Part shown: in pieces, positions 1-64,000 of the stretch | Layout: each line of letters starts with the position of its first letter | Position numbering within the stretch: the first letter of the stretch is position 1 | Source of the DNA: a virus | Reading direction: 5' to 3' (one strand) | DNA length: 64,000 nucleotides | IMG/VR virus record: IMGVR_UViG_3300044802_000046 | Coordinates: 1-64,000 of that record | Notes under the pieces: model-generated | What the model was told of the DNA's origin: nothing | The model's input: only the letters and a program-made list of their open reading frames with translations | Database searches by the model: none | Program-made: the position numbers and the translations under genes

Positions 1-301
1 GGGAATGAAGGGACTGCTACGGCTGGGGATGAAGGGACTGCTACGGCTGGGGATTACGGGACTGCTACGGCTGGGTATGAAGGGACTGCTACGGCTGGGG
101 ATGAAGGGACTGCTACGGCTGGGAATGAAGGGACTGCTACGGCTGGGAATGAAGGGACTGCTACGGCTGGGCGTAAAGGGACTGCTACGGCTGGGGATTA
201 CGGGACTGCTACGGCTGGGTATAAAGGAACTGCTACGGCTGGGGATTACGGGACTGCTACGGCTGGGGATGAAGGGACTGCTACGGCTGGGGATGAAGGG
301 G
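1..301 (+). repeat. 24-bp tandem repeat array
   Basis: About 12.5 direct copies of a 24-bp unit built on GGGACTGCTACGGCTGGG plus six variable bases. The core GGACTGCTACGGCTGGG is nearly invariant, and almost all change falls in the two codons between cores. It encodes the octapeptide repeat of the overlapping gene. It is much richer in GC than the flanks. Confidence 0.9.
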
Positions 302-429
302 TATTAATTATTACTTATTACGACGGTAATAATTATAAACGAAAAATAGCTTTAATAGGTGAAAACGGAATAAAGCCAAACATTAAATATAGGCTAAATA
401 GTAGTTTTGAATTCGAAGAAATTATTTAA
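1..429 (+). CDS. GTATA-repeat protein, 3' part (5' end outside window)
   Basis: Reading frame 1 is open from the first base to TAA at 427-429. It encodes about twelve 8-residue repeats of the type GDEGTATA, with GDY, GNE, GYK and GRK variants. A non-repetitive tail of about 43 residues follows, containing GENGIKPNIKYRL. The 24-bp DNA unit keeps all frames open, but only frame 1 continues past the array into a plausible folded tail, so this is the coding frame. I recall similar GTATAG-repeat proteins with this tail type in Bacteroidota and their phages; no function is known to me. The start codon lies upstream of the window. A repeat solenoid or surface-exposed role is possible but speculative. 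Confidence 0.8.
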   Translation, partial: GNEGTATAGDEGTATAGDYGTATAGYEGTATAGDEGTATAGNEGTATAGNEGTATAGRKGTATAGDYGTATAGYKGTATAGDYGTATAGDEGTATAGDEGVLIITYYDGNNYKRKIALIGENGIKPNIKYRLNSSFEFEEII

Positions 430-437
430 AGTAAATA

Positions 438-470
438 CCCGCTAATGATTTATTTCGTTAGCGGGCTTTA
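438..470 (+). terminator. Hairpin terminator after the GTATA-repeat gene
   Basis: Perfect 8-bp inverted repeat CCCGCTAA (438-445) and TTAGCGGG (458-465) with a 12-nt loop, nine bases after the stop codon. It is followed only by a weak T run (CTTTA), so termination efficiency is uncertain. Confidence 0.6.
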
Positions 471-497
471 CCAGTATAAACCAAAACATTTTACATC

Positions 498-701
498 ATG
501 AAATATATGGTAAACACATACGACGAACCGGATTTATTAATACGCTCCTCAATGTCCCCTATTACATGTTTTCCGGTTTACTACAACGTAATAGGCATAT
601 TTAGATACTTAAGATACATTCGCCTATTAACAAGGCAATGCAAGAAGACTGAGAACAATTTTAAAGTACAAACATTCAATTTTAAATATTTTAATCAATA
701 A
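498..701 (+). CDS. Small hypothetical protein (67 aa)
   Basis: Not recognised. A basic 67-residue product with a moderately hydrophobic middle (PVYYNVIGIFRYLRYIRLL). The start is preceded by an A-rich leader, the pattern seen before most genes here. It ends four bases before the next gene, which suggests co-transcription. Composition is not strongly coding-like, so it is less certain than its downstream neighbours. Confidence 0.45.
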   Translation: MKYMVNTYDEPDLLIRSSMSPITCFPVYYNVIGIFRYLRYIRLLTRQCKKTENNFKVQTFNFKYFNQ

Positions 702-705
702 GATT

Positions 706-1098
706 ATGGAAAACGAATACAAAGTAAAAGCAACTAGCTTTTTAAAACAAACTGAAACAACTTTCAAAGCAAAGTTTTTTAAACACGATTATTATTTTAC
801 TGGCGATAAAGATAAAAGGGATATCTACAAAATAACTCTTAGAAATAAAAAAGGGAGTTATACGTTTACTTTTGGGCAATCGACTGTCAATACTGGTAAG
901 CAACCTAGCGCCTATTCAGTATTAGCATGTTTAACTAAATATGACGTAGGTAGTTTTCATGATTTTTGTTCTGAATTTGGCTATGATACTGATAGTATAT
1001 CAGATTTGAAAACATACAAAGCAGTCGTTAAAGAGTATCAAAACTTAAAAAGACTTTTTACCGACGAAGAATTAGAATTAATGTCTGAAATTCAATAG
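706..1098 (+). CDS. Conserved phage hypothetical protein (130 aa)
   Basis: A 130-residue soluble protein with an N-terminal FLKQTETTFKAKFFKHDYYF segment, a central RDIYKITLRNKKGSYTFTFG beta-rich part and a C-terminal helical part (SVLACLTKYDVGSFHDFC and EYQNLKRLFTDEELELMSEI). I recall this architecture from many phage and prophage genomes as a protein of unknown function. No catalytic motif is visible. It sits in the run of small early genes. Strong codon structure and a clean start after AATAAGATT support it. Confidence 0.85.
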   Translation: MENEYKVKATSFLKQTETTFKAKFFKHDYYFTGDKDKRDIYKITLRNKKGSYTFTFGQSTVNTGKQPSAYSVLACLTKYDVGSFHDFCSEFGYDTDSISDLKTYKAVVKEYQNLKRLFTDEELELMSEIQ

Positions 1099-1134
1099 AT
1101 AAAGGAACAATATTGATAGTAAAATACTTAAAGT

Positions 1135-1323
1135 ATGATAATAGTAGAAACTTTTTTAAAATGCGACAGATGCGGTATTAATTATGGAGTTGATAATAGA
1201 TTCCAAAAAGGACCAGTTCAAAGACATTATTCCCGACAAGAGGGGTGGATTAGTAAAGGCAATAAGGATTATTGCCCAGATTGCATAATTATTAAATTTA
1301 AAAATAATGAAAAAGCTATTTAG
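1135..1323 (+). CDS. Small zinc-ribbon-like protein (62 aa)
   Basis: Contains two Cys pairs, CDRC near residue 10 and CPDC near residue 49, the usual spacing for one zinc-binding ribbon. Between them lies a basic stretch (FQKGPVQRHYSRQEGW). Small single-ribbon proteins of this sort are common in phage early regions, where they may bind nucleic acid or partner proteins. The target here is unknown. The last 17 bases overlap the next gene. Confidence 0.7.
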   Translation: MIIVETFLKCDRCGINYGVDNRFQKGPVQRHYSRQEGWISKGNKDYCPDCIIIKFKNNEKAI

Positions 1324-1657
1324 AAGAATCGTAAAGTTTTATTTTGAACTTCGGCAGATAGTATGGGAGGTTAAAAAGGAATTTATTCAATCCCGTAAGA
1401 TTATTCAGGATGATATCTCACATATCAGTGAGGGTAATCTTAGAAGCCGCAACATTTCAATTACATATCGTAAATCAATATTCTTTAAGCCAGATATCGA
1501 ATCAATGTACGATGATTGTTTGTCTAGGCTAAAAAGAAATGATCTTAATCACAGGGATATTACAGAACTTCATCGCAGGGCTATGGATACAACTATTAAG
1601 TTGCTTGAAATAATACCTAATGACGTTTATATGGAAAACTGGTTTAATAAGCAATAG
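1307..1657 (+). CDS. Hypothetical protein (116 aa)
   Basis: Not recognised. A highly basic N-terminus (MKKLFRRIVKFYFELRQ) is followed by a predicted helical body. The start overlaps the preceding gene by 17 bases, and the stop is one base from the next ATG, so the three genes look translationally coupled. No motif or membrane segment is obvious. Confidence 0.65.
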   Translation: MKKLFRRIVKFYFELRQIVWEVKKEFIQSRKIIQDDISHISEGNLRSRNISITYRKSIFFKPDIESMYDDCLSRLKRNDLNHRDITELHRRAMDTTIKLLEIIPNDVYMENWFNKQ

Positions 1658-1658
1658 C

Positions 1659-1892
1659 ATGGTAAGCAAGAAGGCATTGGAAATATACGGATTTAATTCT
1701 ATGGATGAGTTTTTTGATTATATCATTGACTCAAAGATTAACGGGCAAAATACACAATGCGTAACCCTTATAAAGGAAATGAGCGGAAAGCAAATGAAGG
1801 AGTTTTTAAAATATATCTTCATATCGCCGTCAGTATCTTTAAGTAAGGAAGATGCTGAGTTTTTACAGGAAAAGGTATTTGAAAGTTTTTAA
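1659..1892 (+). CDS. Small hypothetical protein (77 aa)
   Basis: Not recognised. The ATG at 1659 is preferred over the in-frame ATG at 1620, because it follows the upstream stop by one base and avoids a 38-base overlap. The product (MVSKKALEIYGFNSMDEFF...) is acidic and helical, with a KEMSGKQMKEFLKY segment typical of small phage helical-bundle proteins. Confidence 0.6.
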   Translation: MVSKKALEIYGFNSMDEFFDYIIDSKINGQNTQCVTLIKEMSGKQMKEFLKYIFISPSVSLSKEDAEFLQEKVFESF

Positions 1893-1929
1893 CATAAAAA
1901 AACGTGTTTTATAAAAAATATTTTAAAAA

Positions 1930-2163
1930 ATGAAAAAGGTTTTTGCAGAGACAGTCCTTCGTATTAAATGTTGTTATTATTCGTGGCGTGATGGTGTAAA
2001 GTTTGAAAAAGGATATAAATATAAAATGATTAGGCATACTGATTTAGACACAATGGAAAAGCATCATAAATTACTTTTAGATTTGGGATGGACTAAGGAA
2101 AGCGATGTTAACGCTGGTTTTACATACGCATGGTGCTGGTATCGTAAACTTAATAACGTTTGA
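1930..2163 (+). CDS. Small hypothetical protein (77 aa)
   Basis: Not recognised. Rich in aromatic residues and Lys (CCYYSWRDGVKFEKGYKYK; YAWCWYRKLNNV). It begins after an A-rich leader (AATATTTTAAAAA) typical of Bacteroidota starts. No domain is apparent. Confidence 0.6.
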   Translation: MKKVFAETVLRIKCCYYSWRDGVKFEKGYKYKMIRHTDLDTMEKHHKLLLDLGWTKESDVNAGFTYAWCWYRKLNNV

Positions 2164-2224
2164 CGGTTGGCGAAGTTGCCGACTTAATAGCAAAAAATTA
2201 TCAAACTGTAAATACTTTAATAAA

Positions 2225-2620
2225 ATGGAAGAAACTTTGAATACCACCGAAAACGGCAATTGCGCTAACCATGTGTTAACAACCGTATTAGTTCCAATAG
2301 CGTCTGTAATAGAAATTTATCCCAACAATAAAGGATGTACAACAGAACGAGTGGACGATGATGAAGCAGAAGATGGCTTTTACTTTAAACAAGTAGAGTA
2401 CATTTTAGAAAAACCAAACTTATTGGTGAACGCAAAAATAGAGTGCGATAATGATTTTAGAATAAACCATTCATATTTGTCTGAACATGGAATTGTATGG
2501 ATAGCTGTTAGTAAAAACACGATAATTAACCAATCAAACATCATGGATAAATTTTTTTTTCCTAAAGAAGTGGTATGTATAGGAAGCCCGTTCGCTTGTG
2601 GAACTGGAATTCCGTCTTAA
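2225..2620 (+). CDS. Hypothetical protein (131 aa)
   Basis: Starts at the ATG at 2225 (MEETLNTTENGNCANHVL). An upstream in-frame ATG at 2105 would overlap the previous gene and add an atypical segment. The product is acidic and beta-rich, with an EDGFYFKQVEYILEKP centre and two C-terminal cysteines (VVCIGSPFACGTGIPS). I do not recognise the family. Confidence 0.6.
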   Translation: MEETLNTTENGNCANHVLTTVLVPIASVIEIYPNNKGCTTERVDDDEAEDGFYFKQVEYILEKPNLLVNAKIECDNDFRINHSYLSEHGIVWIAVSKNTIINQSNIMDKFFFPKEVVCIGSPFACGTGIPS

Positions 2621-2624
2621 TATG

Positions 2625-2664
2625 GTGGCTAATACCTAAATAATCACAGTTTAAAATTTTCAAT
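2625..2664 (+). repeat. Duplicated leader element, copy 1
   Basis: The stretch GCTAATACCTAAATAATCAC followed by AGTTTAAAATTTT, directly upstream of the 2665 gene, recurs in closely related form at 3210-3249 upstream of another small gene. It is probably a shared transcription or translation start region. Confidence 0.55.
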
Positions 2665-2838
2665 ATGAAAAGGAAAAATGGTTACTACTGGGTTAAACCG
2701 GCGAAATTATCTTATAAAGGTAAATGGGTGATTGCAACATTTGAAAACGGAATGTTCTGGGTTCATGGAACAGGTGAAGCATATACGGATGAATCAATGA
2801 CTGAAATAGACGAACGAATGATTGTTCGTAGCGTTTAA
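2665..2838 (+). CDS. Small hypothetical protein (57 aa)
   Basis: ATG at 2665 opens 57 codons (MKRKNGYYWVKPAKLSYKGK...) ending TAA at 2836-2838. The sequence alternates aromatic and charged residues with YYWVK, WVIATFENGMFWV and GTGEAY. This resembles small phage SH3-like beta-barrel proteins in which a KGKWVIATFE-type strand is common. The duplicated leader directly in front supports it as a real gene. Confidence 0.7.
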   Translation: MKRKNGYYWVKPAKLSYKGKWVIATFENGMFWVHGTGEAYTDESMTEIDERMIVRSV

Positions 2839-2976
2839 TAGTATGAACGCTAATGATGGCGGTAAGAATAGGCTGCTTTAAGATTACTCATGTTAAGTAC
2901 AAAACTATATGCGGCTTACTTTTACCGTATGTTAGCAAATCGGGCTTTATTATTAATAACTAAAAAAAATAAAACA

Positions 2977-3203
2977 ATGACAAAATTTTCATCTACACAT
3001 TATTATGTTCAGGCTCAAAAAGAAGGAGGAGCTATTGAAATAGTTTGCCATACTCACGATAAGGAAACAAATGAGTATTATCATAAATTACTCGACCGTA
3101 AAAAGCTAAAGCGTTTGCTGAAGCTGAAAAGAAAATCACTCCTGATGTAAAATTCAGAGTTGTTAAATTAACTGAAACTTACGATGCTGATTCGTGGTTT
3201 TAG
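2977..3203 (+). CDS. Small gene split by a -1 frameshift at an A5 run
   Basis: The ATG at 2977 opens MTKFSSTHYYVQAQKEGGAI... and would end at 3150 with an implausible KLKRLLKLKRKSLLM tail. A shift of -1 at the five-A run 3100-3104 instead gives KAKAFAEAEKKITPDVKF followed by RVVKLTETYDADSWF, ending at TAG 3201-3203. The second version looks like a natural protein end (about 74 aa). The cause may be a sequencing indel in the homopolymer, a true inactivating mutation, or programmed slippage. The heptamer TAAAAAG is not a classic X XXY YYZ site. Function unknown. Confidence 0.55.
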
Positions 3204-3209
3204 CCTGTT

Positions 3210-3249
3210 TGCTAACACTTAAATAATTACATTATAAAATTTTAAACCA
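3210..3249 (+). repeat. Duplicated leader element, copy 2
   Basis: GCTAACACTTAAATAATTAC followed by ATTATAAAATTTT sits directly before the 3250 gene. It matches the 2625-2664 element at most positions, with one extra base of spacing near the start codon. Confidence 0.55.
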
Positions 3250-3522
3250 ATGAGTATAACTAAAGTAGAGTTTATTAAAATTCAAAAAATAAGATACCGT
3301 ACCGTATCTATAAAAAGGTACGAGCCATTCGAAACTTCTACGGTGACTTTATCTAATGATAAGGAGAAGACATCTTCCCGTACTGCGAGCAGTAAATTTG
3401 GGATTTACATTTACTTTGCCATGACTGGCGATAAATCCCGCGTATTCCACTATTACAAATCCGAAGATGAAAGAGATTTGGATATGGAAAAATTGGATCA
3501 ATTATTTAACTTAAATTATTAA
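3250..3522 (+). CDS. Hypothetical protein (90 aa)
   Basis: Not recognised. Beta-rich N-terminal half (KYRTVSIKRY-like pattern, STVTLSNDKEKTSSRTASS) and an acidic C-terminus (DERDLDMEKLDQLFNL). It follows the second copy of the duplicated leader, so it is probably expressed with the 2665 gene. No catalytic or metal-binding motif is visible. Confidence 0.65.
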   Translation: MSITKVEFIKIQKIRYRTVSIKRYEPFETSTVTLSNDKEKTSSRTASSKFGIYIYFAMTGDKSRVFHYYKSEDERDLDMEKLDQLFNLNY

Positions 3523-3526
3523 TCAT

Positions 3527-3610
3527 AATAACGCGGGTATTCTAATTCATTTGGTTCATAACATAAAGTTGTAATGTGAGAGTAAGAGCTTTTTGTTATC
3601 CCGCGTTATT
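3527..3610 (+). other. Long-loop perfect hairpin between small early genes
   Basis: AATAACGCGGG (3527-3537) is exactly complementary to CCCGCGTTATT (3600-3610), an 11-bp GC-rich stem around a loop of about 62 nt. It starts five bases after a stop codon and ends 15 bases before the next ATG. Inside the loop, TAACA and TGTTA can form a further pairing. It could be a terminator, an RNA-processing stem or a structured 5' leader. Confidence 0.5.
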
Positions 3611-3624
3611 TTAAACCAAACAAC

Positions 3625-3738
3625 ATGAAAACTCAGCCAAAAGAAAAACCTCATTGGTACTATAGTTTTTACGCAAAGTATTATGGGGATAAGATAATTA
3701 AAATGTGTGATGAATCAATTAAAAATAATAAGAAATAA
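3625..3738 (+). CDS. Very small hypothetical protein (37 aa)
   Basis: ATG at 3625 preceded by ATTTTAAACCAAACAAC, the recurrent A-rich leader of this region. The product, MKTQPKEKPHWYYSFYAKYY plus a Lys-rich end, has coding-like composition. Size alone limits confidence. No homology recognised. Confidence 0.5.
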   Translation: MKTQPKEKPHWYYSFYAKYYGDKIIKMCDESIKNNKK

Positions 3739-3803
3739 AATCGCCCTGTTTATTCGGATCAGTTTTTCATTGTGCCAAAAAGTTTGTACCGGCGGAGAAG
3801 ATA

Positions 3804-3920
3804 ATGAACTTTTTAGGGTATTATCCAGACGAAGATTGCGATTTCGATCAAATAGACTTCAATCAATTTATATACAATTTCAATAATAACGACAAGTACA
3901 ATTTTTTGGAAATGTATTGA
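3804..3920 (+). CDS. Very small acidic protein (38 aa)
   Basis: ATG at 3804 opens MNFLGYYPDEDCDFDQIDFN and continues Asn/Tyr-rich to TGA at 3918-3920. It is strongly acidic. Small acidic proteins are frequent among phage host-takeover genes, but no function can be assigned. The preceding 65 bases and the following 90 bases show no other feature. Confidence 0.4.
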   Translation: MNFLGYYPDEDCDFDQIDFNQFIYNFNNNDKYNFLEMY

Positions 3921-4010
3921 AATTAATAAATTGCTAATTTCTTGGCATTTTTGGTTAGCCGATCAGAATCGTTTCGGAAAAGACATTATTGACATAAATA
4001 CTATAGAATA

Positions 4011-4520
4011 ATGATAACGCACTCCACTTTTTTAAAAAGTACTATTATAAGCAAACAGGTTCGGATTGATATGCGCATATTCTTCAACCTGTCCGAACAA
4101 GAATTAAACTTCCTCTTAGCATCCATGTTGATTTTTATGGATGAGGATTACAATAACAAAGTGTTTACAGCAAGACTAATCACTGTATCTGCTAAAAATT
4201 ATTTAGGACTAAGCTTACCGTCAAGGTCATTATTAAAAACAATGAAAGATTTGACCGAAAAAGGATACTTTGTATTTGTTGGTAATATTTATGTTCCTAG
4301 CGTTGATATTCGCGATAACTTCCGGATAAGCGCTAAATTCAGTATTGTAAAAGAAAAAATAAATTATTTCATAGCGGTTCACCAGTCTTTCATAGATTTA
4401 GAATCCGGATATTATAATAATATAAAAGAAGTTAAGTTGGGAACTACTTTTTTTAAGAATACTAAGAAAGATGTTGTAAAACATATGCGAGAATTGAAAA
4501 AATTAAAAAGAAAGAAGTAA
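4011..4520 (+). CDS. Putative winged-helix-like DNA-binding protein (169 aa)
   Basis: The central part (VSAKNYLGLSLPSRSLLKTM plus KDLTEKGYFVFVGNIYVPS) has the order helix, helix, strand, strand expected of a winged helix-turn-helix. The C-terminus is extremely basic (KDVVKHMRELKKLKRKK). The layout resembles the 54240-54977 protein, which also pairs a helical segment with a short hairpin, though I see no clear sequence identity. A role in replication initiation or regulation is an inference. The gene ends nine bases before the repeat-rich gene at 4530. Confidence 0.6.
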   Translation: MITHSTFLKSTIISKQVRIDMRIFFNLSEQELNFLLASMLIFMDEDYNNKVFTARLITVSAKNYLGLSLPSRSLLKTMKDLTEKGYFVFVGNIYVPSVDIRDNFRISAKFSIVKEKINYFIAVHQSFIDLESGYYNNIKEVKLGTTFFKNTKKDVVKHMRELKKLKRKK

Positions 4521-4529
4521 ATTTGAATT

Positions 4530-5909
4530 ATGAAAATAGAAAAACTTACACCAGAACAAGAGGCCAAAATACCGATATATTTAAAAAGGTATTTTGACAA
4601 AGTGTATTCTTCTAAGCCTATCATAAAAGAAGATGCAAAAACCAGTATTGAATATATTTATAATAACGCTGGTTATAAAATACCTTTTATATGGTATTGC
4701 GATAGTCCGTTAATGATGCAAATTATTGGTAATTTATTTACTAATAAAGATCTTCGGGCCAATCTTGGGGCCAATCTTGAGGCCAATCTTTGGGACAATC
4801 TTCGGGCCAATCTTGAGGCCAATCTTTGGGACAATCTTCGGGCCAATCTTTGGGCCAATCTTCGGGACAATCTTCGGGACAATCTTCGGGCCAATCTTCG
4901 GGCCAATCTTTGGGCCAATCTTGGGGCCAATCTTGGGGCCAATCTTCGGGACAATCTTCGGGACAATCTTCGGGACAATCTTCGGGCCAATCTTTGGGAC
5001 AATCTTCGGGACAATCTTCGGGCCAATCTTTGGGCCAATCTTGGGGCCAATCTTGGGGCCAATCTTGGGGCCAATCTTGGGGCCAATCTTTGGGACAATC
5101 TTGGGGACAATCTTCGGGCCAATCTTTGGGCCAATCTTTGGGCCAATCTTGGGGCCAATCTTGGGGCCAATCTTCGGGACAATCTTTGGGACAATCTTGG
5201 GGACAATCTTGAATATATATCAACATCGCATTATGGTAATTTGTCCGATTATGGATGGACATGTTTTTACGATTTTATTAATAATGAACTTTTACCTTCC
5301 TATAATTTAGAATTATGGAATAAATGGAAGATATTGATAAATTCAAATGTGTATGATATGATCCAATTAGACGAATTGTGCATAGTTTGTTCAATGCCGA
5401 ATATTGTGAATATTGATATAAATAAAAGAATTCATTCCGAAAATTCATGCTCAGTACATTTTAAAGATGGATATGAAATATACTCATGGCATGGTACTAT
5501 TATTCCGAAATCGTGGATTACAAACAAAGATTTGATAACAAAAGATACGATACTTAACGAACAAAATGCTGAAAAACGCAGAGTATTACAAGAAATATTA
5601 GGCTCTGAAGAGTTTTGTAAAAGACTTGAATGTGAAATAATAGACTCTAAAATAGATGGACAGGGAAACTTGATGTCGCTTTGGAGGTCTAAAGATAAAG
5701 ACATTATATGTAATGAGTTTATTCAGTATTACGATTGCATATGCCCGTCAACCAAAAGAAGATACTTTTTGTGTGTGCCTGAAACGTATAAAAACGTAGA
5801 GGATGCAAAACGATATACTTTCAAGGATAAAAATATCGAAATAAGACATGGAGATTTAGGCTTTTTGAACCTGAAAAAAGAGTTTAATCAACCAATTTTT
5901 GAATCATAA
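4530..5909 (+). CDS. DUF6745-like protein with 38 tetrapeptide repeats (459 aa)
   Basis: The N-terminal 75 residues (LTPEQEAKIPIYLKRYFDKV...) and C-terminal 230 residues follow the DUF6745 pattern: a WHGTIIPKSWI segment, a DTILNEQNAEKRRVLQEILG segment and STKRRYFLCVPETY near the end. In that family a variable repeat separates the two halves. Here the spacer is about 38 units of N-L-x-A/D (x is Arg, Gly, Trp or Glu). Asn and Leu codons are always AAT and CTT, so variation is almost only amino-acid changing. I know no experimentally defined function for this domain. Repeat expansion makes length polymorphism likely. Confidence 0.8.
   Translation: MKIEKLTPEQEAKIPIYLKRYFDKVYSSKPIIKEDAKTSIEYIYNNAGYKIPFIWYCDSPLMMQIIGNLFTNKDLRANLGANLEANLWDNLRANLEANLWDNLRANLWANLRDNLRDNLRANLRANLWANLGANLGANLRDNLRDNLRDNLRANLWDNLRDNLRANLWANLGANLGANLGANLGANLWDNLGDNLRANLWANLWANLGANLGANLRDNLWDNLGDNLEYISTSHYGNLSDYGWTCFYDFINNELLPSYNLELWNKWKILINSNVYDMIQLDELCIVCSMPNIVNIDINKRIHSENSCSVHFKDGYEIYSWHGTIIPKSWITNKDLITKDTILNEQNAEKRRVLQEILGSEEFCKRLECEIIDSKIDGQGNLMSLWRSKDKDIICNEFIQYYDCICPSTKRRYFLCVPETYKNVEDAKRYTFKDKNIEIRHGDLGFLNLKKEFNQPIFES
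4749..5210 (+). repeat. 12-bp tandem repeat array (about 38 units)
   Basis: Uninterrupted units of AATCTT + (C/G/T)GG or GAG + G(C/A)C. Because the period is a multiple of three and the unit contains no stop in any frame, all six frames stay open across it. Only the frame of the 4530 gene carries domain-like flanks. Absence of synonymous variation argues for recent slippage or unequal recombination. Confidence 0.95.
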
Positions 5910-5925
5910 TTTTAAAACAATAAAT

Positions 5926-6228
5926 ATGAAAACAAGAGATTTGTCAAAAAGAGAATCAAGAATTATTACTAGGGGTGAACAGTCGAACCATTCTCACATC
6001 ATAACTGGCGATTGTGAAATTTGGGAAGACAACGACGAAGTATTTGTCAAGGCAGGTAAAAACTGTGCGATCAAACACTTGCTTGAATCAATATTTGTCG
6101 AACAGGGTGTTGAGAAGTGGACAGGCGAACATACTGACATTGCATTAGCCGAAGGTGAAACATACATGTACGTTCAGCAAGTAGAGTATAATCCTTATGA
6201 AAAGGCAATCCGTAACGTTAAAGATTAA
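5926..6228 (+). CDS. Conserved phage hypothetical protein (100 aa)
   Basis: The start at 5926 (MKTRDLSKRESRIITRG) is chosen over 5899, which would overlap the upstream gene. 5926 also follows the recurrent leader TTTTAAAACAATAAAT. The protein has RGEQSNHSHIITGDCE, then EHTDIALAEGETYMYVQQVEY and a final IRNVKD. This GHSH ... EH.I.L..G.Y.V..Q.EY pattern is shared by a small phage and bacterial family of unknown function whose conserved His residues suggest metal binding. It lies 22 bases before the SSB-like gene. Confidence 0.75.
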   Translation: MKTRDLSKRESRIITRGEQSNHSHIITGDCEIWEDNDEVFVKAGKNCAIKHLLESIFVEQGVEKWTGEHTDIALAEGETYMYVQQVEYNPYEKAIRNVKD

Positions 6229-6250
6229 TTAACAATTTAAAACAAATAAA

Positions 6251-7003
6251 ATGCTTGGATCAAACACTGGAACACCAAAAATTTATCTTACTGTTGGTTT
6301 TGGTAAGATAAGACAAAAATCATTTGAGAACAAAACCAAGGTTGATGCAAATACGCCCGGCGCCGTCAAGAGATTAACAAAGGCAGGGGCCGAATCATGG
6401 GCTATGGAGCACGATTTTATCGGCGGAATAATCGAGGGAATATTCTATAAAGAAGATAAAGAGTACGGAAATTCATTCGAAGTTACTTTGTCTGATGGTC
6501 CCGATGTTTATCAACTGTCTTTTTCTGAAGATAGTTTATTCTGGACTGCTTTTATGGAAAGGTTGCCAAATATCGTTTTGGATAGGCCGATTGTAATTCA
6601 CGTCTATGATTTCGAGGATAAGGACAGAAAAAGAAGAGCGGGGCTTAATGTTGAGCAGGATAATAACGCCAATACAACTAAAAAAGAAAAGAAGTCTGGC
6701 GAAGTAGTTTACAATGTAAATTCAGCCTACCGGGAATGGGTTGGAGTAGCCCCAAATGGCTCAATGGTATTTAAAAATGGATTCCCGGATTCTGATGGTG
6801 TTAATTTTAAAGACCCGGAAGACCAAAAGATCTATTTTTTACAAGTTAAGAAGTTCTTGAGAGGTCAATTTAATAAATTGGTTTTTAATAAACCTGTACA
6901 AAGTAATCCGGCATCATCTTCAAATCCTGGGGCGGCTTATGATATTCCGGCGGATAATTTTGTAGGGGCTGAAGGTGACGGATCTGACGACCTTCCATTT
7001 TAA
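6251..7003 (+). CDS. Single-stranded DNA-binding protein-like (250 aa)
   Basis: The C-terminus ends in an acidic stretch and the tip SDDLPF, the hallmark SSB tail that recruits replication and repair proteins. A low-complexity linker (NKPVQSNPASSSNPGAAYDI) precedes it. The body is beta-rich (EVTLSDGPDVYQLSFSEDS; RPIVIHVYDFEDKDRKRRAG), compatible with an OB fold, although it is not a canonical bacterial SSB. The position just before a nuclease, an exonuclease and further on DnaB fits a replication role. Role inferred from tail and context. Start supported by ATTTAAAACAAATAAA upstream. Confidence 0.75.
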   Translation: MLGSNTGTPKIYLTVGFGKIRQKSFENKTKVDANTPGAVKRLTKAGAESWAMEHDFIGGIIEGIFYKEDKEYGNSFEVTLSDGPDVYQLSFSEDSLFWTAFMERLPNIVLDRPIVIHVYDFEDKDRKRRAGLNVEQDNNANTTKKEKKSGEVVYNVNSAYREWVGVAPNGSMVFKNGFPDSDGVNFKDPEDQKIYFLQVKKFLRGQFNKLVFNKPVQSNPASSSNPGAAYDIPADNFVGAEGDGSDDLPF

Positions 7004-7069
7004 TTAACTTATTAATATTAAATTAATTAAATATTAAAAATAAAGAATTTTAATTTAATTTTAAACAAA

Positions 7070-7480
7070 ATGAGTATTTATTCAAAACTTTATTGGCTAA
7101 CTAGGCTAGATGGAATTCAAGGATTGTTTATTGCATTTGCCGTAATTGCTTTTGTCGCAGCCATAGCTATAGCTGTATATGCAATATGTAGTGCAGATTT
7201 TGATGAATTTCATGAAAAGGAAATTGAAAAACGAAAGGCGTCAAGAAAGTCGTTGCTTAAAAAAATAAATTGGATTATTCCTTTAGGGTTTACATTTACT
7301 ATCATAAGTATTTTAATTCCAAATAAAAACGAAATGATATTCATTGTTGCCGGAGGTAAAACAATTGATTGGGTTCAAAAGGATACTAGTATCTGTAAAA
7401 TACCATCTCAAACAACTGCTATTATTTCTGATTTCTTAGATAAGCAAATTAAGAAGATGAACGAAAAACCTGATAAATAA
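7070..7480 (+). CDS. Small membrane protein (136 aa)
   Basis: Two predicted transmembrane helices: about residues 15-38 (GLFIAFAVIAFVAAIAIAVY) and about 65-83 (WIIPLGFTFTIISILI), with a charged stretch between them (EIEKRKASRKSLLKK). The C-terminus (KTIDWVQKDTSICKIP...) resembles other Bacteroidota phage membrane proteins with a TID.V..D tail. Its stop overlaps the next ATG by one base. Role unknown. Confidence 0.75.
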   Translation: MSIYSKLYWLTRLDGIQGLFIAFAVIAFVAAIAIAVYAICSADFDEFHEKEIEKRKASRKSLLKKINWIIPLGFTFTIISILIPNKNEMIFIVAGGKTIDWVQKDTSICKIPSQTTAIISDFLDKQIKKMNEKPDK

Positions 7481-8430
7481 TGGAAACATCAGAAATAAGA
7501 GATATTGAAGTTGTCGAAAACATGCTCAGGATCGGCAACTTCAATAAAATGTTCAGAGTAAACTACATGGGCTATAGGCTCTACATTCAGCAAGAACCAT
7601 TTGAGTACTTCTCTGGACTTACAGGGGCTTTGAGCGCAGCAACCTTTGTCGGTAATCCCGACCATAAAAGGCTTGTAAAGTGGCGCGAAAAAATGGTCGG
7701 TTCATTCGGTGAAAAAAATACTGACGACTACGTAGGTATGACGGCAGATTTTGGAACCCTACTTCACATGGCTCTAGTTACCATAAAAGAAAAAGGCGGC
7801 ATCAATTGGAGTGAAGAGAAAGACAAAGCTTATGATTATTTTGTAAATGCTTACAAGGCAAAGAGTCTTGAACCGGATCTTCGGGTAACAAAAGCGATGT
7901 CTTACGAATACTGTAAACACGTGGCCTCTCTCATGCAATTTATCTTTGAAAGAGTCCATGAAATTTACGCCATTGAAACTCCGGCCATTTGGAAGACGAT
8001 GAAAATAGCTACGCCAATTGATTTATTTTGCTCGTGCCGATGTACTGAGAAAGGAGCGTTTAAAAACGTAACTATAAATCTAAAGACCTCGAATCAAATT
8101 TCAGGTCACCAGATGGAGCAAGTTGCTTGCGAACAATTAATGTGGAATGAGACATATGAAATTCAAGCTGAAAATACGGCTATCCTAAGAACTAAGGATT
8201 GGATAGATTCTAAAGTGCCAACCTTCGACTTTAAATACCTAGGATTGGAAGAATCCACTGCTTTATGTCAAAATGCCGCAAATAGGCTCTGGATTTGTTT
8301 AAATAGTGATTCGAGCTATTACCCTTCGCCTACGAACAAATCGTTCAGTGGAGTTACTAAAATAGGGGAGAAGCCGGTTATTATCACTAAGACCCTTAAG
8401 GAGGAATGGGAAAGCGTATTAATTCTTTGA
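7480..8430 (+). CDS. PD-(D/E)XK (RecB/Cas4-like) nuclease (316 aa)
   Basis: Motifs follow the RecB-type order: GTLLHM near residue 89 (GxxxH motif), the acidic PIDLFC near residue 181, NLKTSNQ near residue 204 (the E-x-K position, with Asn replacing Glu/Asp) and QMEQVACEQLMW near residue 212 (the helix with the conserved Gln). Such nucleases act as phage recombination exonucleases or replication nucleases on DNA ends. The neighbourhood of an SSB-like protein and a DEDDh exonuclease agrees. The Asn at the second motif is unusual and might lower activity. Confidence 0.75.
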   Translation: METSEIRDIEVVENMLRIGNFNKMFRVNYMGYRLYIQQEPFEYFSGLTGALSAATFVGNPDHKRLVKWREKMVGSFGEKNTDDYVGMTADFGTLLHMALVTIKEKGGINWSEEKDKAYDYFVNAYKAKSLEPDLRVTKAMSYEYCKHVASLMQFIFERVHEIYAIETPAIWKTMKIATPIDLFCSCRCTEKGAFKNVTINLKTSNQISGHQMEQVACEQLMWNETYEIQAENTAILRTKDWIDSKVPTFDFKYLGLEESTALCQNAANRLWICLNSDSSYYPSPTNKSFSGVTKIGEKPVIITKTLKEEWESVLIL

Positions 8431-8466
8431 AAATAATAGTACTAAATTTAATTTAAAATCGTAAAA

Positions 8467-8991
8467 ATGAAAAATTTATTTTATTTGTTGATCTTATGTT
8501 CATTACTTTATAGCTGCGATCAGGATCAGTCTGGAATTCCTAAATCCGCCTCAGGAGTATCTAAGGCAAATGTCAAGGTGCAAGTAGATGAAAACGGGAA
8601 CAGTGTTGAACAGAATAATATTATTGAAAGACTTCGCCGGGATAACCTTCCTGGATCTATCAAGCATTTATATGTTATTTCGGCATATTCCGGGCAGGTT
8701 ATAATATATTCAACAGTAAAGGGAAAGGTTACGAGCTCAAGTAAAAGACTAACTCCTGGTAATGTAAGTAATGAGTTGGGGTTTAGAGTGGATATTGATA
8801 ACGAGTCTTTTCATACAAAGGAAGTTCTTGGCGATGACGGATCTTATGGGAGTTCGGACCCTTACATATATTGGTTCGATGTAAAAGGAGTTTACCACCA
8901 ACATTACTTATCTGGAGGTCAAATAGTCCATATTTCAGATCAGCCAATTGCGGTTAAGTCAGTTATTATAAATATGGAAAGCGAGAAGTAA
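8467..8991 (+). CDS. Conserved lipoprotein (174 aa)
   Basis: N-terminal signal peptide with lipobox LLYSC, Cys17 being the lipidation site. The mature part contains NNIIERLRRDNLPGSIKHLY and VISAYSGQVIIYSTVKGKV, a very conserved segment I recall from lipoproteins in phages and prophages of several phyla. Function is unknown. Export to the outer face of a membrane is expected. It overlaps the next gene by one base and is probably co-expressed with that membrane-anchored protein, suggesting a two-component envelope function such as superinfection exclusion. Confidence 0.8.
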   Translation: MKNLFYLLILCSLLYSCDQDQSGIPKSASGVSKANVKVQVDENGNSVEQNNIIERLRRDNLPGSIKHLYVISAYSGQVIIYSTVKGKVTSSSKRLTPGNVSNELGFRVDIDNESFHTKEVLGDDGSYGSSDPYIYWFDVKGVYHQHYLSGGQIVHISDQPIAVKSVIINMESEK

Positions 8992-9443
8992 TGAAAACAT
9001 TTGCTTGGATAATTTTAGGAGTATTGGGATTAGGACTTTTATCCTTATTTGGAACCTGCGTAAGATCTTGCAGTAATGCCGAAGAGACGGCTTATAAAGA
9101 ATTTAATGCTTCCGCTCTACTTAAAAAGTATGAATACTTTAAAGATATTTCATCTCAATTGGATAAGAAGGTTGCCGACTTATCCGTATTTACAGTAAAA
9201 ATAAAAAGCTTAAAGGCGGATTATGTTGGTAAGGACAGGTCTAAGTGGGCTAGGGATGATCGAGAGCAACTTTCTATTTGGCAAAGTGAATTAGATGGCA
9301 TGAAAGCTAGTTATAATGAATTAGCAGCTCAATACAATTCTGCGATGTCAAAATTTAATTATGCTTTTTGCAATGTAGGGTCATTACCTAAAGGGGCAGC
9401 CGACCCGCTGCCAAGAGAGTTTAAACCGTACATCATAGATTAG
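8991..9443 (+). CDS. Membrane-anchored coiled-coil protein (150 aa)
   Basis: One N-terminal transmembrane segment (residues 4-24, FAWIILGVLGLGLLSLFGTC), then a long helical region (LDKKVADLSVFTVKIKSL; SELDGMKASYNELAAQYNS) and the C-terminal signature YAFCNVGSLPKGAADPLPRE. The layout recalls LemA-like proteins, and I recall this C-terminal signature from prophage-borne proteins. Translationally coupled to the lipoprotein upstream, it could form an envelope complex with it. No enzymatic motif. Confidence 0.75.
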   Translation: MKTFAWIILGVLGLGLLSLFGTCVRSCSNAEETAYKEFNASALLKKYEYFKDISSQLDKKVADLSVFTVKIKSLKADYVGKDRSKWARDDREQLSIWQSELDGMKASYNELAAQYNSAMSKFNYAFCNVGSLPKGAADPLPREFKPYIID

Positions 9444-9444
9444 C

Positions 9445-10008
9445 ATGGAAAAACTATTCTTTTACGATCTCGAAACCACTGGCGTTAAATACTGGCGCAA
9501 TGGTATTCATCAAATGTCCGGCGCAATTATGATCGACGGTGAAATTGTTGAAAAATTCAACTTCAAAGTGAAGCCCTTTGAGAAGGCCGAAATTGAAGAC
9601 GAAGCTCTGAAAGTTGGCAATGCTACCCGTGAACAAATTGCAAAATATCTTGAGATGAATTTTGTATATAAGGAACTTGTAAGTATGCTTGCAAAATACG
9701 TGGATAAATTCAATAAGACAGATAAATTTCATCTTGTCGGGTACAACAATAATTCATTCGACAATCCTTTCTTTAGAGCCTTCTTTGTCCAAAATGGAGA
9801 TCAATATTTTGGCTCGTGGTTTTGGCCGGACTCGATAGATTGTTATGTGTTGGCTTCGAATAAATTTAAAGGAGAACGAGCTTCTTTTCCAAATTTTCAA
9901 CAGCGGACAGTTGCTAAAAAACTTGGAATTAAAGTTGATGAAACTAAGCTTCATGATGCCGAATATGACGTATCACTATTAATTCAAATTTACAAATTAG
10001 TATCATAA
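9445..10008 (+). CDS. DEDDh 3'-5' exonuclease, DnaQ-like (187 aa)
   Basis: All three exonuclease motifs are visible: Exo I YDLETTG (Asp8, Glu10), Exo II GYNNNSFDNPFF near residue 105, and Exo III HDAEYD (His170, Asp175). These residues bind the two metal ions and the attacking water in the DnaQ family. The length matches a stand-alone exonuclease domain without polymerase, so it may proofread for a polymerase encoded elsewhere or degrade DNA. It begins one base after the preceding stop. Confidence 0.9.
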   Translation: MEKLFFYDLETTGVKYWRNGIHQMSGAIMIDGEIVEKFNFKVKPFEKAEIEDEALKVGNATREQIAKYLEMNFVYKELVSMLAKYVDKFNKTDKFHLVGYNNNSFDNPFFRAFFVQNGDQYFGSWFWPDSIDCYVLASNKFKGERASFPNFQQRTVAKKLGIKVDETKLHDAEYDVSLLIQIYKLVS

Positions 10009-10038
10009 TACATTTAATTAATCTTTAATATTAAGAAC

Positions 10039-10305
10039 ATGACAAGAGTAGAAATTTTAAAATCAAAAGCAGACAAAGAAAAGAATTCTGATTTCCTTTC
10101 AGTAGGTAAAAAGGATCAGGCCGTTATTAACGCTCTTAAGAGTAAGGCAGAGCTTGAGCTTATCGATGCTGAACAATTCGTCGATGATTGGATTGCCGAT
10201 CCTAACTTATCCCTAGATGATCAATTCTTGGCACTTTACGCTAAGCTTAAAAAAGCCCAGGAACGCATTGATTTGCTCAACGAAATTGAAGCCAAGTATT
10301 TATAA
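10039..10305 (+). CDS. Small acidic helical protein (88 aa)
   Basis: Not recognised. Almost entirely helix-forming (VINALKSKAELELIDAEQFV; YAKLKKAQERIDLLNEIEAK) with net negative charge. It ends one base before the next ATG, which implies coupling to the GHKL-like gene. It could be a small dimeric accessory factor; no evidence for a specific role. Confidence 0.7.
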   Translation: MTRVEILKSKADKEKNSDFLSVGKKDQAVINALKSKAELELIDAEQFVDDWIADPNLSLDDQFLALYAKLKKAQERIDLLNEIEAKYL

Positions 10306-10306
10306 T

Positions 10307-11710
10307 ATGAATATTATCTTCAAAAACAAAGGAATCCTCTCATTGTTGGACATAACAACAATGGGGGACTCCATTAAAAGAGACGATCCGACAAAGATCG
10401 GAAAGTTTGACTCTGGGCTTAAGTACGCTCTCGCTGTTCTGTACCGAAACGGAATAGAAGTTAGTATATTAAGTGGCGATTCTGTATACGAATTCGATAC
10501 AACTACTATTACGGCTGATGATTCAACCAAAAAAACAAAAGAATTATTAGTTGTAAATGAGTATAAAGTGAATTCAGAACCTTCTGAAAGTATATGTAAA
10601 AAATGTGCTGATATTTATTATAATGGATATGTTAATACAGGACCGCATAATCTATGCGAAGGAGCTCACTGTTCAGATATGAATGACTCAGATGAAGATC
10701 CTATAATTCACGTAACAGCATTTAGCCCTCAGCTTGGGTATGAATGGAAGGTTTGGATGGCGATACGCGAATTATATAGCAATTGCCTTGACGAAGGCGG
10801 GGAGGTAGAGTTTGTCAATACCAATATTTCGCCCAATGCAATACCGGGTTCAACTATTATATTTATTCGTAATAAAACATCGCTTATTATTAATGAAATA
10901 ATAGAAAATTGGAATAAATATTTTCTTAAAGATGAAACGCCTATTTACGAATACGACGATCTAAAGATATTCGAAAATTCAGACCCCGATTCGCATTTAA
11001 GATTATATAAAAACAAGATTCTTATACACGAAAACAAAAGTGTTAAAAGTAGATTCGTATATGATTTCAAAAGAGCTTCTATTGATGAGATGAGACTTCT
11101 TAATGATTATAATTCATACGAAAGTCATATTGAAAAATGTATGTGCTATTGTAAGGACAAGGCTTTTATTCAAAAATTAATAGAACGTCATGATGAAGAT
11201 TTATTTGAATCTAAATTATCCTTCTACTGTTCATTGAGTGACGAATGGGTTAATGTTATTAATGACACATACCCCTCCCTTACAGAAAAGGGTGAAGTAT
11301 TTGTGACAAATTCGAATCTATTTACAAAACTCATGGAGGACCCACGAATAGATATTGGATTCAAGAAAGTGAAAGTTAATTCCCCCAGCTATTGTTGGGC
11401 AGATACTAAGGTTGAGATAATAAATCCAAGCTTAAGTGTAACTAAAGAAAAGACATTTGAAGAAGAAATTTTGGGAATATGCAAAGCAAATAATTTTACT
11501 GTCACGTTCCCGGTTATCGAATCTAAAATAAGTGGACTTACCTGTGTGGCCGATGTTCATAAAAAAGTCATATATGTGTCTAAAAATTTCAAAGATTCGG
11601 ATATGTGGGAGATGGTAAAGTCTCAATTTAGAATTGAATCAGATGACGATCCGGAATATTGTTTTAAGCAATACGCAAAACTTATTAATAATAAGTATAA
11701 TGGACAATAA
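10307..11710 (+). CDS. GHKL (histidine kinase/Hsp90-type) ATPase-like protein (467 aa)
   Basis: Start at 10307 (MNIIFKNKGILSLLDI), directly after the previous stop. An upstream in-frame ATG at 10217 lies inside the neighbour. Two segments match GHKL ATP-binding sites: TKIGKFDSGLKYALAVLYRN near residue 30 (glycine-containing lid-like box) and MAIRELYSNCLDEGGEVEF near residue 152 (N-box, RE..SN..DEGG). Between them is a Cys cluster (ICKKC near 98; NLCEGAHC near 117) that could bind zinc. Related proteins occur in other phages without a known role. ATP-dependent conformational function is inferred. Confidence 0.65.
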   Translation: MNIIFKNKGILSLLDITTMGDSIKRDDPTKIGKFDSGLKYALAVLYRNGIEVSILSGDSVYEFDTTTITADDSTKKTKELLVVNEYKVNSEPSESICKKCADIYYNGYVNTGPHNLCEGAHCSDMNDSDEDPIIHVTAFSPQLGYEWKVWMAIRELYSNCLDEGGEVEFVNTNISPNAIPGSTIIFIRNKTSLIINEIIENWNKYFLKDETPIYEYDDLKIFENSDPDSHLRLYKNKILIHENKSVKSRFVYDFKRASIDEMRLLNDYNSYESHIEKCMCYCKDKAFIQKLIERHDEDLFESKLSFYCSLSDEWVNVINDTYPSLTEKGEVFVTNSNLFTKLMEDPRIDIGFKKVKVNSPSYCWADTKVEIINPSLSVTKEKTFEEEILGICKANNFTVTFPVIESKISGLTCVADVHKKVIYVSKNFKDSDMWEMVKSQFRIESDDDPEYCFKQYAKLINNKYNGQ

Positions 11711-11876
11711 AAACAGTAATGAAAGGTCTGAATTGTCAAACATTGTCACAAAGACAATGTCGGAAAGTGAGCGTAAGGAATGGATATACAACCATGTAGA
11801 TGATACAATTATTGGGTTGATTATATATTCAATGAATGATAGTGAGGTTGAAAATGAATTAAATAAAATAAAATGA
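11700..11876 (+). CDS. Small acidic hypothetical protein (58 aa)
   Basis: ATG at 11700 overlaps the stop of the GHKL-like gene. The stop overlaps the next ATG (AAATGAATAG), so the three genes are chained by overlaps. The product (MDNKNSNERSELSNIVTKTM...) is acidic and helical. Not recognised. Confidence 0.6.
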   Translation: MDNKNSNERSELSNIVTKTMSESERKEWIYNHVDDTIIGLIIYSMNDSEVENELNKIK

Positions 11877-12163
11877 ATAGTAATTTAAAGCACACGCCGG
11901 GGCCTTGGTTCGCAGTTGAGTATGCCGGAAGATATAGTTTTCAAAGAAAGGATGAATATGGGGGCCCGGACTTGCTTGACCAGGATTCATGCAGTAGGGC
12001 ATGTTACAATGCAAAATTAGCTGCTGCTGCACCCGAACTTTTAAAAGAATTAATGTATCTCGTAAGATTATTAGAACCTTTAGAAAGAGAAGGCTCTTTA
12101 GATGTTCCCGGTTTAGTAACATTAAATGGAGCTAGAAATGCAATAAAAAAAGCAATAGAATGA
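11873..12163 (+). CDS. HTPGPW-family phage protein (96 aa)
   Basis: Carries the two signatures of a very widespread small phage protein: HTPGPWFAVE near the start and CYNAKLAAAAPELLKEL in the middle. Members are found in phages of Proteobacteria and Bacteroidota, usually among early genes. I know no defined function. It overlaps both neighbours by four bases. Confidence 0.85.
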   Translation: MNSNLKHTPGPWFAVEYAGRYSFQRKDEYGGPDLLDQDSCSRACYNAKLAAAAPELLKELMYLVRLLEPLEREGSLDVPGLVTLNGARNAIKKAIE

Positions 12164-12672
12164 AAATACAAACATGGGTTGACGTAAACGAATTTGGCAG
12201 AAAGGAAATACACGAAAGAGAAAAATTCCAAGATGCCATTTCGAATCTTAAATATGGCCGATACATATACACTATTGAAAAGATTGAAAACATAAGAAGT
12301 CTCGACCAAAACAATGCAATGTGGGGCATTCCTTATGCATTTTTCAATAGGGTATTGAAAGAAACCGGCCATTTTGAGAATCCTTCCAAGGAGCAAACCC
12401 ATGAATTTTGTATGTACTATTGCCTTCCTGATGATTACAAGGAAAGGCTTAAAAAGGAATGGGAAGCTATACCGTCTTTAAGGGATATAAGAACCGGTGA
12501 GCTATTTAAAACACCATTCCGGTTAACAACTAAGAAAATGAGTGTTGAAGATTCAATGCACTATTACTCAAACATGCAGAAATTCTATGCCGAGAACTTT
12601 GCATCAGGCCGGGAAGAGGATTTTATTCCAGATCCTATCCCGGCTCTTTCTAAGAAAAATAAAACAAAGTAA
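12160..12672 (+). CDS. NinB-like recombination protein (170 aa)
   Basis: Contains YTIEKIENIRSLDQNNAMWG, the SLDQN..MWG motif of the NinB/DUF1367-type group, followed by helices and a C-terminal FRLTTKKMSVEDSMHYY segment. NinB (Orf of lambda) acts in phage recombination by binding ssDNA and SSB, a good match to this neighbourhood. The N-terminus and overall length (170 aa) agree with that group. Assignment is by motif only. It is the last gene before the attC-like cassette array. Confidence 0.65.
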   Translation: MKIQTWVDVNEFGRKEIHEREKFQDAISNLKYGRYIYTIEKIENIRSLDQNNAMWGIPYAFFNRVLKETGHFENPSKEQTHEFCMYYCLPDDYKERLKKEWEAIPSLRDIRTGELFKTPFRLTTKKMSVEDSMHYYSNMQKFYAENFASGREEDFIPDPIPALSKKNKTK

Positions 12673-12682
12673 GATAAAATTA

Positions 12683-12810
12683 TAACGTTGGTAATAATAA
12701 ATGTATGGGATTTAAAATCAGTAACCTATCTACATACGCCGAAATAAATTAAAGGTACAATTGCACAATTTATCACTACCGCGCATATGTTTTTTTATTG
12801 TGTGTTAGCG
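12683..12810 (+). repeat. attC-like recombination site 1
   Basis: Begins TAACG at 12683 and ends GTGTTAG at about 12802-12808. Outer arms are imperfectly complementary: AATAATAAATGTATG on the left against CATATGTTTTTTTATTG on the right. The right end GTTAGCGGTTGTTATT is followed 13 bases later by the ATG of cassette 1. Architecture (asymmetric palindrome, terminal AAC/GTT) is that of integron attC sites. Pairing is the weakest of the three. Confidence 0.5.
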
Positions 12811-12828
12811 GTTGTTATTCAATTTTTT

Positions 12829-13032
12829 ATGAAAACAAATAAATCAAGACTTGAAGTAGGAGATAAAGTAGAATTTCACAGCGGAAATTTTGAAGGTTTG
12901 ACAGGGGAAATAATTCATACAGACTGGAATTCGAAGCGCGAAAAATCGATCTACGGAATAAGACATACGGTTGAATTGTCAAATGGAGAAATTGGATATA
13001 TAGAAAAAGCCGAACATTGGCACTTCATTTAA
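12829..13032 (+). CDS. Cassette 1 protein, KOW/SH3-like (67 aa)
   Basis: The start at 12829 (MKTNKSRLEVGDKVEFH) is preferred over an in-frame ATG at 12787, which lies inside the attC-like site. The protein looks like a single SH3-type barrel: VGDKVEFHSGNFEGLTGEII, then IRHTVELSNGEIGYIEKAEHW. KOW/SH3 modules bind nucleic acid or proteins; the target is unknown. The gene sits directly between attC-like sites 1 and 2 with eight bases after its stop, as expected for a promoterless integron cassette gene. Confidence 0.65.
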   Translation: MKTNKSRLEVGDKVEFHSGNFEGLTGEIIHTDWNSKREKSIYGIRHTVELSNGEIGYIEKAEHWHFI

Positions 13033-13039
13033 TAATTAT

Positions 13040-13166
13040 TAACGTTTATAATATCAAATGGCTGGGATTCGGTGCTACTAACTTATCTCTCGCCACAAAA
13101 CTAAAAGGTAGCAAGCTGGCTAATAAACCCACTGACACCCAGCTATTTTATATTATGTGTTAGCGG
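13040..13166 (+). repeat. attC-like recombination site 2
   Basis: TAACG at 13040 and GTGTTAG at 13157-13163. The arms ATAATATCAAATGGCTGGG (13048-13066) and CCCAGCTATTTTATATTAT (13138-13156) pair with only two mismatched positions. The left strand has an extra base in the spacer relative to the right one, an asymmetry typical of attC. The right end GTTAGCGGTAGTTATT agrees with site 1 at all but one of 16 positions. Confidence 0.65.
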
Positions 13167-13175
13167 TAGTTATTT

Positions 13176-13559
13176 ATGGAACATTTAGAATTTTCTGAAA
13201 AATTAAATCAATTAGGCTGTTCATTTAGAAGCACGAATATTGAAAATAAAGTTAAAACTATTGAAATACCCAACACATTTGGAAAATCAGAATTTGTTGA
13301 GATTAAGAATTTTCAATGTGAATATGTTGGGCTTAACGCATTTTCAAGACCAACGCCACTTCAAGCTGTGATAAGCGAAGCAATAGATATTGATAGCTGG
13401 AAACATAGTTGGCACAATGAAATAAAACCAGAGAATTATGAAAAATTCAGAGAGATTATTCAGGAGAAAATGATTAAAAGAGCGGAAGAAATGGACTTTT
13501 TATCAACTGTCTATTTTCAATTGCAACATGAAATATCAAATCGGAGTGCGGATTTATAA
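13176..13559 (+). CDS. Cassette 2 protein, unknown (127 aa)
   Basis: Not recognised. An N-terminal QLGCSFRSTNIENKVKTIEI segment, a central IKNFQCEYVGLNAFSRPTPL and a helical C-terminus (YEKFREIIQEKMIKRAEEMD). It lies 13 bases behind the GTTAG end of site 2 and eight bases before the TAAC of site 3, so it forms a complete cassette. Unknown function is typical of cassette genes. Soluble; no membrane segment. Confidence 0.65.
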   Translation: MEHLEFSEKLNQLGCSFRSTNIENKVKTIEIPNTFGKSEFVEIKNFQCEYVGLNAFSRPTPLQAVISEAIDIDSWKHSWHNEIKPENYEKFREIIQEKMIKRAEEMDFLSTVYFQLQHEISNRSADL

Positions 13560-13566
13560 TTACCAC

Positions 13567-13653
13567 TAACGATGGGCATAAGAAACGTGGCCTTGCAACC
13601 ACTTTCAAAATGCCTACCAGCTTTCCGGCCATGTTTTTTATGCCGTGTTATGT
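13567..13653 (+). repeat. attC-like recombination site 3
   Basis: TAACG at 13567, GTGTTATG at 13645-13652. The arms GGCATAAGAAACGTGGCC (13575-13592) and GGCCATGTTTTTTATGCC (13627-13644) are complementary at 16 of 18 positions. Shorter (87 bases) than sites 1 and 2. The 60 bases that follow (to about 13710) hold no gene; they contain a CACAACGAAGCAC stretch that may be the remnant of a further site. Confidence 0.65.
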
Positions 13654-13715
13654 ACTGGCGCATTATCAGGCACATAGCACACAACGAAGCACGGTAATTT
13701 TATTATTTTTTTAGG

Positions 13716-13895
13716 GTGGGTTATTTTTCTTTAAAATTACTTGTCAGTATTGTACAAGATATATCCGCCATCCTTGGTTTAAAAACTTTAACCTCTTTTT
13801 CGAAAAGTGAAAAAATATCATATCCAGCTGCTGCAAAAAGAAAGACTGATAGATTAAAAATAGATACTATTGAGTTTATAATTGACAATGAATAA
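13716..13895 (+). CDS. Possible small protein with GTG start (59 aa)
   Basis: A 59-codon frame from GTG at 13716 ends two bases before the next ATG. The product ends SYPAAAKRKTDRLKIDTIEF followed by IIDNE, which looks natural. DISAILGLKTLTSF near residue 16 could be a helix-turn-helix. No ATG start is available, so it may instead be the tail of a gene truncated when the cassettes were inserted. Confidence 0.35.
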   Translation: MGYFSLKLLVSIVQDISAILGLKTLTSFSKSEKISYPAAAKRKTDRLKIDTIEFIIDNE

Positions 13896-13897
13896 TT

Positions 13898-14236
13898 ATG
13901 ACAAAAATAAAAATGTTTCACATATCTAAAGAGCAAAAAATAATTGCCCTGAAAGAGGAGATGAGGAAAACCTTCATTACAATACCTGATGGACGAATTA
14001 GCCTACTTGACTTATGCGAAAAGGTTGGCATTAAAAACAGGATTACGTACTTCAACTTTATTGAGAAGAGAGTTGAAAGTAAAAGTAGAACAATTAACAA
14101 TGACTATAAAGTAGTTAAAACCGTTCACGATCGTGGATTTGTATTTAACAATGGAATTGAAATTAGAAAGGTTGACAATAACATATTTAACCTATATCCG
14201 AGTATTGATATAATTGAAAGAAAAGAACGTAAATAA
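13898..14236 (+). CDS. Hypothetical protein, possible DNA-binding (112 aa)
   Basis: Not recognised. Basic, with SLLDLCEKVGIKNRITYFNF near residue 30, a spacing compatible with a helix-turn-helix, followed by IEKRVESKSRTINNDYKVVK. It begins two bases after the preceding small frame. A DNA-binding or regulatory role is inference from the basic helix pair only. Confidence 0.6.
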   Translation: MTKIKMFHISKEQKIIALKEEMRKTFITIPDGRISLLDLCEKVGIKNRITYFNFIEKRVESKSRTINNDYKVVKTVHDRGFVFNNGIEIRKVDNNIFNLYPSIDIIERKERK

Positions 14237-14243
14237 TGAAACC

Positions 14244-14417
14244 ATGAGAAATTTAAAGCAAATTTTACACAGACTTTATAGGGTTATAGGATTTTCATTG
14301 ACCGTAACTTTTGGGACTATAATTATAATACCTGCGTGTGTAGGTTATTACATAATTACCGGGAAGGATGTATTGCCAAGAGTGACTGCTCGCATATTTG
14401 ACTTCTGGGGATTTTAA
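14244..14417 (+). CDS. Small membrane protein (57 aa)
   Basis: Start at 14244 (MRNLKQILHRLYRVIGFSLT), chosen over 14214, which overlaps the previous gene. It has a basic N-terminus, one transmembrane helix (TVTFGTIIIIPACVGYYIIT) and an end VTARIFDFWGF. Small membrane proteins with the LYRVIGF...YYIITGKD pattern recur in Bacteroidota phages next to replication genes. Role unknown. Confidence 0.65.
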   Translation: MRNLKQILHRLYRVIGFSLTVTFGTIIIIPACVGYYIITGKDVLPRVTARIFDFWGF

Positions 14418-14419
14418 TT

Positions 14420-14770
14420 ATGGCAAAAATAGCACAAGGCTGGCAATGTCCAGTATGTTTAACGGTCCATGCACCGTCAGTAACTCAATGTTCGTGCCAG
14501 GGAATCAGCCCTGGCACAACAACTAAAAAGACAAGGGAATTATTTACCCCTCCAGATATTCAAGATGTCTACTTTTATTGCAAGGAAAGAAAGAATGATG
14601 TAGATCCGGATAAGTGGTTCAACTTTTATACAGCTAAGAACTGGATGATCGGTAAAAATAAAATGAAAGACTGGAAGGCCGCAGTAAGAACTTGGGAAAA
14701 GAGTAGTAACTCTTCTGTAGGACAGGATACTAAAATAAGTATAAGATTGCCACAATTTAAAAAACTTTAG
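14420..14770 (+). CDS. Probable helicase loader/replisome organizer-like protein (116 aa)
   Basis: An N-terminal zinc-ribbon-like part (CPVCLTVHAPSVTQCSC) precedes a domain with FTPPDIQDVYFYCKERKNDV and NWMIGKNKMKDWKAAVRTWE. That second part (P..E....Y...N..D...F..FY...W..GK.K..DWKAAVR.W) is the common C-terminal domain of phage replisome organizers and helicase loaders. It is directly followed by dnaB (three bases apart), which supports a loader role. Confidence 0.7.
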   Translation: MAKIAQGWQCPVCLTVHAPSVTQCSCQGISPGTTTKKTRELFTPPDIQDVYFYCKERKNDVDPDKWFNFYTAKNWMIGKNKMKDWKAAVRTWEKSSNSSVGQDTKISIRLPQFKKL

Positions 14771-14773
14771 AGT

Positions 14774-16225
14774 ATGGATATTAATTTGGGTAAAATACCA
14801 CCTCAATGCATCGAAATAGAGGAATCTTTACTCGCTGACATTATTGCATTTTCGGATCTATTGGACGAGGCAGTAGATTTGAAGGTAGAATACTTCTATA
14901 AAGATGCGCATCAAAAAATATTCTCCGCTATTCTGGAGCTTAATTCTAGGAATCTCCCAATAGACCTTATGACAGTTTGTGATCAAATGAGTAAAACAAA
15001 CACATTGGATGAAGTTGGGGGGAGATATTTCTTAACTCAGCTAATGAGTGTCGGAGCGGTATATCACAATATTCCTTTTTTTGTCGCCCTTATTAAGGAA
15101 AAGGCTTTTAAGAGAGAGATGATTCGGGTTGGAATGGAGATTGTCAATAAGGCTTATGACGATTTGGTGGATGTTGAGGATTTAATGAGTGAATCGGTAA
15201 ATATGGTCGATGCCGCTTCGAATATTGTATCTACTGAATCGGATAGAGATTTATCTTTCCCAAAATTACTTAAGAAAGCATCTGATCAAGCCCAACAAAG
15301 GGAAATATTGCGTAAAAAAGGAGAGGTTCTTGGGATAAAAACCCCTCTTAAAAAACTAGATCAGTTTACCGGAGGATGGAGAGGGGGTGATCTTATAACT
15401 ATAGGGGCCCGGCCGTCTACTGGTAAAACAGCTCTGGCCGTAGCGATAGCAAAGGAGGATGCGAGGTGTGGTGGGCACCCCAATTTTTATTCTTTAGAAA
15501 CTATTGACGTTAAAATAGCGGATAGGATATTTGCCGGAGAAGCCGATGTGAGCTATGATAATTACACCATGGGCTTGCTAACTCCAGGAGAATGGGTAAA
15601 GCTTTCTAATGCCGAATATAATTTATCTAAAATGGATATAATAATCGACGACGGGTTTGTAGCCTCTATAGATACTATAAAAAGTCGATCTAGGAAGCTT
15701 AAAAAACAAGGAAGGTGTACCATGATTATCATAGATTACTTACAGCTTGTCAAAGAAAATATTAAAGGAGGAAATCGAGAGCAGGAAATTTCAACCATAA
15801 GCAGGAAGTGCAAACAAATGGCTAAGGAATTAAATGTGCCTGTATTTATTTTGGCTCAATTAAACAGGAAGGTTGAAGACAGGCAAAGCAGAAGACCGCA
15901 GATGAGCGACATTAGAGAGTCAGGATCGGCCGAGCAAGACTCTGATTTAGTGATACTTCCGTATAGACCGGCTCAATACGGAATCCTAGAAGACGAAAAC
16001 GGAAACAGTACTGTGGGCAGAGGGATTTTAATCTTGGCTAAAAATAAAGAGGGTGATACCGGTGATATAGATTTTGGTCACAATAAGTCTTTGACTCGAA
16101 TATTCGATGTTGATGATGATCCTTTGCCTATAATAAGCAAAGAAAAAGCTCATCCGGACACAAACACTGCTCCGGGATATTCAATAGAATCAAACAGGGA
16201 TTTAGAATCAAACGAAGATTTTTAA
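14774..16225 (+). CDS. dnaB: Replicative DNA helicase DnaB (483 aa)
   Basis: Full-length DnaB. The N-terminal domain spans residues 8-150 (PPQCIEIEESLLADIIAF; HQKIFSAILELNSRNLPIDL). The RecA-like domain has Walker A GARPSTGKTALA (about residue 211), Walker B MIIIDYLQLV (about 316), and the DIRESGSAEQDSDLV segment near 378 that carries the conserved Arg and acidic residues. It unwinds DNA at the phage replication fork as a hexamer. It lies between a loader-like gene and a DnaA domain IV gene, forming an initiation module. Confidence 0.95.
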   Translation: MDINLGKIPPQCIEIEESLLADIIAFSDLLDEAVDLKVEYFYKDAHQKIFSAILELNSRNLPIDLMTVCDQMSKTNTLDEVGGRYFLTQLMSVGAVYHNIPFFVALIKEKAFKREMIRVGMEIVNKAYDDLVDVEDLMSESVNMVDAASNIVSTESDRDLSFPKLLKKASDQAQQREILRKKGEVLGIKTPLKKLDQFTGGWRGGDLITIGARPSTGKTALAVAIAKEDARCGGHPNFYSLETIDVKIADRIFAGEADVSYDNYTMGLLTPGEWVKLSNAEYNLSKMDIIIDDGFVASIDTIKSRSRKLKKQGRCTMIIIDYLQLVKENIKGGNREQEISTISRKCKQMAKELNVPVFILAQLNRKVEDRQSRRPQMSDIRESGSAEQDSDLVILPYRPAQYGILEDENGNSTVGRGILILAKNKEGDTGDIDFGHNKSLTRIFDVDDDPLPIISKEKAHPDTNTAPGYSIESNRDLESNEDF

Positions 16226-16227
16226 TT

Positions 16228-16836
16228 ATGGAAACTTTAACTATTGAAACCGTAAAAATAGAGGTGGCTAAATTTTTTAACCTTCCAGTCGAAAGACTAT
16301 CGGAAGATACCCGAAAAAAAGAAATTGTAAAGCCGAGACAGATTGCTATGTTTTTATCTAGGGAATTGAAAATAGGGTCTGATGAGTTTATAGGAAGTAG
16401 TTTTAATAGAGATAGGACCTCGGTTGTTCATTCATGTAAAACAGTAGTTTCGGATTGTGCAACAAATAAAAAGTATGCCCATGAATTTGAAGAAATAGAT
16501 GAAAAATTAAAAGTACTATTTAATATCGAGAGATGGAGGCCGATTTATGGGTTCGAAGATTATTACGAAGCATCTAATTTTGGAAATATAAGGTCGGTAA
16601 ACAGGGTTATAAATTTAAAAAATGGATTTAAACTTAAACGTAAAGGAAAAATAAGATCATGTTCTAATGAAATATGTTTAAATTTTAAAGGTAAAATATT
16701 GAGAAGAAATTACTTAAGGTTAATAGCCTCTACCTGGATACCAAATCCTCACAATCTGAGATTTGCAATAAAAAAAGACATTCATGGAAATAATCATATA
16801 GATAACATAGAATGGTCCGATCGTATGCGAAGTTAA
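16228..16836 (+). CDS. DnaA domain IV fused to NUMOD4/HNH remnant (202 aa)
   Basis: Residues about 36-75 (VKPRQIAMFLSRELKIGSDE; SFNRDRTSVVHSCKTV) match the DnaA C-terminal DNA-binding domain, including the signature region RDRTSVVHS, which contacts DnaA boxes. There is no AAA+ domain. Residues about 98-200 are a homing-endonuclease part: a NUMOD4-like WRPIYGFEDYYEASNFGNIR, then LRLIASTWIPNPHNLRF and a degenerate HNH end (HGNNHIDNIEW) without a complete His-Asn-His set. It starts two bases after dnaB. Proteins of the first kind may recruit or block host DnaA. The fusion looks like an endonuclease insertion that kept the frame. Confidence 0.8.
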   Translation: METLTIETVKIEVAKFFNLPVERLSEDTRKKEIVKPRQIAMFLSRELKIGSDEFIGSSFNRDRTSVVHSCKTVVSDCATNKKYAHEFEEIDEKLKVLFNIERWRPIYGFEDYYEASNFGNIRSVNRVINLKNGFKLKRKGKIRSCSNEICLNFKGKILRRNYLRLIASTWIPNPHNLRFAIKKDIHGNNHIDNIEWSDRMRS

Positions 16837-16864
16837 ATAATATATCCCGTATAAACTTATTGAT

Positions 16865-16872
16865 TAAATTTG
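16865..16872 (+). promoter_or_regulatory. Bacteroidota-type -7 box (TAAATTTG)
   Basis: Matches TAnnTTTG, 14 bases before the ATG of the 16886 gene, in a 49-base gap. No good -33 TTTG is seen. Confidence 0.5.
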
Positions 16873-16885
16873 TAAAAACAAATAT

Positions 16886-17275
16886 ATGGCAACATTACAT
16901 ACGATTATCATAGAATTTACGGACGATCCAAATACGATCGACAACCATGGACTAGGAACTTACAAGACTCTTCCCAATGGAAATAAAATCATCAAGGCGT
17001 ATATGAAGAATGGAGACTCGTATAACGAAGCGTTCCTTATAAGCTTACACGAACTTATTGAACAAAGATTAACCGAAATAAGAGGTATTAAAGAAGAGGA
17101 TATAGACGCTTTCGATAGAAAAATAGACCAAGAAGGCGGCGTTGCCGATGAGGCTGGCGACGAACCGAACAGTCCTTACCTCAGAGAACACAGATTTGCC
17201 GAAAATATCGAAAGATTAATGGCATACGAAATGGGCGTTAATTGGCAGGAATATTACAATAATTACCAAGTATAA
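16886..17275 (+). CDS. Conserved phage protein with HELIE motif (129 aa)
   Basis: Beta-rich N-terminus, then SLHELIEQRLTEIRGIKEED near residue 51 and PYLREHRFAENIERLMAYEM near the end. The His-Glu-x-x-Glu and the downstream His and Glu suggest a metal site, reminiscent of zincin-like folds although the second His of HExxH is replaced by Glu. I recall this HEL.E...GI...D.FD pattern in phage proteins of unknown function. The stop overlaps the ATP-grasp start by one base, so the two are likely to work together. Confidence 0.7.
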   Translation: MATLHTIIIEFTDDPNTIDNHGLGTYKTLPNGNKIIKAYMKNGDSYNEAFLISLHELIEQRLTEIRGIKEEDIDAFDRKIDQEGGVADEAGDEPNSPYLREHRFAENIERLMAYEMGVNWQEYYNNYQV

Positions 17276-18558
17276 TGGAAAATTTAAAAGATAAAATAGC
17301 TGTTGTTGCCGATTGTGGCTTATTTGTAGAGTTAGCGCTCACATTAGCTAAGTCATTTAAAAAAGTATATTATTTTACTCCGTGGAATTACGGCGGATTT
17401 CCCGACAGGTTACCAGAACTATCCGGAGTGGGATTCTCCGAGATAACTTCTATTGACTATCTATTCACTACGAACGATAGAAGCACAGACTACAACTTTG
17501 ACAAAGTTGACATTTTCATTTTTCCTGAACTTTACTTTTCTGATATTGAAATCCACCTTCGATCGCTAGGAAAAAGAGTTTGGGGTTCCGCAGATGGACA
17601 ATGGCTAGAACTCGATAGATACGATTCTAAAAAGATTATGACTAAGAGTGGGATGCCAGTTAATAAAACCATTAAGGTAAAGGGGATTTCAAAACTCAAG
17701 GATTACCTCAAGGACCATGACGATTTATACGTTAAAATATCTCATTGGAGAGGCTTAGTTGAAAGTTTCAAGCATGACAATTACAGACTAACCGAGCCTT
17801 TATTGACTAACCTTGAAAATGAGCTTGGGGCCATAAAGGAATCCACTGATTTTATCTTGGAGCAACCAGTAGACTGTATTGTTGAGACGGGGATAGATAC
17901 ATACATAATAGACGGCCAAATACCCGAAAATGTACTATCCGGAATCGAATTAAAAGACCAATGTTATGCCGGAAAGATATTTGAATATAATAAATTGCCA
18001 AAATCGATAAAGTTATGTACTGATAATCTTGCATGGTATTTTAAAGAAAAGCAATACAGGAATTTTTATTCTAATGAAATAAGGATTGATCATAAAAAAG
18101 TGCCATATCTAATAGATTTTACGTGCAGAGCTCCTTCGCCACCTATGCCATTAGTATTAAACATGATGACTAATTTAGCTCAAGCTATATGGTTCGGTGC
18201 AGAAGGGATAATGATTCAACCAAAATATTCTCACGAATACGGAGTTTTACTCATAGGCAACTCCGACTTTCTTCGAGAAAATTTTCTTCCCATATACTTC
18301 CCTGAAGAGATACGGGATAATGTAAAACTTCGTTTTGGAATGAAGCAAAAAGGGACTTACTATTTAATCCCTCAAACAACCCAATCAACAGAAGCAATTG
18401 ATGTTGTTGCGACCGGGGATTCATTTGAAGAATGCTACAAGAAGATTAGAAAATATGCTGAGCAAATAAAAGCTTACGGACTAGTTTTAAATTGCGGCAT
18501 TTTAGACAAAGTGCAAGAGGAATTAGATAAGTCAAGTAAAATAGGCCTCATATTCTAA
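17275..18558 (+). CDS. ATP-grasp enzyme, PurD (GARS)-like (427 aa)
   Basis: The layout follows phosphoribosylamine-glycine ligase-type ATP-grasp enzymes: an N-terminal Rossmann-like part (KIAVVADCGLFVELALTLAK), GKRVWGSADGQWLELDRYDS and KKIMTKSGMPVNKTIKV near residues 103-135, an ATP-binding beta sheet (DLYVKISHWRG; DFILEQPVDCIVETGIDTYI) and a metal-binding-like VPYLIDFTCRAPSPPM. Such enzymes join an acid and an amine with ATP. The substrate is unknown; a small-molecule, peptide or nucleotide modification is possible. Confidence 0.7.
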   Translation: MENLKDKIAVVADCGLFVELALTLAKSFKKVYYFTPWNYGGFPDRLPELSGVGFSEITSIDYLFTTNDRSTDYNFDKVDIFIFPELYFSDIEIHLRSLGKRVWGSADGQWLELDRYDSKKIMTKSGMPVNKTIKVKGISKLKDYLKDHDDLYVKISHWRGLVESFKHDNYRLTEPLLTNLENELGAIKESTDFILEQPVDCIVETGIDTYIIDGQIPENVLSGIELKDQCYAGKIFEYNKLPKSIKLCTDNLAWYFKEKQYRNFYSNEIRIDHKKVPYLIDFTCRAPSPPMPLVLNMMTNLAQAIWFGAEGIMIQPKYSHEYGVLLIGNSDFLRENFLPIYFPEEIRDNVKLRFGMKQKGTYYLIPQTTQSTEAIDVVATGDSFEECYKKIRKYAEQIKAYGLVLNCGILDKVQEELDKSSKIGLIF

Positions 18559-18559
18559 A

Positions 18560-18575
18560 CATGTTTTATAACATG
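18560..18575 (+). terminator. Weak hairpin after the ATP-grasp gene
   Basis: CATGTT and AACATG form a 6-bp stem with a 4-nt loop one base after the stop codon. There is no U run, so termination is uncertain. A promoter box follows 33 bases later. Confidence 0.35.
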
Positions 18576-18607
18576 CAAAATAATTAGCCATCATCCTTCG
18601 TAATATC

Positions 18608-18615
18608 TACCTTTG
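18608..18615 (+). promoter_or_regulatory. Bacteroidota-type -7 box (TACCTTTG)
   Basis: A good TAnnTTTG match 16 bases upstream of the 18631 start, in the gap after the ATP-grasp gene. A TTAG sequence about 19 bases upstream may act as the -33 element. Confidence 0.6.
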
Positions 18616-18630
18616 TTAAAACAAATAAGG

Positions 18631-18813
18631 ATGGAATCAATTACTACGGACCTTTGTGTCTATTGTCTGGATAAGGCTTGCGAAACCCGCAAAACCGAAT
18701 TGTACGAAGTGGGATTGTGCGAAAAACACAAACATATTACCGATAAAAGTATAAATAAAATAATAGGAAATATAGACACGTATAGTACTAGTGCAAATAA
18801 CCATAAAAACTAA
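18631..18813 (+). CDS. Small zinc-finger-like protein (60 aa)
   Basis: Start at 18631 (MESITTDLCVYCLDKACETR), placed just after the promoter box; an in-frame ATG at 18613 overlaps that box. Cys9, Cys12 and Cys17, then Cys and His residues in VGLCEKHKH, give a probable zinc site. Function unknown. It ends three bases before the HNH-like gene, and the pair may act together. Confidence 0.6.
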   Translation: MESITTDLCVYCLDKACETRKTELYEVGLCEKHKHITDKSINKIIGNIDTYSTSANNHKN

Positions 18814-18816
18814 TCA

Positions 18817-19269
18817 ATGAAAATTTGTACTCATTCAGATTGCAATCGCCCCGTATTCAGTAAAGGCTTTTGCATATACCATTACAAGAAAAAAAGAACA
18901 AGAACTAGTCTAAATAAATTACCTAAAAAGACTGGCGAAGCTGACTTATTTAATAAGATATGGAATAGTAGGCCACATAAGTCAGAATTGAGCGGTATTT
19001 CACTTGAAAGATATGAAGGAACTGAGTATTTCTATTGGATGTTTGCTCATATCCTGGATAAGAAAAACTATCCTTTATTTAGACTTGAAGAGGAGAATAT
19101 AATGATCGTGGAACCGTTTAATGAACATCGATTACTCGACCAAGGATCTTCCGATCAGCGCATTAGTTTCAATAATAATTCAAAGCGTATCGTTAATTGG
19201 GACTTGTTTTATCAGAAAAAGGAGTATTTACTTAAAAAGTATCATGAACATTTAAAACAATTATTATGA
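18817..19269 (+). CDS. HNH/NinG-like zinc-binding nuclease candidate (150 aa)
   Basis: The N-terminal zinc knuckle CTHSDCNRPVFSKGFCIYHY (Cys4, Cys9, Cys19, His22) leads into a basic linker. A core follows with WMFAHILDKKNYPLFRLEEE and NIMIVEPFNEHRLLDQG. His, Asn and His in FAH...NIMI...EHRLLD have the order of an HNH beta-beta-alpha nuclease, and I recall this segment from Bacteroidota phages. A role in recombination or DNA processing is plausible; the catalytic assignment is inference. Confidence 0.65.
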   Translation: MKICTHSDCNRPVFSKGFCIYHYKKKRTRTSLNKLPKKTGEADLFNKIWNSRPHKSELSGISLERYEGTEYFYWMFAHILDKKNYPLFRLEEENIMIVEPFNEHRLLDQGSSDQRISFNNNSKRIVNWDLFYQKKEYLLKKYHEHLKQLL

Positions 19270-19472
19270 GTAATATAATTAAATATGTAATATTTATTAC
19301 TGTTTTAACAGTAATAATTGGGATGTTAGTATTATTAATATTTCCATTAATAGATGTGTACAATACATGTAAAGTATGCATGATAATACCTATTATTTTC
19401 ATGTTAATATTTCTGTCGTTTGGATTTGTATTTATTGCTGAAGTCCTTGACTTAGGTAAAAATAAATTATAA
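19266..19472 (+). CDS. Two-helix membrane protein (68 aa)
   Basis: Two transmembrane helices (VIFITVLTVIIGMLVLLIFP and MIIPIIFMLIFLSFGFVFIA) separated by a short CKVC loop. It overlaps the HNH-like gene by four bases (ATGA). It is the last plus-strand gene of the left block, and its final six bases overlap the end of the convergent minus-strand gene. Role unknown; a holin-like or accessory protein is possible. Confidence 0.65.
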   Translation: MSNIIKYVIFITVLTVIIGMLVLLIFPLIDVYNTCKVCMIIPIIFMLIFLSFGFVFIAEVLDLGKNKL

Positions 19473-20168
19473 TTTAGTGATTAGAATCCCGGCTATAATT
19501 CCGATTGCCCCAGCTTTCAAAGTTGTCCAAAGTGTTTTATTGGTCACCGGAGTCTTTTGATACACTTTCATGGCCGTAGTCTCACTACTCGGATTCAAAT
19601 TAGTTATTAAGGCGTATGGCTTTCTTTTAAACCATCCGTCTGGTTCACTACCTACAACAATACTGTATTCATTGAATATTGAAAGTGAATCTTCAAATAT
19701 ATTTTTACCAAGTTTTATATTTTCATATCTCCATCTACTTGAAATTATCTTCTGGTAGATGGGATATATGAAAGTACTATCGCCTCTATGCTCGACCGTA
19801 CCGCCTATAACAAGGTTAGTCAATGAGTCCTTGAGTATAGATATAGTTTTATCTCTAAAGGCAATGGCGACTTCTACTTCCCTTCTTTTTTTACTTTCCG
19901 ATTTCACCGCGTCCTGGAGTTGTAATATAAGACTGTCGCTAGATTTTAACTGAAGGAAGTATTTATTATTACTGGCTTGTAGTACTTCTGATTTTGATAC
20001 CTGTTGGCCAAGTGAGTTTCGATAAGTAATCATGCTGTCATGGGAAACCTTGTACATATTGTTGATTTCACTAAGCTTCTTATTGCTACTTATAAGCAAG
20101 TGGATTATTATATACAATACAACTCCAATTATTACTATCGCGATAATGCTGTACTTTGAAATCTTCAT
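19467..20168 (-). CDS. Membrane-anchored coiled-coil protein, spanin-like candidate (233 aa)
   Basis: N-terminal transmembrane helix (IIAIVIIGVVLYIIIHLLIS), a long periplasmic-type coiled coil (residues about 30-110, e.g. LQLKSSDSLILQLQDAVKSE), a beta-rich part with WFKRKPYALITNLNPSSE, and a second hydrophobic helix at the C-terminus (AGAIGIIAGILITKL). Bacteroidota phages often carry this FKRKPYA.ITNLNP type near holin-like genes. An inner-membrane spanin or lysis role is inferred from topology and from the next three membrane genes. Confidence 0.65.
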   Translation of the reverse strand: MKISKYSIIAIVIIGVVLYIIIHLLISSNKKLSEINNMYKVSHDSMITYRNSLGQQVSKSEVLQASNNKYFLQLKSSDSLILQLQDAVKSESKKRREVEVAIAFRDKTISILKDSLTNLVIGGTVEHRGDSTFIYPIYQKIISSRWRYENIKLGKNIFEDSLSIFNEYSIVVGSEPDGWFKRKPYALITNLNPSSETTAMKVYQKTPVTNKTLWTTLKAGAIGIIAGILITKL

Positions 20169-20530
20169 TTTCTTTTAATTACAGTCTGGTTTTTATTTGA
20201 ATTTAATAGGTGATCATACACATTTTGCATTAAAGTATGAGTCTCCTCTTGGCTGTCTATAACTGCATCTAATTTTACATGCAATATCGTAAGATCTGTA
20301 ATATCGGCTTTTCTATCAATCTTATCATGGATATCCTTAAGCTCGGCTTTCTTTATTTGCATGGAGAATTTATATAAAAATCCTCCAAATGTAGCCATCG
20401 CCCCGTATCCTAAAACTAGAATATGCTCTTTATTCTCCCATCCAATCTTAAATATCAAAGACCAGATTATAAAACCCGCAGCGCATCCCGCAAACCATGT
20501 TATCATTCCTTGCCAAAAGGATCTTGCCAT
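20165..20530 (-). CDS. Two-helix membrane protein with coiled coil (121 aa)
   Basis: Two transmembrane helices (MITWFAGCAAGFIIWSLIF; VLGYGAMATFGGFLYKF) followed by a charged coiled-coil tail (KDIHDKIDRKADITDLTIL). Such helix-pair plus cytoplasmic tail proteins are common in phage lysis regions as holins or holin partners. It overlaps its neighbour by four bases. Confidence 0.6.
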   Translation of the reverse strand: MARSFWQGMITWFAGCAAGFIIWSLIFKIGWENKEHILVLGYGAMATFGGFLYKFSMQIKKAELKDIHDKIDRKADITDLTILHVKLDAVIDSQEETHTLMQNVYDHLLNSNKNQTVIKRK

Positions 20531-20533
20531 ATG

Positions 20534-20908
20534 CTACTTTTTATAAAAGTCAATAAATAAACTTAGTAATAATAAAAAGGCAATTGATCCCGCAAAAACA
20601 TAACCTTGTAATTTCGAAGTGCAATATTTAATCCAATCTGTAGTTTCGGCATTTATAAGCACTACATTAAACACCACCATCTCTGCAAAGAAAACTATGA
20701 TAGACCAGACTAGTAACGAGCTTAATGTACTATAGGTTAAAGGAAGTAACGTAACAAATATCGCCATTGGAAGCGAGTACATTATTACATAATAATACGA
20801 ACGCCAGAAATTTTTATAAATAAATACTTTGTCTGAGTATATCATGTATACTGAGAACAATACAATGTAAATTATTCCCTCTGCAATTATCTTATCTGTA
20901 ATTCTCAT
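20534..20908 (-). CDS. Multi-pass membrane protein (124 aa)
   Basis: Three to four hydrophobic segments (IIYIVLFSVYMIY; YYVIMYSLPMAIFVTLLPL; LLVWSIIVFFAEMVVFNVVL; GYVFAGSIAFLLLLSLFIDF). No domain recognised. Its position between other small membrane genes makes a holin or antiholin plausible, though it could be an unrelated membrane accessory. Confidence 0.55.
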   Translation of the reverse strand: MRITDKIIAEGIIYIVLFSVYMIYSDKVFIYKNFWRSYYYVIMYSLPMAIFVTLLPLTYSTLSSLLVWSIIVFFAEMVVFNVVLINAETTDWIKYCTSKLQGYVFAGSIAFLLLLSLFIDFYKK

Positions 20909-21213
20909 GGCTTACCTCCGCCTTGTGGAGGATTAGGATCTTGAACTGGCATATCTTCTACTTTTAAATTGTTACTTTCTGACTTTTCTGGTTCTTTTAC
21001 GTCTGGCCCATAATGTCCGTTTTTATTTAAGATAGCTTGATGAGCTAAAAAAGATACGAGGGCGAAACCGCATCCCTTTAAAATAAAAACATAGTCAAAA
21101 TTATGGGACATCAAAGCTTCTTCGAGCAATCCGGCTGCATATGTAATAACTGAAATAACAGCAGCCTTGACGAAGTCCCAAACATTTAACCATAAAAATT
21201 TTGAATGCTTCAT
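20905..21213 (-). CDS. Holin-like membrane protein (102 aa)
   Basis: Start at 21213 (MKHSKFLWLNVWDFVKAAVI); the longer start at 21243 would overlap the upstream gene by 26 bases. Two hydrophobic stretches (FVKAAVISVITYAAGLL; LKGCGFALVSFLAHQAIL) and a hydrophilic Pro-rich tail (VQDPNPPQGGGKP) match the layout of Bacteroidota phage holins. It overlaps the downstream gene by four bases. Confidence 0.55.
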   Translation of the reverse strand: MKHSKFLWLNVWDFVKAAVISVITYAAGLLEEALMSHNFDYVFILKGCGFALVSFLAHQAILNKNGHYGPDVKEPEKSESNNLKVEDMPVQDPNPPQGGGKP

Positions 21214-21217
21214 ATAT

Positions 21218-21544
21218 TTACCATTTTGGTGTACAATATCCAATTAATGTTGATCGAAGGGTTGCGGCATCAGCTATGGCGACCGTCGGCGATGCGGATA
21301 AGGCCCAGCTTGCGGGAACAAGTTCTATAATTGAGTTATTTTTCATAGAATTGTCGATTTGGGTAATGGTATTTATAATAACCATTCCGGTTCCTTCATT
21401 CGAGGTTGTATTGTAATGCGAAACAATGGCCGTGATATTAATCTTTGGAATATCATAGGTTGACATTAAATTACCTGTAGTCTGGCTATACATATCAAAT
21501 GTTATATAGCCTGTATTATTCGTGATAACATTAAGTTTTGCCAT
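21218..21544 (-). CDS. Small hypothetical protein (108 aa)
   Basis: Not recognised. Thr/Ile/Asn-rich, probably all-beta (ITFDMYSQTTGNLMSTYDIP; GTGMVIINTITQIDNSMKN), ending LIGYCTPKW. It is the first gene behind a promoter and precedes the lysis-type genes. It could be a small virion or tail accessory protein. Confidence 0.6.
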   Translation of the reverse strand: MAKLNVITNNTGYITFDMYSQTTGNLMSTYDIPKINITAIVSHYNTTSNEGTGMVIINTITQIDNSMKNNSIIELVPASWALSASPTVAIADAATLRSTLIGYCTPKW

Positions 21545-21561
21545 CTCTTTATTTATTTTTA

Positions 21562-21569
21562 CAAAGTTA
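21562..21569 (-). promoter_or_regulatory. Late-type -7 box (TAACTTTG on minus strand)
   Basis: Plus-strand CAAAGTTA reads TAACTTTG on the minus strand, 17 bases from the ATG at 21544. It would drive the five-gene block 21544-19467. Confidence 0.6.
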
Positions 21570-21585
21570 ACTTATTTTTTAATAG

Positions 21586-24500
21586 TTATCTTGACTCTCT
21601 TATAGCTCTGCCTTTCTGGCGTCTTGACATCTTATCTTCCACTGTAAGTTTGCCATACAGTCTATTTAAATCCTGAGTTACTCTAAATCTACTTTTTGAA
21701 TTATATGAATTTATAAACATATCTGCATTTTCATTGACTATTTTACCGTATTTATCATCCATTTTATTTGAAGTAACATAATCTATGACTTTTTTAAGTT
21801 TATTAAATTCGGTTTTATTCTTTTCATAGAAGTTTACGCGGTCTTTTAAATCATTGTCCGAGATATATTTCTTCATCTCTGCGGAGCCTTCTTTTTTGAA
21901 TATATCATTTATCTTAGTCATATCACTTGACAACTTATTTATAGTGTTGACTGATTGGTACTCTTTAGGTATTTCTCCAGATGACCTTATGGTGGCCAAA
22001 GTACTTTCCGCTAATCTTGCGGCGGCAGTATTTATCTCTTTGACTACTTTTTGTCTTATATCTCTATCCATTTTAACCTTTTCAAGTTCAGTAAGTTTAC
22101 TTCTAAGTTCAGTTATCTCTTTAGCTGTTTTAGCTATCAAATATTTATACTTAAAAAGCTTCCTGTCTTGATCAGTTATGTTTCGAGGATTTATCTTATT
22201 CTTCTCTCCAAAACTCAATGTCTTTTCAACTGAAGACAATCTCTTATATTCATCGTAAAATTCCTGAACACTTACGCCTCCAAGTCCAGTCGTACTTGAC
22301 CTTGTAAATAACCTTCCTATGATTGGATAATCAGCTCTTTCTTTATATTGCTTTGGAAAAGCATTTAGAATATCAGTTGCTAGTCCTCCTGTATATCCGC
22401 TAAGTAAATGATCTATATTTAATGGCGCTACATTTAGCACTTCTCCTAGTTTAATGGCTAATTTGCTAGAATGAGATGTGTATTGTTGTGGGGGTAATAA
22501 TCCTTCTTGACTCATAGATACGATAGGGCCATCTCTAAATATATCCCAATTGAAATATACTTCCATAGCTGGTTTTACAAGGGCGGGAAGAGCGGGAGGA
22601 GCTACTGCTCCAACAGATTCTTCAGCGGCCTTTTTGAAGTATGTAGGATCTTTTGTATATAATGAATTGGCTATACCTTCTGGAATAGCTCCGAATAGGT
22701 ACCCCCATTCGAAAGGCTTAGAAAGACGGACTATTTCATCTCCTATTTTAAAATTGAAGAATCCGTACTTTTGCCAGTCTGGAAGATTTTTATACCAATC
22801 TTCATCTTTGTGCATATACCATAAAGCTAATGTAGGAGCTGTCATCCATGCCATAGCTCTGAATCCTGACCTTACCGGATGTTCATATATAGTACGCCCC
22901 ATTCGGCTTAATCCCTGTATTGACGGGTTGAAAAATGGCACAATTTGATTTATAACCGCAGCGTAAGATCCAGCACGTTTAAAGTTAACCGTAACTTCAT
23001 TTGCTGCATTGGAAGCTTCGATCGCTGCATCTTCTTTCAACTTCTTAAGCTCGACTAAATCTCCGTCGGATTGCGCTTTATCAAATAGCAGTTCATATTT
23101 TTTCATTACAGATTCGAACTCTGCCATCCTAGTTCCGGCTTCAGTAAATGATAATATTTTTCTGAGCGCTTCTATCGGATGCTTTACAACGTTTAACGCT
23201 TTTCTCTGTACGTTGTCAGCTAAAATCTCTTCTACTGTATTTTTAAGCATCTTTCTATCGAGCCCTAATGGCTGAGCCATCTCTCCGCCCGATCTTTTAA
23301 ATGCTTGAGTATACTTCCCTTTACCGACCAGTTCTTCTATAATAGCTTTCCCAACATTGCCTACTCTGGAAGTGCCGGTATACTCATTCTGTAAAACAAA
23401 AGTTTGAAAATCTCGAATAGGGTTGGTTATTAAAGAAAATCCAGCTCTAATACCTGTAGCTCCAAGCCTAACTAGCCTGGAAGCTGACCCGAATGTACTG
23501 TCAATAAACCAAGGTAAGGTCACGTTATCCAATCCTTTCATAGAATCGTATAAATCCTTATGTAATTGATAAAATTCTCTTTTACCATCTTTATAAATAG
23601 AGACGATATTATCTTTTCCGTAATAATCTCCCTGAGAAAATAAATTTATAAGTGAACTTTTATCTACTGATGACAGATCTCCTCCAAGCGACTCTATTTG
23701 CTTGGATATATCTTCCAGTTCAATTATTGTCTTTTTTAATGGCGCCGGAACCTTTTCAATCCACTTTCCGGCACCTGAATATTTATCGGCTAAATCAACG
23801 AGAGCACGAGAAACTCTTGCCTTGTCAGCAACGCTTATTATTTGCTCTGTCATGGCAATCATTGACTCAAGTGGATCTACAATTTCCCTTCCACTACCTT
23901 TTATTTTTTTTATGGGGCTTCCTAAGTCAACAAACCCTTTACCAGTTGCGGCAGATACTCCTTGATCAACAAAAGATCTTTTAAGTGGAATGTAGAAAGG
24001 ATTGGACGCTCTCATTATATCTGCGGCCTCCCTTGATAGCCCTCCAGCATCCACTAAGTAATCCACTAAATGAGATGACCATTGAGTAAAATCTTGAGAG
24101 AATTGTTCGTATTCTGGCTTGGCATTGTTTTTTAATACATATTCTGCATCAACACGACTTATGCCAGGGTTTATGCCTCTATCTAATAATGTAATTGCAT
24201 GTTTCGAATAAGCATATGCAATTGCATTTTTAATATCTTTTGAAACTGGAGTAACCACATCTTTTAAACTCTCTCCGGTTTTATTTAATTGAAAATCGAA
24301 CGAACCGTCCATTATGAATTGCCTGGCCTTGGCTGAAGCTGTTTTAGCTACACTCATGGCTATTTCATAAGGATCTTCACTCGACCTTATTTTACCTTCA
24401 CCAATTATTTTATTTACAACATATTTTAAAGGGTACAGTCTGTTTGTAAATCTTCCCCTAACTTTAATATCAAAAGATCCTAATCTTTCCTTTAAGGATA

Positions 24501-27500
24501 AGTCGGATTTAAGGCCGTTAAAATCAACTTGACTCAATACTCTATTTAAAGAACCTTGTTCTCTCCATTTTGTTATTGAACTAGTCGCTTCTGAAATTAT
24601 TTTTTTTTCAGTAGGATTTTTTGATAAAATTTCCTTTTCAAAATAGTCATGAAATTTTGGTGCGACATCTTGACTGTCCCCAATAGTGAGATAGTGCCGA
24701 ATAAACTCCGCGAAACCCTCATTGACTCTTTTTTTAGATTGATCATAATCGAGACTCTTTAATTCATTTTTAAGATCATTAGGAACCGAATTTGATATAT
24801 CTAATTTCTTGTCTATGAAATGGGCAACTTCATGAGACGTAGTTGCTAAGTCATTGTATTCTTTTGTTCTAATGACTTCGGGATGAACTTTAAATATCCC
24901 TAACGCTTTCTTCCTTATTTTACCAATCCTTATTGGAACGCCAAGCTCTTTAGACAATTTACTTATAATGGTCGAAGCTTTAATAGGTTCAGATTTTGGC
25001 TCTGTAGACACGGGAATAAAAGCCTTACTTTCCAAGCTTTGTTCGGTTTCTTTTATGGCTTTTTTAGTTGACTCTACTGATTGAATTTTATCCGGATTTA
25101 CTTTATGGATAATACCATCCTCTGTTTTTACCTTATACCTACCATCGGATTCTTTTGACATTACTTCTCCAATACGATTATTTTTAATCATATCTTTAAA
25201 ACCAATTTGCTCTCCAATTTTAGGCTCAATAACTTTAGATGGCGCTTTTTCTCCTCCTATCATTCGGTAAGATCCATCTGGCATCTTTTCAGCCTCCTTT
25301 GATTTAACCAAAGAGTCCCATAATCCCTTAGCTGAACCTGATATTTTATCAGGACGGTCGGATTTTACAACTTTACCTTCCGATTGAGCCTGTTTGTTTA
25401 ATTCACGATAAATTTGTTTCCCATATCCCTTACCCTTCTCATTTACCATTACGTATTTAACTTCCCAACCTTCCGGCTTTTCTTCTATATGAACTTCTCC
25501 AAGTTCCTTTCCGTCTTTCTTGATTTCTCTTGAGAAAACATTTTTATCCCCGGTAGACAATATCTTTTTCATCGCCTCCGGAGTTTTTGTTTTCTCTCCA
25601 ATTTCAACTTTTCCAGTTTTCGTACCGGCAGGTTCTGGCTCGGCCATTCCCTCCGGCACAAACTCTGGTATTTCCTCTATTTCTTCCGGGACCTTCTTTT
25701 CTCCTCCAGACTTACCGCTACCGCTTGCTTGTCCGCCTTCTCCTTCCCGAACTTTCTCTTTGTTGCCGCGTACGTCTTCCCTTTGTGGAATTCGCTTATG
25801 TTCTGGCTCACTACTTTCTGAGACTTTCCTTTTTTGAGTGGCATCTTCTATCCCTTTCTCAATTTTGGTTTCTTTTTCACCACTACCTGTCCCGATCCGC
25901 TCGGTGGCGCCGGAATTGTTTTTCCCTTGGGCTTCATTTGAGCCATACTCCCCTTGGAGATCCCTTTTTTTAACTTTTTCATTTTTTACTCCTTTTTTAC
26001 TTACCAGCTTTTGCCCCTTGACTTCATTTTCGACTTTGGAGCCTTTTTGGGTGCCGGGACTTCCTTTCCCACTCTTGTTTTTGGTTTTGACAGGTTGTAA
26101 GTTCCCTTGCTCCCCGATACTCCCTTTTCCTTTTTCATACTCTTTACTTTTTAATTGTTCTTGTTTATTTAATTCAAATATATCTAAAGGTTTAGACATT
26201 TCATTTTTAGCCTCGGCTGAAAGGCTTTTTTTACGACTCTCTAGCCCTTCTATTAATAAGGGCTTATTTTCTTCTGGAATCGATGTATTTTCCTTCAGAG
26301 TTTGAATTTCCTTATCGACATTTGATATTTCATTTATTGAAGGCTCAGATGCTTTTATCCTAGGATCGTTTTTAGCGACAAATTGATTTACTTTTTCAGT
26401 GTAAAAATCCTTTTCAGGATCAGATAATTTAGGATCTTCTTTAATTCCTCTTATAAAGGTTTCAGGGTCGGATAATATTTGTTTCCCGATAGCTTTTACG
26501 TCAATATAACCATCCAAAGTCTGAGAAGATAATTCTAGCTCTTCTTTTTTCTTAGGATCTTTTTCATTTTTTATCTGATCGTCTAGTTTTATCTGCTCTT
26601 CCCTGAGTTGCTCAACGGTCTTAGGTATGTCGTGAATCTTACTTACATCTTCAATAGATGAAGTGAAGAACTTATCAGATGCACTTTTCTGCTTAGATTC
26701 CAGATTTTCTTTAACAGATTTACCTAATAATAGATCCATGCCTAATCCTAAAACCCCACTGGCTACTATTTCTTTAGGATTTAACTTTCCAGACATGTAT
26801 TGTTCGGTCGCGGTCATTCCTCCGAATAATGTACCGCTAGAAAGAGAGGATGCTAATTTTGATGCAAAATTACTTCCGGTCACTCCTTTTATATACCCAC
26901 CAGCTTCAGATGATAGGTAACCGAAAGAGTGCATTAATGATCCTTCGATAGCGCCCACCCCGGCAGCCTTCAATGTTTCTGTTAGTTTATTGGCTTCTGG
27001 ATTTTCTTGGCTATCTAATTCTTGATATTTATTCAGAGCGTTTGTAGCAGCCATGTACGGAACTATCCCAGGAATAGACTTAACTAATCCGCCTGTAGCG
27101 GCTCCAATATAAGACAACTTAGTCTCTGGAGCTAATACCATTAACGGAAGATCTATTAAAGCACTCCCAGCTCCTTCCGCAACCATCCCAGCTATATTTC
27201 CCGGAGCTTTTGTTTTTGCATTTTTCAGACTCTCATCTATTTTATCGGCCATCTGACCAAAAGTGCCGGACATAGGGATCTTAGTTACATCACTTATGAT
27301 TCTGGCCGCTCCATCCATAGTTCTTAATGTAGTTGCCGTGGCTTTATTTATACCATGAACAAATCCCCACATATAACTATCCTCAGGCTTAAAGGCGGAC
27401 TGCTCATCATTTTTTTGCTTTAGAAATCTTTTAAAATCTACTTGGCTAAGTAATTCCTCCTGATCCTTTGGCTGTAATATCTTTTGTGGATTTTGGTTAT

Positions 27501-27984
27501 GGTTCTCCTCTGGCGATATAGAAAATTCCTTATTAAACTCCTCAACGGATCGTGGTTTTTCATAAACCTTCTGGCGTATCTTATCTTCTTTTTTATTGAC
27601 TTGTATCAATGGTTTTTCAGAAAGAGTACTCAACACTGTCTCTTCCTGGTTATATTGTGGTTTTTGTTTTGGAGATCCTACAGTTCTAAAATCAGTACTT
27701 TGTGATTTCGATGTATTTTCCTGACCAACTAATCCTGATTGAGAATTTTCCTGAGAGATATCCGAAGATACGCTTGAAGAGTCTTTTTTTTTTAAAGGTT
27801 TTGCTCCGGGGTATTCCTTTAAGAAACCATCAACCTCTTCTTTAGGGATATCAAAAGTATCTTTTCCGGAAACGTAACTCTCAACTTCCTGAGCCTTTGG
27901 ATATGCCTTTAAGAAGCCGTCTGATTCAGATTCAGGGATATCAAAAACATCTTTACCGACTTTATATGTCTTGGTATTAGGCAT
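21586..27984 (-). CDS. Giant polyvalent virion protein (zincin, GNAT-like, LPD38-like; 2132 aa)
   Basis: Opens with two repeats of a YKVGKDVFDIPESESDGFLK type. A membrane-compatible Gly/Ala-rich segment lies around residues 260-420, and a long Lys/Glu/Gly low-complexity stretch around 600-800. Next come a GNAT-like segment (about 830-900, EKGKGYGKQIYRELNKQAQS), an SH3-like piece, and a zincin motif SHEVAHFIDKK (about 1050) with a downstream EGFAEFIRHY. Residues about 1500-1700 (GIRAGFSLITNPIRDFQTFV ... VNFKRAGSYAAVI) resemble large polyvalent-protein domain 38. Proteins of this type are packaged in the head and ejected with the DNA. It is followed by two smaller virion proteins with 2-bp gaps. 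Confidence 0.8.
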   Translation of the reverse strand: MPNTKTYKVGKDVFDIPESESDGFLKAYPKAQEVESYVSGKDTFDIPKEEVDGFLKEYPGAKPLKKKDSSSVSSDISQENSQSGLVGQENTSKSQSTDFRTVGSPKQKPQYNQEETVLSTLSEKPLIQVNKKEDKIRQKVYEKPRSVEEFNKEFSISPEENHNQNPQKILQPKDQEELLSQVDFKRFLKQKNDEQSAFKPEDSYMWGFVHGINKATATTLRTMDGAARIISDVTKIPMSGTFGQMADKIDESLKNAKTKAPGNIAGMVAEGAGSALIDLPLMVLAPETKLSYIGAATGGLVKSIPGIVPYMAATNALNKYQELDSQENPEANKLTETLKAAGVGAIEGSLMHSFGYLSSEAGGYIKGVTGSNFASKLASSLSSGTLFGGMTATEQYMSGKLNPKEIVASGVLGLGMDLLLGKSVKENLESKQKSASDKFFTSSIEDVSKIHDIPKTVEQLREEQIKLDDQIKNEKDPKKKEELELSSQTLDGYIDVKAIGKQILSDPETFIRGIKEDPKLSDPEKDFYTEKVNQFVAKNDPRIKASEPSINEISNVDKEIQTLKENTSIPEENKPLLIEGLESRKKSLSAEAKNEMSKPLDIFELNKQEQLKSKEYEKGKGSIGEQGNLQPVKTKNKSGKGSPGTQKGSKVENEVKGQKLVSKKGVKNEKVKKRDLQGEYGSNEAQGKNNSGATERIGTGSGEKETKIEKGIEDATQKRKVSESSEPEHKRIPQREDVRGNKEKVREGEGGQASGSGKSGGEKKVPEEIEEIPEFVPEGMAEPEPAGTKTGKVEIGEKTKTPEAMKKILSTGDKNVFSREIKKDGKELGEVHIEEKPEGWEVKYVMVNEKGKGYGKQIYRELNKQAQSEGKVVKSDRPDKISGSAKGLWDSLVKSKEAEKMPDGSYRMIGGEKAPSKVIEPKIGEQIGFKDMIKNNRIGEVMSKESDGRYKVKTEDGIIHKVNPDKIQSVESTKKAIKETEQSLESKAFIPVSTEPKSEPIKASTIISKLSKELGVPIRIGKIRKKALGIFKVHPEVIRTKEYNDLATTSHEVAHFIDKKLDISNSVPNDLKNELKSLDYDQSKKRVNEGFAEFIRHYLTIGDSQDVAPKFHDYFEKEILSKNPTEKKIISEATSSITKWREQGSLNRVLSQVDFNGLKSDLSLKERLGSFDIKVRGRFTNRLYPLKYVVNKIIGEGKIRSSEDPYEIAMSVAKTASAKARQFIMDGSFDFQLNKTGESLKDVVTPVSKDIKNAIAYAYSKHAITLLDRGINPGISRVDAEYVLKNNAKPEYEQFSQDFTQWSSHLVDYLVDAGGLSREAADIMRASNPFYIPLKRSFVDQGVSAATGKGFVDLGSPIKKIKGSGREIVDPLESMIAMTEQIISVADKARVSRALVDLADKYSGAGKWIEKVPAPLKKTIIELEDISKQIESLGGDLSSVDKSSLINLFSQGDYYGKDNIVSIYKDGKREFYQLHKDLYDSMKGLDNVTLPWFIDSTFGSASRLVRLGATGIRAGFSLITNPIRDFQTFVLQNEYTGTSRVGNVGKAIIEELVGKGKYTQAFKRSGGEMAQPLGLDRKMLKNTVEEILADNVQRKALNVVKHPIEALRKILSFTEAGTRMAEFESVMKKYELLFDKAQSDGDLVELKKLKEDAAIEASNAANEVTVNFKRAGSYAAVINQIVPFFNPSIQGLSRMGRTIYEHPVRSGFRAMAWMTAPTLALWYMHKDEDWYKNLPDWQKYGFFNFKIGDEIVRLSKPFEWGYLFGAIPEGIANSLYTKDPTYFKKAAEESVGAVAPPALPALVKPAMEVYFNWDIFRDGPIVSMSQEGLLPPQQYTSHSSKLAIKLGEVLNVAPLNIDHLLSGYTGGLATDILNAFPKQYKERADYPIIGRLFTRSSTTGLGGVSVQEFYDEYKRLSSVEKTLSFGEKNKINPRNITDQDRKLFKYKYLIAKTAKEITELRSKLTELEKVKMDRDIRQKVVKEINTAAARLAESTLATIRSSGEIPKEYQSVNTINKLSSDMTKINDIFKKEGSAEMKKYISDNDLKDRVNFYEKNKTEFNKLKKVIDYVTSNKMDDKYGKIVNENADMFINSYNSKSRFRVTQDLNRLYGKLTVEDKMSRRQKGRAIRESR

Positions 27985-27986
27985 TA

Positions 27987-29351
27987 TTACTTCCTTTTAT
28001 ATTTATCAAAATTAGTCTTTTTAACTACACTTTGAGCCTTTTCTTCCTCCGGTTGTTGCCCTGCTTTTGGTTTTATTTCCATTGGAATATCTTCTACATC
28101 TTTCGCTAATTTAGGAAATCTAGTCTTAAGCTTAGTCTTAAGTTCTGGGGTTAAATCTAAACCTATACTTCCGTAATCTCCCTTAGTAACTAAGACTGGT
28201 TTTATATAGAAATTGTTTTTTAATCCACCTTTTTCATTCAGGTAATTTTTGCCAGAAGCCAAAAGTCCAGTTCCGGCTATAGGAACATATTTAATATAAG
28301 GATCTACTAGCGGTATATCCTGTCCGATATTAGCTTTTTTCTTCTCTCCTGTTTCCATATCAAAATATTGCCTAGAAGAAACTACTCCATACCTTCCAGT
28401 TGGTAAATCTACCCCTCCCCATACGTCTACATCTTCTGGATTATCAGCACTACCTTTTATTTGAATCTTATCTGAAGGGCTATCGTAATTAATAGAACTG
28501 ACAACTCTTTGTCCTGATCCGGATCTGCTTGGAAGTCGAGTAGTATTCTTATTCTCTTTTACGGCATACTTCCCGGCTGTATCATAATTCCAATCAGCAA
28601 TAGCGTCTCCCAACTTATCCGACCCTTGATGCTTATCAAGATATTTTTTCTTTTCTTCAATAGGTAGTTTCGAGAAATCTTCAGTAACCGTCCGGTACAA
28701 TCCAATATTTTTAGGATCAAATAAATCATTCTTTATTTGGGACTTAATTTCGTCTTCCGACATGGCTACCTTGCCAGTATGAACATTACCGGTTGGATCA
28801 GTAAACGTCTTTTCCTTCAATCCGAGCCAATTTTTTCCCTCGTAATAACCCTTTCTATCTCCTATTCTTGGTGGTAATAAAATATCGTCATCAAGTTCGC
28901 CTGTTTTCTGCCATTTGTCAATCTTGTTCTTAAAATTTGCCCTATCGTATTTTATACCGTATGGATCATTCTGAATAATCTTAGCCGCTTGAGCATATTG
29001 TTGCTGATTCGCTTTCAATTTTTGCTGCCATCCATACAAAGCTTGTTTATGATTTTGAATATCAATTTGATCATCTAACGTTGGCTTATTTTCTGATCTA
29101 TGATATACATTTGTAAGAAAATCCTGAAACTCCTTAATCTTATCCCCCTGTTCTTTTTGCCAATAAGAGGACATGTTAAAAACAGGATCAACCTTAGCTT
29201 GTTTTAAATAACTAGCTTCGGATTCCTTTCTATCTTGACGTTCATTTTCTTGGTCTTGGCGATAGTTATTTACAAGCTGCCCCAGTTGCTTGCTGATATT
29301 AATATTTATAGGAGTTTCCTTCGGAGATCGCGTGTAACTAGTTATTGCCAT
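27987..29351 (-). CDS. Internal virion protein (454 aa)
   Basis: Soluble, charged and Gln-rich N-terminal half (QLGQLVNNYRQDQENERQDR; IDIQNHKQALYGWQQKLKAN) and a beta-rich C-terminal half (SGQRVVSSINYDSPSDKIQI). No enzyme motif. Its place between a small core-type protein and the giant polyvalent protein, with 2-bp gaps, suggests cargo co-packaged inside the capsid, as in short-tailed phages with internal core proteins. Function inferred from context. Confidence 0.65.
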   Translation of the reverse strand: MAITSYTRSPKETPININISKQLGQLVNNYRQDQENERQDRKESEASYLKQAKVDPVFNMSSYWQKEQGDKIKEFQDFLTNVYHRSENKPTLDDQIDIQNHKQALYGWQQKLKANQQQYAQAAKIIQNDPYGIKYDRANFKNKIDKWQKTGELDDDILLPPRIGDRKGYYEGKNWLGLKEKTFTDPTGNVHTGKVAMSEDEIKSQIKNDLFDPKNIGLYRTVTEDFSKLPIEEKKKYLDKHQGSDKLGDAIADWNYDTAGKYAVKENKNTTRLPSRSGSGQRVVSSINYDSPSDKIQIKGSADNPEDVDVWGGVDLPTGRYGVVSSRQYFDMETGEKKKANIGQDIPLVDPYIKYVPIAGTGLLASGKNYLNEKGGLKNNFYIKPVLVTKGDYGSIGLDLTPELKTKLKTRFPKLAKDVEDIPMEIKPKAGQQPEEEKAQSVVKKTNFDKYKRK

Positions 29352-29353
29352 TA

Positions 29354-30025
29354 TTAAAAATTAGGAGTTGAAGCAAAATTACCTATCTGGCTTGCTTGAC
29401 TTGATAATGGCTTATTAGCCATACTTGTCCATGGGTTTGATGATTGAGCCGAAGACCCTCCTTCTGATCCGCCAAACATAGACGCGCCGCTCATTGCAGC
29501 TCCCGCCACTGAATTTAATCCGCTATTCAAAGTTTGCTGGCCAGATTCGTATTGGCCTATTGCTTTGTTATACTGTCTCTGCCACGGAGAGTTTACATTA
29601 TATTCAAATTCCTGATCAGCATATTGAGCAGACTTCTGGAATGCCTGACCGAGCCTATCTTGATTCGATTGATAATATTGAGCTTGCTGCATGGCTAAAT
29701 TATTATGCGCGCCTACTTCGGATTGATATAATTTCTGAATAGCTCCGGCATCTAATTGACCGGTCTCTTCCAGTTTTGAGATTGTGGATTGAGTAGACTG
29801 TTGATTATTCTGCTCCATCTGAGTCTGGCCAGGCATATTTGAATTAGCATTCGTCTTAGCCATTTCAAGATACTGCTTAATTTCATCAGGACGAGAATAT
29901 ACTGGGCGATTACTTTCAAGATCAGACATTTTTTTGTTAGCCTGACTAGATTTTGTACCTCCGTAAATAGATTGCCCGATACCAACCGCTGCGCCAATTC
30001 CAGCAGAAATTAATGGTGATGCCAT
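29354..30025 (-). CDS. Small internal virion/ejection protein (223 aa)
   Basis: The N-terminal Gly/Ala-rich amphipathic segment ISAGIGAAVGIGQSIYGG resembles membrane-inserting ejection proteins (P22 gp7/T7 gp14 style). A helical Gln/Asn-rich body follows (AMQQAQYYQSNQDRLGQAFQ) with a Ser/Gly-rich end (SMFGGSEGGSSAQSSNPW). It heads the three-gene internal protein set behind its own promoter. Role by analogy. Confidence 0.65.
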   Translation of the reverse strand: MASPLISAGIGAAVGIGQSIYGGTKSSQANKKMSDLESNRPVYSRPDEIKQYLEMAKTNANSNMPGQTQMEQNNQQSTQSTISKLEETGQLDAGAIQKLYQSEVGAHNNLAMQQAQYYQSNQDRLGQAFQKSAQYADQEFEYNVNSPWQRQYNKAIGQYESGQQTLNSGLNSVAGAAMSGASMFGGSEGGSSAQSSNPWTSMANKPLSSQASQIGNFASTPNF

Positions 30026-30038
30026 AATCCTTTTTTTA

Positions 30039-30046
30039 CAAAATTA
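30039..30046 (-). promoter_or_regulatory. Late-type -7 box (TAATTTTG on minus strand)
   Basis: Plus-strand CAAAATTA in the 33-base gap before the internal virion protein set, 13 bases from the ATG at 30025. Confidence 0.5.
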
Positions 30047-30058
30047 ATCATTTTTAAA

Positions 30059-33000
30059 TTAGTATTTATCACTAAGATCCCAGCCAACTTGAGATTCCAA
30101 TACCCAAACTTCGGCATCTTCTAAATTTTCCATTTGATGCTTAATGTAAAAACCTCGAAGCTCATCACCATTAAATAAATCTAGCACTGACGGTGTATTA
30201 GAAGTAGTCTTCATATTATTCAAATAGGCCGCGCTAAAACTGCCTTCCTTAAGCTCAAAATGATTTGTCTTAAGAAGACTGGACATGCCACGCGTATACG
30301 TAGCGTCAGATTCGATTATTATTAATGGGACATCCCACGCTTTATTAGACTTTATACCCAATACCTTAAATACCTTTTTAAGTATTGGATTAGCGTTACT
30401 ATACCAATTAATCTGTTGTTTATATTTAGTTCCGTAAAAATTAGCCCGAACTACATTATTGGAATTATGCTTATACCCCATTACTCCAGAAAAAGACAAT
30501 AAAGTGGTGCCTAAAGAGGAATAATGATCTGGCATAAAAGAATAAAAACTTATCCATCTTGGTTTCGCCCCTTCAATATTTGGATCATAAAAACCAATTG
30601 TCTCGGAATTGACCCCCATGATAAATGTAAGTACATACATTTTATTCTCTTCGTCGTACGCTCCTCTTACGTCGGCATTAGCTATTCCAAAAGATGCGAT
30701 TTGACTAGCCTTAGATCTAAAATAAGTACGCATTCCATATTCAGAAACAGGATATTGACCATTTGGAGATGTTCGGATAACTTCGCCTCTATAATAATCA
30801 AAATAATATATATCCCTATTGTGAACAACGACGGATCTTGGAAATATAGTCCCTCTGTCTTCGTCATACTTATTGGCTGTTCCGAGCAATGCTGTTGACT
30901 TAACAACATTTGATGTATTATCGGCATTCTGCATTTCAGTTCGACTTATGTAAATCGAAGTCTCCTTTCTATCCTGGAGAACCTTCATAACATTTCCGAC
31001 TTCTTTCAAAATGTTTATCGATCCAAATTTGGATTTTAACGTTTCGAGATCTTCTGATTTGAATTGATTTAATTTATTAACCTTGGTATTTTCAAGTAAT
31101 GATCCAGAATTTCTCATACCCGAAATAAGCTCCTCTTCCTTCGCATCTGCATCAAATAGTCCAGGCATTCCGAGTCCATAACTATTAGATTCGTAATAAT
31201 CAGAATAATTATCATCTACGGATGGATATAGATATTTAGCAAACCTTTCTTTTAAATAAGAGTCTCCAGGATTGCACAATACGATAGCAGGGGAAGATAC
31301 TGGAGATGCGGGATTTTGATTTTGAATATTCCCTATATGATAATTACTGGAAGTACCCGGATTCCCTATAGAGCCAAAATATACCGGAAAATAATATGGA
31401 TTCGAAGATTCTTTTTTGGGACTATACAACTCCATAACAAAGTCTGAAGTTATATTTCTATCCACGACGGATAATGCAGGAACGTCGAGTCTAGTTATTT
31501 GAACTATAACAACTTGACTATATGGAGCACTGACTTTGTTTCCGCTTGAATCTGTTATATATGATGGTGTTGCGGCATAATCTTTTTCGTATTGACTATC
31601 TACTTCCGGATACTCGGTACCTTTAATTAAAAAATCATAATTAAATGAACTAATATCGCCACTATGTATCTTGATCCTATCTCCATCTGTAAAAACATAA
31701 TTATTTATTTTTAAGTTGGTATCAATTTCTCGACTATCGTTTATAAGTCTATTGACCTGTATTCTTAAATAATTGTCAATTTCATCAAAATACGCATATC
31801 CAGAAGCCACGGTACCTGCATACTCAGTAGCTCTAGCAAGTAATTTTACATAGCTATTTATAATTATCCTCTTAGTGAATACTAAAGCATAAAAATATGC
31901 ATATTCAGGAGGCTTATTCCTAATACTACATGTTAGATCGTAATAATAACTTTGACCATACATGCTTTCGACTGCAATAGGAGTACTGAATTTATTTACA
32001 GATGAATACCTTAAATCTTTATCGTAATATCGTATTCCGCCAAGATAATAGTCCTCATTTTTCATCGTCTTATAAGTACTATTCAGCCCAGAAGTATACC
32101 CAATCGGAATAGTTATAAAATATGGAATCGTAGAACTACTTGGACCTTGATCCACTTCCATACCTACGGATATGTAATAATACGCAGGACTCGTATTGTG
32201 TTTAACACTAGGATCAGTCCAACCTAATCTATTTGTTATTGATTTCCTTATCCTGTATTTTATATTTAAAGCCAAAGCTTTCAATATAGACTGTTCGGTA
32301 TCTCCAGGTTTTGATACATAGTACACTGTAATGTTAAATGCCTTAAATGTTAAATCTTCACTACCGTAATCTGTACTAGCTATATTTAATATTATGCCAT
32401 AAAAAGTATTTATAGGATATGAGGGCCATCTAACCCTCCATCCATCTGAAGCTAAAGACACGATCATGGAAGAGCTTTCAACAGTAAATGTGGCTAAATT
32501 CCTGTTTACAGTAGTCAATATATCTAACACCGTATGGTCAAACCCTTCGGTTATATCCCCGTAAATAATCCTATCCTTTTCTATTAACTCCTGTGTTCCG
32601 GCTAATTTAGGAAGAAAATCATATGGTCTAGCTAAATCATCTTGATCTACATTTTGCTTTACCTTATCGTCTAGGAATACATAGTTCATAAATTCAGTAA
32701 GGGAAAATGTGTAAGGGGCTGAGGGAACTGATTTCTTATATATACTTCCGTTATAAACACAAGCATAAATACTTCCATTAGAAGCAACCGCCATTCCTTC
32801 CCATAGTCTAGTGGCTTGGCCTTGATCTATAAAATTTCCGGTACCGGCAAACTGGATGTAAATACCGCTGCCTTCAACACATGCATATATGTTTCCGAAC
32901 GAGTCGCATGTCATGCCCTCCCAATTACGAGCGCTTTGCCCTAAGGCTATAAAATTACCAGATCCAGAAGTTTGCTTATATATATCTCCTCCGAATACAC

Positions 33001-34495
33001 AAGCGTATACATTTCCAGAAGGGTCGCATGTCATTCCCTCCCAGCTTCTGCTTGTTTGACCTAGCGCTATAAAGTTTCCGGTACCCGATGTCTGCTTGTA
33101 GATATCTCCGGCTGCTACACATGCGTACACATTTCCGGATGGAGTAGCGGCCATGCCTCTCCAATTTCTTGCTGTCTGACTCAAGGCTACAAAATTACCG
33201 GTTCCGGCAGTTTGCTTATAGATGTCCCCTCCGCTCTGAACAGATGCATACACATTGCCACTGACTGTGGTTGCCATTCCAACCCAACTCCTAAAGGTCT
33301 GGCTTAGTCCAATAAAACTTCCAGTTCCATTAGTTTGCATACATATATCACCGTCAGTTATACATGCATATACATTATTACCTCTAGCGGTCATAGCCCT
33401 CCATTTAGAAGCAACTTGGCTTAAGTCTACAAAACTACTTATCTCGGCTATTACAGGGCTTATTCCTAATACATAGTTAGACCCAGATGTCAATTTCTCA
33501 CCTACGGTATATGTATTTGAGTTATAAGTTATCTGCATTCCAACAGGGATGGAGTCGTATATAGATTTAGATACAGTACCCCTTACGTCATTTATATCTG
33601 CGGCTCCATTATTATACGAACCCAAAGAGAAATATGTAAATACGAATGAATTTGTTTTAGGATTACTTATTTTATCGTATAGGTACCAATTCCCGAAATC
33701 GCTATTCCGGACAAATAATTCAATAGAGTCAATATCAGTTGAAGCTCCATTTACAATTTCAAAAAGCCTTAAATTTAAAAATAGTGCATATGCGCTAGAT
33801 GCAGTAGTTCCGCTTCCGTCCGGAAAGACATATTTATCAGTAAAAAATACATCCGAAAAAGGAGACAATACACTTTTTTCGTAATCATCGTATATATACC
33901 TATAAGCAAACTGATATATCTTATTTCTTATGACTTTTTTAGCTGAATCCGAGTATGCGCCGGAAATAACTGGCCTATATGATGGCGGACGCTTATACGC
34001 CTCTATGATATAATCTGACATTGCCAGGTATTTATAACTCGTAGATACTCCATGAGTATAATTATAGGCCCTGATATAATTTATCTTTTTTGGAGGATTT
34101 GCGCCATCTGTCCATAGCAATAAGTCTCCAATCACATTTGCGACTATACTACTCCCTAATATTAAGAAGCTTTGGAATATTATATAGTCGGAAGTATTGG
34201 CTGCTACATCGTAATACCAAATAGAATTATTCGAATAATTACTTTTGACAAAAAATATGATTCTATTCCTAGCCTCATCTCGGCATGATCCGACTACTAT
34301 TGGAGGGGTGGGGTCGGAATTATAACTAGATGTTAAATCGATGACCTTTTCGTTGCCCTTAATATTTACAGCAACGCCAAACCTACCGTCAGACTGAATT
34401 ATGGTATTTAAAATATAATCCGAACCTTTATTTAATTTAGGATCGGTATCGGTATCCAAATACGAATCTCCAAATATTTTTACATCTTTTTCCAT
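30059..34495 (-). CDS. Tail muzzle/stabilization-like protein with beta-propeller insert (1478 aa)
   Basis: The N-terminal 200 residues (KIFGDSYLDTDTDPKLNKGS; CRDEARNRIIFFVKSNYSNN; LLLWTDGANPPKKINYIRAY) are typical of the large tail 'stabilization' or muzzle proteins of crAss-like phages, which cap the short tail. Residues about 348-593 hold six W-x-G-M ... G-N-V-Y-A-C-V ... I-Y-K-Q-T repeats of about 40 residues, a beta-propeller-like insertion not needed for the core fold. The remainder is beta-rich, with a DRGTIFPRSVVVHNRDIYYF propeller-type segment near the end. The adjoining gene starts at the same base where this one begins, so expression is coupled. Confidence 0.7.
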   Translation of the reverse strand: MEKDVKIFGDSYLDTDTDPKLNKGSDYILNTIIQSDGRFGVAVNIKGNEKVIDLTSSYNSDPTPPIVVGSCRDEARNRIIFFVKSNYSNNSIWYYDVAANTSDYIIFQSFLILGSSIVANVIGDLLLWTDGANPPKKINYIRAYNYTHGVSTSYKYLAMSDYIIEAYKRPPSYRPVISGAYSDSAKKVIRNKIYQFAYRYIYDDYEKSVLSPFSDVFFTDKYVFPDGSGTTASSAYALFLNLRLFEIVNGASTDIDSIELFVRNSDFGNWYLYDKISNPKTNSFVFTYFSLGSYNNGAADINDVRGTVSKSIYDSIPVGMQITYNSNTYTVGEKLTSGSNYVLGISPVIAEISSFVDLSQVASKWRAMTARGNNVYACITDGDICMQTNGTGSFIGLSQTFRSWVGMATTVSGNVYASVQSGGDIYKQTAGTGNFVALSQTARNWRGMAATPSGNVYACVAAGDIYKQTSGTGNFIALGQTSRSWEGMTCDPSGNVYACVFGGDIYKQTSGSGNFIALGQSARNWEGMTCDSFGNIYACVEGSGIYIQFAGTGNFIDQGQATRLWEGMAVASNGSIYACVYNGSIYKKSVPSAPYTFSLTEFMNYVFLDDKVKQNVDQDDLARPYDFLPKLAGTQELIEKDRIIYGDITEGFDHTVLDILTTVNRNLATFTVESSSMIVSLASDGWRVRWPSYPINTFYGIILNIASTDYGSEDLTFKAFNITVYYVSKPGDTEQSILKALALNIKYRIRKSITNRLGWTDPSVKHNTSPAYYYISVGMEVDQGPSSSTIPYFITIPIGYTSGLNSTYKTMKNEDYYLGGIRYYDKDLRYSSVNKFSTPIAVESMYGQSYYYDLTCSIRNKPPEYAYFYALVFTKRIIINSYVKLLARATEYAGTVASGYAYFDEIDNYLRIQVNRLINDSREIDTNLKINNYVFTDGDRIKIHSGDISSFNYDFLIKGTEYPEVDSQYEKDYAATPSYITDSSGNKVSAPYSQVVIVQITRLDVPALSVVDRNITSDFVMELYSPKKESSNPYYFPVYFGSIGNPGTSSNYHIGNIQNQNPASPVSSPAIVLCNPGDSYLKERFAKYLYPSVDDNYSDYYESNSYGLGMPGLFDADAKEEELISGMRNSGSLLENTKVNKLNQFKSEDLETLKSKFGSINILKEVGNVMKVLQDRKETSIYISRTEMQNADNTSNVVKSTALLGTANKYDEDRGTIFPRSVVVHNRDIYYFDYYRGEVIRTSPNGQYPVSEYGMRTYFRSKASQIASFGIANADVRGAYDEENKMYVLTFIMGVNSETIGFYDPNIEGAKPRWISFYSFMPDHYSSLGTTLLSFSGVMGYKHNSNNVVRANFYGTKYKQQINWYSNANPILKKVFKVLGIKSNKAWDVPLIIIESDATYTRGMSSLLKTNHFELKEGSFSAAYLNNMKTTSNTPSVLDLFNGDELRGFYIKHQMENLEDAEVWVLESQVGWDLSDKY

Positions 34496-35202
34496 TACCG
34501 ATTATAAGTTCCTGAGTATTCAGATAACAATGCGTCGTAAACTTCATCAAGTGTCGGCCCTTCAAAAGCAACGAGTTTATTGACCTCTTGTTCGTATAGA
34601 TCTTTAAAGTAATCCGCGCCTCTATAGTCAATCGGCTCCCTTAATTTAATCTTCCATCTGGAATAATTTATAATCGCTTCTTTAAACCTTATAGGGATAA
34701 CAGTATCCTTATCTGTTACGCCTGAGCTTATGTAGCCAAGCAGTACATTTGCTGGATTTGCGCCTATTATGAAAAATCGCCTGTTTGCCTCGTCTTCGGT
34801 ATAGTAAAAATCGTTTTTCCCGCCCTTGGTTCCGTATCCGACTACTTGTCCTTCCGGAGGCACTACGCCTTCTCCTTGGGATGGCGTTAAAGTTTCTTGG
34901 CCGTTAACCAATGTTGTTGTAGTGATTAAATTATTATCTCTTGTAAGAGTCCATAACTGCCCGTTTCGTGGCACTCCAAGAAAACATAATCCAATGTAAT
35001 CGTCGGGCCAGTCAATGGTATTGGTAGATGGATCTACGATGACCTTAGCGACTTTTGTTTTTTTTGTATGAAACATGTGAATATCCCGGATAGCATTGAG
35101 CGCAAATTGGCCTAAATACTTCCAATCTTCCATTCCGTATCCACCTTCAAAATGAATATCTTTTACGATTTGCTTAAGAGTTCTGTATCCGGGCGTGTCC
35201 AT
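34495..35202 (-). CDS. Tail ring/head-tail connector protein (235 aa)
   Basis: Starts MDTPGYRTLKQIVKDIHFEG and contains VDPSTNTIDWPDDYIGLCFL, RRFFIIGANPANVLLGYIS and an IRFKEAIINYSRWK helix. This is the pattern of gp4/Gp10-like adaptor and nozzle subunits that stack below the portal in short-tailed phages. It overlaps both neighbours by one base. Assignment rests on pattern and on its place between the muzzle-like gene and other ring proteins. Confidence 0.6.
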   Translation of the reverse strand: MDTPGYRTLKQIVKDIHFEGGYGMEDWKYLGQFALNAIRDIHMFHTKKTKVAKVIVDPSTNTIDWPDDYIGLCFLGVPRNGQLWTLTRDNNLITTTTLVNGQETLTPSQGEGVVPPEGQVVGYGTKGGKNDFYYTEDEANRRFFIIGANPANVLLGYISSGVTDKDTVIPIRFKEAIINYSRWKIKLREPIDYRGADYFKDLYEQEVNKLVAFEGPTLDEVYDALLSEYSGTYNR

Positions 35203-35807
35203 TAGGCTACTTCGTTTTGATTATTTAGTTTATCAATAGGCTTTAATGCATACATTTGACGTATGATATTAATAACTTCTAAATCTTGGCCACTGGGTAT
35301 CGGAACGTCTTCATCTAAATTCCACTCGGTAAAATCAACTACTAAATCCATTTTAACTGCCGTGATTATAGGGTCAAAATTAAAATAGTCTACCCGACTC
35401 CCGCTTAAGGAATATCCTATCACATCGTCAATGTTACCAAATTCAGACTCAAACATAAGCTCTCTCTCATTCATTTGAATTGGAACAAATGAAACATCTC
35501 TTCCGGTCATCGTATTTATGTTCCATATCCCATCACCACATATCGGGTATTGAATGACTTTTGCCGGCAATATTGAATAGTACGTTTGAGTTGAAGATTC
35601 GTAAGCTACTGCCACATTTAAGTAAGGTTTAGAATACCTATCAAGATTACTCGGATCTTTTTTGAATGTCTTGAAAAAAATAGTATTTAAGGCTGCGGCA
35701 ATATCAAGCTCTACTCGGCGGGGATCGGCAAGATGCAGCCTGTCGACAGTTTCTTTCCCGCCAAAGATGTTAATTCTAATTAACTCAATATATTTCGATT
35801 TAATCAT
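35202..35807 (-). CDS. Tail ring/connector protein (201 aa)
   Basis: Starts MIKSKYIELIRINIFGGKET. Contains DPRRVELDIAAALNTIFFKT and SNLDRYSKPYLNVAVAYESS, then a beta-rich core and a C-terminal helix (LEVINIIRQMYALKP). In phages with this operon layout such proteins form rings between portal and tail. It overlaps the next gene by four bases (ATGA). Which ring it forms cannot be told. Confidence 0.55.
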   Translation of the reverse strand: MIKSKYIELIRINIFGGKETVDRLHLADPRRVELDIAAALNTIFFKTFKKDPSNLDRYSKPYLNVAVAYESSTQTYYSILPAKVIQYPICGDGIWNINTMTGRDVSFVPIQMNERELMFESEFGNIDDVIGYSLSGSRVDYFNFDPIITAVKMDLVVDFTEWNLDEDVPIPSGQDLEVINIIRQMYALKPIDKLNNQNEVA

Positions 35808-36553
35808 GATTGCTTCCCTTCTACTTCGCGAACGTAAGCTCTGACTTGCTCGTCTTTAAGCTGGATTCCAACCTTTTGTAATACTTCATTGCAAAATTCT
35901 ATATGCCATAAAGGATTCCACTCCAATTCAACTGTGTTTGATGTTACGGTAGTACCCGCTGTCTGCCCTGCTGAACCAACTTCCCCAGTTGTCAACAAAT
36001 GAGTTGCGCCTACAGCAAGGTATATCAAGTTGAAATTTGCATCAAAATAATAATCGAAAACAGGAATCGCCGGGTTTTTCATGAATACAAATTCGGCAGC
36101 AGTGATGTTTAAAGGAAAAACTTTTATTAAATTACCCAATATCATAGCCGCTGGATAGTCTTCCAGTTGAGGGGCCATTAAATTTGTTCTACGAATGGTC
36201 AAATCCCTGTCCGTCAATATTTCTATTTCACGATAAGCCCCATTATATAGCGCTATCATTGACAACCAATAAGCATAACTATTTACCAAGGTCGTCATAT
36301 CGAAAGATCCGGCTGTAAAAGTTATGTTTTCCCTTACATGAAACTCCCTCAATGCCATATGCTCATAAAGAGTCTCGTTAAAAGGCATCTTAGATTGAAT
36401 AGCTAATAATTGAGCCTCCTGAACCTTTCTATTATACATATTAGTATTGGACGCGGGAAATATAAAATTCAACTGATCCGGCTTAAGAGTACTTCCGGAA
36501 TTCTCTTTTACGCATATATAGTTAACGTATTTTAATATCTGATTCAGTGTCAT
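35804..36553 (-). CDS. Tail ring/connector protein, paralogue A (249 aa)
   Basis: Shares with the next gene (36557-37243) an N-terminal helix plus 'N..F' pattern and a C-terminal NTVELEWNPLWHIEFCNEVL segment followed by a KD.....Y motif, so the two probably arose by duplication. The middle is beta-rich (FHVRENITFTAGSFDMTTLV; YREIEILTDRDLTIRRTNLM). A structural role in the tail barrel is inferred. Four-base overlap with the downstream gene. Confidence 0.6.
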   Translation of the reverse strand: MTLNQILKYVNYICVKENSGSTLKPDQLNFIFPASNTNMYNRKVQEAQLLAIQSKMPFNETLYEHMALREFHVRENITFTAGSFDMTTLVNSYAYWLSMIALYNGAYREIEILTDRDLTIRRTNLMAPQLEDYPAAMILGNLIKVFPLNITAAEFVFMKNPAIPVFDYYFDANFNLIYLAVGATHLLTTGEVGSAGQTAGTTVTSNTVELEWNPLWHIEFCNEVLQKVGIQLKDEQVRAYVREVEGKQS

Positions 36554-36556
36554 AGC

Positions 36557-37243
36557 TTATACTCCTTGCGCTTTTTTAGTTTCTATGTAATTGGACAGAT
36601 TCATGTCTTTTGATGGAGGGGATAAATACCCAATAAGCATTCTTACGATGTCGGAATGATATTGTTCGGGCCACTCTAATTCTATAGAATTATCGGCATC
36701 ATAAACATCTATTCCATTTTCTTGTTTTATGGCATAAATTGGCGTTACCGGCAATCTTAAATATGACATACTTACATTCAATAAATCTATTGGGTAAAAT
36801 TGAATGTATGTATTTTCGTATATAGCAACCGGATATTCTTTTTCAGGAACTACTATGTAATTACTTATCCTATCGTCAGCTTCCTCATGTGTTAGTATTT
36901 CAACTGGACGTTGCCTACTCGTAACTGAGTTGAAGTATCCTATGCGGCTTAAATGTACAAATCCGGCTGGATATGATAAATGCCCGCTTCCGTCTACTGT
37001 ATAATTTTGAAATGGAACTATAAATGTTTTTAATGCTTCAGTATTTTGGGCTGCTACCTGCCATCCTCGGGAAGTTACTGGTTGTCCTGGCAGCCATTGT
37101 TCGGGAAGGCCGCACCATAGCTTGAAGTAGTCGTAATTAGCAAGTTTTAAGAATAGATTAAACCTGTCGATCCCAAACATTAAGTTAGGATCAACCTGAT
37201 TTAAAGTAGAAGATACGCTATGTAATATTTCTTTCAGATTCAT
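36557..37243 (-). CDS. Tail ring/connector protein, paralogue B (228 aa)
   Basis: Begins MNLKEILHSVSSTLNQVDPN. The centre has QPVTSRGWQVAAQNTEALKT and a C-terminal NSIELEWPEQYHSDIVRMLI, the ELEW...H feature shared with its neighbour. Behind its own promoter (37248-37255), it heads the ring-protein operon that runs to the muzzle-like gene. Confidence 0.6.
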   Translation of the reverse strand: MNLKEILHSVSSTLNQVDPNLMFGIDRFNLFLKLANYDYFKLWCGLPEQWLPGQPVTSRGWQVAAQNTEALKTFIVPFQNYTVDGSGHLSYPAGFVHLSRIGYFNSVTSRQRPVEILTHEEADDRISNYIVVPEKEYPVAIYENTYIQFYPIDLLNVSMSYLRLPVTPIYAIKQENGIDVYDADNSIELEWPEQYHSDIVRMLIGYLSPPSKDMNLSNYIETKKAQGV

Positions 37244-37247
37244 ACTA

Positions 37248-37255
37248 CAAATTTA
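37248..37255 (-). promoter_or_regulatory. Late-type -7 box (TAAATTTG on minus strand)
   Basis: Plus-strand CAAATTTA, four bases from the ATG at 37243, so the transcript would be nearly leaderless. It directly follows a terminator hairpin, which supports a new transcription unit here. Confidence 0.55.
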
Positions 37256-37270
37256 CAAAAAATATAAACT

Positions 37271-37306
37271 ATAAAATAGCCATATATTTCAATGGCTATT
37301 TTATAA
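37271..37306 (-). terminator. Terminator after the 37307 gene
   Basis: ATAAAATAGCCAT (37271-37283) and ATGGCTATTTTAT (37292-37304) form a perfect 13-bp stem with an 8-nt loop. The stem begins two bases past the stop codon of the minus-strand gene, and its A/T arms provide a U-rich 3' side. Confidence 0.75.
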
Positions 37307-37600
37307 TTAAGACAATCCGTCAGAGCATATTAATGTAAACACTTTAGCCGCATGTACAAATGCAAGATGCACTCTCGTTAAACCATCACTGGTATACACA
37401 TCTTGAACTTTGACATCAAGCTTCATACTTACATTTTCAGTAGGAGTATTATTTTCATAGAAAACAGCAAGAGATAGTAATACATTTTCCAAATCTTGTT
37501 TTTTTCTATAAACTTGATACGCGTTAATATCGTTAACGACTAAGCCTAAATTGTCCTCGACAATTTGAACATTAGATTTTATAGTATCTAAGTTATTCAT
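37307..37600 (-). CDS. Small hypothetical structural-region protein (97 aa)
   Basis: Not recognised. An N-terminal helix (LDTIKSNVQIVEDNLGLVVN) and a beta-rich C-terminal half (VQDVYTSDGLTRVHLAFVHA). It overlaps its upstream neighbour by one base and ends at a strong terminator, so it closes the tail-fibre transcription unit. Confidence 0.6.
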   Translation of the reverse strand: MNNLDTIKSNVQIVEDNLGLVVNDINAYQVYRKKQDLENVLLSLAVFYENNTPTENVSMKLDVKVQDVYTSDGLTRVHLAFVHAAKVFTLICSDGLS

Positions 37601-37842
37601 TAGGCTGGTTCCTCTACTCCATCACCATAAACAGCTCCTACTGAAGTTATGTAATCTACTATAAATTGCTTATTAGTAGATACCATAGTAAACCTATTTG
37701 GAAGAGCCGTACTGGTACTAGATACACCGCCACTAGTTCCTTGAACATTAAAAAACCCCTCCACTATCTTAGGAGTTTCATCTTCTTTCACTACCGCAAA
37801 ATAAGTCGGAGTAGTTGTCGCGAAAATTTGTATTCCAATCAT
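37600..37842 (-). CDS. Small hypothetical structural-region protein (80 aa)
   Basis: The start at 37842 (MIGIQIFATTTPTYFAVVKE) is chosen over 37893, which would overlap the LRR-like gene; the 37842 ATG has the A/T-rich leader AATTAAAATTAAAATC. A small beta-rich protein ending SVGAVYGDGVEEPA, perhaps a fibre accessory. One-base overlap with the next gene. Confidence 0.6.
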   Translation of the reverse strand: MIGIQIFATTTPTYFAVVKEDETPKIVEGFFNVQGTSGGVSSTSTALPNRFTMVSTNKQFIVDYITSVGAVYGDGVEEPA

Positions 37843-37852
37843 GATTTTAATT

Positions 37853-39349
37853 TTAATTAACAAATATAAATAAAGTCTTTCCCGCTGCTCCAAATATTGA
37901 TTGCAAATTAACTATGTCAGTATTACTCCCGCCTCCCGTTGGCGAAGAATTAGTTCCTCCATTTAACGTTACGGTTAAATTAGCAGTTGGGGTATTAGCC
38001 GAATACCATGTATTCAATTTAGCCAATACATCATCAACTGTAGTTAGGTTTAAGGCACAACTTCCCGCGTTAAAAGTTGTGAATTGCCTGTTTATAGTTG
38101 GTAATATAATCGTAGTCAAAAGAGAATTAGAATGAACCTGGAAACTACCTCCTAAATTAGACAGGCCTGATACATTTAAAGTTCCAGTTAAATTACAAGA
38201 ATAAGCCCAATAGGTGCCGAATACTTGAGACGAAGTTGGATTTATTATTGATATTAAAAGAGGATTGAGATGAACCTGGACACTACCTCCTAAATTAGAC
38301 AGGCCTGATACATTTAAAGTTCCAGTTAAATTACAAGAATAAGCAAAATAAATACTAAATATTTGAGATGAAGTTGGATTTGTTATTGATGTTAAAAGGG
38401 AATTAAAATAAACCCTAAAATCACCTCCTAGCCCAGTTAAGGTAGAAACGTCTAAAGTCCCGGTTAAATTGCAAGAATACGCCCAATAGATACTAAACAC
38501 CTTGGATGAAACTGGATTTACTATCGAAGTTAAATGAACATTAGACTGGACTCTGAATTCACTACCTAACCCAGTTAACGTTGAAACATCTAAAGCTCCA
38601 GTTAAATTGCAAGAATAAGCCCAATATGAATTAAATGTTTGAGATGATATTGGATTAGATATTGAAGTTAAAAGAGGGTTTAAATGAACCTGAAAATTAT
38701 TTCTAAGTCCAGTTAATGTTGAAACGTCTAAATTTCCAGTTAAGTTACATGAATAAGCTGCATATGTAGTAAATAATCTGGATGAAGTTGGATTTATTAT
38801 TGAAGTCAAAAGAGGATTATAGTAAACCTGAAAGTTACCTCCAAACCCAGTTAATGTTGAAATATCTAAAGTTCCAGTTAAATTACACGAATAGGCAAAA
38901 TAATTATTAAACAATTGAGATGAAACCGGATTTAATATCGAAATTAAAAGTGGATTAGATTGAACCTGAAAATTATCTCCAAAATTAGATAATAATGATA
39001 TGTTTAAAATTCCGACAATATTATCATCAGACATATCTACAGTCAATATGGATAAAGATCCAATAGTTGTACCCTTAAATACCTTTACATTTTTAGTTAA
39101 CGAATCTGCATATGTATATGAAAATGAATTTGATTTTATAGTACCTCCATCCCCCAGTGACCATCTAAGCATACCAGAACTTACCGTAAATGCCGGATCA
39201 AATGTCTTCGAAGACGGTGAGTTTGTCTGAAATGTCAATATTGGCTTTTCAAGAATAGGTACATTCCTCCTGTAATCAGTTGCTAATAACTGACCAGTAT
39301 TGACCAATGGTCCCAACTCTCTCCTATTCCTGAAAATATTGTGACTCAT
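37853..39349 (-). CDS. Repeat-rich receptor-binding candidate, LRR-like (498 aa)
   Basis: The N-terminal 100 residues look Ig/PKD-like (FQTNSPSSKTFDPAFTVSSG; MLRWSLGDGGTIKSNSFSYT). Seven repeats of 46 residues follow, of the form TLTGLGGNFQVHxNPLLTSI plus a second part ending AYSCNLTG.LDVS. Spacing of Leu, Asn and the single Cys per repeat suggests a BspA-like leucine-rich or related solenoid. The C-terminal TTVDDVLAKLNTWY and NLTVTLNGGTNSSPTGGG segments are typical ends of phage and surface LRR proteins. Exposure on the tail and host binding are inferred. Confidence 0.7.
   Translation of the reverse strand: MSHNIFRNRRELGPLVNTGQLLATDYRRNVPILEKPILTFQTNSPSSKTFDPAFTVSSGMLRWSLGDGGTIKSNSFSYTYADSLTKNVKVFKGTTIGSLSILTVDMSDDNIVGILNISLLSNFGDNFQVQSNPLLISILNPVSSQLFNNYFAYSCNLTGTLDISTLTGFGGNFQVYYNPLLTSIINPTSSRLFTTYAAYSCNLTGNLDVSTLTGLRNNFQVHLNPLLTSISNPISSQTFNSYWAYSCNLTGALDVSTLTGLGSEFRVQSNVHLTSIVNPVSSKVFSIYWAYSCNLTGTLDVSTLTGLGGDFRVYFNSLLTSITNPTSSQIFSIYFAYSCNLTGTLNVSGLSNLGGSVQVHLNPLLISIINPTSSQVFGTYWAYSCNLTGTLNVSGLSNLGGSFQVHSNSLLTTIILPTINRQFTTFNAGSCALNLTTVDDVLAKLNTWYSANTPTANLTVTLNGGTNSSPTGGGSNTDIVNLQSIFGAAGKTLFIFVN
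37990..38990 (-). repeat. 138-bp tandem repeats in the LRR-like gene
   Basis: Seven imperfect 138-bp units (46 codons) in the minus-strand gene. Nucleotide identity between neighbours is high enough for recombination to change copy number. Each encodes one conserved Cys in the context AYSCNLTG. Confidence 0.8.
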
Positions 39350-39708
39350 TAAGCTATTTCATTTACAAATCCAATTATACTAATGACATTTGTAGTTGCT
39401 GCAAAAGCTTTTATTGTAAGAGCAGTTGCATTCCCCTGAATAATTAGACCTGGAGATATTAATGATAGTCCGGCCTTGGAGGATATAGATGTAATTATAT
39501 TATGATCTGGAGCTGTAGCGTCTCCAAATTCAATTGTCAATATAACATCAGCCGTATGATTATTCTGAGCCCATAACCATATTTCTTGCAAAGTTGTTGT
39601 ACTGGTAGGGCCAGTGTGAATTACAGTTCCAGGGGTCGCCGTAGCTACAACTTTTACCCCTTTACCATCCGTAGATCCACTTAATATTTTTTTTGTGTAC
39701 GTAGCCAT
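39349..39708 (-). CDS. Small beta-sandwich protein, fibre or decoration candidate (119 aa)
   Basis: Thr/Ala/Ile-rich all-beta sequence (TVIHTGPTSTTTLQEIWLWA; VILTIEFGDATAPDHNIITS; SAKAGL-type turn; ALTIKAFAATTNVISIIGFV). The layout resembles small phage proteins that bind capsid or fibre as decoration. It shares a base with both neighbours, between the tail fibre and the LRR-like protein. Confidence 0.6.
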   Translation of the reverse strand: MATYTKKILSGSTDGKGVKVVATATPGTVIHTGPTSTTTLQEIWLWAQNNHTADVILTIEFGDATAPDHNIITSISSKAGLSLISPGLIIQGNATALTIKAFAATTNVISIIGFVNEIA

Positions 39709-42700
39709 TATGAAAAAATTTGATTTTGTAAAATATTTTGACTGTTAATATATATATCTGGATTTACAATCAGGTCTTGTTTTCCGGAGGTCATAACTCG
39801 ATTTCCTGTACCAGTAATAGATACGGCTACAAAAAGACCGTTTCCATAGGCGACTGAAGGCCAATTATTATCTGCCGCACTAGTTCGGGATGTCCAGTTT
39901 ATGCCGTCCGGAGAGGTCATGACTCGATCACCAGTGCCAGTATGACTTACAGCTACAAATAGTCTATTTCCATACGTTATTGATGCCCAGTTATTGTCTA
40001 CTGAGTTAGTACGGGAGGTCCATGTTATTCCGTTCGGAGAGGTCATAACCCTATTTCCGGTTCCACTTGAACTTACTGCTACGAAAAGACCGTTACCATA
40101 GGCCACAGAATTCCATATATTATCAGCCGCGCTCGTACGAGAGGTCCAGGTTATACCATCAGGGGAACTCATTACTCGATTTCCGGTTCCGTCTTGGCTT
40201 ACAGCTACGAAAAGACCATTTCCATAGGTGACGGAAAGCCACCCATTATCCGCTGCACTCGTGCGGGATACCCAATTTACCCCATCGGAAGAAGTCATTA
40301 CTCGGTTTCCGGTTCCACTTGAACTTACCGCTACGAAAATACCGCCGCCATAGGCTACTGAATTCCAATTGTTATCTACTGCGCTCGTGCGATAGGCCCA
40401 GTTTATACCATCAGGAGAAGTCATTACTCGATTTCCAGTACCAGAGTCGCTTACGGCTACGAATATACCATTGCCATAAGCAACAGACTCCCAGTTATTA
40501 TCCGCCGAGCTCGTACGGGAGGTCCAGTTAATTCCGTCGGGAGAGGTCATTACTCGATTACCAGTTCCGCTAGAACTTACGGCTACGAAAAGGCCGTTTC
40601 CATAGACAATAGAACGCCAATCGTTATCTACCGCACCCGTACGTGAAGTCCAAGCTATCCCTTTTGAAATAATATTCCCGGCAACTTCTAATTTTTCAGA
40701 TCCCGTACCTGGAACTACTCCAATTCCTACATTGCCATAAAGTATGCTCTTAACTATAGTCGAAGTTCCTAATGTAACTGAGTTAGATCCATTTCCAACA
40801 GCATTGTATCCTATTACAATTTCATTAACCCCTCCGTCGGCCAATGCTTTGGTTGACGAACCGATATAAACAGATGTGGTCGATGTGATATTAGCGACAG
40901 AACCTCCGGTAATCCATCTTCCCGAATTATACCCGATAGCAACATTGTCATTTCCGGTTATACTGTATAATGAATTTATACCAAGGGCTACATTTGATCC
41001 CGAAGTTATGTTATCATGCAAGGCATTAGTACCTATTCCTAAATTTCCAGCCCCTGTCGTATTTGAAAATAATGACAAAACACCTACCCCAACATTATCG
41101 GTACCTGTCGTGTTTGCCGTCAATGATTGTGAGCCTATAGCCGTATTGCCCCCAGCGGTTGACACTAATAAAGCATTATTTCCAATAGCGACAGACGCGC
41201 TTCCTGTTATTAATCCTTTCAAGGCTTGAAATCCGACCGCGACATTACTGCTTCCACTAGTGTGGGCTAACATTGAATTGGAGCCTATGGAAACATTGTT
41301 AGATCCATCGCTAACAAGCATGGCACTATACCCAATAGCGGTATTATTTCCATTCGTAGTTGCCCGGAGCGCCCAAGTACCTACCGCAGTATTATAACTC
41401 CCGGAAACATTTGTCAATAAAGCTTCGTATCCAATAGCTACGGTAGAGCCTCCTGTGGAAACATTATAAGCGGCATGGTACCCAACAGCAGTACTATAAC
41501 TAAATGTAGTTAAGCTTTTAAGAGCGCCTACACCGACCGCTGTGCTATAAAATGTTGTTGTGGCTGAATATAATGCTTGATAACCTATAGCTACATTATC
41601 ATGACCTGTAGTTATCGACAATAATGAACCTGTTCCTATTCCTAAATTGTAAGACCCTTGAGATCCTGTGCCGCTCGCGCTAGTTCCGCCATTTCCAATA
41701 AAAAGATTATTCCCAGTTAGTCCAGAAGCTTTAAATGTGTTTATGGATATAGCATCTCCATTTGTATTTACATCGACAAATCCACTTGAATACAAATCCT
41801 TAACGTAAAGATCCCCATCATAATTAAGCCTTGTGGTATGAATAGGAACGACCGTACCTGTATAAAAATATCCGTCATTTTGTGTTGATCCAGATGTTTT
41901 TAAAACAGAAGTTGTAAGATTATTAGCGGTCATTCTCGCTCTGTAGGTAATAGTACCAAATATTAGGTCATTAACAAGTACTGATCCGCCTACATTTAAT
42001 TGGTTTGTCCCAGTCTGATAAGCATCATAATCTGCGCCTTCAAGAGTACAGAAATAAGCATTTACTATTGAATTGTTTGTAACAGAAGAAGTTGACGCTA
42101 CTGCAATATTCGTTGTCGCCCCACCTGGAAGTGCCTTACAAACAGAAGTAGATAAATTTAACGTAAGAGTTTGAGCGCAATTTGAATTATCAGCATAAAA
42201 GCACCATCCATTATCTCCGCCAGTTCCCGATTGCACTATCCCTGTTACGGAAAAACAATCACAAACAGAGGGGCCGGTTGTTAAAGTATTATTATAAAAA
42301 TATAGCCCTATTGCATCGCTATCTGCCGAAATGACATAAAATGTTATATTCCTTAATACGGCATTTGAACCATATAGCATAATTCCCTGTGCTAATCCAG
42401 AACAATTTACAATTACATCTACATTCGTTAAAACAATACCATCTAAATTGTTTGAAGTTGTTACCCCCGTGCTATCGCCGCCTGTTAAATTTATTGATAA
42501 ATGCGCCAACCTTACATTTGTACTTTGTATGCTAAAACAAACAAGGCCAGAAATACTAGAGCTTTGTATTAAAGTGCCGTGTCCAGCAGCAGAAGGTATT
42601 GTATAGTACCCTGCATTGCCTTGTCCAACAATATTTAATGCCTTGTTTATGGTTATACCGCTAGTTATAGTATATTCACCACTCGCTAATATTAAAGTAT

Positions 42701-45700
42701 CTCCAGCTACAGCGTTGTTTACATAAGTTTGAATATCTCCATCTATAGGAACATATATTACATTACCACCAATCCAGTCCGCTTCTTTATATAAAGATTT
42801 ATTTACCCAAAAATTTCCATCATAATTAAGTCTTGTAGTATGAACCGGATCTGTAGTGCTGCTATCAAAACTACCGGAAACTTGAGAAGTAAATGGAGCG
42901 TATGCCGATCCTGTCCATTGCAACACATTATCAGATATAGCTACCCAACTTTCAGTCGTGCCATTTGTTGTTAAATAATTACCATTATGTCCTGTTTGGG
43001 ATGGAAGTCCAGAATATTTAGAATCAAATATAATCCAGTCTCCAGAAGATAGGGCTCCATTAGTTGATGACGAAGATAATCCAAGAGATAATATTTGTCC
43101 TGTAGCTATACTTAATCCATTTGCAGTTCCAATAGTTACTTCAGCATGGGTATTGACTAATGATCCATTACTGTATATGGCTGTAGCATAAAAATAACCA
43201 TCATAATTTACTCTATTTGTAGCTGTTGGATTAGTCGTACCTTTATAAAGCTTACCAGCACTGGACACTCCTCCGGCTTCAGTTTTATCGGTATAAAACC
43301 TGTAATTTATATTTGTGGTATCAAACTTTGCAAAATCATCCGTAAATGGAGCGAATGGAATTGTTGTATAAGTTCCGTTATCAGCTAAATATTGATTCCC
43401 TGATCCACTAGTAACTATTACTGAAGCCTTATTCCAAGTTGTTTTATTCCCGGCTGTTATGGATACAACTGCTGCATAATCTGTAAAATCACCTTTCAAA
43501 GAATTGTACGTACCATCCATTAACTGAACTAACTTGACCGGAGAACCAGTATTAGCTACGCCATCTTGGAATGTAATATTATTTGAAGAATCGGCCATTA
43601 TACTATTTACCGCAGATCTGAATAATACACGATGCGAAGTCGGGAATGTAAGATCGGCATTAAAAGTCAAAAGTCTATTTGAAAACTCACCGTATATTAA
43701 TGGTGTACTAGTGTTTGTATTGTGAATGTATAATTTATCGTTACCAGTTTCATTGTCTCCGGCATTAGGTCCTAATAATAAGTTTCCATTTTTATATCTT
43801 AAATATGAACTATTAAAATATGTCGCCTCTATATTCCCATTAACTGTTAATGCTTCGTCAAGAGTTGACGGAGAGTTTACCCCTACAAATCCTGCATAAT
43901 AAATACCTCCAGACATACTAGTCCAGAAATTGGTGGCCCCACTTATCAAAGATGCTAATGTTACCGATCCCGATACGGCATCCGTAAACACCATATTATT
44001 AGAAACATCCTTTGATATATAAGTAGTTAAATTTTCTACATAATGAGTTATAGAAACTATTTGATCTACAGTAAGCCTCTTATTTACATTATCAAATAAG
44101 AAATTAGTGTCCCCGGAAGGAACTGTTCCATTTATATAAACAACCTGAGTGTCTAATCCGGCAGATAGAGTTATAGGCTTATACGTTCCATCATCAGCTA
44201 AAAATTGACTTCCAGTTCCAGTGTTAATAACACTTGCGGCTGGAGACGATGTTGATAATGCATTGGTAATGCCATATCCGGCTAATGTTGTTGGAGTGGA
44301 TGTAATCGCACTCCAAGCCCATGTTTTTGCATCTACCTCAGTTTTTGTATATGCATTAGTTATTCCATATCCAGATATGGTAGTAGGAGTAGAAGTTATG
44401 GCACTCCAAAGCCAAGTCTTATTATCAACCTCCGTCTTTGTGTAGGCATTTGTAATCCCATACCCAGCTATAGTCGTCGGAATTCCAGATGTTATTTTAC
44501 TCCAAGGTAAGGCAGGAATATCAGATGCTGACAGATCTACACCTCCTGTGACTAATCCTTTTGAATCATAAGATATTTTAGTGTGGGTAGCTCCGGTTAT
44601 AGGAGAATTTCCAGCCATAGCATCCGTGATACCATAACCGGATATAGTAGTAGGGTGATTCGTTATATTTCCCCAGTGAACCGAGGCTTGCCCTGAAGTC
44701 TGGAGATTAGTTTTAGTATATACATTTGCAGCTAATGCGTATCCAGCAACTGCGTGATTGCCCCATCCAAATGCAGTTTGCCAGTTAGTTATATTAGCCC
44801 CTGTAATGGCTGTAACTGAAGCGTAATCGTTAAAATCTGACTTAAGAGCATATCCTCCAGAACTAAAAGTGTGAAAATTACCATCCCCGCCTAAATAATC
44901 TGTGGCATTACCACTTAACGCAGTCAGCATGCCTCCGCTTGAGGTAGTAGCTAGGCTGAATGTTAAAACTTGAGATGAATTTATACTTACGCCGTATGGC
45001 GGAGTTGCTATTGATACCGGTGGATGCGATGACCCTCCAGTATTATTTACAAATGGAATTATCTGGGCCGGGAATGTTATGGTTACGTAATCACTTAACT
45101 CTTTAACTATATCTACAGTTCTTAAATATGCGGTTAATAAGTCATTATAAAATAATGCTAAATCATATTCTGAATAAGCTGTATTTATCTTTGTTAACGA
45201 TATTTCTATCCTGTAAGCAAGTTCCTTGTTTGAAGCCCTGGCCTGATCGAAAAGTATCTTAAAGTTTTCTATGTATCCCCTAATAACATTCATGTCATTA
45301 AGGTATGCTGTTACGGTTTTAGTAGCGGTTAATGTTGCGTTTATTATTAAACCGTCACTCATCAAATAAGTTAGTATGGTAGTAATCTGACTAGTCCATA
45401 CCCCACTCCAAATATTAGGAACATAACTTATTGTCTGATTACTATTTGACACTACAGACAATGGACTACCTACTGGAGGTGTAACTGTATGAATTCTTGA
45501 TATACTAGCATACGATCCATATATACTACTATCGACAGAAGAAAATACAGAATTATACCCATCCGCTGTTTGGGTTATATCGATCGCCGGTATTATGAAC
45601 GAATAAGTATACGTATGACTTGTTGTAGATATAGATCCGTCTACAGAATAAAGTACATGGTAATCTACTGTATAAACACCTGCTAATACAAATCCCAGGG

Positions 45701-45926
45701 CATTTACGGGTAGATTAATATATCCTGAAGATAAACTTACACTTGGATTTACATCTGGAGCTAGATAATTAGTATTATCATATATGACTCCTCTTGGAGA
45801 TGTCATTTTAACGACACCTTTGACATTAGCTAACGAAACTCCCTGACCAGAATAGTTAGACGTATCTTGTATCTTAAATTTTCGCTGGACAACATCGAAT
45901 ACCGTACTAAAACTAAGCGTAATCAT
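39708..45926 (-). CDS. Modular tail fibre (2072 aa)
   Basis: Ordered modules: an N-terminal beta-rich attachment part (residues 1-300, FSTVFDVVQRKFKIQDTSNY); phage fibre repeats with WSAITSTPTTLAGYGITNA (about 380-570); a shaft with recurring TTRLNYDGNFWVNKSLY-type segments; a beta-helix, pectate-lyase-like part (about 1050-1310, GDTLILASGEYTITSGITIN; LSINLTGGD); a YadA/hep-Hag-like stalk of NTAIGYSAMLVSDGSNNVSI repeats (about 1415-1710); and a C-terminal block of seven 42-residue W-x-S-V-A-Y-G-N-G repeats (about 1755-2045), a likely seven-bladed propeller. It is probably the main host-recognition fibre. It has its own promoter with an 18-bp palindrome. Confidence 0.85.
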   Translation of the reverse strand: MITLSFSTVFDVVQRKFKIQDTSNYSGQGVSLANVKGVVKMTSPRGVIYDNTNYLAPDVNPSVSLSSGYINLPVNALGFVLAGVYTVDYHVLYSVDGSISTTSHTYTYSFIIPAIDITQTADGYNSVFSSVDSSIYGSYASISRIHTVTPPVGSPLSVVSNSNQTISYVPNIWSGVWTSQITTILTYLMSDGLIINATLTATKTVTAYLNDMNVIRGYIENFKILFDQARASNKELAYRIEISLTKINTAYSEYDLALFYNDLLTAYLRTVDIVKELSDYVTITFPAQIIPFVNNTGGSSHPPVSIATPPYGVSINSSQVLTFSLATTSSGGMLTALSGNATDYLGGDGNFHTFSSGGYALKSDFNDYASVTAITGANITNWQTAFGWGNHAVAGYALAANVYTKTNLQTSGQASVHWGNITNHPTTISGYGITDAMAGNSPITGATHTKISYDSKGLVTGGVDLSASDIPALPWSKITSGIPTTIAGYGITNAYTKTEVDNKTWLWSAITSTPTTISGYGITNAYTKTEVDAKTWAWSAITSTPTTLAGYGITNALSTSSPAASVINTGTGSQFLADDGTYKPITLSAGLDTQVVYINGTVPSGDTNFLFDNVNKRLTVDQIVSITHYVENLTTYISKDVSNNMVFTDAVSGSVTLASLISGATNFWTSMSGGIYYAGFVGVNSPSTLDEALTVNGNIEATYFNSSYLRYKNGNLLLGPNAGDNETGNDKLYIHNTNTSTPLIYGEFSNRLLTFNADLTFPTSHRVLFRSAVNSIMADSSNNITFQDGVANTGSPVKLVQLMDGTYNSLKGDFTDYAAVVSITAGNKTTWNKASVIVTSGSGNQYLADNGTYTTIPFAPFTDDFAKFDTTNINYRFYTDKTEAGGVSSAGKLYKGTTNPTATNRVNYDGYFYATAIYSNGSLVNTHAEVTIGTANGLSIATGQILSLGLSSSSTNGALSSGDWIIFDSKYSGLPSQTGHNGNYLTTNGTTESWVAISDNVLQWTGSAYAPFTSQVSGSFDSSTTDPVHTTRLNYDGNFWVNKSLYKEADWIGGNVIYVPIDGDIQTYVNNAVAGDTLILASGEYTITSGITINKALNIVGQGNAGYYTIPSAAGHGTLIQSSSISGLVCFSIQSTNVRLAHLSINLTGGDSTGVTTSNNLDGIVLTNVDVIVNCSGLAQGIMLYGSNAVLRNITFYVISADSDAIGLYFYNNTLTTGPSVCDCFSVTGIVQSGTGGDNGWCFYADNSNCAQTLTLNLSTSVCKALPGGATTNIAVASTSSVTNNSIVNAYFCTLEGADYDAYQTGTNQLNVGGSVLVNDLIFGTITYRARMTANNLTTSVLKTSGSTQNDGYFYTGTVVPIHTTRLNYDGDLYVKDLYSSGFVDVNTNGDAISINTFKASGLTGNNLFIGNGGTSASGTGSQGSYNLGIGTGSLLSITTGHDNVAIGYQALYSATTTFYSTAVGVGALKSLTTFSYSTAVGYHAAYNVSTGGSTVAIGYEALLTNVSGSYNTAVGTWALRATTNGNNTAIGYSAMLVSDGSNNVSIGSNSMLAHTSGSSNVAVGFQALKGLITGSASVAIGNNALLVSTAGGNTAIGSQSLTANTTGTDNVGVGVLSLFSNTTGAGNLGIGTNALHDNITSGSNVALGINSLYSITGNDNVAIGYNSGRWITGGSVANITSTTSVYIGSSTKALADGGVNEIVIGYNAVGNGSNSVTLGTSTIVKSILYGNVGIGVVPGTGSEKLEVAGNIISKGIAWTSRTGAVDNDWRSIVYGNGLFVAVSSSGTGNRVMTSPDGINWTSRTSSADNNWESVAYGNGIFVAVSDSGTGNRVMTSPDGINWAYRTSAVDNNWNSVAYGGGIFVAVSSSGTGNRVMTSSDGVNWVSRTSAADNGWLSVTYGNGLFVAVSQDGTGNRVMSSPDGITWTSRTSAADNIWNSVAYGNGLFVAVSSSGTGNRVMTSPNGITWTSRTNSVDNNWASITYGNRLFVAVSHTGTGDRVMTSPDGINWTSRTSAADNNWPSVAYGNGLFVAVSITGTGNRVMTSGKQDLIVNPDIYINSQNILQNQIFS
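39790..40660 (-). repeat. Seven 126-bp repeats encoding a propeller in the tail fibre
   Basis: Seven imperfect units of 42 codons with the core YGNGLFVAVSSSGTGNRVMT and SPDGINW. Seven copies fit a seven-bladed beta-propeller at the fibre tip. Strong similarity between units favours recombination. Confidence 0.85.
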
Positions 45927-45941
45927 TCATTTTCGTTTTTA

Positions 45942-45949
45942 CAAATTTA
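45942..45949 (-). promoter_or_regulatory. Late-type -7 box of the tail fibre (TAAATTTG)
   Basis: Plus-strand CAAATTTA, 15 bases from the ATG at 45926 and 13 bases downstream (in minus-strand direction) of the palindrome at 45962-45979. Confidence 0.7.
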
Positions 45950-45961
45950 CATAATTTTAAA

Positions 45962-45979
45962 TTATGATTTATATCATAT
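45962..45979 (-). promoter_or_regulatory. 18-bp palindrome at the tail-fibre promoter
   Basis: TTATGATTTATATCATAT: inverted TATGAT and ATCATA with four bases between. The same sequence with one change in the spacer occurs at 49853-49870, again with 13 bases between TATGAT...ATCATA and the -7 box. It covers the expected -33 region, so a regulator binding here could replace or block sigma contact. Confidence 0.65.
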
Positions 45980-46009
45980 AAAAAATCCCCGATATTTACA
46001 CACCGGGGA
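45979..46009 (-). terminator. Terminator after the 46036 gene
   Basis: On the minus strand, CCCCG and CGGGG (plus-strand 45987-45991 and 46004-46008) make a GC-rich stem followed by seven U residues. It ends the head-protein unit and separates it from the tail-fibre promoter. Confidence 0.8.
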
Positions 46010-46035
46010 CTAAAACCAACTAAGCCGAGAAACTA

Positions 46036-47070
46036 TTAAACTGCCGTTTCTTTCGAAGCATCTAAGGCTACAAGAGCTTCTATGATGTCTTCCTGTTTCA
46101 TGCCATAAGTGTTTATTTCACGATCCTTGGCCATCTTTTTAAGATCTGACCATCCAAGGCTTGCGTATTTTCCTTGTGGACCTGCGTATATAACTTGCTT
46201 TATAGTTTCAAATAATTGCGCGTTGTTACGGATTGCATCAAACAATAAATTATCTTTTTGCGACAAACTTACTACCGGTACAAAAACTATTGGCTGAACA
46301 AAGTCCTTGGTTGTAGAGTCTAAGAAATACCATCCCTTATCTTTATTGTTCCATCCAATAACCTGTCTGTCTTTAGCCAATTGAACTAAAGACCTGTATT
46401 CCGAGAATACATCTTCCCCGTTTACTTCGGCCACAAACTCGTCAATTCCGCGCCTGGTTACGCTGTAATTTTTATGTGATTCATAAATACGATCAAGGAG
46501 ATTTTTTCTTAGAGTATCGATATGCAGAAGATCTGAGTTTGAAATACCCCAAGAAGCTGCGAGCTGTTTCAATTTCTTGTGGTCATCATAAATAGGACTC
46601 AATTTGCTGCATAGGTAAAAATCAAGCGCTGCATTTTCGCCAAGTTTCTCAACCGCCTCAGTGTTTTTCTTGTCAAGATCTTCGACTTCATAAAGTCCTG
46701 TTTTTAGAATACCGCTTAAGTTAATAACAAAATAAGCAAGGTCGGTCTGTTTCACAGGATCTAATACTAAGTCTCCCTTTTGAATAAAAATAGACCTTTC
46801 AGAAAAATCAAGTTTGCCATCTTTTAATTTCGGAGTACTCTTAGCGTACATCCATGTTTCAGATTCGCCATTTTTATTTGGCATTGTAGCTTGCAAAGGC
46901 CACATATGGGAAGGTATGGGCTCTGGGATTCCGGTTTTATTTATATCAATTTTAGAAGTTGACCTGATACGTATTGGATTTTTCATCCTCCTTATTTTTG
47001 CAAATTCAGGTTCCAGATGCTTCCAACCATCATCTTTTAATCTGACTAATTCTTCATTACAATACAGCAT
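46036..47070 (-). CDS. Head-associated protein with SAP/HeH-like C-terminus (344 aa)
   Basis: Central VLDPVKQTDLAYFVINLSGI and helical regions (LKQLAASWGISNSDLLHIDT; YRSLVQLAKDRQVIGWNNKD), and a C-terminal helix-extended-helix segment LKKMAKDREINTYGMKQEDI resembling SAP/LEM-type nucleic-acid-binding motifs. It directly follows the capsid gene behind a terminator hairpin, the place where crAss-like and related phages encode an auxiliary head protein. It may contact DNA or capsid; role inferred. Confidence 0.65.
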   Translation of the reverse strand: MLYCNEELVRLKDDGWKHLEPEFAKIRRMKNPIRIRSTSKIDINKTGIPEPIPSHMWPLQATMPNKNGESETWMYAKSTPKLKDGKLDFSERSIFIQKGDLVLDPVKQTDLAYFVINLSGILKTGLYEVEDLDKKNTEAVEKLGENAALDFYLCSKLSPIYDDHKKLKQLAASWGISNSDLLHIDTLRKNLLDRIYESHKNYSVTRRGIDEFVAEVNGEDVFSEYRSLVQLAKDRQVIGWNNKDKGWYFLDSTTKDFVQPIVFVPVVSLSQKDNLLFDAIRNNAQLFETIKQVIYAGPQGKYASLGWSDLKKMAKDREINTYGMKQEDIIEALVALDASKETAV

Positions 47071-47094
47071 ATTTATAGTTTTATAGTTTCACCG

Positions 47095-47124
47095 AAAAAA
47101 GGGAGAGTAAATACCCTCCCTTTT
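47095..47124 (-). terminator. Terminator after the major capsid gene
   Basis: On the minus strand GGGAG.GTA and TAC.CTCCC (plus-strand 47101-47120) form a stem followed by six U residues (plus 47095-47100). It would reduce transcription of the following head gene relative to the capsid gene. Confidence 0.8.
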
Positions 47125-47136
47125 GATTTTATTTTC

Positions 47137-48597
47137 TTATAATTTATTTACCAAAACCATTTTCTGAACACTCGTTGGTACGAACATATATTCAGATAAC
47201 ATCATCCCTTTTACGGTATCGGTTGATTGTACGATAGGAAGATTCTGACCAGTCATACCATTTAAATATCCAACAACCCTTGCGCGACTTTCGCCGTTAT
47301 GATTTGGATACCCAATCATCAAACTTGAGATCTTAACTTTTTTATCCACGTTTGGTCCGCCGCCTTCGATAGTTACAGGATTTTCACCCATAGGAACGAT
47401 AAAACCCCCTGAACGATAACGATCACCGTAAGCGGCCAGGCCCATGCCGGCGGGGTTACTAAAATTACCAATTTCTTTTAAGATATAACGGAAATTAAGC
47501 TTTTCGAATATCTTAAAGCTAAGACCTACCTCATCAAGTCTTTTCATTACATCGGTAGCCGATGAATTTTCTTTGATAAAATTATATCCAGAATTTTCAA
47601 GGTTGGCGTACAGTAAATCACCCATCGCAAACAACATTTCTTGAGCAGAAACACCGACGGAAATCATAAGAGTTTTAATATCATCAAAATCATTAACCTC
47701 AAACTTATCTGCATAAGTCTTTTTAAGGGCAAGCTTCTGAAGCCACTGTAAGAATCCGCGCTGAGCTTTAATTGGGACACTATTGCCAAAAGCATCATTC
47801 ATAACAAATGAAGTATTGTCAGCTTCCTGGCCCATCCAAATGTTATAATTAATCTTCCGGTTATGTTCAAATTCCTGCTGAACAGATGCGGCGTTAAAAC
47901 GTCCAACTCCCATTCCACCTTTTAATGGAACGTCATCAAGATAATTTTCTTGATAAAGAAGACCACCGGCCATGTCAAAAGTAGACTTTGAAAGCATGGT
48001 GTAAAACGCACGTTGAAACGATCCATTAGTCTTACCTTTTGGCTGATCAGTACCCAGAGCCCATGAATCACCAGCAACCATAAGTTTGGTTCCAGCAGGA
48101 ACAATAGTTGTTATCCTGGCAGCAGTAAAATTAGTACCCGCTTTATTATGAGGGGTGGCAGTATAAATTTTATTAGCTGCAACGCCAGTATCTTCACTCA
48201 TGAGTCGATATAAATAATCCTGCGAAGGATCAGTTGTATATAAACCTGGAATTAAGAAACTTTCTCCAATATTTATCGGGCCGTTACCTTGAGCGTCGTA
48301 ATCTCCAGCGTCAAGTTTAAAGGTAATGTCGGCGCCAATAGCACCTGTTGCGATGCCTCCATTACCAATGGTAATTGGACGTTCGTAAGCGTACTGTTCA
48401 AAAATATTTAACGTGTCGCCCTTAATATCGATGGTTTCTCCCATCAAATCAATAAAATCGAAAACGTCAAATAAATGACCGTACTGTTTATATATTTTCT
48501 TCCACACCTGTGGGACTTTTTCGAATGCATAAAGCGATTGCCAAAGGTTCGTCCATTGACCTCTCGCTGCAAAACTTGTAGGAACTTGTAAAGCCAT
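47137..48597 (-). CDS. Major capsid protein (486 aa)
   Basis: Length, position directly downstream of a scaffold-like gene, and features typical of HK97-fold capsid proteins of short-tailed Bacteroidota phages support this call: an N-terminal helix (RGQWTNLWQSLYAFEKVPQV), a long alpha-beta core (VPLKGGMGVGRFNAASVQQE; RKINYNIWMGQEADNTSFVM) and a C-terminal beta-rich part (PIVQSTDTVKGMMLSEYMFV). A strong terminator follows. No N-terminal protease cleavage site can be identified by eye. Confidence 0.8.
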   Translation of the reverse strand: MALQVPTSFAARGQWTNLWQSLYAFEKVPQVWKKIYKQYGHLFDVFDFIDLMGETIDIKGDTLNIFEQYAYERPITIGNGGIATGAIGADITFKLDAGDYDAQGNGPINIGESFLIPGLYTTDPSQDYLYRLMSEDTGVAANKIYTATPHNKAGTNFTAARITTIVPAGTKLMVAGDSWALGTDQPKGKTNGSFQRAFYTMLSKSTFDMAGGLLYQENYLDDVPLKGGMGVGRFNAASVQQEFEHNRKINYNIWMGQEADNTSFVMNDAFGNSVPIKAQRGFLQWLQKLALKKTYADKFEVNDFDDIKTLMISVGVSAQEMLFAMGDLLYANLENSGYNFIKENSSATDVMKRLDEVGLSFKIFEKLNFRYILKEIGNFSNPAGMGLAAYGDRYRSGGFIVPMGENPVTIEGGGPNVDKKVKISSLMIGYPNHNGESRARVVGYLNGMTGQNLPIVQSTDTVKGMMLSEYMFVPTSVQKMVLVNKL

Positions 48598-48615
48598 AAT
48601 TAAATTTTTTAAAAA

Positions 48616-49809
48616 TTACATTATTGAATCGAGTTTAGCGGACATCTTATCCCAAATATTACCTTCCTGAGATTTTGGTTTAGTTTTTTCAGACAATGGA
48701 GCATCGTTATTGACCTTTGCATGCCACTCATCATTTAACTTAGTCGCAACCTGCGTAGCATGACTCTTCATTATCTTAGGAAGCTCCCTTGCTATGTATC
48801 TGCCTTTAATTCCTTCCAGCACATCAGTAATAGTATTCTCATTAATGGGCTGCCCGGTATAGGCTAAAAAATCAACATACTTAGAAACTTCGGATTTAAA
48901 AGAATCGCTTACTTCAGGAATGTACTTGTACAACTCCTTACCATCTTCATCTGGAATAATCAATTCGGTAAAATTAGCTACCATTTTATCGACAATAGGC
49001 GACCATGCTTGTTTAGATTGTTCAATGCGTGAAGTTTCTTTTGAAAGAATACTCTGTCTTTCTTTTTCGACATCAATCGTAAGAGGCAACTCAACATCTT
49101 GCAAAGCCTTAAACTCGATCCGAGCTTCTTTGCCAGCTTTTGCAATCTTTGCTTTCGTTACATTATCCCACGATTCAGGATCGTTAAGATCTACACTACC
49201 AAACCTATCGGCTACAACTTCCCTAACGTCGGAATCATCCATTCCTTTATATACATCAGGATCATTTAGTCGTGCCTGTTTTACTAACAAATCAACGGTA
49301 TCTGCCTGGTCAAGATTAATATTACTAATTGCAGTCATTATAGAAATATCTTTATCTGGATATTTCTTACGCATCTCGCTAATTTTCAATAAATCCTCGC
49401 CGACATATTTTCGTAAATCAACATATTTTAAAGATTCTTTTTCAGAATCATACTTGGTCTGCAACTCTTCGAATTGCTTTTTAGTAAGGCCGTGTTCTGA
49501 TTCCAAATTTTTTACCTTATTTTCATACTCCGTTATTTTGGTTGGAGCTGAAAATAATTCTTGAAGCTCTTTTTCTTCCTTAATCTCTCTACCGAATTTC
49601 TTACCGTATTTAGTGTTAAATTCAGAAGGATCAAAAATCTCACTAGCAGTTTTAGAAGGATCGGGAATAACAGGAGCAGGAGGATCGGTAGTAGTAACGG
49701 TATTAGTATTGGCACTATCATTAGTACCAATACTACCGGGTATTGTAGTATCGGTTTTATCATCTTTCTGAGGATATGCTTCCTTAAAAGCTTTAACAAT
49801 CTCGTCCAT
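48616..49809 (-). CDS. Capsid scaffold-like protein (397 aa)
   Basis: Acidic, with a disordered N-terminus (PVIPDPSKTASEIF) and coiled-coil segments (TKITEYENKVKNLESEHGLT; KKQFEELQTKYDSEKESLKY) and a basic C-terminal end. This composition and the location immediately before the capsid gene are characteristic of phage scaffolding proteins, which direct shell assembly and are then removed. It is the first gene after a promoter with the 18-bp palindrome. Confidence 0.75.
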   Translation of the reverse strand: MDEIVKAFKEAYPQKDDKTDTTIPGSIGTNDSANTNTVTTTDPPAPVIPDPSKTASEIFDPSEFNTKYGKKFGREIKEEKELQELFSAPTKITEYENKVKNLESEHGLTKKQFEELQTKYDSEKESLKYVDLRKYVGEDLLKISEMRKKYPDKDISIMTAISNINLDQADTVDLLVKQARLNDPDVYKGMDDSDVREVVADRFGSVDLNDPESWDNVTKAKIAKAGKEARIEFKALQDVELPLTIDVEKERQSILSKETSRIEQSKQAWSPIVDKMVANFTELIIPDEDGKELYKYIPEVSDSFKSEVSKYVDFLAYTGQPINENTITDVLEGIKGRYIARELPKIMKSHATQVATKLNDEWHAKVNNDAPLSEKTKPKSQEGNIWDKMSAKLDSIM

Positions 49810-49832
49810 AAATTTTACTTAGTTTCTCGACA

Positions 49833-49840
49833 CAAAGTTA
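49833..49840 (-). promoter_or_regulatory. Late-type -7 box of the scaffold-capsid unit (TAACTTTG)
   Basis: Plus-strand CAAAGTTA, 23 bases from the ATG at 49809, with the palindrome at 49853-49870 just upstream. Confidence 0.7.
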
Positions 49841-49852
49841 ACATATATTTTT

Positions 49853-49870
49853 TTATGATTTTTATCATAT
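49853..49870 (-). promoter_or_regulatory. 18-bp palindrome at the scaffold-capsid promoter
   Basis: TTATGATTTTTATCATAT, 17 of 18 identical to the tail-fibre copy and with the same 13-base spacing from the inverted repeat to the -7 box. Likely operator of a shared late regulator. Confidence 0.65.
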
Positions 49871-49881
49871 ATTTTTAATAA

Positions 49882-50172
49882 TTATCTACCGGCTATATAT
49901 CTTCCTGGAGCTTTGCTATTGGAAAATAAATTGTCGCCCTTGTAAACTTCGTATTGTTTAATTATAACCTCCTCATCTATTTGTATTAATGATGATGCCT
50001 CATAATCTATCTCCCCAAACTTGGCAATAACCTCTCTGACATGAGATAATCTTTCCTCACCTTCTCTTAAATATTTATAAATAAATCTTGAGTCTGTAAC
50101 ATAATTATCATCAAGTTTAATATAATATTTAAATTCTTGGCCTAGTTTAATTCTGGCTAATGATATGATCAT
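49882..50172 (-). CDS. Small head-region protein (96 aa)
   Basis: Not recognised. Mixed alpha/beta (IISLARIKLGQEFKYYIKLD; LREGEERLSHVREVIAKFGE) with a basic end (SNSKAPGRYIAGR). It lies between the portal-side protein (1-bp gap) and the scaffold-capsid promoter, so it ends the portal operon. Confidence 0.6.
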   Translation of the reverse strand: MIISLARIKLGQEFKYYIKLDDNYVTDSRFIYKYLREGEERLSHVREVIAKFGEIDYEASSLIQIDEEVIIKQYEVYKGDNLFSNSKAPGRYIAGR

Positions 50173-50173
50173 T

Positions 50174-51142
50174 TTATTTATTTTTTAAAACCGACATTTT
50201 CTGTTCTGCAATCTTTTTATTTTCACCTTCAAGTGTGCTTGGATCTAATTCTTCCACATATTTATTCTTTATATGTTGAGGAAGATTGTTAAACTGCTTC
50301 ATGGTTTTATAACTACTTTCGTCTATTGGCTCCCGCGTACCATCATCGTATACTTTATAAAAATTCCAGCCTGGATCTTTGAATATTACACCTTCGTCTG
50401 TTTTTTTAGTTATCGAAGGGTCATATCCGGAAATAACTTTAGATAATCTTCGGACATAAGTCTGAGGAGTTGTTTTGGATGGATCTTCTGGGTTTATATT
50501 GCTATACATAGTATACCCCGTATATTTATCTTCAGATTCTGGATTATAATTTTCAACTCTTTTAAATGTACTTGTGTCTTTATATTGCTTATTTGTCTCT
50601 GCTGGTTCTATAGTTAATGTGGATGATGCTGGATTGAAAGCTACCGAATGTCTCGCGCCGGCCTTCCACGTCTCTGGCTTATTTGGATCGTCACCTTCTC
50701 CGATTAACTGAAGATCCTTTCCATACTTACCTCTTAATCCTACGTATTTATCCCAATCTTCACCAAGAACTTTTTTCTGCTCATCGGGAGACAGGTAAAA
50801 GTCTGGGTTCTTTTCCGCAAATTTTTCAGCGCCAGTGACCCTCGTTTTAGGAGATAATGGCTTTGACTCGTCCCATCCGTATTTAGACATTAAATCCTTA
50901 TACAACTTTGGATTCTTCTTTTCAAGCTCGCTATTTAATTTCTGTCCAAAATTATATAACTCAGACTTGTCCCTTAAATAGCCCTCATTCCTATCTACAA
51001 AATTATTATAATCCTCAAATTTAGGGTTCTCAGATATTTTACTTTCCGGAACAGGATTACTTTGAAAAAAAGGCTCGTACTCTGGATGATCTTTTACAAA
51101 TTTATCAATCTGAGGATCTTTATGTTTTTTATTGTCCGGCAT
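50174..51142 (-). CDS. Portal-adjacent structural protein (322 aa)
   Basis: Hydrophilic, Lys/Asp/Pro-rich with little secondary-structure order at the start (KKHKDPQIDKFVKDHPEYEP) and repeated short acidic helices (EKFAEKNPDFYLSPDEQKKV). It overlaps the end of the portal gene by 14 bases. No family recognised; a head-internal or portal-vertex protein is likely from context only. Confidence 0.55.
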   Translation of the reverse strand: MPDNKKHKDPQIDKFVKDHPEYEPFFQSNPVPESKISENPKFEDYNNFVDRNEGYLRDKSELYNFGQKLNSELEKKNPKLYKDLMSKYGWDESKPLSPKTRVTGAEKFAEKNPDFYLSPDEQKKVLGEDWDKYVGLRGKYGKDLQLIGEGDDPNKPETWKAGARHSVAFNPASSTLTIEPAETNKQYKDTSTFKRVENYNPESEDKYTGYTMYSNINPEDPSKTTPQTYVRRLSKVISGYDPSITKKTDEGVIFKDPGWNFYKVYDDGTREPIDESSYKTMKQFNNLPQHIKNKYVEELDPSTLEGENKKIAEQKMSVLKNK

Positions 51143-53480
51143 TTTGCATATTATTAGATTCCTGTTCCTTCATTTTACTTTCCTGATCTATTTTATACCG
51201 TTCCATGCCCTGCTTTAACTGCTCAAGATCCATATTATGCTCATGCTTCTTATCTTCAATCATAAGCTGGGCTTTAATATTCATCTGCATATTCTGTGCG
51301 GCAGTTTGCGATTTTATTTGTTCTAGTTGAGTGTTCTGTTGACCCTGTGCTTGAATTGCAGCTTGCCTTTCTTTTTCCTGCCGATCAAGTTCCTTATCAA
51401 TTGCATTTGATAAATAAAGTCTAACATCACTTATATTAGCCCCTCTCATCAATTTCTCTTTAATATAAAGCTTGACATCAAAACGAATAAGAGGTTTGCC
51501 GTCTTTTCCAGGCATGGACGCTGTTTCAATATCCCGGTATAAGCTCTGCAACTCTTCAGTTGTTGGCCTAGGGATGAGTCTTATTCCAAGTTGCCTTGAG
51601 TCGTAATCACTATTTGCCAGAGCATCTACATCATTATTTCCAACAACAGGGATATACGCTCGACGACAATCTTCATCGTTTCTTAGTGCGAGCCTTATCG
51701 CACCGGCCAAAAACTCGGCCGATCCAGTTTTTACGGTAAATATAGCATCTATGATAGGTCGGAGTATCTTTGTTGTATTCTGAATTGAAATTTCTGTCTG
51801 TCCTAATCCTTGCTTATCATTTGGTTGAGATCCTATTGAAACCGGATTTATACCCGTAACATATTCCACCATTCGAATAGCATTCTCAAATAACTTTATG
51901 GCTTCATCTATTCGGTTCATTAAAGTTGATGGAATTATATCGATAGGTTTAACTGCGCCACCACCATATTTTCCGTTAATAGGAAGAGATCTGAAAGGTA
52001 AAACGTGCGTCTTTTTTGCGTGTTTTAATATCTTAAGGGTATCCCATTTCTCACCACCCATCGTTATTCTTTCAAGAACACTTTGATCTAAAGTAAGTAT
52101 CTCCCCAAAAGACTCTGCGATTTCATTCTGAAGTTTAAGCCATGTTATCTGGAAATTATCAAATATTGGAATTAATCTTTGGGTTATGGCGGCCTCGGTC
52201 CCATTATAAATATGAAAAGACATTAAAGGTCTTTTATTGCCATTATCTCTAGGCTGACTTGGGCTTAACCGGTGGTCATAAATAAGATCTGATCCTATAA
52301 CCCACTTGGCTTCATATTTTCTTTTAATTGTAGTAACCCTGGTCTTATTGTGGTCGGTATCCCTTACTCGGCCAAAATCCTGGTCATAAATACTTCTTAT
52401 ACCGCGCCTACTTGTGTTGATAGTTTTATACTCAAGATCATTATCAATCCATTCTGTTTCAAGTACAAGACATTTGTAAAAATCGTACATCCAGTTTCCG
52501 TAGCGATCCTTTTGGTTAAAGTCTAACCATTGCGACTGAATAGGATTACTAAGAAGCCCTCCCCAGTTCTGGGCTAGTTGTCCAATTTCTTCTTCAGTAT
52601 AACCTACATCTTCGAGCTTATGCCTTATTTCTGAAACTGTTTTCTCTCTTATAACTCCAAAATAACAACTATCTGCATAGTCCCTTTTATCCGAAAACTG
52701 AGCTATAACCCTTGTTACGTCTTCGTAATCTGTCTTCCACTTACATTCTTCATAGTCGTAGTAGTCATGTAGGCAAACTGCATTGAAATTTACAATATCC
52801 TTGATTAATTTCTCTTTAACACTTTCCCAGTCGGATATTTCATAAGTGTGTTTGAGTAATTTTTCAAGTGCTTTAGCTATGCCGGTTTTAAACTCTCCAA
52901 GATCATCCATAAGCTGAAGCTCATCGAGATCTTTTGGATATTTAGTATCGCTATTAGTCGGTATCCCGGCCTGTTGTTTTATTGCATTTAAAAAATCAAG
53001 GTGTTGTGATTCGGCATATATCTTACTCTTCATCCATTCTTGTTCGAAGCCAGAATCAGGGTCAATAGTTTCTGCAACTAAATTATAGTCAACATCTTTA
53101 AATGAACCTAAAATGGCTTGCATTATCCGAGGCCCAAGACTTAATATTTCTCGGTTTAAATTTCCTAAGCCCTTTCTTTTACCCTGCTTTGAGGTCCAGT
53201 CGCCATCAACACTAGTCATTATCCTCCCCGGTTCGGCGGGATCGGATGGATTTATTCTCTCTTCGTATTTTGCGGGATCTTGTTTCCCGTCTGAGTATTG
53301 ACGGACTTCATTATAATAGTATAGTAGTGAATACGGAAAACTAGCTTTATCTCCAACGTAGGTTGTATATATTGCGGTTGCCATCCTGATACCATAATCC
53401 TTAGTAAGTTTTAGTCTTGGATCTATATCCCTACTTGGAAATAAAGCAGTTTCCCGCTGATATTTTTCGTCAAATTTCAT
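51129..53480 (-). CDS. Portal protein (783 aa)
   Basis: Start at 53480 (MKFDEKYQRETALFPSRDID): the longer in-frame start at 53534 would place the promoter box 53498-53505 inside the gene. Portal features are a large alpha/beta clip and wing region (VKEKLIKDIVNFNAVCLHDY; RGIRSIYDQDFGRVRDTDHN; VLPFRSLPINGKYGGGAVKP), a VEYVTGINPVSIGSQPNDKQ segment near residue 570 typical of portal proteins of crAss-like phages, and a long Gln-rich C-terminal coiled coil (QAQGQQNTQLEQIKSQTAAQ). It forms the dodecameric DNA channel at one capsid vertex. Confidence 0.85.
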   Translation of the reverse strand: MKFDEKYQRETALFPSRDIDPRLKLTKDYGIRMATAIYTTYVGDKASFPYSLLYYYNEVRQYSDGKQDPAKYEERINPSDPAEPGRIMTSVDGDWTSKQGKRKGLGNLNREILSLGPRIMQAILGSFKDVDYNLVAETIDPDSGFEQEWMKSKIYAESQHLDFLNAIKQQAGIPTNSDTKYPKDLDELQLMDDLGEFKTGIAKALEKLLKHTYEISDWESVKEKLIKDIVNFNAVCLHDYYDYEECKWKTDYEDVTRVIAQFSDKRDYADSCYFGVIREKTVSEIRHKLEDVGYTEEEIGQLAQNWGGLLSNPIQSQWLDFNQKDRYGNWMYDFYKCLVLETEWIDNDLEYKTINTSRRGIRSIYDQDFGRVRDTDHNKTRVTTIKRKYEAKWVIGSDLIYDHRLSPSQPRDNGNKRPLMSFHIYNGTEAAITQRLIPIFDNFQITWLKLQNEIAESFGEILTLDQSVLERITMGGEKWDTLKILKHAKKTHVLPFRSLPINGKYGGGAVKPIDIIPSTLMNRIDEAIKLFENAIRMVEYVTGINPVSIGSQPNDKQGLGQTEISIQNTTKILRPIIDAIFTVKTGSAEFLAGAIRLALRNDEDCRRAYIPVVGNNDVDALANSDYDSRQLGIRLIPRPTTEELQSLYRDIETASMPGKDGKPLIRFDVKLYIKEKLMRGANISDVRLYLSNAIDKELDRQEKERQAAIQAQGQQNTQLEQIKSQTAAQNMQMNIKAQLMIEDKKHEHNMDLEQLKQGMERYKIDQESKMKEQESNNMQNAGQ

Positions 53481-53497
53481 GAAAAATAATATTTCTA

Positions 53498-53505
53498 CAA
53501 AGTTA
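53498..53505 (-). promoter_or_regulatory. Late-type -7 box of the portal unit (TAACTTTG)
   Basis: Plus-strand CAAAGTTA, 17 bases from the preferred portal ATG. No copy of the 18-bp palindrome is present at this promoter. Confidence 0.65.
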
Positions 53506-53544
53506 TAAATAATAATTTCATTTTTAATAAACAAATATTTTACG

Positions 53545-53552
53545 TATCTTTA
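53545..53552 (+). promoter_or_regulatory. -7-like box before the HNH gene (TATCTTTA)
   Basis: TAnnTTTG with one mismatch (final A), 21 bases before the ATG at 53574. It is divergent from the portal promoter. Confidence 0.45.
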
Positions 53553-53573
53553 TAATATATAATTATATATAAC

Positions 53574-54089
53574 ATGGATACTGAAATTTGGAAAGACATT
53601 CCAGGATTCAATGGGATGTACAAAGCTAGCAACTTAGGTAAAATTAAAAGCGTAAATTATAATCACACAAAATCCGAAAAAGTACTTAAAATAAATCTGT
53701 ACAAAAACGGATATGGTAGAATATGCTTATGTAAAAATAACACAAGTAAAACGTATTTAGTTCATAGATTGATAGCAATAACATTCATACCTAATCCTGA
53801 AAACAAACCTCAAATAAATCACAAAGACATTAATAAACAAAATAATAATATTTTAAACCTTGAATGGAATACATATTCTGAAAACAATAAACACTCATTT
53901 TCTTCTGGAGCTAATAAAAATATAGGCGAAAAACATATAAATTCAAAACTAACAAAAGAAAAAGTAAGGGAAATAAGGCTTAAATATAATGGTAGAAAAT
54001 ATGGATCGACAAGACTTTCTAAAGAATACAATGTACATCAATCTACTATATGGAGTATAATAAAAAATGAAACTTGGAACAATATTTAA
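53574..54089 (+). CDS. NUMOD4-HNH homing endonuclease (171 aa)
   Basis: A NUMOD4 module (EIWKDIPGFNGMYKASNLGK) is followed by a YLVHRLIAITFIPNPENKPQ and INHKDINKQNNNILNLEWNT segment, a complete HNH core (His in VHR, Asn-His in INHKD, Asn in NNILNLEW). A C-terminal helix-turn-helix (TRLSKEYNVHQSTIWSIIKN) follows. Such free-standing enzymes cut at a phage site lacking the gene and spread by repair. It is inserted on the plus strand between the minus-strand terminase and portal genes. Confidence 0.9.
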   Translation: MDTEIWKDIPGFNGMYKASNLGKIKSVNYNHTKSEKVLKINLYKNGYGRICLCKNNTSKTYLVHRLIAITFIPNPENKPQINHKDINKQNNNILNLEWNTYSENNKHSFSSGANKNIGEKHINSKLTKEKVREIRLKYNGRKYGSTRLSKEYNVHQSTIWSIIKNETWNNI

Positions 54090-54111
54090 TGTAGATATAA
54101 AATATTTTAGC

Positions 54112-54119
54112 TATCTTTG
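54112..54119 (+). promoter_or_regulatory. -7 box before the structured leader (TATCTTTG)
   Basis: Exact TAnnTTTG match. The expected start point is about 54124-54126, just upstream of the first hairpin of the leader RNA. Confidence 0.65.
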
Positions 54120-54123
54120 CATA

Positions 54124-54240
54124 AGAAAATATTTGGATCAGTTGCGTTGATCGGACCTAAAATATACAGGATTTATCCTGCTTTCTTCTCTAGTAAGAAG
54201 AATTACCCGTAAGACGCAACCTTATGGGTTTTTCTTTTTA
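54124..54240 (+). ncRNA. Structured 5' leader or small RNA with four hairpins and kissing-loop potential
   Basis: Hairpin 1: GATCA (54136-54140), loop GTTGCGT, TGATC (54148-54152). Hairpin 2: CAGGA and TCCTG (54167-54180) with a 4-nt loop. Hairpin 3: TTCTTCT and AGAAGAA (54183-54202) with a 6-nt loop. Hairpin 4: ACCCGTAAG (54205-54213), loop ACGCAAC, CTTATGGGT (54221-54229, one G-U pair), then a U-rich tail reaching the ATG at 54240. The loops of hairpins 1 and 4 are perfectly complementary over seven bases. It may be an attenuator or riboswitch-like leader, or an independent terminated RNA. Confidence 0.65.
54205..54239 (+). terminator. Intrinsic terminator ending the leader RNA
   Basis: The 9-bp stem ACCCGTAAG/CTTATGGGT followed by TTTTTCTTTTT lies immediately before the ATG of the downstream gene, so read-through must be controlled for that gene to be expressed. 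Confidence 0.75.
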
Positions 54241-54977
54241 TGAAACTACAAATAGATATATCGTATCTCGACTCATTGAAATGCAATCATAATCATATGA
54301 AGGCATTTTCACTGTACCTTAAGTTTAAAATAAGGTACAGGAATGGTATGATATATAACTATAACCCAGAAACAATATCTAAAGAATTTAAAATATCTAC
54401 TTATCAGGCCAGAAAGTGTCTTGGTGATCTAAAAAAATTAGAACTGGTAAGAGTGTCCGGTAAAACCGTGCTATTAAATTCTTTCAAACATATAAAATCT
54501 GGTAATAAAGTTAGAAAAGAAGTAAATATACACATGACAGATTCTATGTCTGTTGTGGTTACAAAATTACAATTCGCATTACTTAGATATAATCTTATTG
54601 ATAAACAGTTATATATAAAAAAAACACTTACAAATTTTGATGATATCGCTCACTCTAAGGGTGAGAATATAAAGGCAAAACGGGCTTACAGAAAGCTAGT
54701 AAAACTTGGATATTCTTATTCTGAAAACGTAAATGTTAAAATATGTGCTGGTTACCGAAAGATGGCAAAAATAATGGGAATAAGTACCTCCTCTGTAAGA
54801 ACAGTGTTGTGGAAGCTTATTAAGTGGAAGTACATAAAAGGTATCAAATATTTAATAGAAAAAATGTTTAATATCGACTATGGTACATTTATAAGTACAA
54901 GAAAATACATTGACGGTTTTTCTTTCTACAAAGCCGGATGTGTGTATAGGCACAATGGTACTTTAATTGATATGTAG
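54240..54977 (+). CDS. Winged-helix regulator or replication-type protein (245 aa)
   Basis: Two winged-helix-like parts: residues about 40-85 (YNPETISKEFKISTYQARKC; LGDLKKLELVRVSGKTVLLN) and about 175-205 (KMAKIMGISTSSVRTVLWKL). The protein is very basic overall. The order of tandem winged helices resembles replication initiators and phage transcription regulators. The structured leader and terminator before it imply tight control, so a regulator of late genes is a reasonable hypothesis. It has no relatives I can name. Confidence 0.6.
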   Translation: MKLQIDISYLDSLKCNHNHMKAFSLYLKFKIRYRNGMIYNYNPETISKEFKISTYQARKCLGDLKKLELVRVSGKTVLLNSFKHIKSGNKVRKEVNIHMTDSMSVVVTKLQFALLRYNLIDKQLYIKKTLTNFDDIAHSKGENIKAKRAYRKLVKLGYSYSENVNVKICAGYRKMAKIMGISTSSVRTVLWKLIKWKYIKGIKYLIEKMFNIDYGTFISTRKYIDGFSFYKAGCVYRHNGTLIDM

Positions 54978-55040
54978 GTTTAGGTGTATGGTATATCATA
55001 ACTTGTACAATTTTCGATTTTGACAAAAAATATAAAAATA

Positions 55041-57347
55041 CTACATGTTTCTCCACCATTCAAAATCATTCTTTGAGTCCTCGACCGATTCTAACATTTT
55101 TATTCCTATACCCTGGGATCCCAGTCCCGCACATCCAGAAGCAGCGGCTAAATCAAGTTTATTCAAATCTTCAAACGTTTTTAGTTTGGATATCTCAATA
55201 AGTATTGAGGCGTGATTTTCTTTGTGACTCCTGAATTCTATATAATTTTGAAAGAAAGACCACATTTGTTCCTTTGATTTTTCCAAAGTATAGCACCCTG
55301 GCCGATCCTTCTGCTTACCAGTGGCCGGATCAATATCATACAGTAAATATCCATCATAATTATTCTGTAGGCAATATTCCCAAAGAGTCCCTGCGTTTGT
55401 TTCAGGATAAATTACAAACCCAAAGTACTGAGCACATTTTATAACATCTTCATTGTATTCATCAGAAAGAGGCCTATTCCTATATGCTGCGACAAATGTC
55501 GGAGTCACGCATTCATAAATACTCTTTTCTTCAGGATCTATCCTATAGTCCCGTATCCTAAAAGCAGATATTCCACCATCAGACTGATAACTACCCGTAG
55601 ATATAGCCATTTGCTTGTCACCTTTGAATTTAAAAGCATCGGCTCCTACTATACCTCTATTTGAACTTGCAGGAGCGTAGCAATCCTTATACTCTCCGGT
55701 TATAGGGTCTATAAGTGTTATCTTTACTTTCCGGTTTGATTCTGCTTCTGAAAGTATCCAACTAACTTCAAATTTTCCGTCTTGCCTTGGAACAAAAACA
55801 ACAGTTCCGAATCTAATTCCATTCAACCATTCAAAATTTCCTCTTATGAACGGCTCCTTAATCCTTCTTAATTCTGCAAGTCTTTTGTCTATATTCTCCA
55901 TGTTCCAACTTGTAGAACCGACAGTGAGTTTAAAACACTCGTCAAGTGTAAAGGGAAATTTAACTACAAGCCTTCTATATTCAATTTTGTCTTTAGGGTT
56001 TTTACTGTTAAGTAACATGTCCCTGTTACTTTGAAGATATTTTTTGGACCCGTGCCTAAAACTAAATCCATTAGCAATCTGTTCTTTTGTCGGATCATCT
56101 ATTATAGATTCTCCATATTTACCTATAAATTTTTCCATACCTTCGTATCCCGGAAAGAACACGGTGGCTAGCCCACTTTTTGTCTGGCCGGTTACCGGGT
56201 TTCTCTGGTAGAAATCTGATCCAAATATTAGGTCCTGATAATTTTTACCATTATCCATATCCATATCTTCTACAGTTGACGGATGGATAGAATATCCTAT
56301 TATTTCAGCGCCATCCCCTATTGACATGCCTTGTTTGTGAGTGGCCCATCTTTCGGTAACATCACACTCTGAAACCTTACCAGACTCATCGAATATGGCA
56401 AATGTTAATCGCTCCTGGTCAAATTCTTTCCCAAAGGCACTTTGAGCATAAGTTATTATACTGTTTAGTTGATCTCCGAATACAACGTTTCTTGGAAGTT
56501 TAAACTCTATTGACTCAGATTGCTTAAAATAACCATCCCATACCGGAAGGTAGAAGAATGGCATATTTTGCCATGACTGAACGGTTTTGTTTATAAACAA
56601 AGACTGGGCGCTGGGACCTGTTCGGGAAAATATGGCTCCTATATCTCCAATGCTTTTTGATACCTTCTCGAATTGGGCCGCTTGGGACATATTGGTTGTT
56701 CCACCGCGCCTATTCTTTGGCTGGACTACTCCAAAGAATGTCTTTGTAGGCATTTCTATAGTTTCGTATTCTCCATTTTCATTTGGGATGGCGTATCCGT
56801 TATTGTCATAGTTTTTAAATGCTTCTTTAGTACCATATATATACCACCAAAATAAAATATTCTTTCTGTCCCTGTCTCTGTATTCAGGATAAATACGTCC
56901 TTCAATCTTCCACCATGACAAATAAAAGTAGTGCCATCCGCATATGTAAGTTGGTTTCCCATTATTAAAGAACCAGTACCCGTATATCCGATGCCACCAC
57001 TCATTTTTTATAAACTCTATTTCCTTTTTATATAGTTCGTAGTTATTCTCAAGTTTTGACCATAGCGCCTCTATTGTCTTGTATCCAGTTATGGTTTCAT
57101 TTTTTTTTATACTAGACTCAAGTTCTTTTTTAACTTGTTTTTCTAGTTGGACTAGTCTTGGTGGAATTTGCGGTCTTTTCCAGTATTGATCTTTTGGATC
57201 TAGTCCATATCCATCTATTAGTTTTAAGTCAGGCGGTTCAGGAAGTGATATTCGTATTGGCTTTAATGATAAGTCTGGATCAGTCCCATTAGGATGTCCA
57301 CAGTTTACTATGAATGAATCGTCATGAGACTTGTATTCAAAATTCAT
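55041..57347 (-). CDS. Terminase large subunit (768 aa)
   Basis: ATPase part: a Walker A-like FGVVQPKNRRGGTTNMSQAA near residue 205 (degenerate, KNRRGGTT) and Walker B LTFAIFDESGK near residue 315. Nuclease part: NRGIVGADAFKFKGDKQMAI near residue 560 with the metal-binding Asp, and later DEYNEDVIKCAQYFGFVIYP and KSKEQMWSFFQNYIE. The length is that of crAss-like terminases. It cuts and pumps DNA into the capsid through the portal. It overlaps the upstream gene by four bases. Confidence 0.85.
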   Translation of the reverse strand: MNFEYKSHDDSFIVNCGHPNGTDPDLSLKPIRISLPEPPDLKLIDGYGLDPKDQYWKRPQIPPRLVQLEKQVKKELESSIKKNETITGYKTIEALWSKLENNYELYKKEIEFIKNEWWHRIYGYWFFNNGKPTYICGWHYFYLSWWKIEGRIYPEYRDRDRKNILFWWYIYGTKEAFKNYDNNGYAIPNENGEYETIEMPTKTFFGVVQPKNRRGGTTNMSQAAQFEKVSKSIGDIGAIFSRTGPSAQSLFINKTVQSWQNMPFFYLPVWDGYFKQSESIEFKLPRNVVFGDQLNSIITYAQSAFGKEFDQERLTFAIFDESGKVSECDVTERWATHKQGMSIGDGAEIIGYSIHPSTVEDMDMDNGKNYQDLIFGSDFYQRNPVTGQTKSGLATVFFPGYEGMEKFIGKYGESIIDDPTKEQIANGFSFRHGSKKYLQSNRDMLLNSKNPKDKIEYRRLVVKFPFTLDECFKLTVGSTSWNMENIDKRLAELRRIKEPFIRGNFEWLNGIRFGTVVFVPRQDGKFEVSWILSEAESNRKVKITLIDPITGEYKDCYAPASSNRGIVGADAFKFKGDKQMAISTGSYQSDGGISAFRIRDYRIDPEEKSIYECVTPTFVAAYRNRPLSDEYNEDVIKCAQYFGFVIYPETNAGTLWEYCLQNNYDGYLLYDIDPATGKQKDRPGCYTLEKSKEQMWSFFQNYIEFRSHKENHASILIEISKLKTFEDLNKLDLAAASGCAGLGSQGIGIKMLESVEDSKNDFEWWRNM

Positions 57348-58003
57348 TTGTGGCTTTTGTATTTTAAAGGAGACGGTTTGTATCCATCATACGGGCCAGC
57401 TCCTATTATATCATCAATATCATCTGCCGAAGCCATAATTTCCGGCCTTGGGAGTCTTAAATTTTCTTTTTCTACAGCTTCATATAATGCACTTTGAATA
57501 CTCTTCATCTCATCGCCTCCAAATAAGTACTCAACGCATTCGTTGATCTTACTCTCTAGGATCGAGATATTTCCGATGGTACTTTTATAGTCGCTTGAAT
57601 CTTTGTTTACAGCTACGTTATCATATTCTGCTGATAAGATAGACCAATAGTATACAAGAGAGATATATTTAGAAGAACCGAATAGTCTTATGTATTTTGA
57701 TATAGCCTTATTCACCTTCTCATTGGCGCCTAGGATTACTTTTTCGTACTTTTCTTTCAGCTTATCGCCTACTTTTTCAAATCCTGCCAGTTCTGATGCT
57801 ACAAGTTTCCTTTTATTAAAATGAGGAAACTCTTTTCTTAACTGGGAATTCATGTCATATAAAAGTATGATGTAAGCTATGATTTTAGATTTATCAATGC
57901 CAAAATCTTCTATAAACTCATCGTATTCCTCAAGTCTACTTACTGTTTTTGGATCAAATGGATCAAACATTAACAATTTAACATCGACATCACTTTTTTT
58001 CAT
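57344..58003 (-). CDS. Terminase-adjacent conserved protein, possible small subunit (219 aa)
   Basis: Helical: MFDPFDPKTVSRLEEYDEF, SKIIAYIILLYDMNSQLRKE, FPHFNKRKLVASELAGFEKV and NKAISKYIRLFGSSKYISLV. It sits directly before and overlaps the large terminase gene, where the DNA-recognition subunit is commonly encoded. No clear helix-turn-helix can be pointed out. It could instead be an unrelated packaging factor. It also overlaps the epimerase gene by 14 bases. Confidence 0.5.
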   Translation of the reverse strand: MKKSDVDVKLLMFDPFDPKTVSRLEEYDEFIEDFGIDKSKIIAYIILLYDMNSQLRKEFPHFNKRKLVASELAGFEKVGDKLKEKYEKVILGANEKVNKAISKYIRLFGSSKYISLVYYWSILSAEYDNVAVNKDSSDYKSTIGNISILESKINECVEYLFGGDEMKSIQSALYEAVEKENLRLPRPEIMASADDIDDIIGAGPYDGYKPSPLKYKSHK

Positions 58004-58880
58004 TCATCATCCATTTAATGGTTTCTTCGATTCCAGTCTGTAGATCATAAACAGGTTTCCATGATAATGATTCTTCGGCCTTTTTAATATCCAAGCATCT
58101 TCTATTGATCTTGTCAATATCTCTTTTGACGGTAAATATAATTTCTGACTTAGATCCTATAGCATCCCTTATGACTGAAGCGAGTTTAAATGAAGATGTT
58201 TCAACTCCAGTTCCAATGTTTATTTCAGTGTTCTGAGCCTTATTTGTACATGCAATTCTAAGAGCCCTTACTACATCATCTATGTAAGTATAATCTCTTG
58301 TGTCACTTCCATCTCCATTTATATTAATCGGTTTGTCTTCAATCATATTTCCAAGGAATCTTCCGATGACTCCGCAGTATGGATTCTTTGGTCTTTGGTT
58401 GGTGCCATATACATTACTTAGCCTTAATGTGGTGTAATTTCCTCTTAATATAAGGTAGTTTTCAAGTATGGATTTACTCTGATCGTATGCGTTTGATAAC
58501 TTAACTCCAGATTCTTCAGTTGTCGGAAATGAATCAGCTTGGCCATATACTGAACTTGTACTAGTATAAACTACTTTGCCTTTAAATTTATCTATAAATT
58601 TGATACTATCAAATCCATTTGTCTTAAAAGCCATTTGACCATATTTCATAGCATATATTATATTTACACATGCAACATGAACAACAACATCGAATTCATT
58701 TAGGTAATTTGAATCTACATGTTGAAATCCTACTCTTTCCCATGCGATTTCTTTGTTTACATTCTCTTCGTATCCAAATATTAAGTTGTCACAACCTCCA
58801 ATTTCATGTCCCAGATCATGCATTTTATTAGCACAGTTACTACCGATGAAACCTGCTATTCCGCTAACGAAAATTTTCAT
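57990..58880 (-). CDS. NAD-dependent sugar epimerase/dehydratase, extended SDR (296 aa)
   Basis: Rossmann motif GIAGFIGSN at residues 7-15, the TSSVYGQAD segment and catalytic YDQSK near residue 130, LRLSNVYGTNQRPKNPYCGV in the substrate part and a DYTYIDDVVRALRIA segment near residue 195. These are the marks of UDP-glucose 4-epimerase or dTDP-glucose dehydratase-like enzymes. The substrate sugar is unknown. It probably supplies an activated sugar to the neighbouring transferases. Confidence 0.9.
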   Translation of the reverse strand: MKIFVSGIAGFIGSNCANKMHDLGHEIGGCDNLIFGYEENVNKEIAWERVGFQHVDSNYLNEFDVVVHVACVNIIYAMKYGQMAFKTNGFDSIKFIDKFKGKVVYTSTSSVYGQADSFPTTEESGVKLSNAYDQSKSILENYLILRGNYTTLRLSNVYGTNQRPKNPYCGVIGRFLGNMIEDKPININGDGSDTRDYTYIDDVVRALRIACTNKAQNTEINIGTGVETSSFKLASVIRDAIGSKSEIIFTVKRDIDKINRRCLDIKKAEESLSWKPVYDLQTGIEETIKWMMNEKK

Positions 58881-59674
58881 ATCTCTCCTTTTCTTAATTT
58901 TTCCAAGTAGTCTTCAAATGTTATTTGGCCGAACCTTTCAATATTGAATATGATAAAATTCTTCCATTCCCGAAGCAATCTTGAAGTTCCTTCGTTTCCT
59001 TTTTCATAATCAGTGTGCTCGACTATGTAATCTGGAAGCATGCACCATTTATAACCAAGTTCTTTCATGGCCATTAATGAGGCGTGTTCTATATTTCCAT
59101 ATATAGGATGACTATCTAAGAAAGGCACTCCTCCCATGTCATTTAAAAAATAACCTGAAAAACCTCCCTGAGCCCAATTTATATTACCAATTATTTCCCA
59201 TATTCTTTCTCCCCCAACATTTCGTTCTATAGTGTTTGTTTTATTAAGTATTGGAAGATGTTCTAGCATTGTAAGGCTAACCCATGCATAGTTATCATCT
59301 CCTCTTATGACATTTCCTATGGCCTTTATCCAGTCTTTGTTTTTAGGATGTTCATCCGGATCGGCGCAGCAAAGAATGTCCTCATCATCCATATTAAAAT
59401 ACTCATAAACTTTTGTCCAATTCTGGGATACGCCTTCATTGTCTAGTCTGATATAATCAGATCCATATCGACTCGCAAGATCCTTAAGTTTTATTGTATT
59501 CTTATAAATCGATCCTCTAATATTTGTCGGCAATTCATCAGTTGACAATGGGAACCCAAGATCAACTATCACATGCTTAAAATCCTTTTTATTATTTAAG
59601 TCGTATAATAAATCGACCGCCTTCTCAACTTCTGACGGAAAATTCCAACAAAGAGTATGTACGTAATTAGGCAT
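58877..59674 (-). CDS. Glycosyltransferase-like protein, GT-A fold (265 aa)
   Basis: Contains DEDILCCADPDEHPKNKDWI, where the acidic ADPDEHP resembles the DxD metal site of GT-A enzymes, and NINWAQGGFSGYFLNDMGGV plus a C-terminal YIVEHTDYEKGNEGTSRLL. The overall order (nucleotide-binding alpha/beta half, then acceptor half) fits family 2-like transferases. It overlaps the epimerase gene by four bases. Acceptor unknown: virion protein, DNA or host glycan. Confidence 0.7.
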   Translation of the reverse strand: MPNYVHTLCWNFPSEVEKAVDLLYDLNNKKDFKHVIVDLGFPLSTDELPTNIRGSIYKNTIKLKDLASRYGSDYIRLDNEGVSQNWTKVYEYFNMDDEDILCCADPDEHPKNKDWIKAIGNVIRGDDNYAWVSLTMLEHLPILNKTNTIERNVGGERIWEIIGNINWAQGGFSGYFLNDMGGVPFLDSHPIYGNIEHASLMAMKELGYKWCMLPDYIVEHTDYEKGNEGTSRLLREWKNFIIFNIERFGQITFEDYLEKLRKGEI

Positions 59675-60341
59675 TATCTACATTTTTATAAGGTTCAAAA
59701 ACTCCCTCGGTATTGTAATCAACAAATAACTGACATCCAGTAGCGGCCAGAGGCCATCCAGAACATATCCATGTTTCGGCATTGTACCTATTCTTATTAT
59801 CCAACGACTCTATGCTATCAAGAGTGGCCACATACTCTGAATTGAACCAAAAGAAGTTTCCAGAATAATGCATGTTGAATGCTGGTGGATTACTAGGTGG
59901 AATAAGTTTTACACCGTAAGTATGGTATCCTATATCAAGATTCTTAACCGCTTTTTTCCACTCAGTAAGATTGTAATGATTCATATAATCTAACCAATAC
60001 TTTCCGCCTTCATTTCCTGGGTAATTACATCCTTTTGTATGAATGTAGAATCCATAGAATTTGTCTGAATTTTGAGATTCAAAGTGAAGAATATCCAAAG
60101 TAAAGAATTCGTATTTAAGGATGTCATGATTATAGGCCTCGACCGATATTTTATCATATGGAGCTATCAATGCCAGTAAATTGTTTAAACCTTCTTTGTT
60201 TCCAAGGCATCCAATATATAAATTGTCAATCCGGTCATACAATTCAGACTTAATTATAAGATCAATTTGTTCCTTAACTATATCTAAATAATTATTAATA
60301 AGGCATACATGTAAAAATCCTACAATCTTTATTTTGCTCAT
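59667..60341 (-). CDS. Glycosyltransferase-like protein (224 aa)
   Basis: Starts KIKIVGFLHVCLINNYLDIV. Contains FYGFYIHTKGCNYPGNEGGK, WRK-like acceptor segments and FNMHYSGNFFWFNSEYVATL, features I recall from uncharacterised transferases encoded with polysaccharide genes. No perfect DxD motif. It overlaps the previous gene by eight bases. Assignment is by cluster context and overall pattern. Confidence 0.6.
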   Translation of the reverse strand: MSKIKIVGFLHVCLINNYLDIVKEQIDLIIKSELYDRIDNLYIGCLGNKEGLNNLLALIAPYDKISVEAYNHDILKYEFFTLDILHFESQNSDKFYGFYIHTKGCNYPGNEGGKYWLDYMNHYNLTEWKKAVKNLDIGYHTYGVKLIPPSNPPAFNMHYSGNFFWFNSEYVATLDSIESLDNKNRYNAETWICSGWPLAATGCQLFVDYNTEGVFEPYKNVDNA

Positions 60342-60342
60342 A

Positions 60343-60912
60343 TTATTTCCTATAAACGATTATTGCGTTATCCCTTGTATACATAATTGGATTCAAATCA
60401 TAAATCTCAAATGGAATACCAAGTTTTTCAAACTCAAGTTTCCTTTCCTGAGGATCTAATACATCTTCTATTGCCAATATTCCACCTGAATTTATAATGT
60501 CAAGAAAGTTTTTAATAACAAATAGCTGAGTTGATAATTGATGATTACTATCCTCAATGATAATATCCGGAATAAAATCAAGGTCTTCAAACCACTTTTT
60601 AGTTAATTCATGAACATTATGAAGATAAGTTTCGACCCTTTCAGTTTCATATGGTATACCATTATACATAGTCAACCAATCATTATCCGACTGATCAATT
60701 CCAATTATACGAGTTTCTGGATGGGTAAAGTAGTCGTCGAATAAGCGAAGAGCTCCACCTGCCGAATGTCCAATTTCAAGTATATTGCATTTCTCATTCT
60801 TAAACTTTGAGAATAACTCATCGTATACCGGAAGATACGAGTGACCATCGCCTTTATCTGTTATGTATTTCGGCCTTCCGTATGTATTCCACAATTCAAC
60901 TAGTGTTGCCAT
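60343..60912 (-). CDS. SAM-dependent methyltransferase, class I (189 aa)
   Basis: Motif I CNILEIGHSAGGALRLFDDY near residue 38, an acidic post-I IIGIDQSDND, and IIIEDSNHQLSTQLFVIKNF then GGILAIEDVLDPQERK near residue 145. This matches the rhamnosyl O-methyltransferase/cephalosporin hydroxylase-type family. In a glycan cluster it likely methylates a sugar hydroxyl. Two-base gaps to both neighbours. Confidence 0.85.
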   Translation of the reverse strand: MATLVELWNTYGRPKYITDKGDGHSYLPVYDELFSKFKNEKCNILEIGHSAGGALRLFDDYFTHPETRIIGIDQSDNDWLTMYNGIPYETERVETYLHNVHELTKKWFEDLDFIPDIIIEDSNHQLSTQLFVIKNFLDIINSGGILAIEDVLDPQERKLEFEKLGIPFEIYDLNPIMYTRDNAIIVYRK

Positions 60913-60914
60913 AA

Positions 60915-62015
60915 TTAGTCAATATCAAATAAAGCTTGGTTTCTTTGCCAAACTTTTCTTTTTACAAAGATAATATTATCTATAACTATGGTGTCAGATG
61001 GATTACTTTCAACCTCTAAAGATAATTTACTTATCAAATTTTCGTCTATAGTGTCATGATTTTCATCAAAATCGCATACGTATTCTCCTCTAATATTAAA
61101 TCTTATATCGAAATAACGATTATTTAAATTTACTGGTGGCGTTCCGTCATGAACAACAATATTAAAATTTGATCGTTTTCCCGTAAACACCATATCGAAA
61201 TCTTTTACAGACTGGTCAAATAAAAAACAAACAGTAGATTCATAATTTATTATAAATGTAACTAATGGTCTAAACAATACATCATGGTCATTATTCCATA
61301 TCGTCTTAGGATCTGTCCAGCTATGACCTGAAAGGTGGGACGTATACTTATCGACCGGAAAATAATCTACACCAAGTTTTTTATTCTCGGCATCTATCAT
61401 ATTGATTACACACGGGGCTCCATGGTTAATAAAAGGCTCAAGGGTTTTATATGTTTCTACATCGATTATCGAGCAACATGGATGGGCATATTTAAGGACA
61501 TCTGACTCATCATACGGAGCTCCGCAAGCCTGATTCTGCCTTGTAACGAGCATCAAATTTCCAGTTGCATATAGATTACTGTTTTCCTTAAACTGTTCCA
61601 GCATTCCTTCTATGTAACCATGTCTTTCGCTGATTACATCCGAATCCATCAGCAGAACGTATTTTGTAGTTATGAACTGCCTTATAGCTTCATCCATTGT
61701 TTCTCCATGAGAATTAAGTCCAATTCGATCCCATACTTTTACGTTTGGATATAATGCGGACTTATAATGGAGGTACGAAGTTGATTCGTCTTCCGAATTA
61801 CCATCAACTACGAGAACTGGAATGTCTGGATAGAATTTAAGAAGACTTTCTAGACAAAGACGAGTTGCGTCCAAAGTTTTTCTCTGGCATATCAATACGG
61901 TAATGTTTTTTTCTTCCCATATTTTTTTGTGATAGTTATCACTATTCCAAAATGGTCTCACAAGATCAGAATTTGGATTCTCTCTACTTAGTTTGTCGTA
62001 TTGCTCTTGAGTCAT
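60915..62015 (-). CDS. Glycosyltransferase family 2-like (366 aa)
   Basis: The N-terminal GT-A domain has NITVLICQRKTLDATRLCLE near residue 33, PVLVVDGNSEDESTSYLHY, and YVLLMDSDVISERHGYIEG near residue 118 with the DSD metal motif. The C-terminal half (PVNLNNRYFDIRFNIRGEYV) is beta-rich and may bind acceptor. It overlaps the next transferase by four bases. Confidence 0.85.
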   Translation of the reverse strand: MTQEQYDKLSRENPNSDLVRPFWNSDNYHKKIWEEKNITVLICQRKTLDATRLCLESLLKFYPDIPVLVVDGNSEDESTSYLHYKSALYPNVKVWDRIGLNSHGETMDEAIRQFITTKYVLLMDSDVISERHGYIEGMLEQFKENSNLYATGNLMLVTRQNQACGAPYDESDVLKYAHPCCSIIDVETYKTLEPFINHGAPCVINMIDAENKKLGVDYFPVDKYTSHLSGHSWTDPKTIWNNDHDVLFRPLVTFIINYESTVCFLFDQSVKDFDMVFTGKRSNFNIVVHDGTPPVNLNNRYFDIRFNIRGEYVCDFDENHDTIDENLISKLSLEVESNPSDTIVIDNIIFVKRKVWQRNQALFDID

Positions 62016-62998
62016 AATATATTTTTTATAATTTGCATTCTTTGTTCATTAACTTTTGATAGTAATAAGTCTCTTTCTATAGTTTCTTTAGAGAGTAAAT
62101 ATAAGTCACGCCTTAATTTTTCGTCAGAAGTTATCTCAGATAACGTTTCTGAAAAACTGGCTTTAGAATTATATTTCAAAGATATCGAATCTGTAAAATA
62201 ATCCGGAGACACACATGCCGCACCAGCCATAGTTCCTTCTATCCATGAAATGTTAGACTTGTTCCTATTGAATTTATTATCCGATAGTGGAACTATCATG
62301 ACAGACGGATTTATATTCGCAATAAGACTCATGTATTCATGAATTCCAAATCCACCTAAATATTGGTAGTTGTCAAGTTTCCTTAATCTTCTTACGTCAT
62401 GTCCTATGGCATAAAACATCCAGTCCGGATTCTTCATTAAAAATCTACTGATTTCATTTTGGTATTCATCCATATCGTATCTATGAACTTCACCTCCTCG
62501 ATATAATATAGACTTATTTTTAGATATTGGTTTTATAGAATAAACTTGATCGTTAAGTGCATTTGGAACAACTTCTATTTTATCTTTTATATCCTTTAGG
62601 TACTCTACAAATGATTCTTTTAATCTTTCATTTGTCACTGTTACTACATCAGCACATAAAAGTATTTTCCTGAATGAAAGTTCATCGAAATTTTTATTAT
62701 ACTCATGATACATTGAATGTCTTTCCGGAATATACATCCAGTCATCTAGGTCAAGCCATATTTTAAGACCAAGATCCTTGCATGCTAAAACCTGGTCGAG
62801 ACAGTTTTTATGGATTGGTCTTTGAAAAAATGCTATGTCGAAAAGTCTCATAATCGACCAATCGTGTTTCCAATTACTTTCTACAATCTTTAACTTGTCC
62901 TGTCTGGATAATTCAGATAATGGTCCTCTTCCTCTCCAGAAAGAACATACTGAATTTAATTTATCATAATATTCGAGTATTGTAGGTCTCACTTTCAT
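62012..62998 (-). CDS. Glycosyltransferase, GT4/GT-B-like (328 aa)
   Basis: GT-B layout: an N-terminal half with FFQRPIHKNCLDQVLACKDL and KIWLDLDDWMYIPERHSMYH, a central VVPNALNDQVY and a C-terminal half with KSNISWIEGTMAGAACVSPD, the position of the EX7E-like donor site in GT4 enzymes. It is the first gene of the glycan set; no TAnnTTTG box is evident upstream on the minus strand. Confidence 0.8.
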   Translation of the reverse strand: MKVRPTILEYYDKLNSVCSFWRGRGPLSELSRQDKLKIVESNWKHDWSIMRLFDIAFFQRPIHKNCLDQVLACKDLGLKIWLDLDDWMYIPERHSMYHEYNKNFDELSFRKILLCADVVTVTNERLKESFVEYLKDIKDKIEVVPNALNDQVYSIKPISKNKSILYRGGEVHRYDMDEYQNEISRFLMKNPDWMFYAIGHDVRRLRKLDNYQYLGGFGIHEYMSLIANINPSVMIVPLSDNKFNRNKSNISWIEGTMAGAACVSPDYFTDSISLKYNSKASFSETLSEITSDEKLRRDLYLLSKETIERDLLLSKVNEQRMQIIKNIL

Positions 62999-63023
62999 TT
63001 TGAAATATTATTTATTTTTTGAC

Positions 63024-63031
63024 TATTTTTG
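63024..63031 (+). promoter_or_regulatory. Bacteroidota-type promoter (TATTTTTG)
   Basis: Exact TAnnTTTG box with a TTTG (62999-63002) 21 bases upstream as a -33 element, the best -33/-7 pair in the window. It drives the isolated gene at 63065. Confidence 0.65.
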
Positions 63032-63064
63032 TTAAAAATATTTTTCATTTAAAATTATTTAATT

Positions 63065-63337
63065 ATGGCACTCACGACCGTTCCTGTTTACAAAAGAGTA
63101 GAGTCTAATAATATATCTACTGGATCAAGACTCATTACTACTCCAGCTACAGAAGGGTTTGAAACAACAAATGTTTTGTGGTTTGGCCCAAGTGTATGTG
63201 GGAGAGAAGATGATAGCACCAATATTACTAACTCCATAGTAAGCAAGATAATTCTTAAAGGAGTTTCTGGTGAATCTAATTCTACTATTACTCTCTACAC
63301 AAGTACAACTGTAGCTAATATTGCTCTTTTGACCTAA
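63065..63337 (+). CDS. Isolated small beta-rich protein (90 aa)
   Basis: Thr/Ser-rich, all-beta type (STGSRLITTPATEGFETTNV; SKIILKGVSGESNSTITLYT). It somewhat resembles the 39349-39708 protein in composition and may be a decoration or surface protein. It has its own promoter and is followed by a bidirectional terminator, so it forms a stand-alone plus-strand unit within the minus-strand late region. Confidence 0.65.
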   Translation: MALTTVPVYKRVESNNISTGSRLITTPATEGFETTNVLWFGPSVCGREDDSTNITNSIVSKIILKGVSGESNSTITLYTSTTVANIALLT

Positions 63338-63370
63338 AATATATTGCCATTTTACCAATGGCGATATATT
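63337..63370. terminator. Bidirectional terminator between convergent genes
   Basis: ATATATTGCCATT pairs with AATGGCGATATAT around a short loop (TTACC). It has A-rich sequence on the left and T-rich sequence on the right, so it can end both the 63065 gene and the minus-strand gene ending at 63371. Confidence 0.8.
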
Positions 63371-64000
63371 TTATTTTCTTATTACAGCCTGAATATTAAA
63401 CCTCTGTTCATATCTTAGGTTTCGATCTTCAAAGAACCTGTGTTGCTCATTCTCAAGTAAACATTCAGCTCCCAATCTGAATATAACCTCATCACCAGGA
63501 ATAACTTCTATATCATCTGACCTCTTAGGGTTGGCGTAATCTGTATTAAGGCTTCCAATATATCTTACTACTCCTTTATATGTATTTATTTGTTCAGGGA
63601 TGTAGATTAATTTAGATACCAATGCTTCATTTACTCGATCAAATAAGCAGAACCCATTCAACGGTATAATCTCTTCGCCCCTTTTTGCCACTATAAGACA
63701 ATTATACTGAACCACCCAATACATCTTGTCCTCTACCTTAAAAATAGGACAGTGGTGAAGGTTATAATAGTCAGCCCACACTAAATCTCCAACCTTAATT
63801 TCCATTTCAGTCTTCCATTCAAGCTTCCACTTGCTAGACCTTCCTTTTTTTTCATAGTGAAGTTTATCCGGAAGTTTAGCAACTACTCCCCATCGATCGA
63901 GATGCTGTGACGCGTCATATCTTTCGGCAGAATCTATACTATGAGCAGACAGCATGGTTGGATCTTGAACTATGATTAGCCCAGACTTTGTTTTGTCATC
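63371..64000 (-). CDS. GroES-like co-chaperonin, partial (start outside window)
   Basis: The frame stays open to the window edge, and the upstream codons read DDKTKSGLIIVQDPT before Met at 63955, so the true start is beyond 64000. KTKSGLIIVQD then a long loop, WGVVAKLPDKLHY, MEIKVGDLVWADYYN and VVQYNCLIVAKRGEEIIPLN follow the order of GroES strands (mobile loop, roof, the 'GD.V' strand, the 'Y....DI.A' strand). T4 gp31-type phage co-chaperonins have the same theme. It is longer than GroES (about 209 residues visible). Role in capsid folding is inferred. Confidence 0.6.
   Translation of the reverse strand, partial: DDKTKSGLIIVQDPTMLSAHSIDSAERYDASQHLDRWGVVAKLPDKLHYEKKGRSSKWKLEWKTEMEIKVGDLVWADYYNLHHCPIFKVEDKMYWVVQYNCLIVAKRGEEIIPLNGFCLFDRVNEALVSKLIYIPEQINTYKGVVRYIGSLNTDYANPKRSDDIEVIPGDEVIFRLGAECLLENEQHRFFEDRNLRYEQRFNIQAVIRK

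Follow-up and report, generated by a model that had tools for sequence, protein, structure and literature searches.

Putative integron-like cassettes in a phage replication block and their relation to phage-borne recombinases of Bacteroidota

Introduction

Do small genes that lie between similar hairpins in a phage genome belong to a cassette system, and which recombinase would move them? This question is raised by a 64,000-nt stretch of a viral record (IMG/VR IMGVR_UViG_3300044802_000046, positions 1-64,000; hereafter the window), in which a preliminary description read three palindromes as attC-like sites bracketing two gene cassettes. The window belongs to a phage, with matches to the terminase large subunit and portal protein families and further phage genes of the DnaB, NinB-like and exonuclease types. 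A BLAST search of the window region against named phages found none, and the relatives of this phage tie it putatively to Bacteroidota.

Carriage of attC cassettes by phages is already known. Qi et al. 2023 (PMC9892861) reported integrons or their components in 21 phages by means of canonical models, including attC in the Polaribacter phage P12002L, and one P12002L attC recombined with IntI1. Accordingly, the suggestion that phages are carriers of cassettes was not new.

Results

Structured sites in the window

Two covariance models were made from hairpins taken beside recombinase genes in other phages only, R1 from 28 short sites and R2 from 40 long sites, with zero window sequence in either. 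When both strands of the 64-kb window were scanned, five sites were matched and nothing else. The sites and their surroundings are as follows.

2154-2278, plus strand: site 4, long form (R2, E 5.9e-14)
2225-2620, plus strand: cassette gene whose frame opens inside the loop of site 4
2851-2934, plus strand: site 5, short form with degenerate left core TAATG (R1, E 9.3e-6)
2930-3216, plus strand: cassette body with a frameshifted gene, 79% identity from GTT to TAAC with a body of the relative phage L081
12160-12672, plus strand: NinB/Orf-like recombination mediator gene, left flank (PHROG phrog_72, E 8e-6)
12683-12807, plus strand: site 1, long form, attC reading on the minus strand (R2, E 6.4e-10)
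12829-13032, plus strand: cassette 1 gene, 67 aa, weak KOW/antiterminator-like similarity
13040-13162, plus strand: site 2, long form (R2, E 5.6e-10)
13176-13559, plus strand: cassette 2 gene, 127 aa, relatives in other viral contigs
13567-13650, plus strand: site 3, short form (R1, E 1.5e-8)
13651-13744, plus strand: right flank of the array, conserved with L081

The three sites of the preliminary description are therefore real and lie where it had placed them, but its list was incomplete and overlooked 2154-2278 and 2851-2934. As it had stated, sites 1-3 all run from TAACG to GTGTTA, and sites 1 and 2 have a motif in common, GTGTTAGCGGTWGTTATT, of which the window holds two exact copies, at 12802 and 13157. 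The crossover core TAAC^G lies at the left end of site 1. With up to three mismatches there are three matches versus 0.14 expected, and the shared right end of sites 1-3 is thus beyond chance. The almost full arm pairing described for sites 2 and 3 was also found, pairing being weakest in site 1, and the extra spacer bases of the left arm number 2-3. The genes, which were said to end eight bases before the next TAAC, end 7 bases before it.

In the attC reading, the sites lie on the minus strand of the window (CTAACA...CGTTA). Their lengths are bimodal, about 84-92 nt and 120-128 nt, which is attC-like when measured against the usual attC size range, and they have the paired arms and GTT core of attC-type sites. 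Folding of the bottom strand, proposed earlier as a check, gave a mixed outcome. The attC bottom strand (window plus strand), which carries the G.T pairs, folds better, but the z-scores of plain single-site folding are modest and unconvincing, about -2 for sites 2 and 3 and +1.6 for site 1. Rfam yielded no match, and below threshold only chance ones. Elsewhere in the window, a near-perfect inverted repeat (AATAACGCGGG...CCCGCGTTATT) unmatched by R1 or R2 lies between two small genes at 3528-3615, and a gene at 4530-5909 contains a long LRANLWDNL-type repeat run that is open in several frames.

At the level of sequence, these sites form a family with covarying arms. In the R1 alignment, 14 of the 20 pairs have changes on both sides, double-changed cells number 121 versus 33.6 in shuffles, and a G.U (G.T) pair is nearly invariant (27/28 sites). 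The alignment is 96.8% paired versus 30-49% when slid, a percentage that is inflated because the sites were preselected by hairpin score; the match to an independent phage is unaffected by this bias. A search with the right-arm pattern found the element in 22 viral and 11 bacterial contigs, the latter mostly from Bacteroidota or related MAGs. Five contigs with the same right-arm motif in a different arrangement (L010, L014, L015, L018 and L026) were set aside, and two that an initial search for exact repeats had returned (L002 and L004) were dropped as chance matches. Related hairpins (ACAACG...TGTTGTAG) also occur within reading frames, where they code VVGRSEQLK (L003, 4020-4262; L005, 1900-2210).

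Recombinase and docking site in other phages

The window cluster lies within the phage replication block, and its record contains no PF00589 match across 67.6 kb and no Y1 or resolvase match. Cassette sites without an integrase had been described here, and with five sites and no recombinase on the record the window represents a CALIN-type cluster. A tyrosine recombinase is missing from 14 of 17 site-bearing viral records, the window included, and the record of the relative L081 has no recombinase either. For IS200/IS605 or REP-type hairpins a Y1 transposase would be expected, and PF01797 is absent from all 17 site-bearing viral records, although a supplier elsewhere is conceivable.

In other phages the sites adjoin a recombinase gene. 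The site array of viral contig L024 ends beside a 277-residue tyrosine recombinase, and phage L103 (208 kb) has eight sites that lead up to a recombinase of 269 residues. Relatives of these enzymes are present in at least 180 viral contigs, from which 80 loci were kept for site counts. At the 80 loci the hairpin scanner found 193 upstream sites on the plus strand versus 5 on the minus strand, and 16 (9 + 7) downstream of the recombinase gene; 57 of the 65 loci with enough upstream DNA had at least one upstream site. Directly before the recombinase gene, most of the 80 loci have a docking sequence like TAAC|TATTATATATAA, whose left side is variable and right side conserved. These comparisons link the recombinase gene to an adjoining attI-like docking site, which is absent from the window record. 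The preliminary description was right to see cassette recombination sites with an integron-like layout here.

Cassette units and their movement

L103 contains two copies of a 394-bp unit with 100% identity, one within the array and the other at the docking site. The unit begins immediately after one TAAC, extends as far as the next one and comprises a site and the following gene. Similarly, contig L003 has a near-identical site 2 and the same following gene, with a different preceding gene. From these two cases, the unit is the site plus the gene downstream of it on the window plus strand, so the orientation given in the preliminary description was inverted. In attC orientation, the cassette consists of body and attC with the gene antisense to attC, and in the phage arrays the longest ORF is antisense to attC in 162 of 169 cassettes.

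Cultured Polaribacter phages reveal the same junctions. Freya_1, Freya_2, Freya_6 and Freya_10, isolated on one host strain, carry 0, 842, 2216 and 4942 bp of cassettes at the docking site, which is empty in Freya_1. Every divergence point lies directly after AAC, and the flanks are identical (100 bases on the left, at least 196 from the docking site). R1 and R2 match these marine sites weakly (best E 7e-4), and the Freya case relies on the junctions. More generally, alignment ends fall at cores in 31% (left) and 17% (right) of cases versus 7% background, and in 44-56% among near-identical pairs. The records of Danklef_1-5 (MT732458-MT732462) differ in length by 116-991 bp, and the integrase position shifts equally.

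The window phage has a relative, L081/L090, with 85% nucleotide identity across 3.2 kb. Behind the NinB-like gene that the two share (93% aa identity with L081), L081/L090 has five sites separating other genes at the same place as the window array, including two longer ORFs of DNA-methyltransferase type, one of them confirmed by Pfam. Window 13559-13744, which includes site 3 and the next 94 bases, matches the last site of the L081 array and its continuation (8710-8895) with 76% identity. The body at 2930-3216 corresponds to 7072-7358 in the other array of L081; the body is common and the site is not shared, which is unexplained by simple recombination at one core. The earlier expectation that related phages gain or lose cassettes at G^TT agrees with the junctions at AAC in Freya and L103 and with the comparison of the window with L081 and L003; at sequence level, the duplication and the gain or loss exactly at AAC are clear.

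As for the window genes, the cassette 1 gene has a possible alternative start at 12787, within site 1, the cassette 2 gene has relatives of 62% (L005) and 53% (L006) identity, and Pfam gave weak matches only on the cassette genes. Considering the evidence together, we regard it as highly probable that the segment represents an array of two or three cassettes, and that this array belongs to an integron-like system found in Bacteroidota and in their phages.

Recombinase identity and the canonical integron alternative

The phage recombinases retain the R, H..R and Y motifs. The spacing from G-L-R to H..RH is 85-91 residues in the phage enzymes versus 132-134 in three IntI, and the alignment of a phage enzyme with IntI4 (2a3v) falls into two blocks and lacks about 47 residues, the insertion. 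We tested for the IntI-specific insertion and found it absent, and therefore do not class the system as an IntI integron. The enzymes score below the cut-off of TIGR02249, a model dropped as discriminator since it matches in all control genomes. Their best NCBIfam match is NF040815 at 168-197 bits, short of the curated cut-off of 220, and the nearest PDB structures are archaeal XerA. In the tree, where some branches are long, the phage enzymes form one group (84/92) that is separate from IntI (100/98) and lies near Bacteroidota chromosomal enzymes.

These properties bear on the possibility that the cassettes are canonical IntI-type ones (CALIN), acquired from an integron of a bacterium and mobilized by the IntI of a host. 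The G^TT core, the layout and the size classes are attC-like, and R1 matches three sites in P12002L, at a methyltransferase cassette, although these may differ from the attC that recombined with IntI1 (PMC9892861). However, R1 and R2 gave zero matches to class 1, Shewanella and Vibrio integrons, the phage genes are antisense to attC, and a dedicated non-IntI recombinase adjoins the arrays. We consider this origin very unlikely. The attC assignment of the preliminary description is accordingly kept as integron-like but not as canonical IntI/attC, and the system is predicted to work like an integron that is not of the IntI kind.

Sites as possible translation starts

Of the 102 long sites, 57 have an ATG in the loop from which a reading frame extends across the right arm and on into the cassette gene. 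Such a start was seen in 0 of 74 short sites and, on the opposite strand, in 4 of the 102 long sites. Site 2154-2278 of the window is one long site with such a loop start. This frequency suggests that the sites probably have a role in translation too, and we infer that long sites take part in the expression of cassette genes. Site-coded N-termini such as MEEVNKNTELDNTDKKLHISDV are seen in long sites of L107-L186 and at window 2154-2278. Several of the longest cassette genes (L090, L003, L112 and other arrays) are DNA methyltransferases (N6_N4_Mtase, MethyltransfD12).

The loop start codons, together with the G.U pairs and better folding of the plus strand, would also suit hairpins that are plus-strand RNA elements (terminators, leaders or ribosome-entry elements), with exchange by ordinary homologous recombination between repeats. 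However, neighbouring arms differ in sequence, which leaves only short homology between neighbouring sites, the junctions fall on AAC to the base, the sites are confined to one side of a recombinase gene, next to a single conserved docking sequence, and the genes of the MAG array have the opposite orientation. The probability of this explanation is smaller still. Least probable is an ordinary lysogeny integrase accompanied by hairpins that are unrelated passenger repeats: in the study that isolated Freya, Danklef and Leef, the integrase was taken to indicate a temperate lifestyle (PMC8776804), but the empty and filled docking sites between matching flanks in Freya and the duplicated cassette at the L103 docking site speak against it.

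Bacteroidota chromosomes and plasmids

Recombinase homologs were found in 57 of 148 sampled Bacteroidota genomes, where a chromosomal docking site, ATATAAnnnAG^TTRGC, lies behind the 3' end of the recombinase gene. In the MAG and Chryseobacterium plasmid arrays that were checked, the genes are sense.

Two plasmids hold related arrangements. On pHH1107 (FJ012881, 4456-6530), the recombinase relative TnpF directly precedes tet(X3), with G^TTATGTGCC before the gene, CTAAC after it and no model match in the interval; tet(X) there is a possible cassette within the Bacteroidota-type system. The Flagellimonas plasmid NZ_CP092416 (3868-5959) carries, in this order, two model-positive sites, erm(F), GCATAAC|TACTGG and the recombinase, and erm(F) occupies the position expected of a cassette.

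Discussion

An integron-like cassette system of Bacteroidota and phages is, by a wide measure, the likeliest explanation of these observations. In the mechanism that we propose, a cassette would consist of a single structured site, 84-92 or about 120-128 nt long, and its downstream gene. The window plus strand, equivalent to the attC bottom strand, would fold into a hairpin that has TAAC/GTTA at its base, arms that covary and the near-invariant G.T pair, and we infer that this folded single strand is the active form. An XerA/IntI-like tyrosine recombinase would cut at TAAC^N, which is G^TT on the other strand, and the cut cassettes would move into the docking site beside the recombinase's own gene. 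For the window phage, the recombinase would be supplied in trans, from the host or a co-infecting phage.

We also think it likely, with more reserve, that this is a separate integron class with an XerA-like recombinase lacking the IntI domain, widespread in Bacteroidota chromosomes, plasmids and phages, whose orientation in phages has every cassette read in the same direction as the recombinase gene, with many cassette proteins starting inside the site, which would serve as docking hairpin and translation start. Integrons with IntI, attI and attC (class 1 and chromosomal) likewise have tandem single-gene cassettes, structured GTT-core sites, a docking site beside the recombinase gene and the newest cassette at that site. 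In contrast to them, the phage recombinase lacks the IntI insertion, canonical integrons are unmatched by R1 and R2, phage genes are antisense to attC, and many of them start within the site.

With respect to previous work, the phage CALINs (PMC9892861, P12002L) similarly have attC-like sites, along with methyltransferase cassettes, in a phage of flavobacteria with no integrase, whereas the arrays of the present study are linked, across many viral contigs, to a docking site and a dedicated recombinase that the phages themselves carry. NF040815, 'site-specific tyrosine recombinase/integron integrase', and XerA are closest to the phage enzymes, which nevertheless stay under the family cut-off and are tied to cassette arrays. 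An integron-like subgroup of simple tyrosine recombinases has been reported to include members that conserve the insertion in the catalytic domain incompletely (PMC8138268); the parts of that article that were consulted describe no cassette sites, docking site or phage arrays. The word integron is absent from the main text of the Freya isolation paper (PMC8776804). In the open-access literature, a coverage outside which most subscription papers and all preprints fall, we found no description of this phage system with its own recombinase, and within the literature searched the phage integron-like class appears undescribed. Integron-finding programs that depend on the IntI domain and canonical attC sites are likely to overlook it.

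In summary, Bacteroidota phages seem to operate a version of their own of the integron, a gene-swapping system familiar above all from bacteria resistant to antibiotics. The Polaribacter phage isolates with empty and filled docking sites make the system testable now. If our reading is true, the integron principle works without the IntI domain that has been described as essential. Several of the small cassette genes are DNA methyltransferases, likely directed against restriction. Phages would then have their own cassette-exchange machine, and the rapid turnover of small phage genes would be explained.
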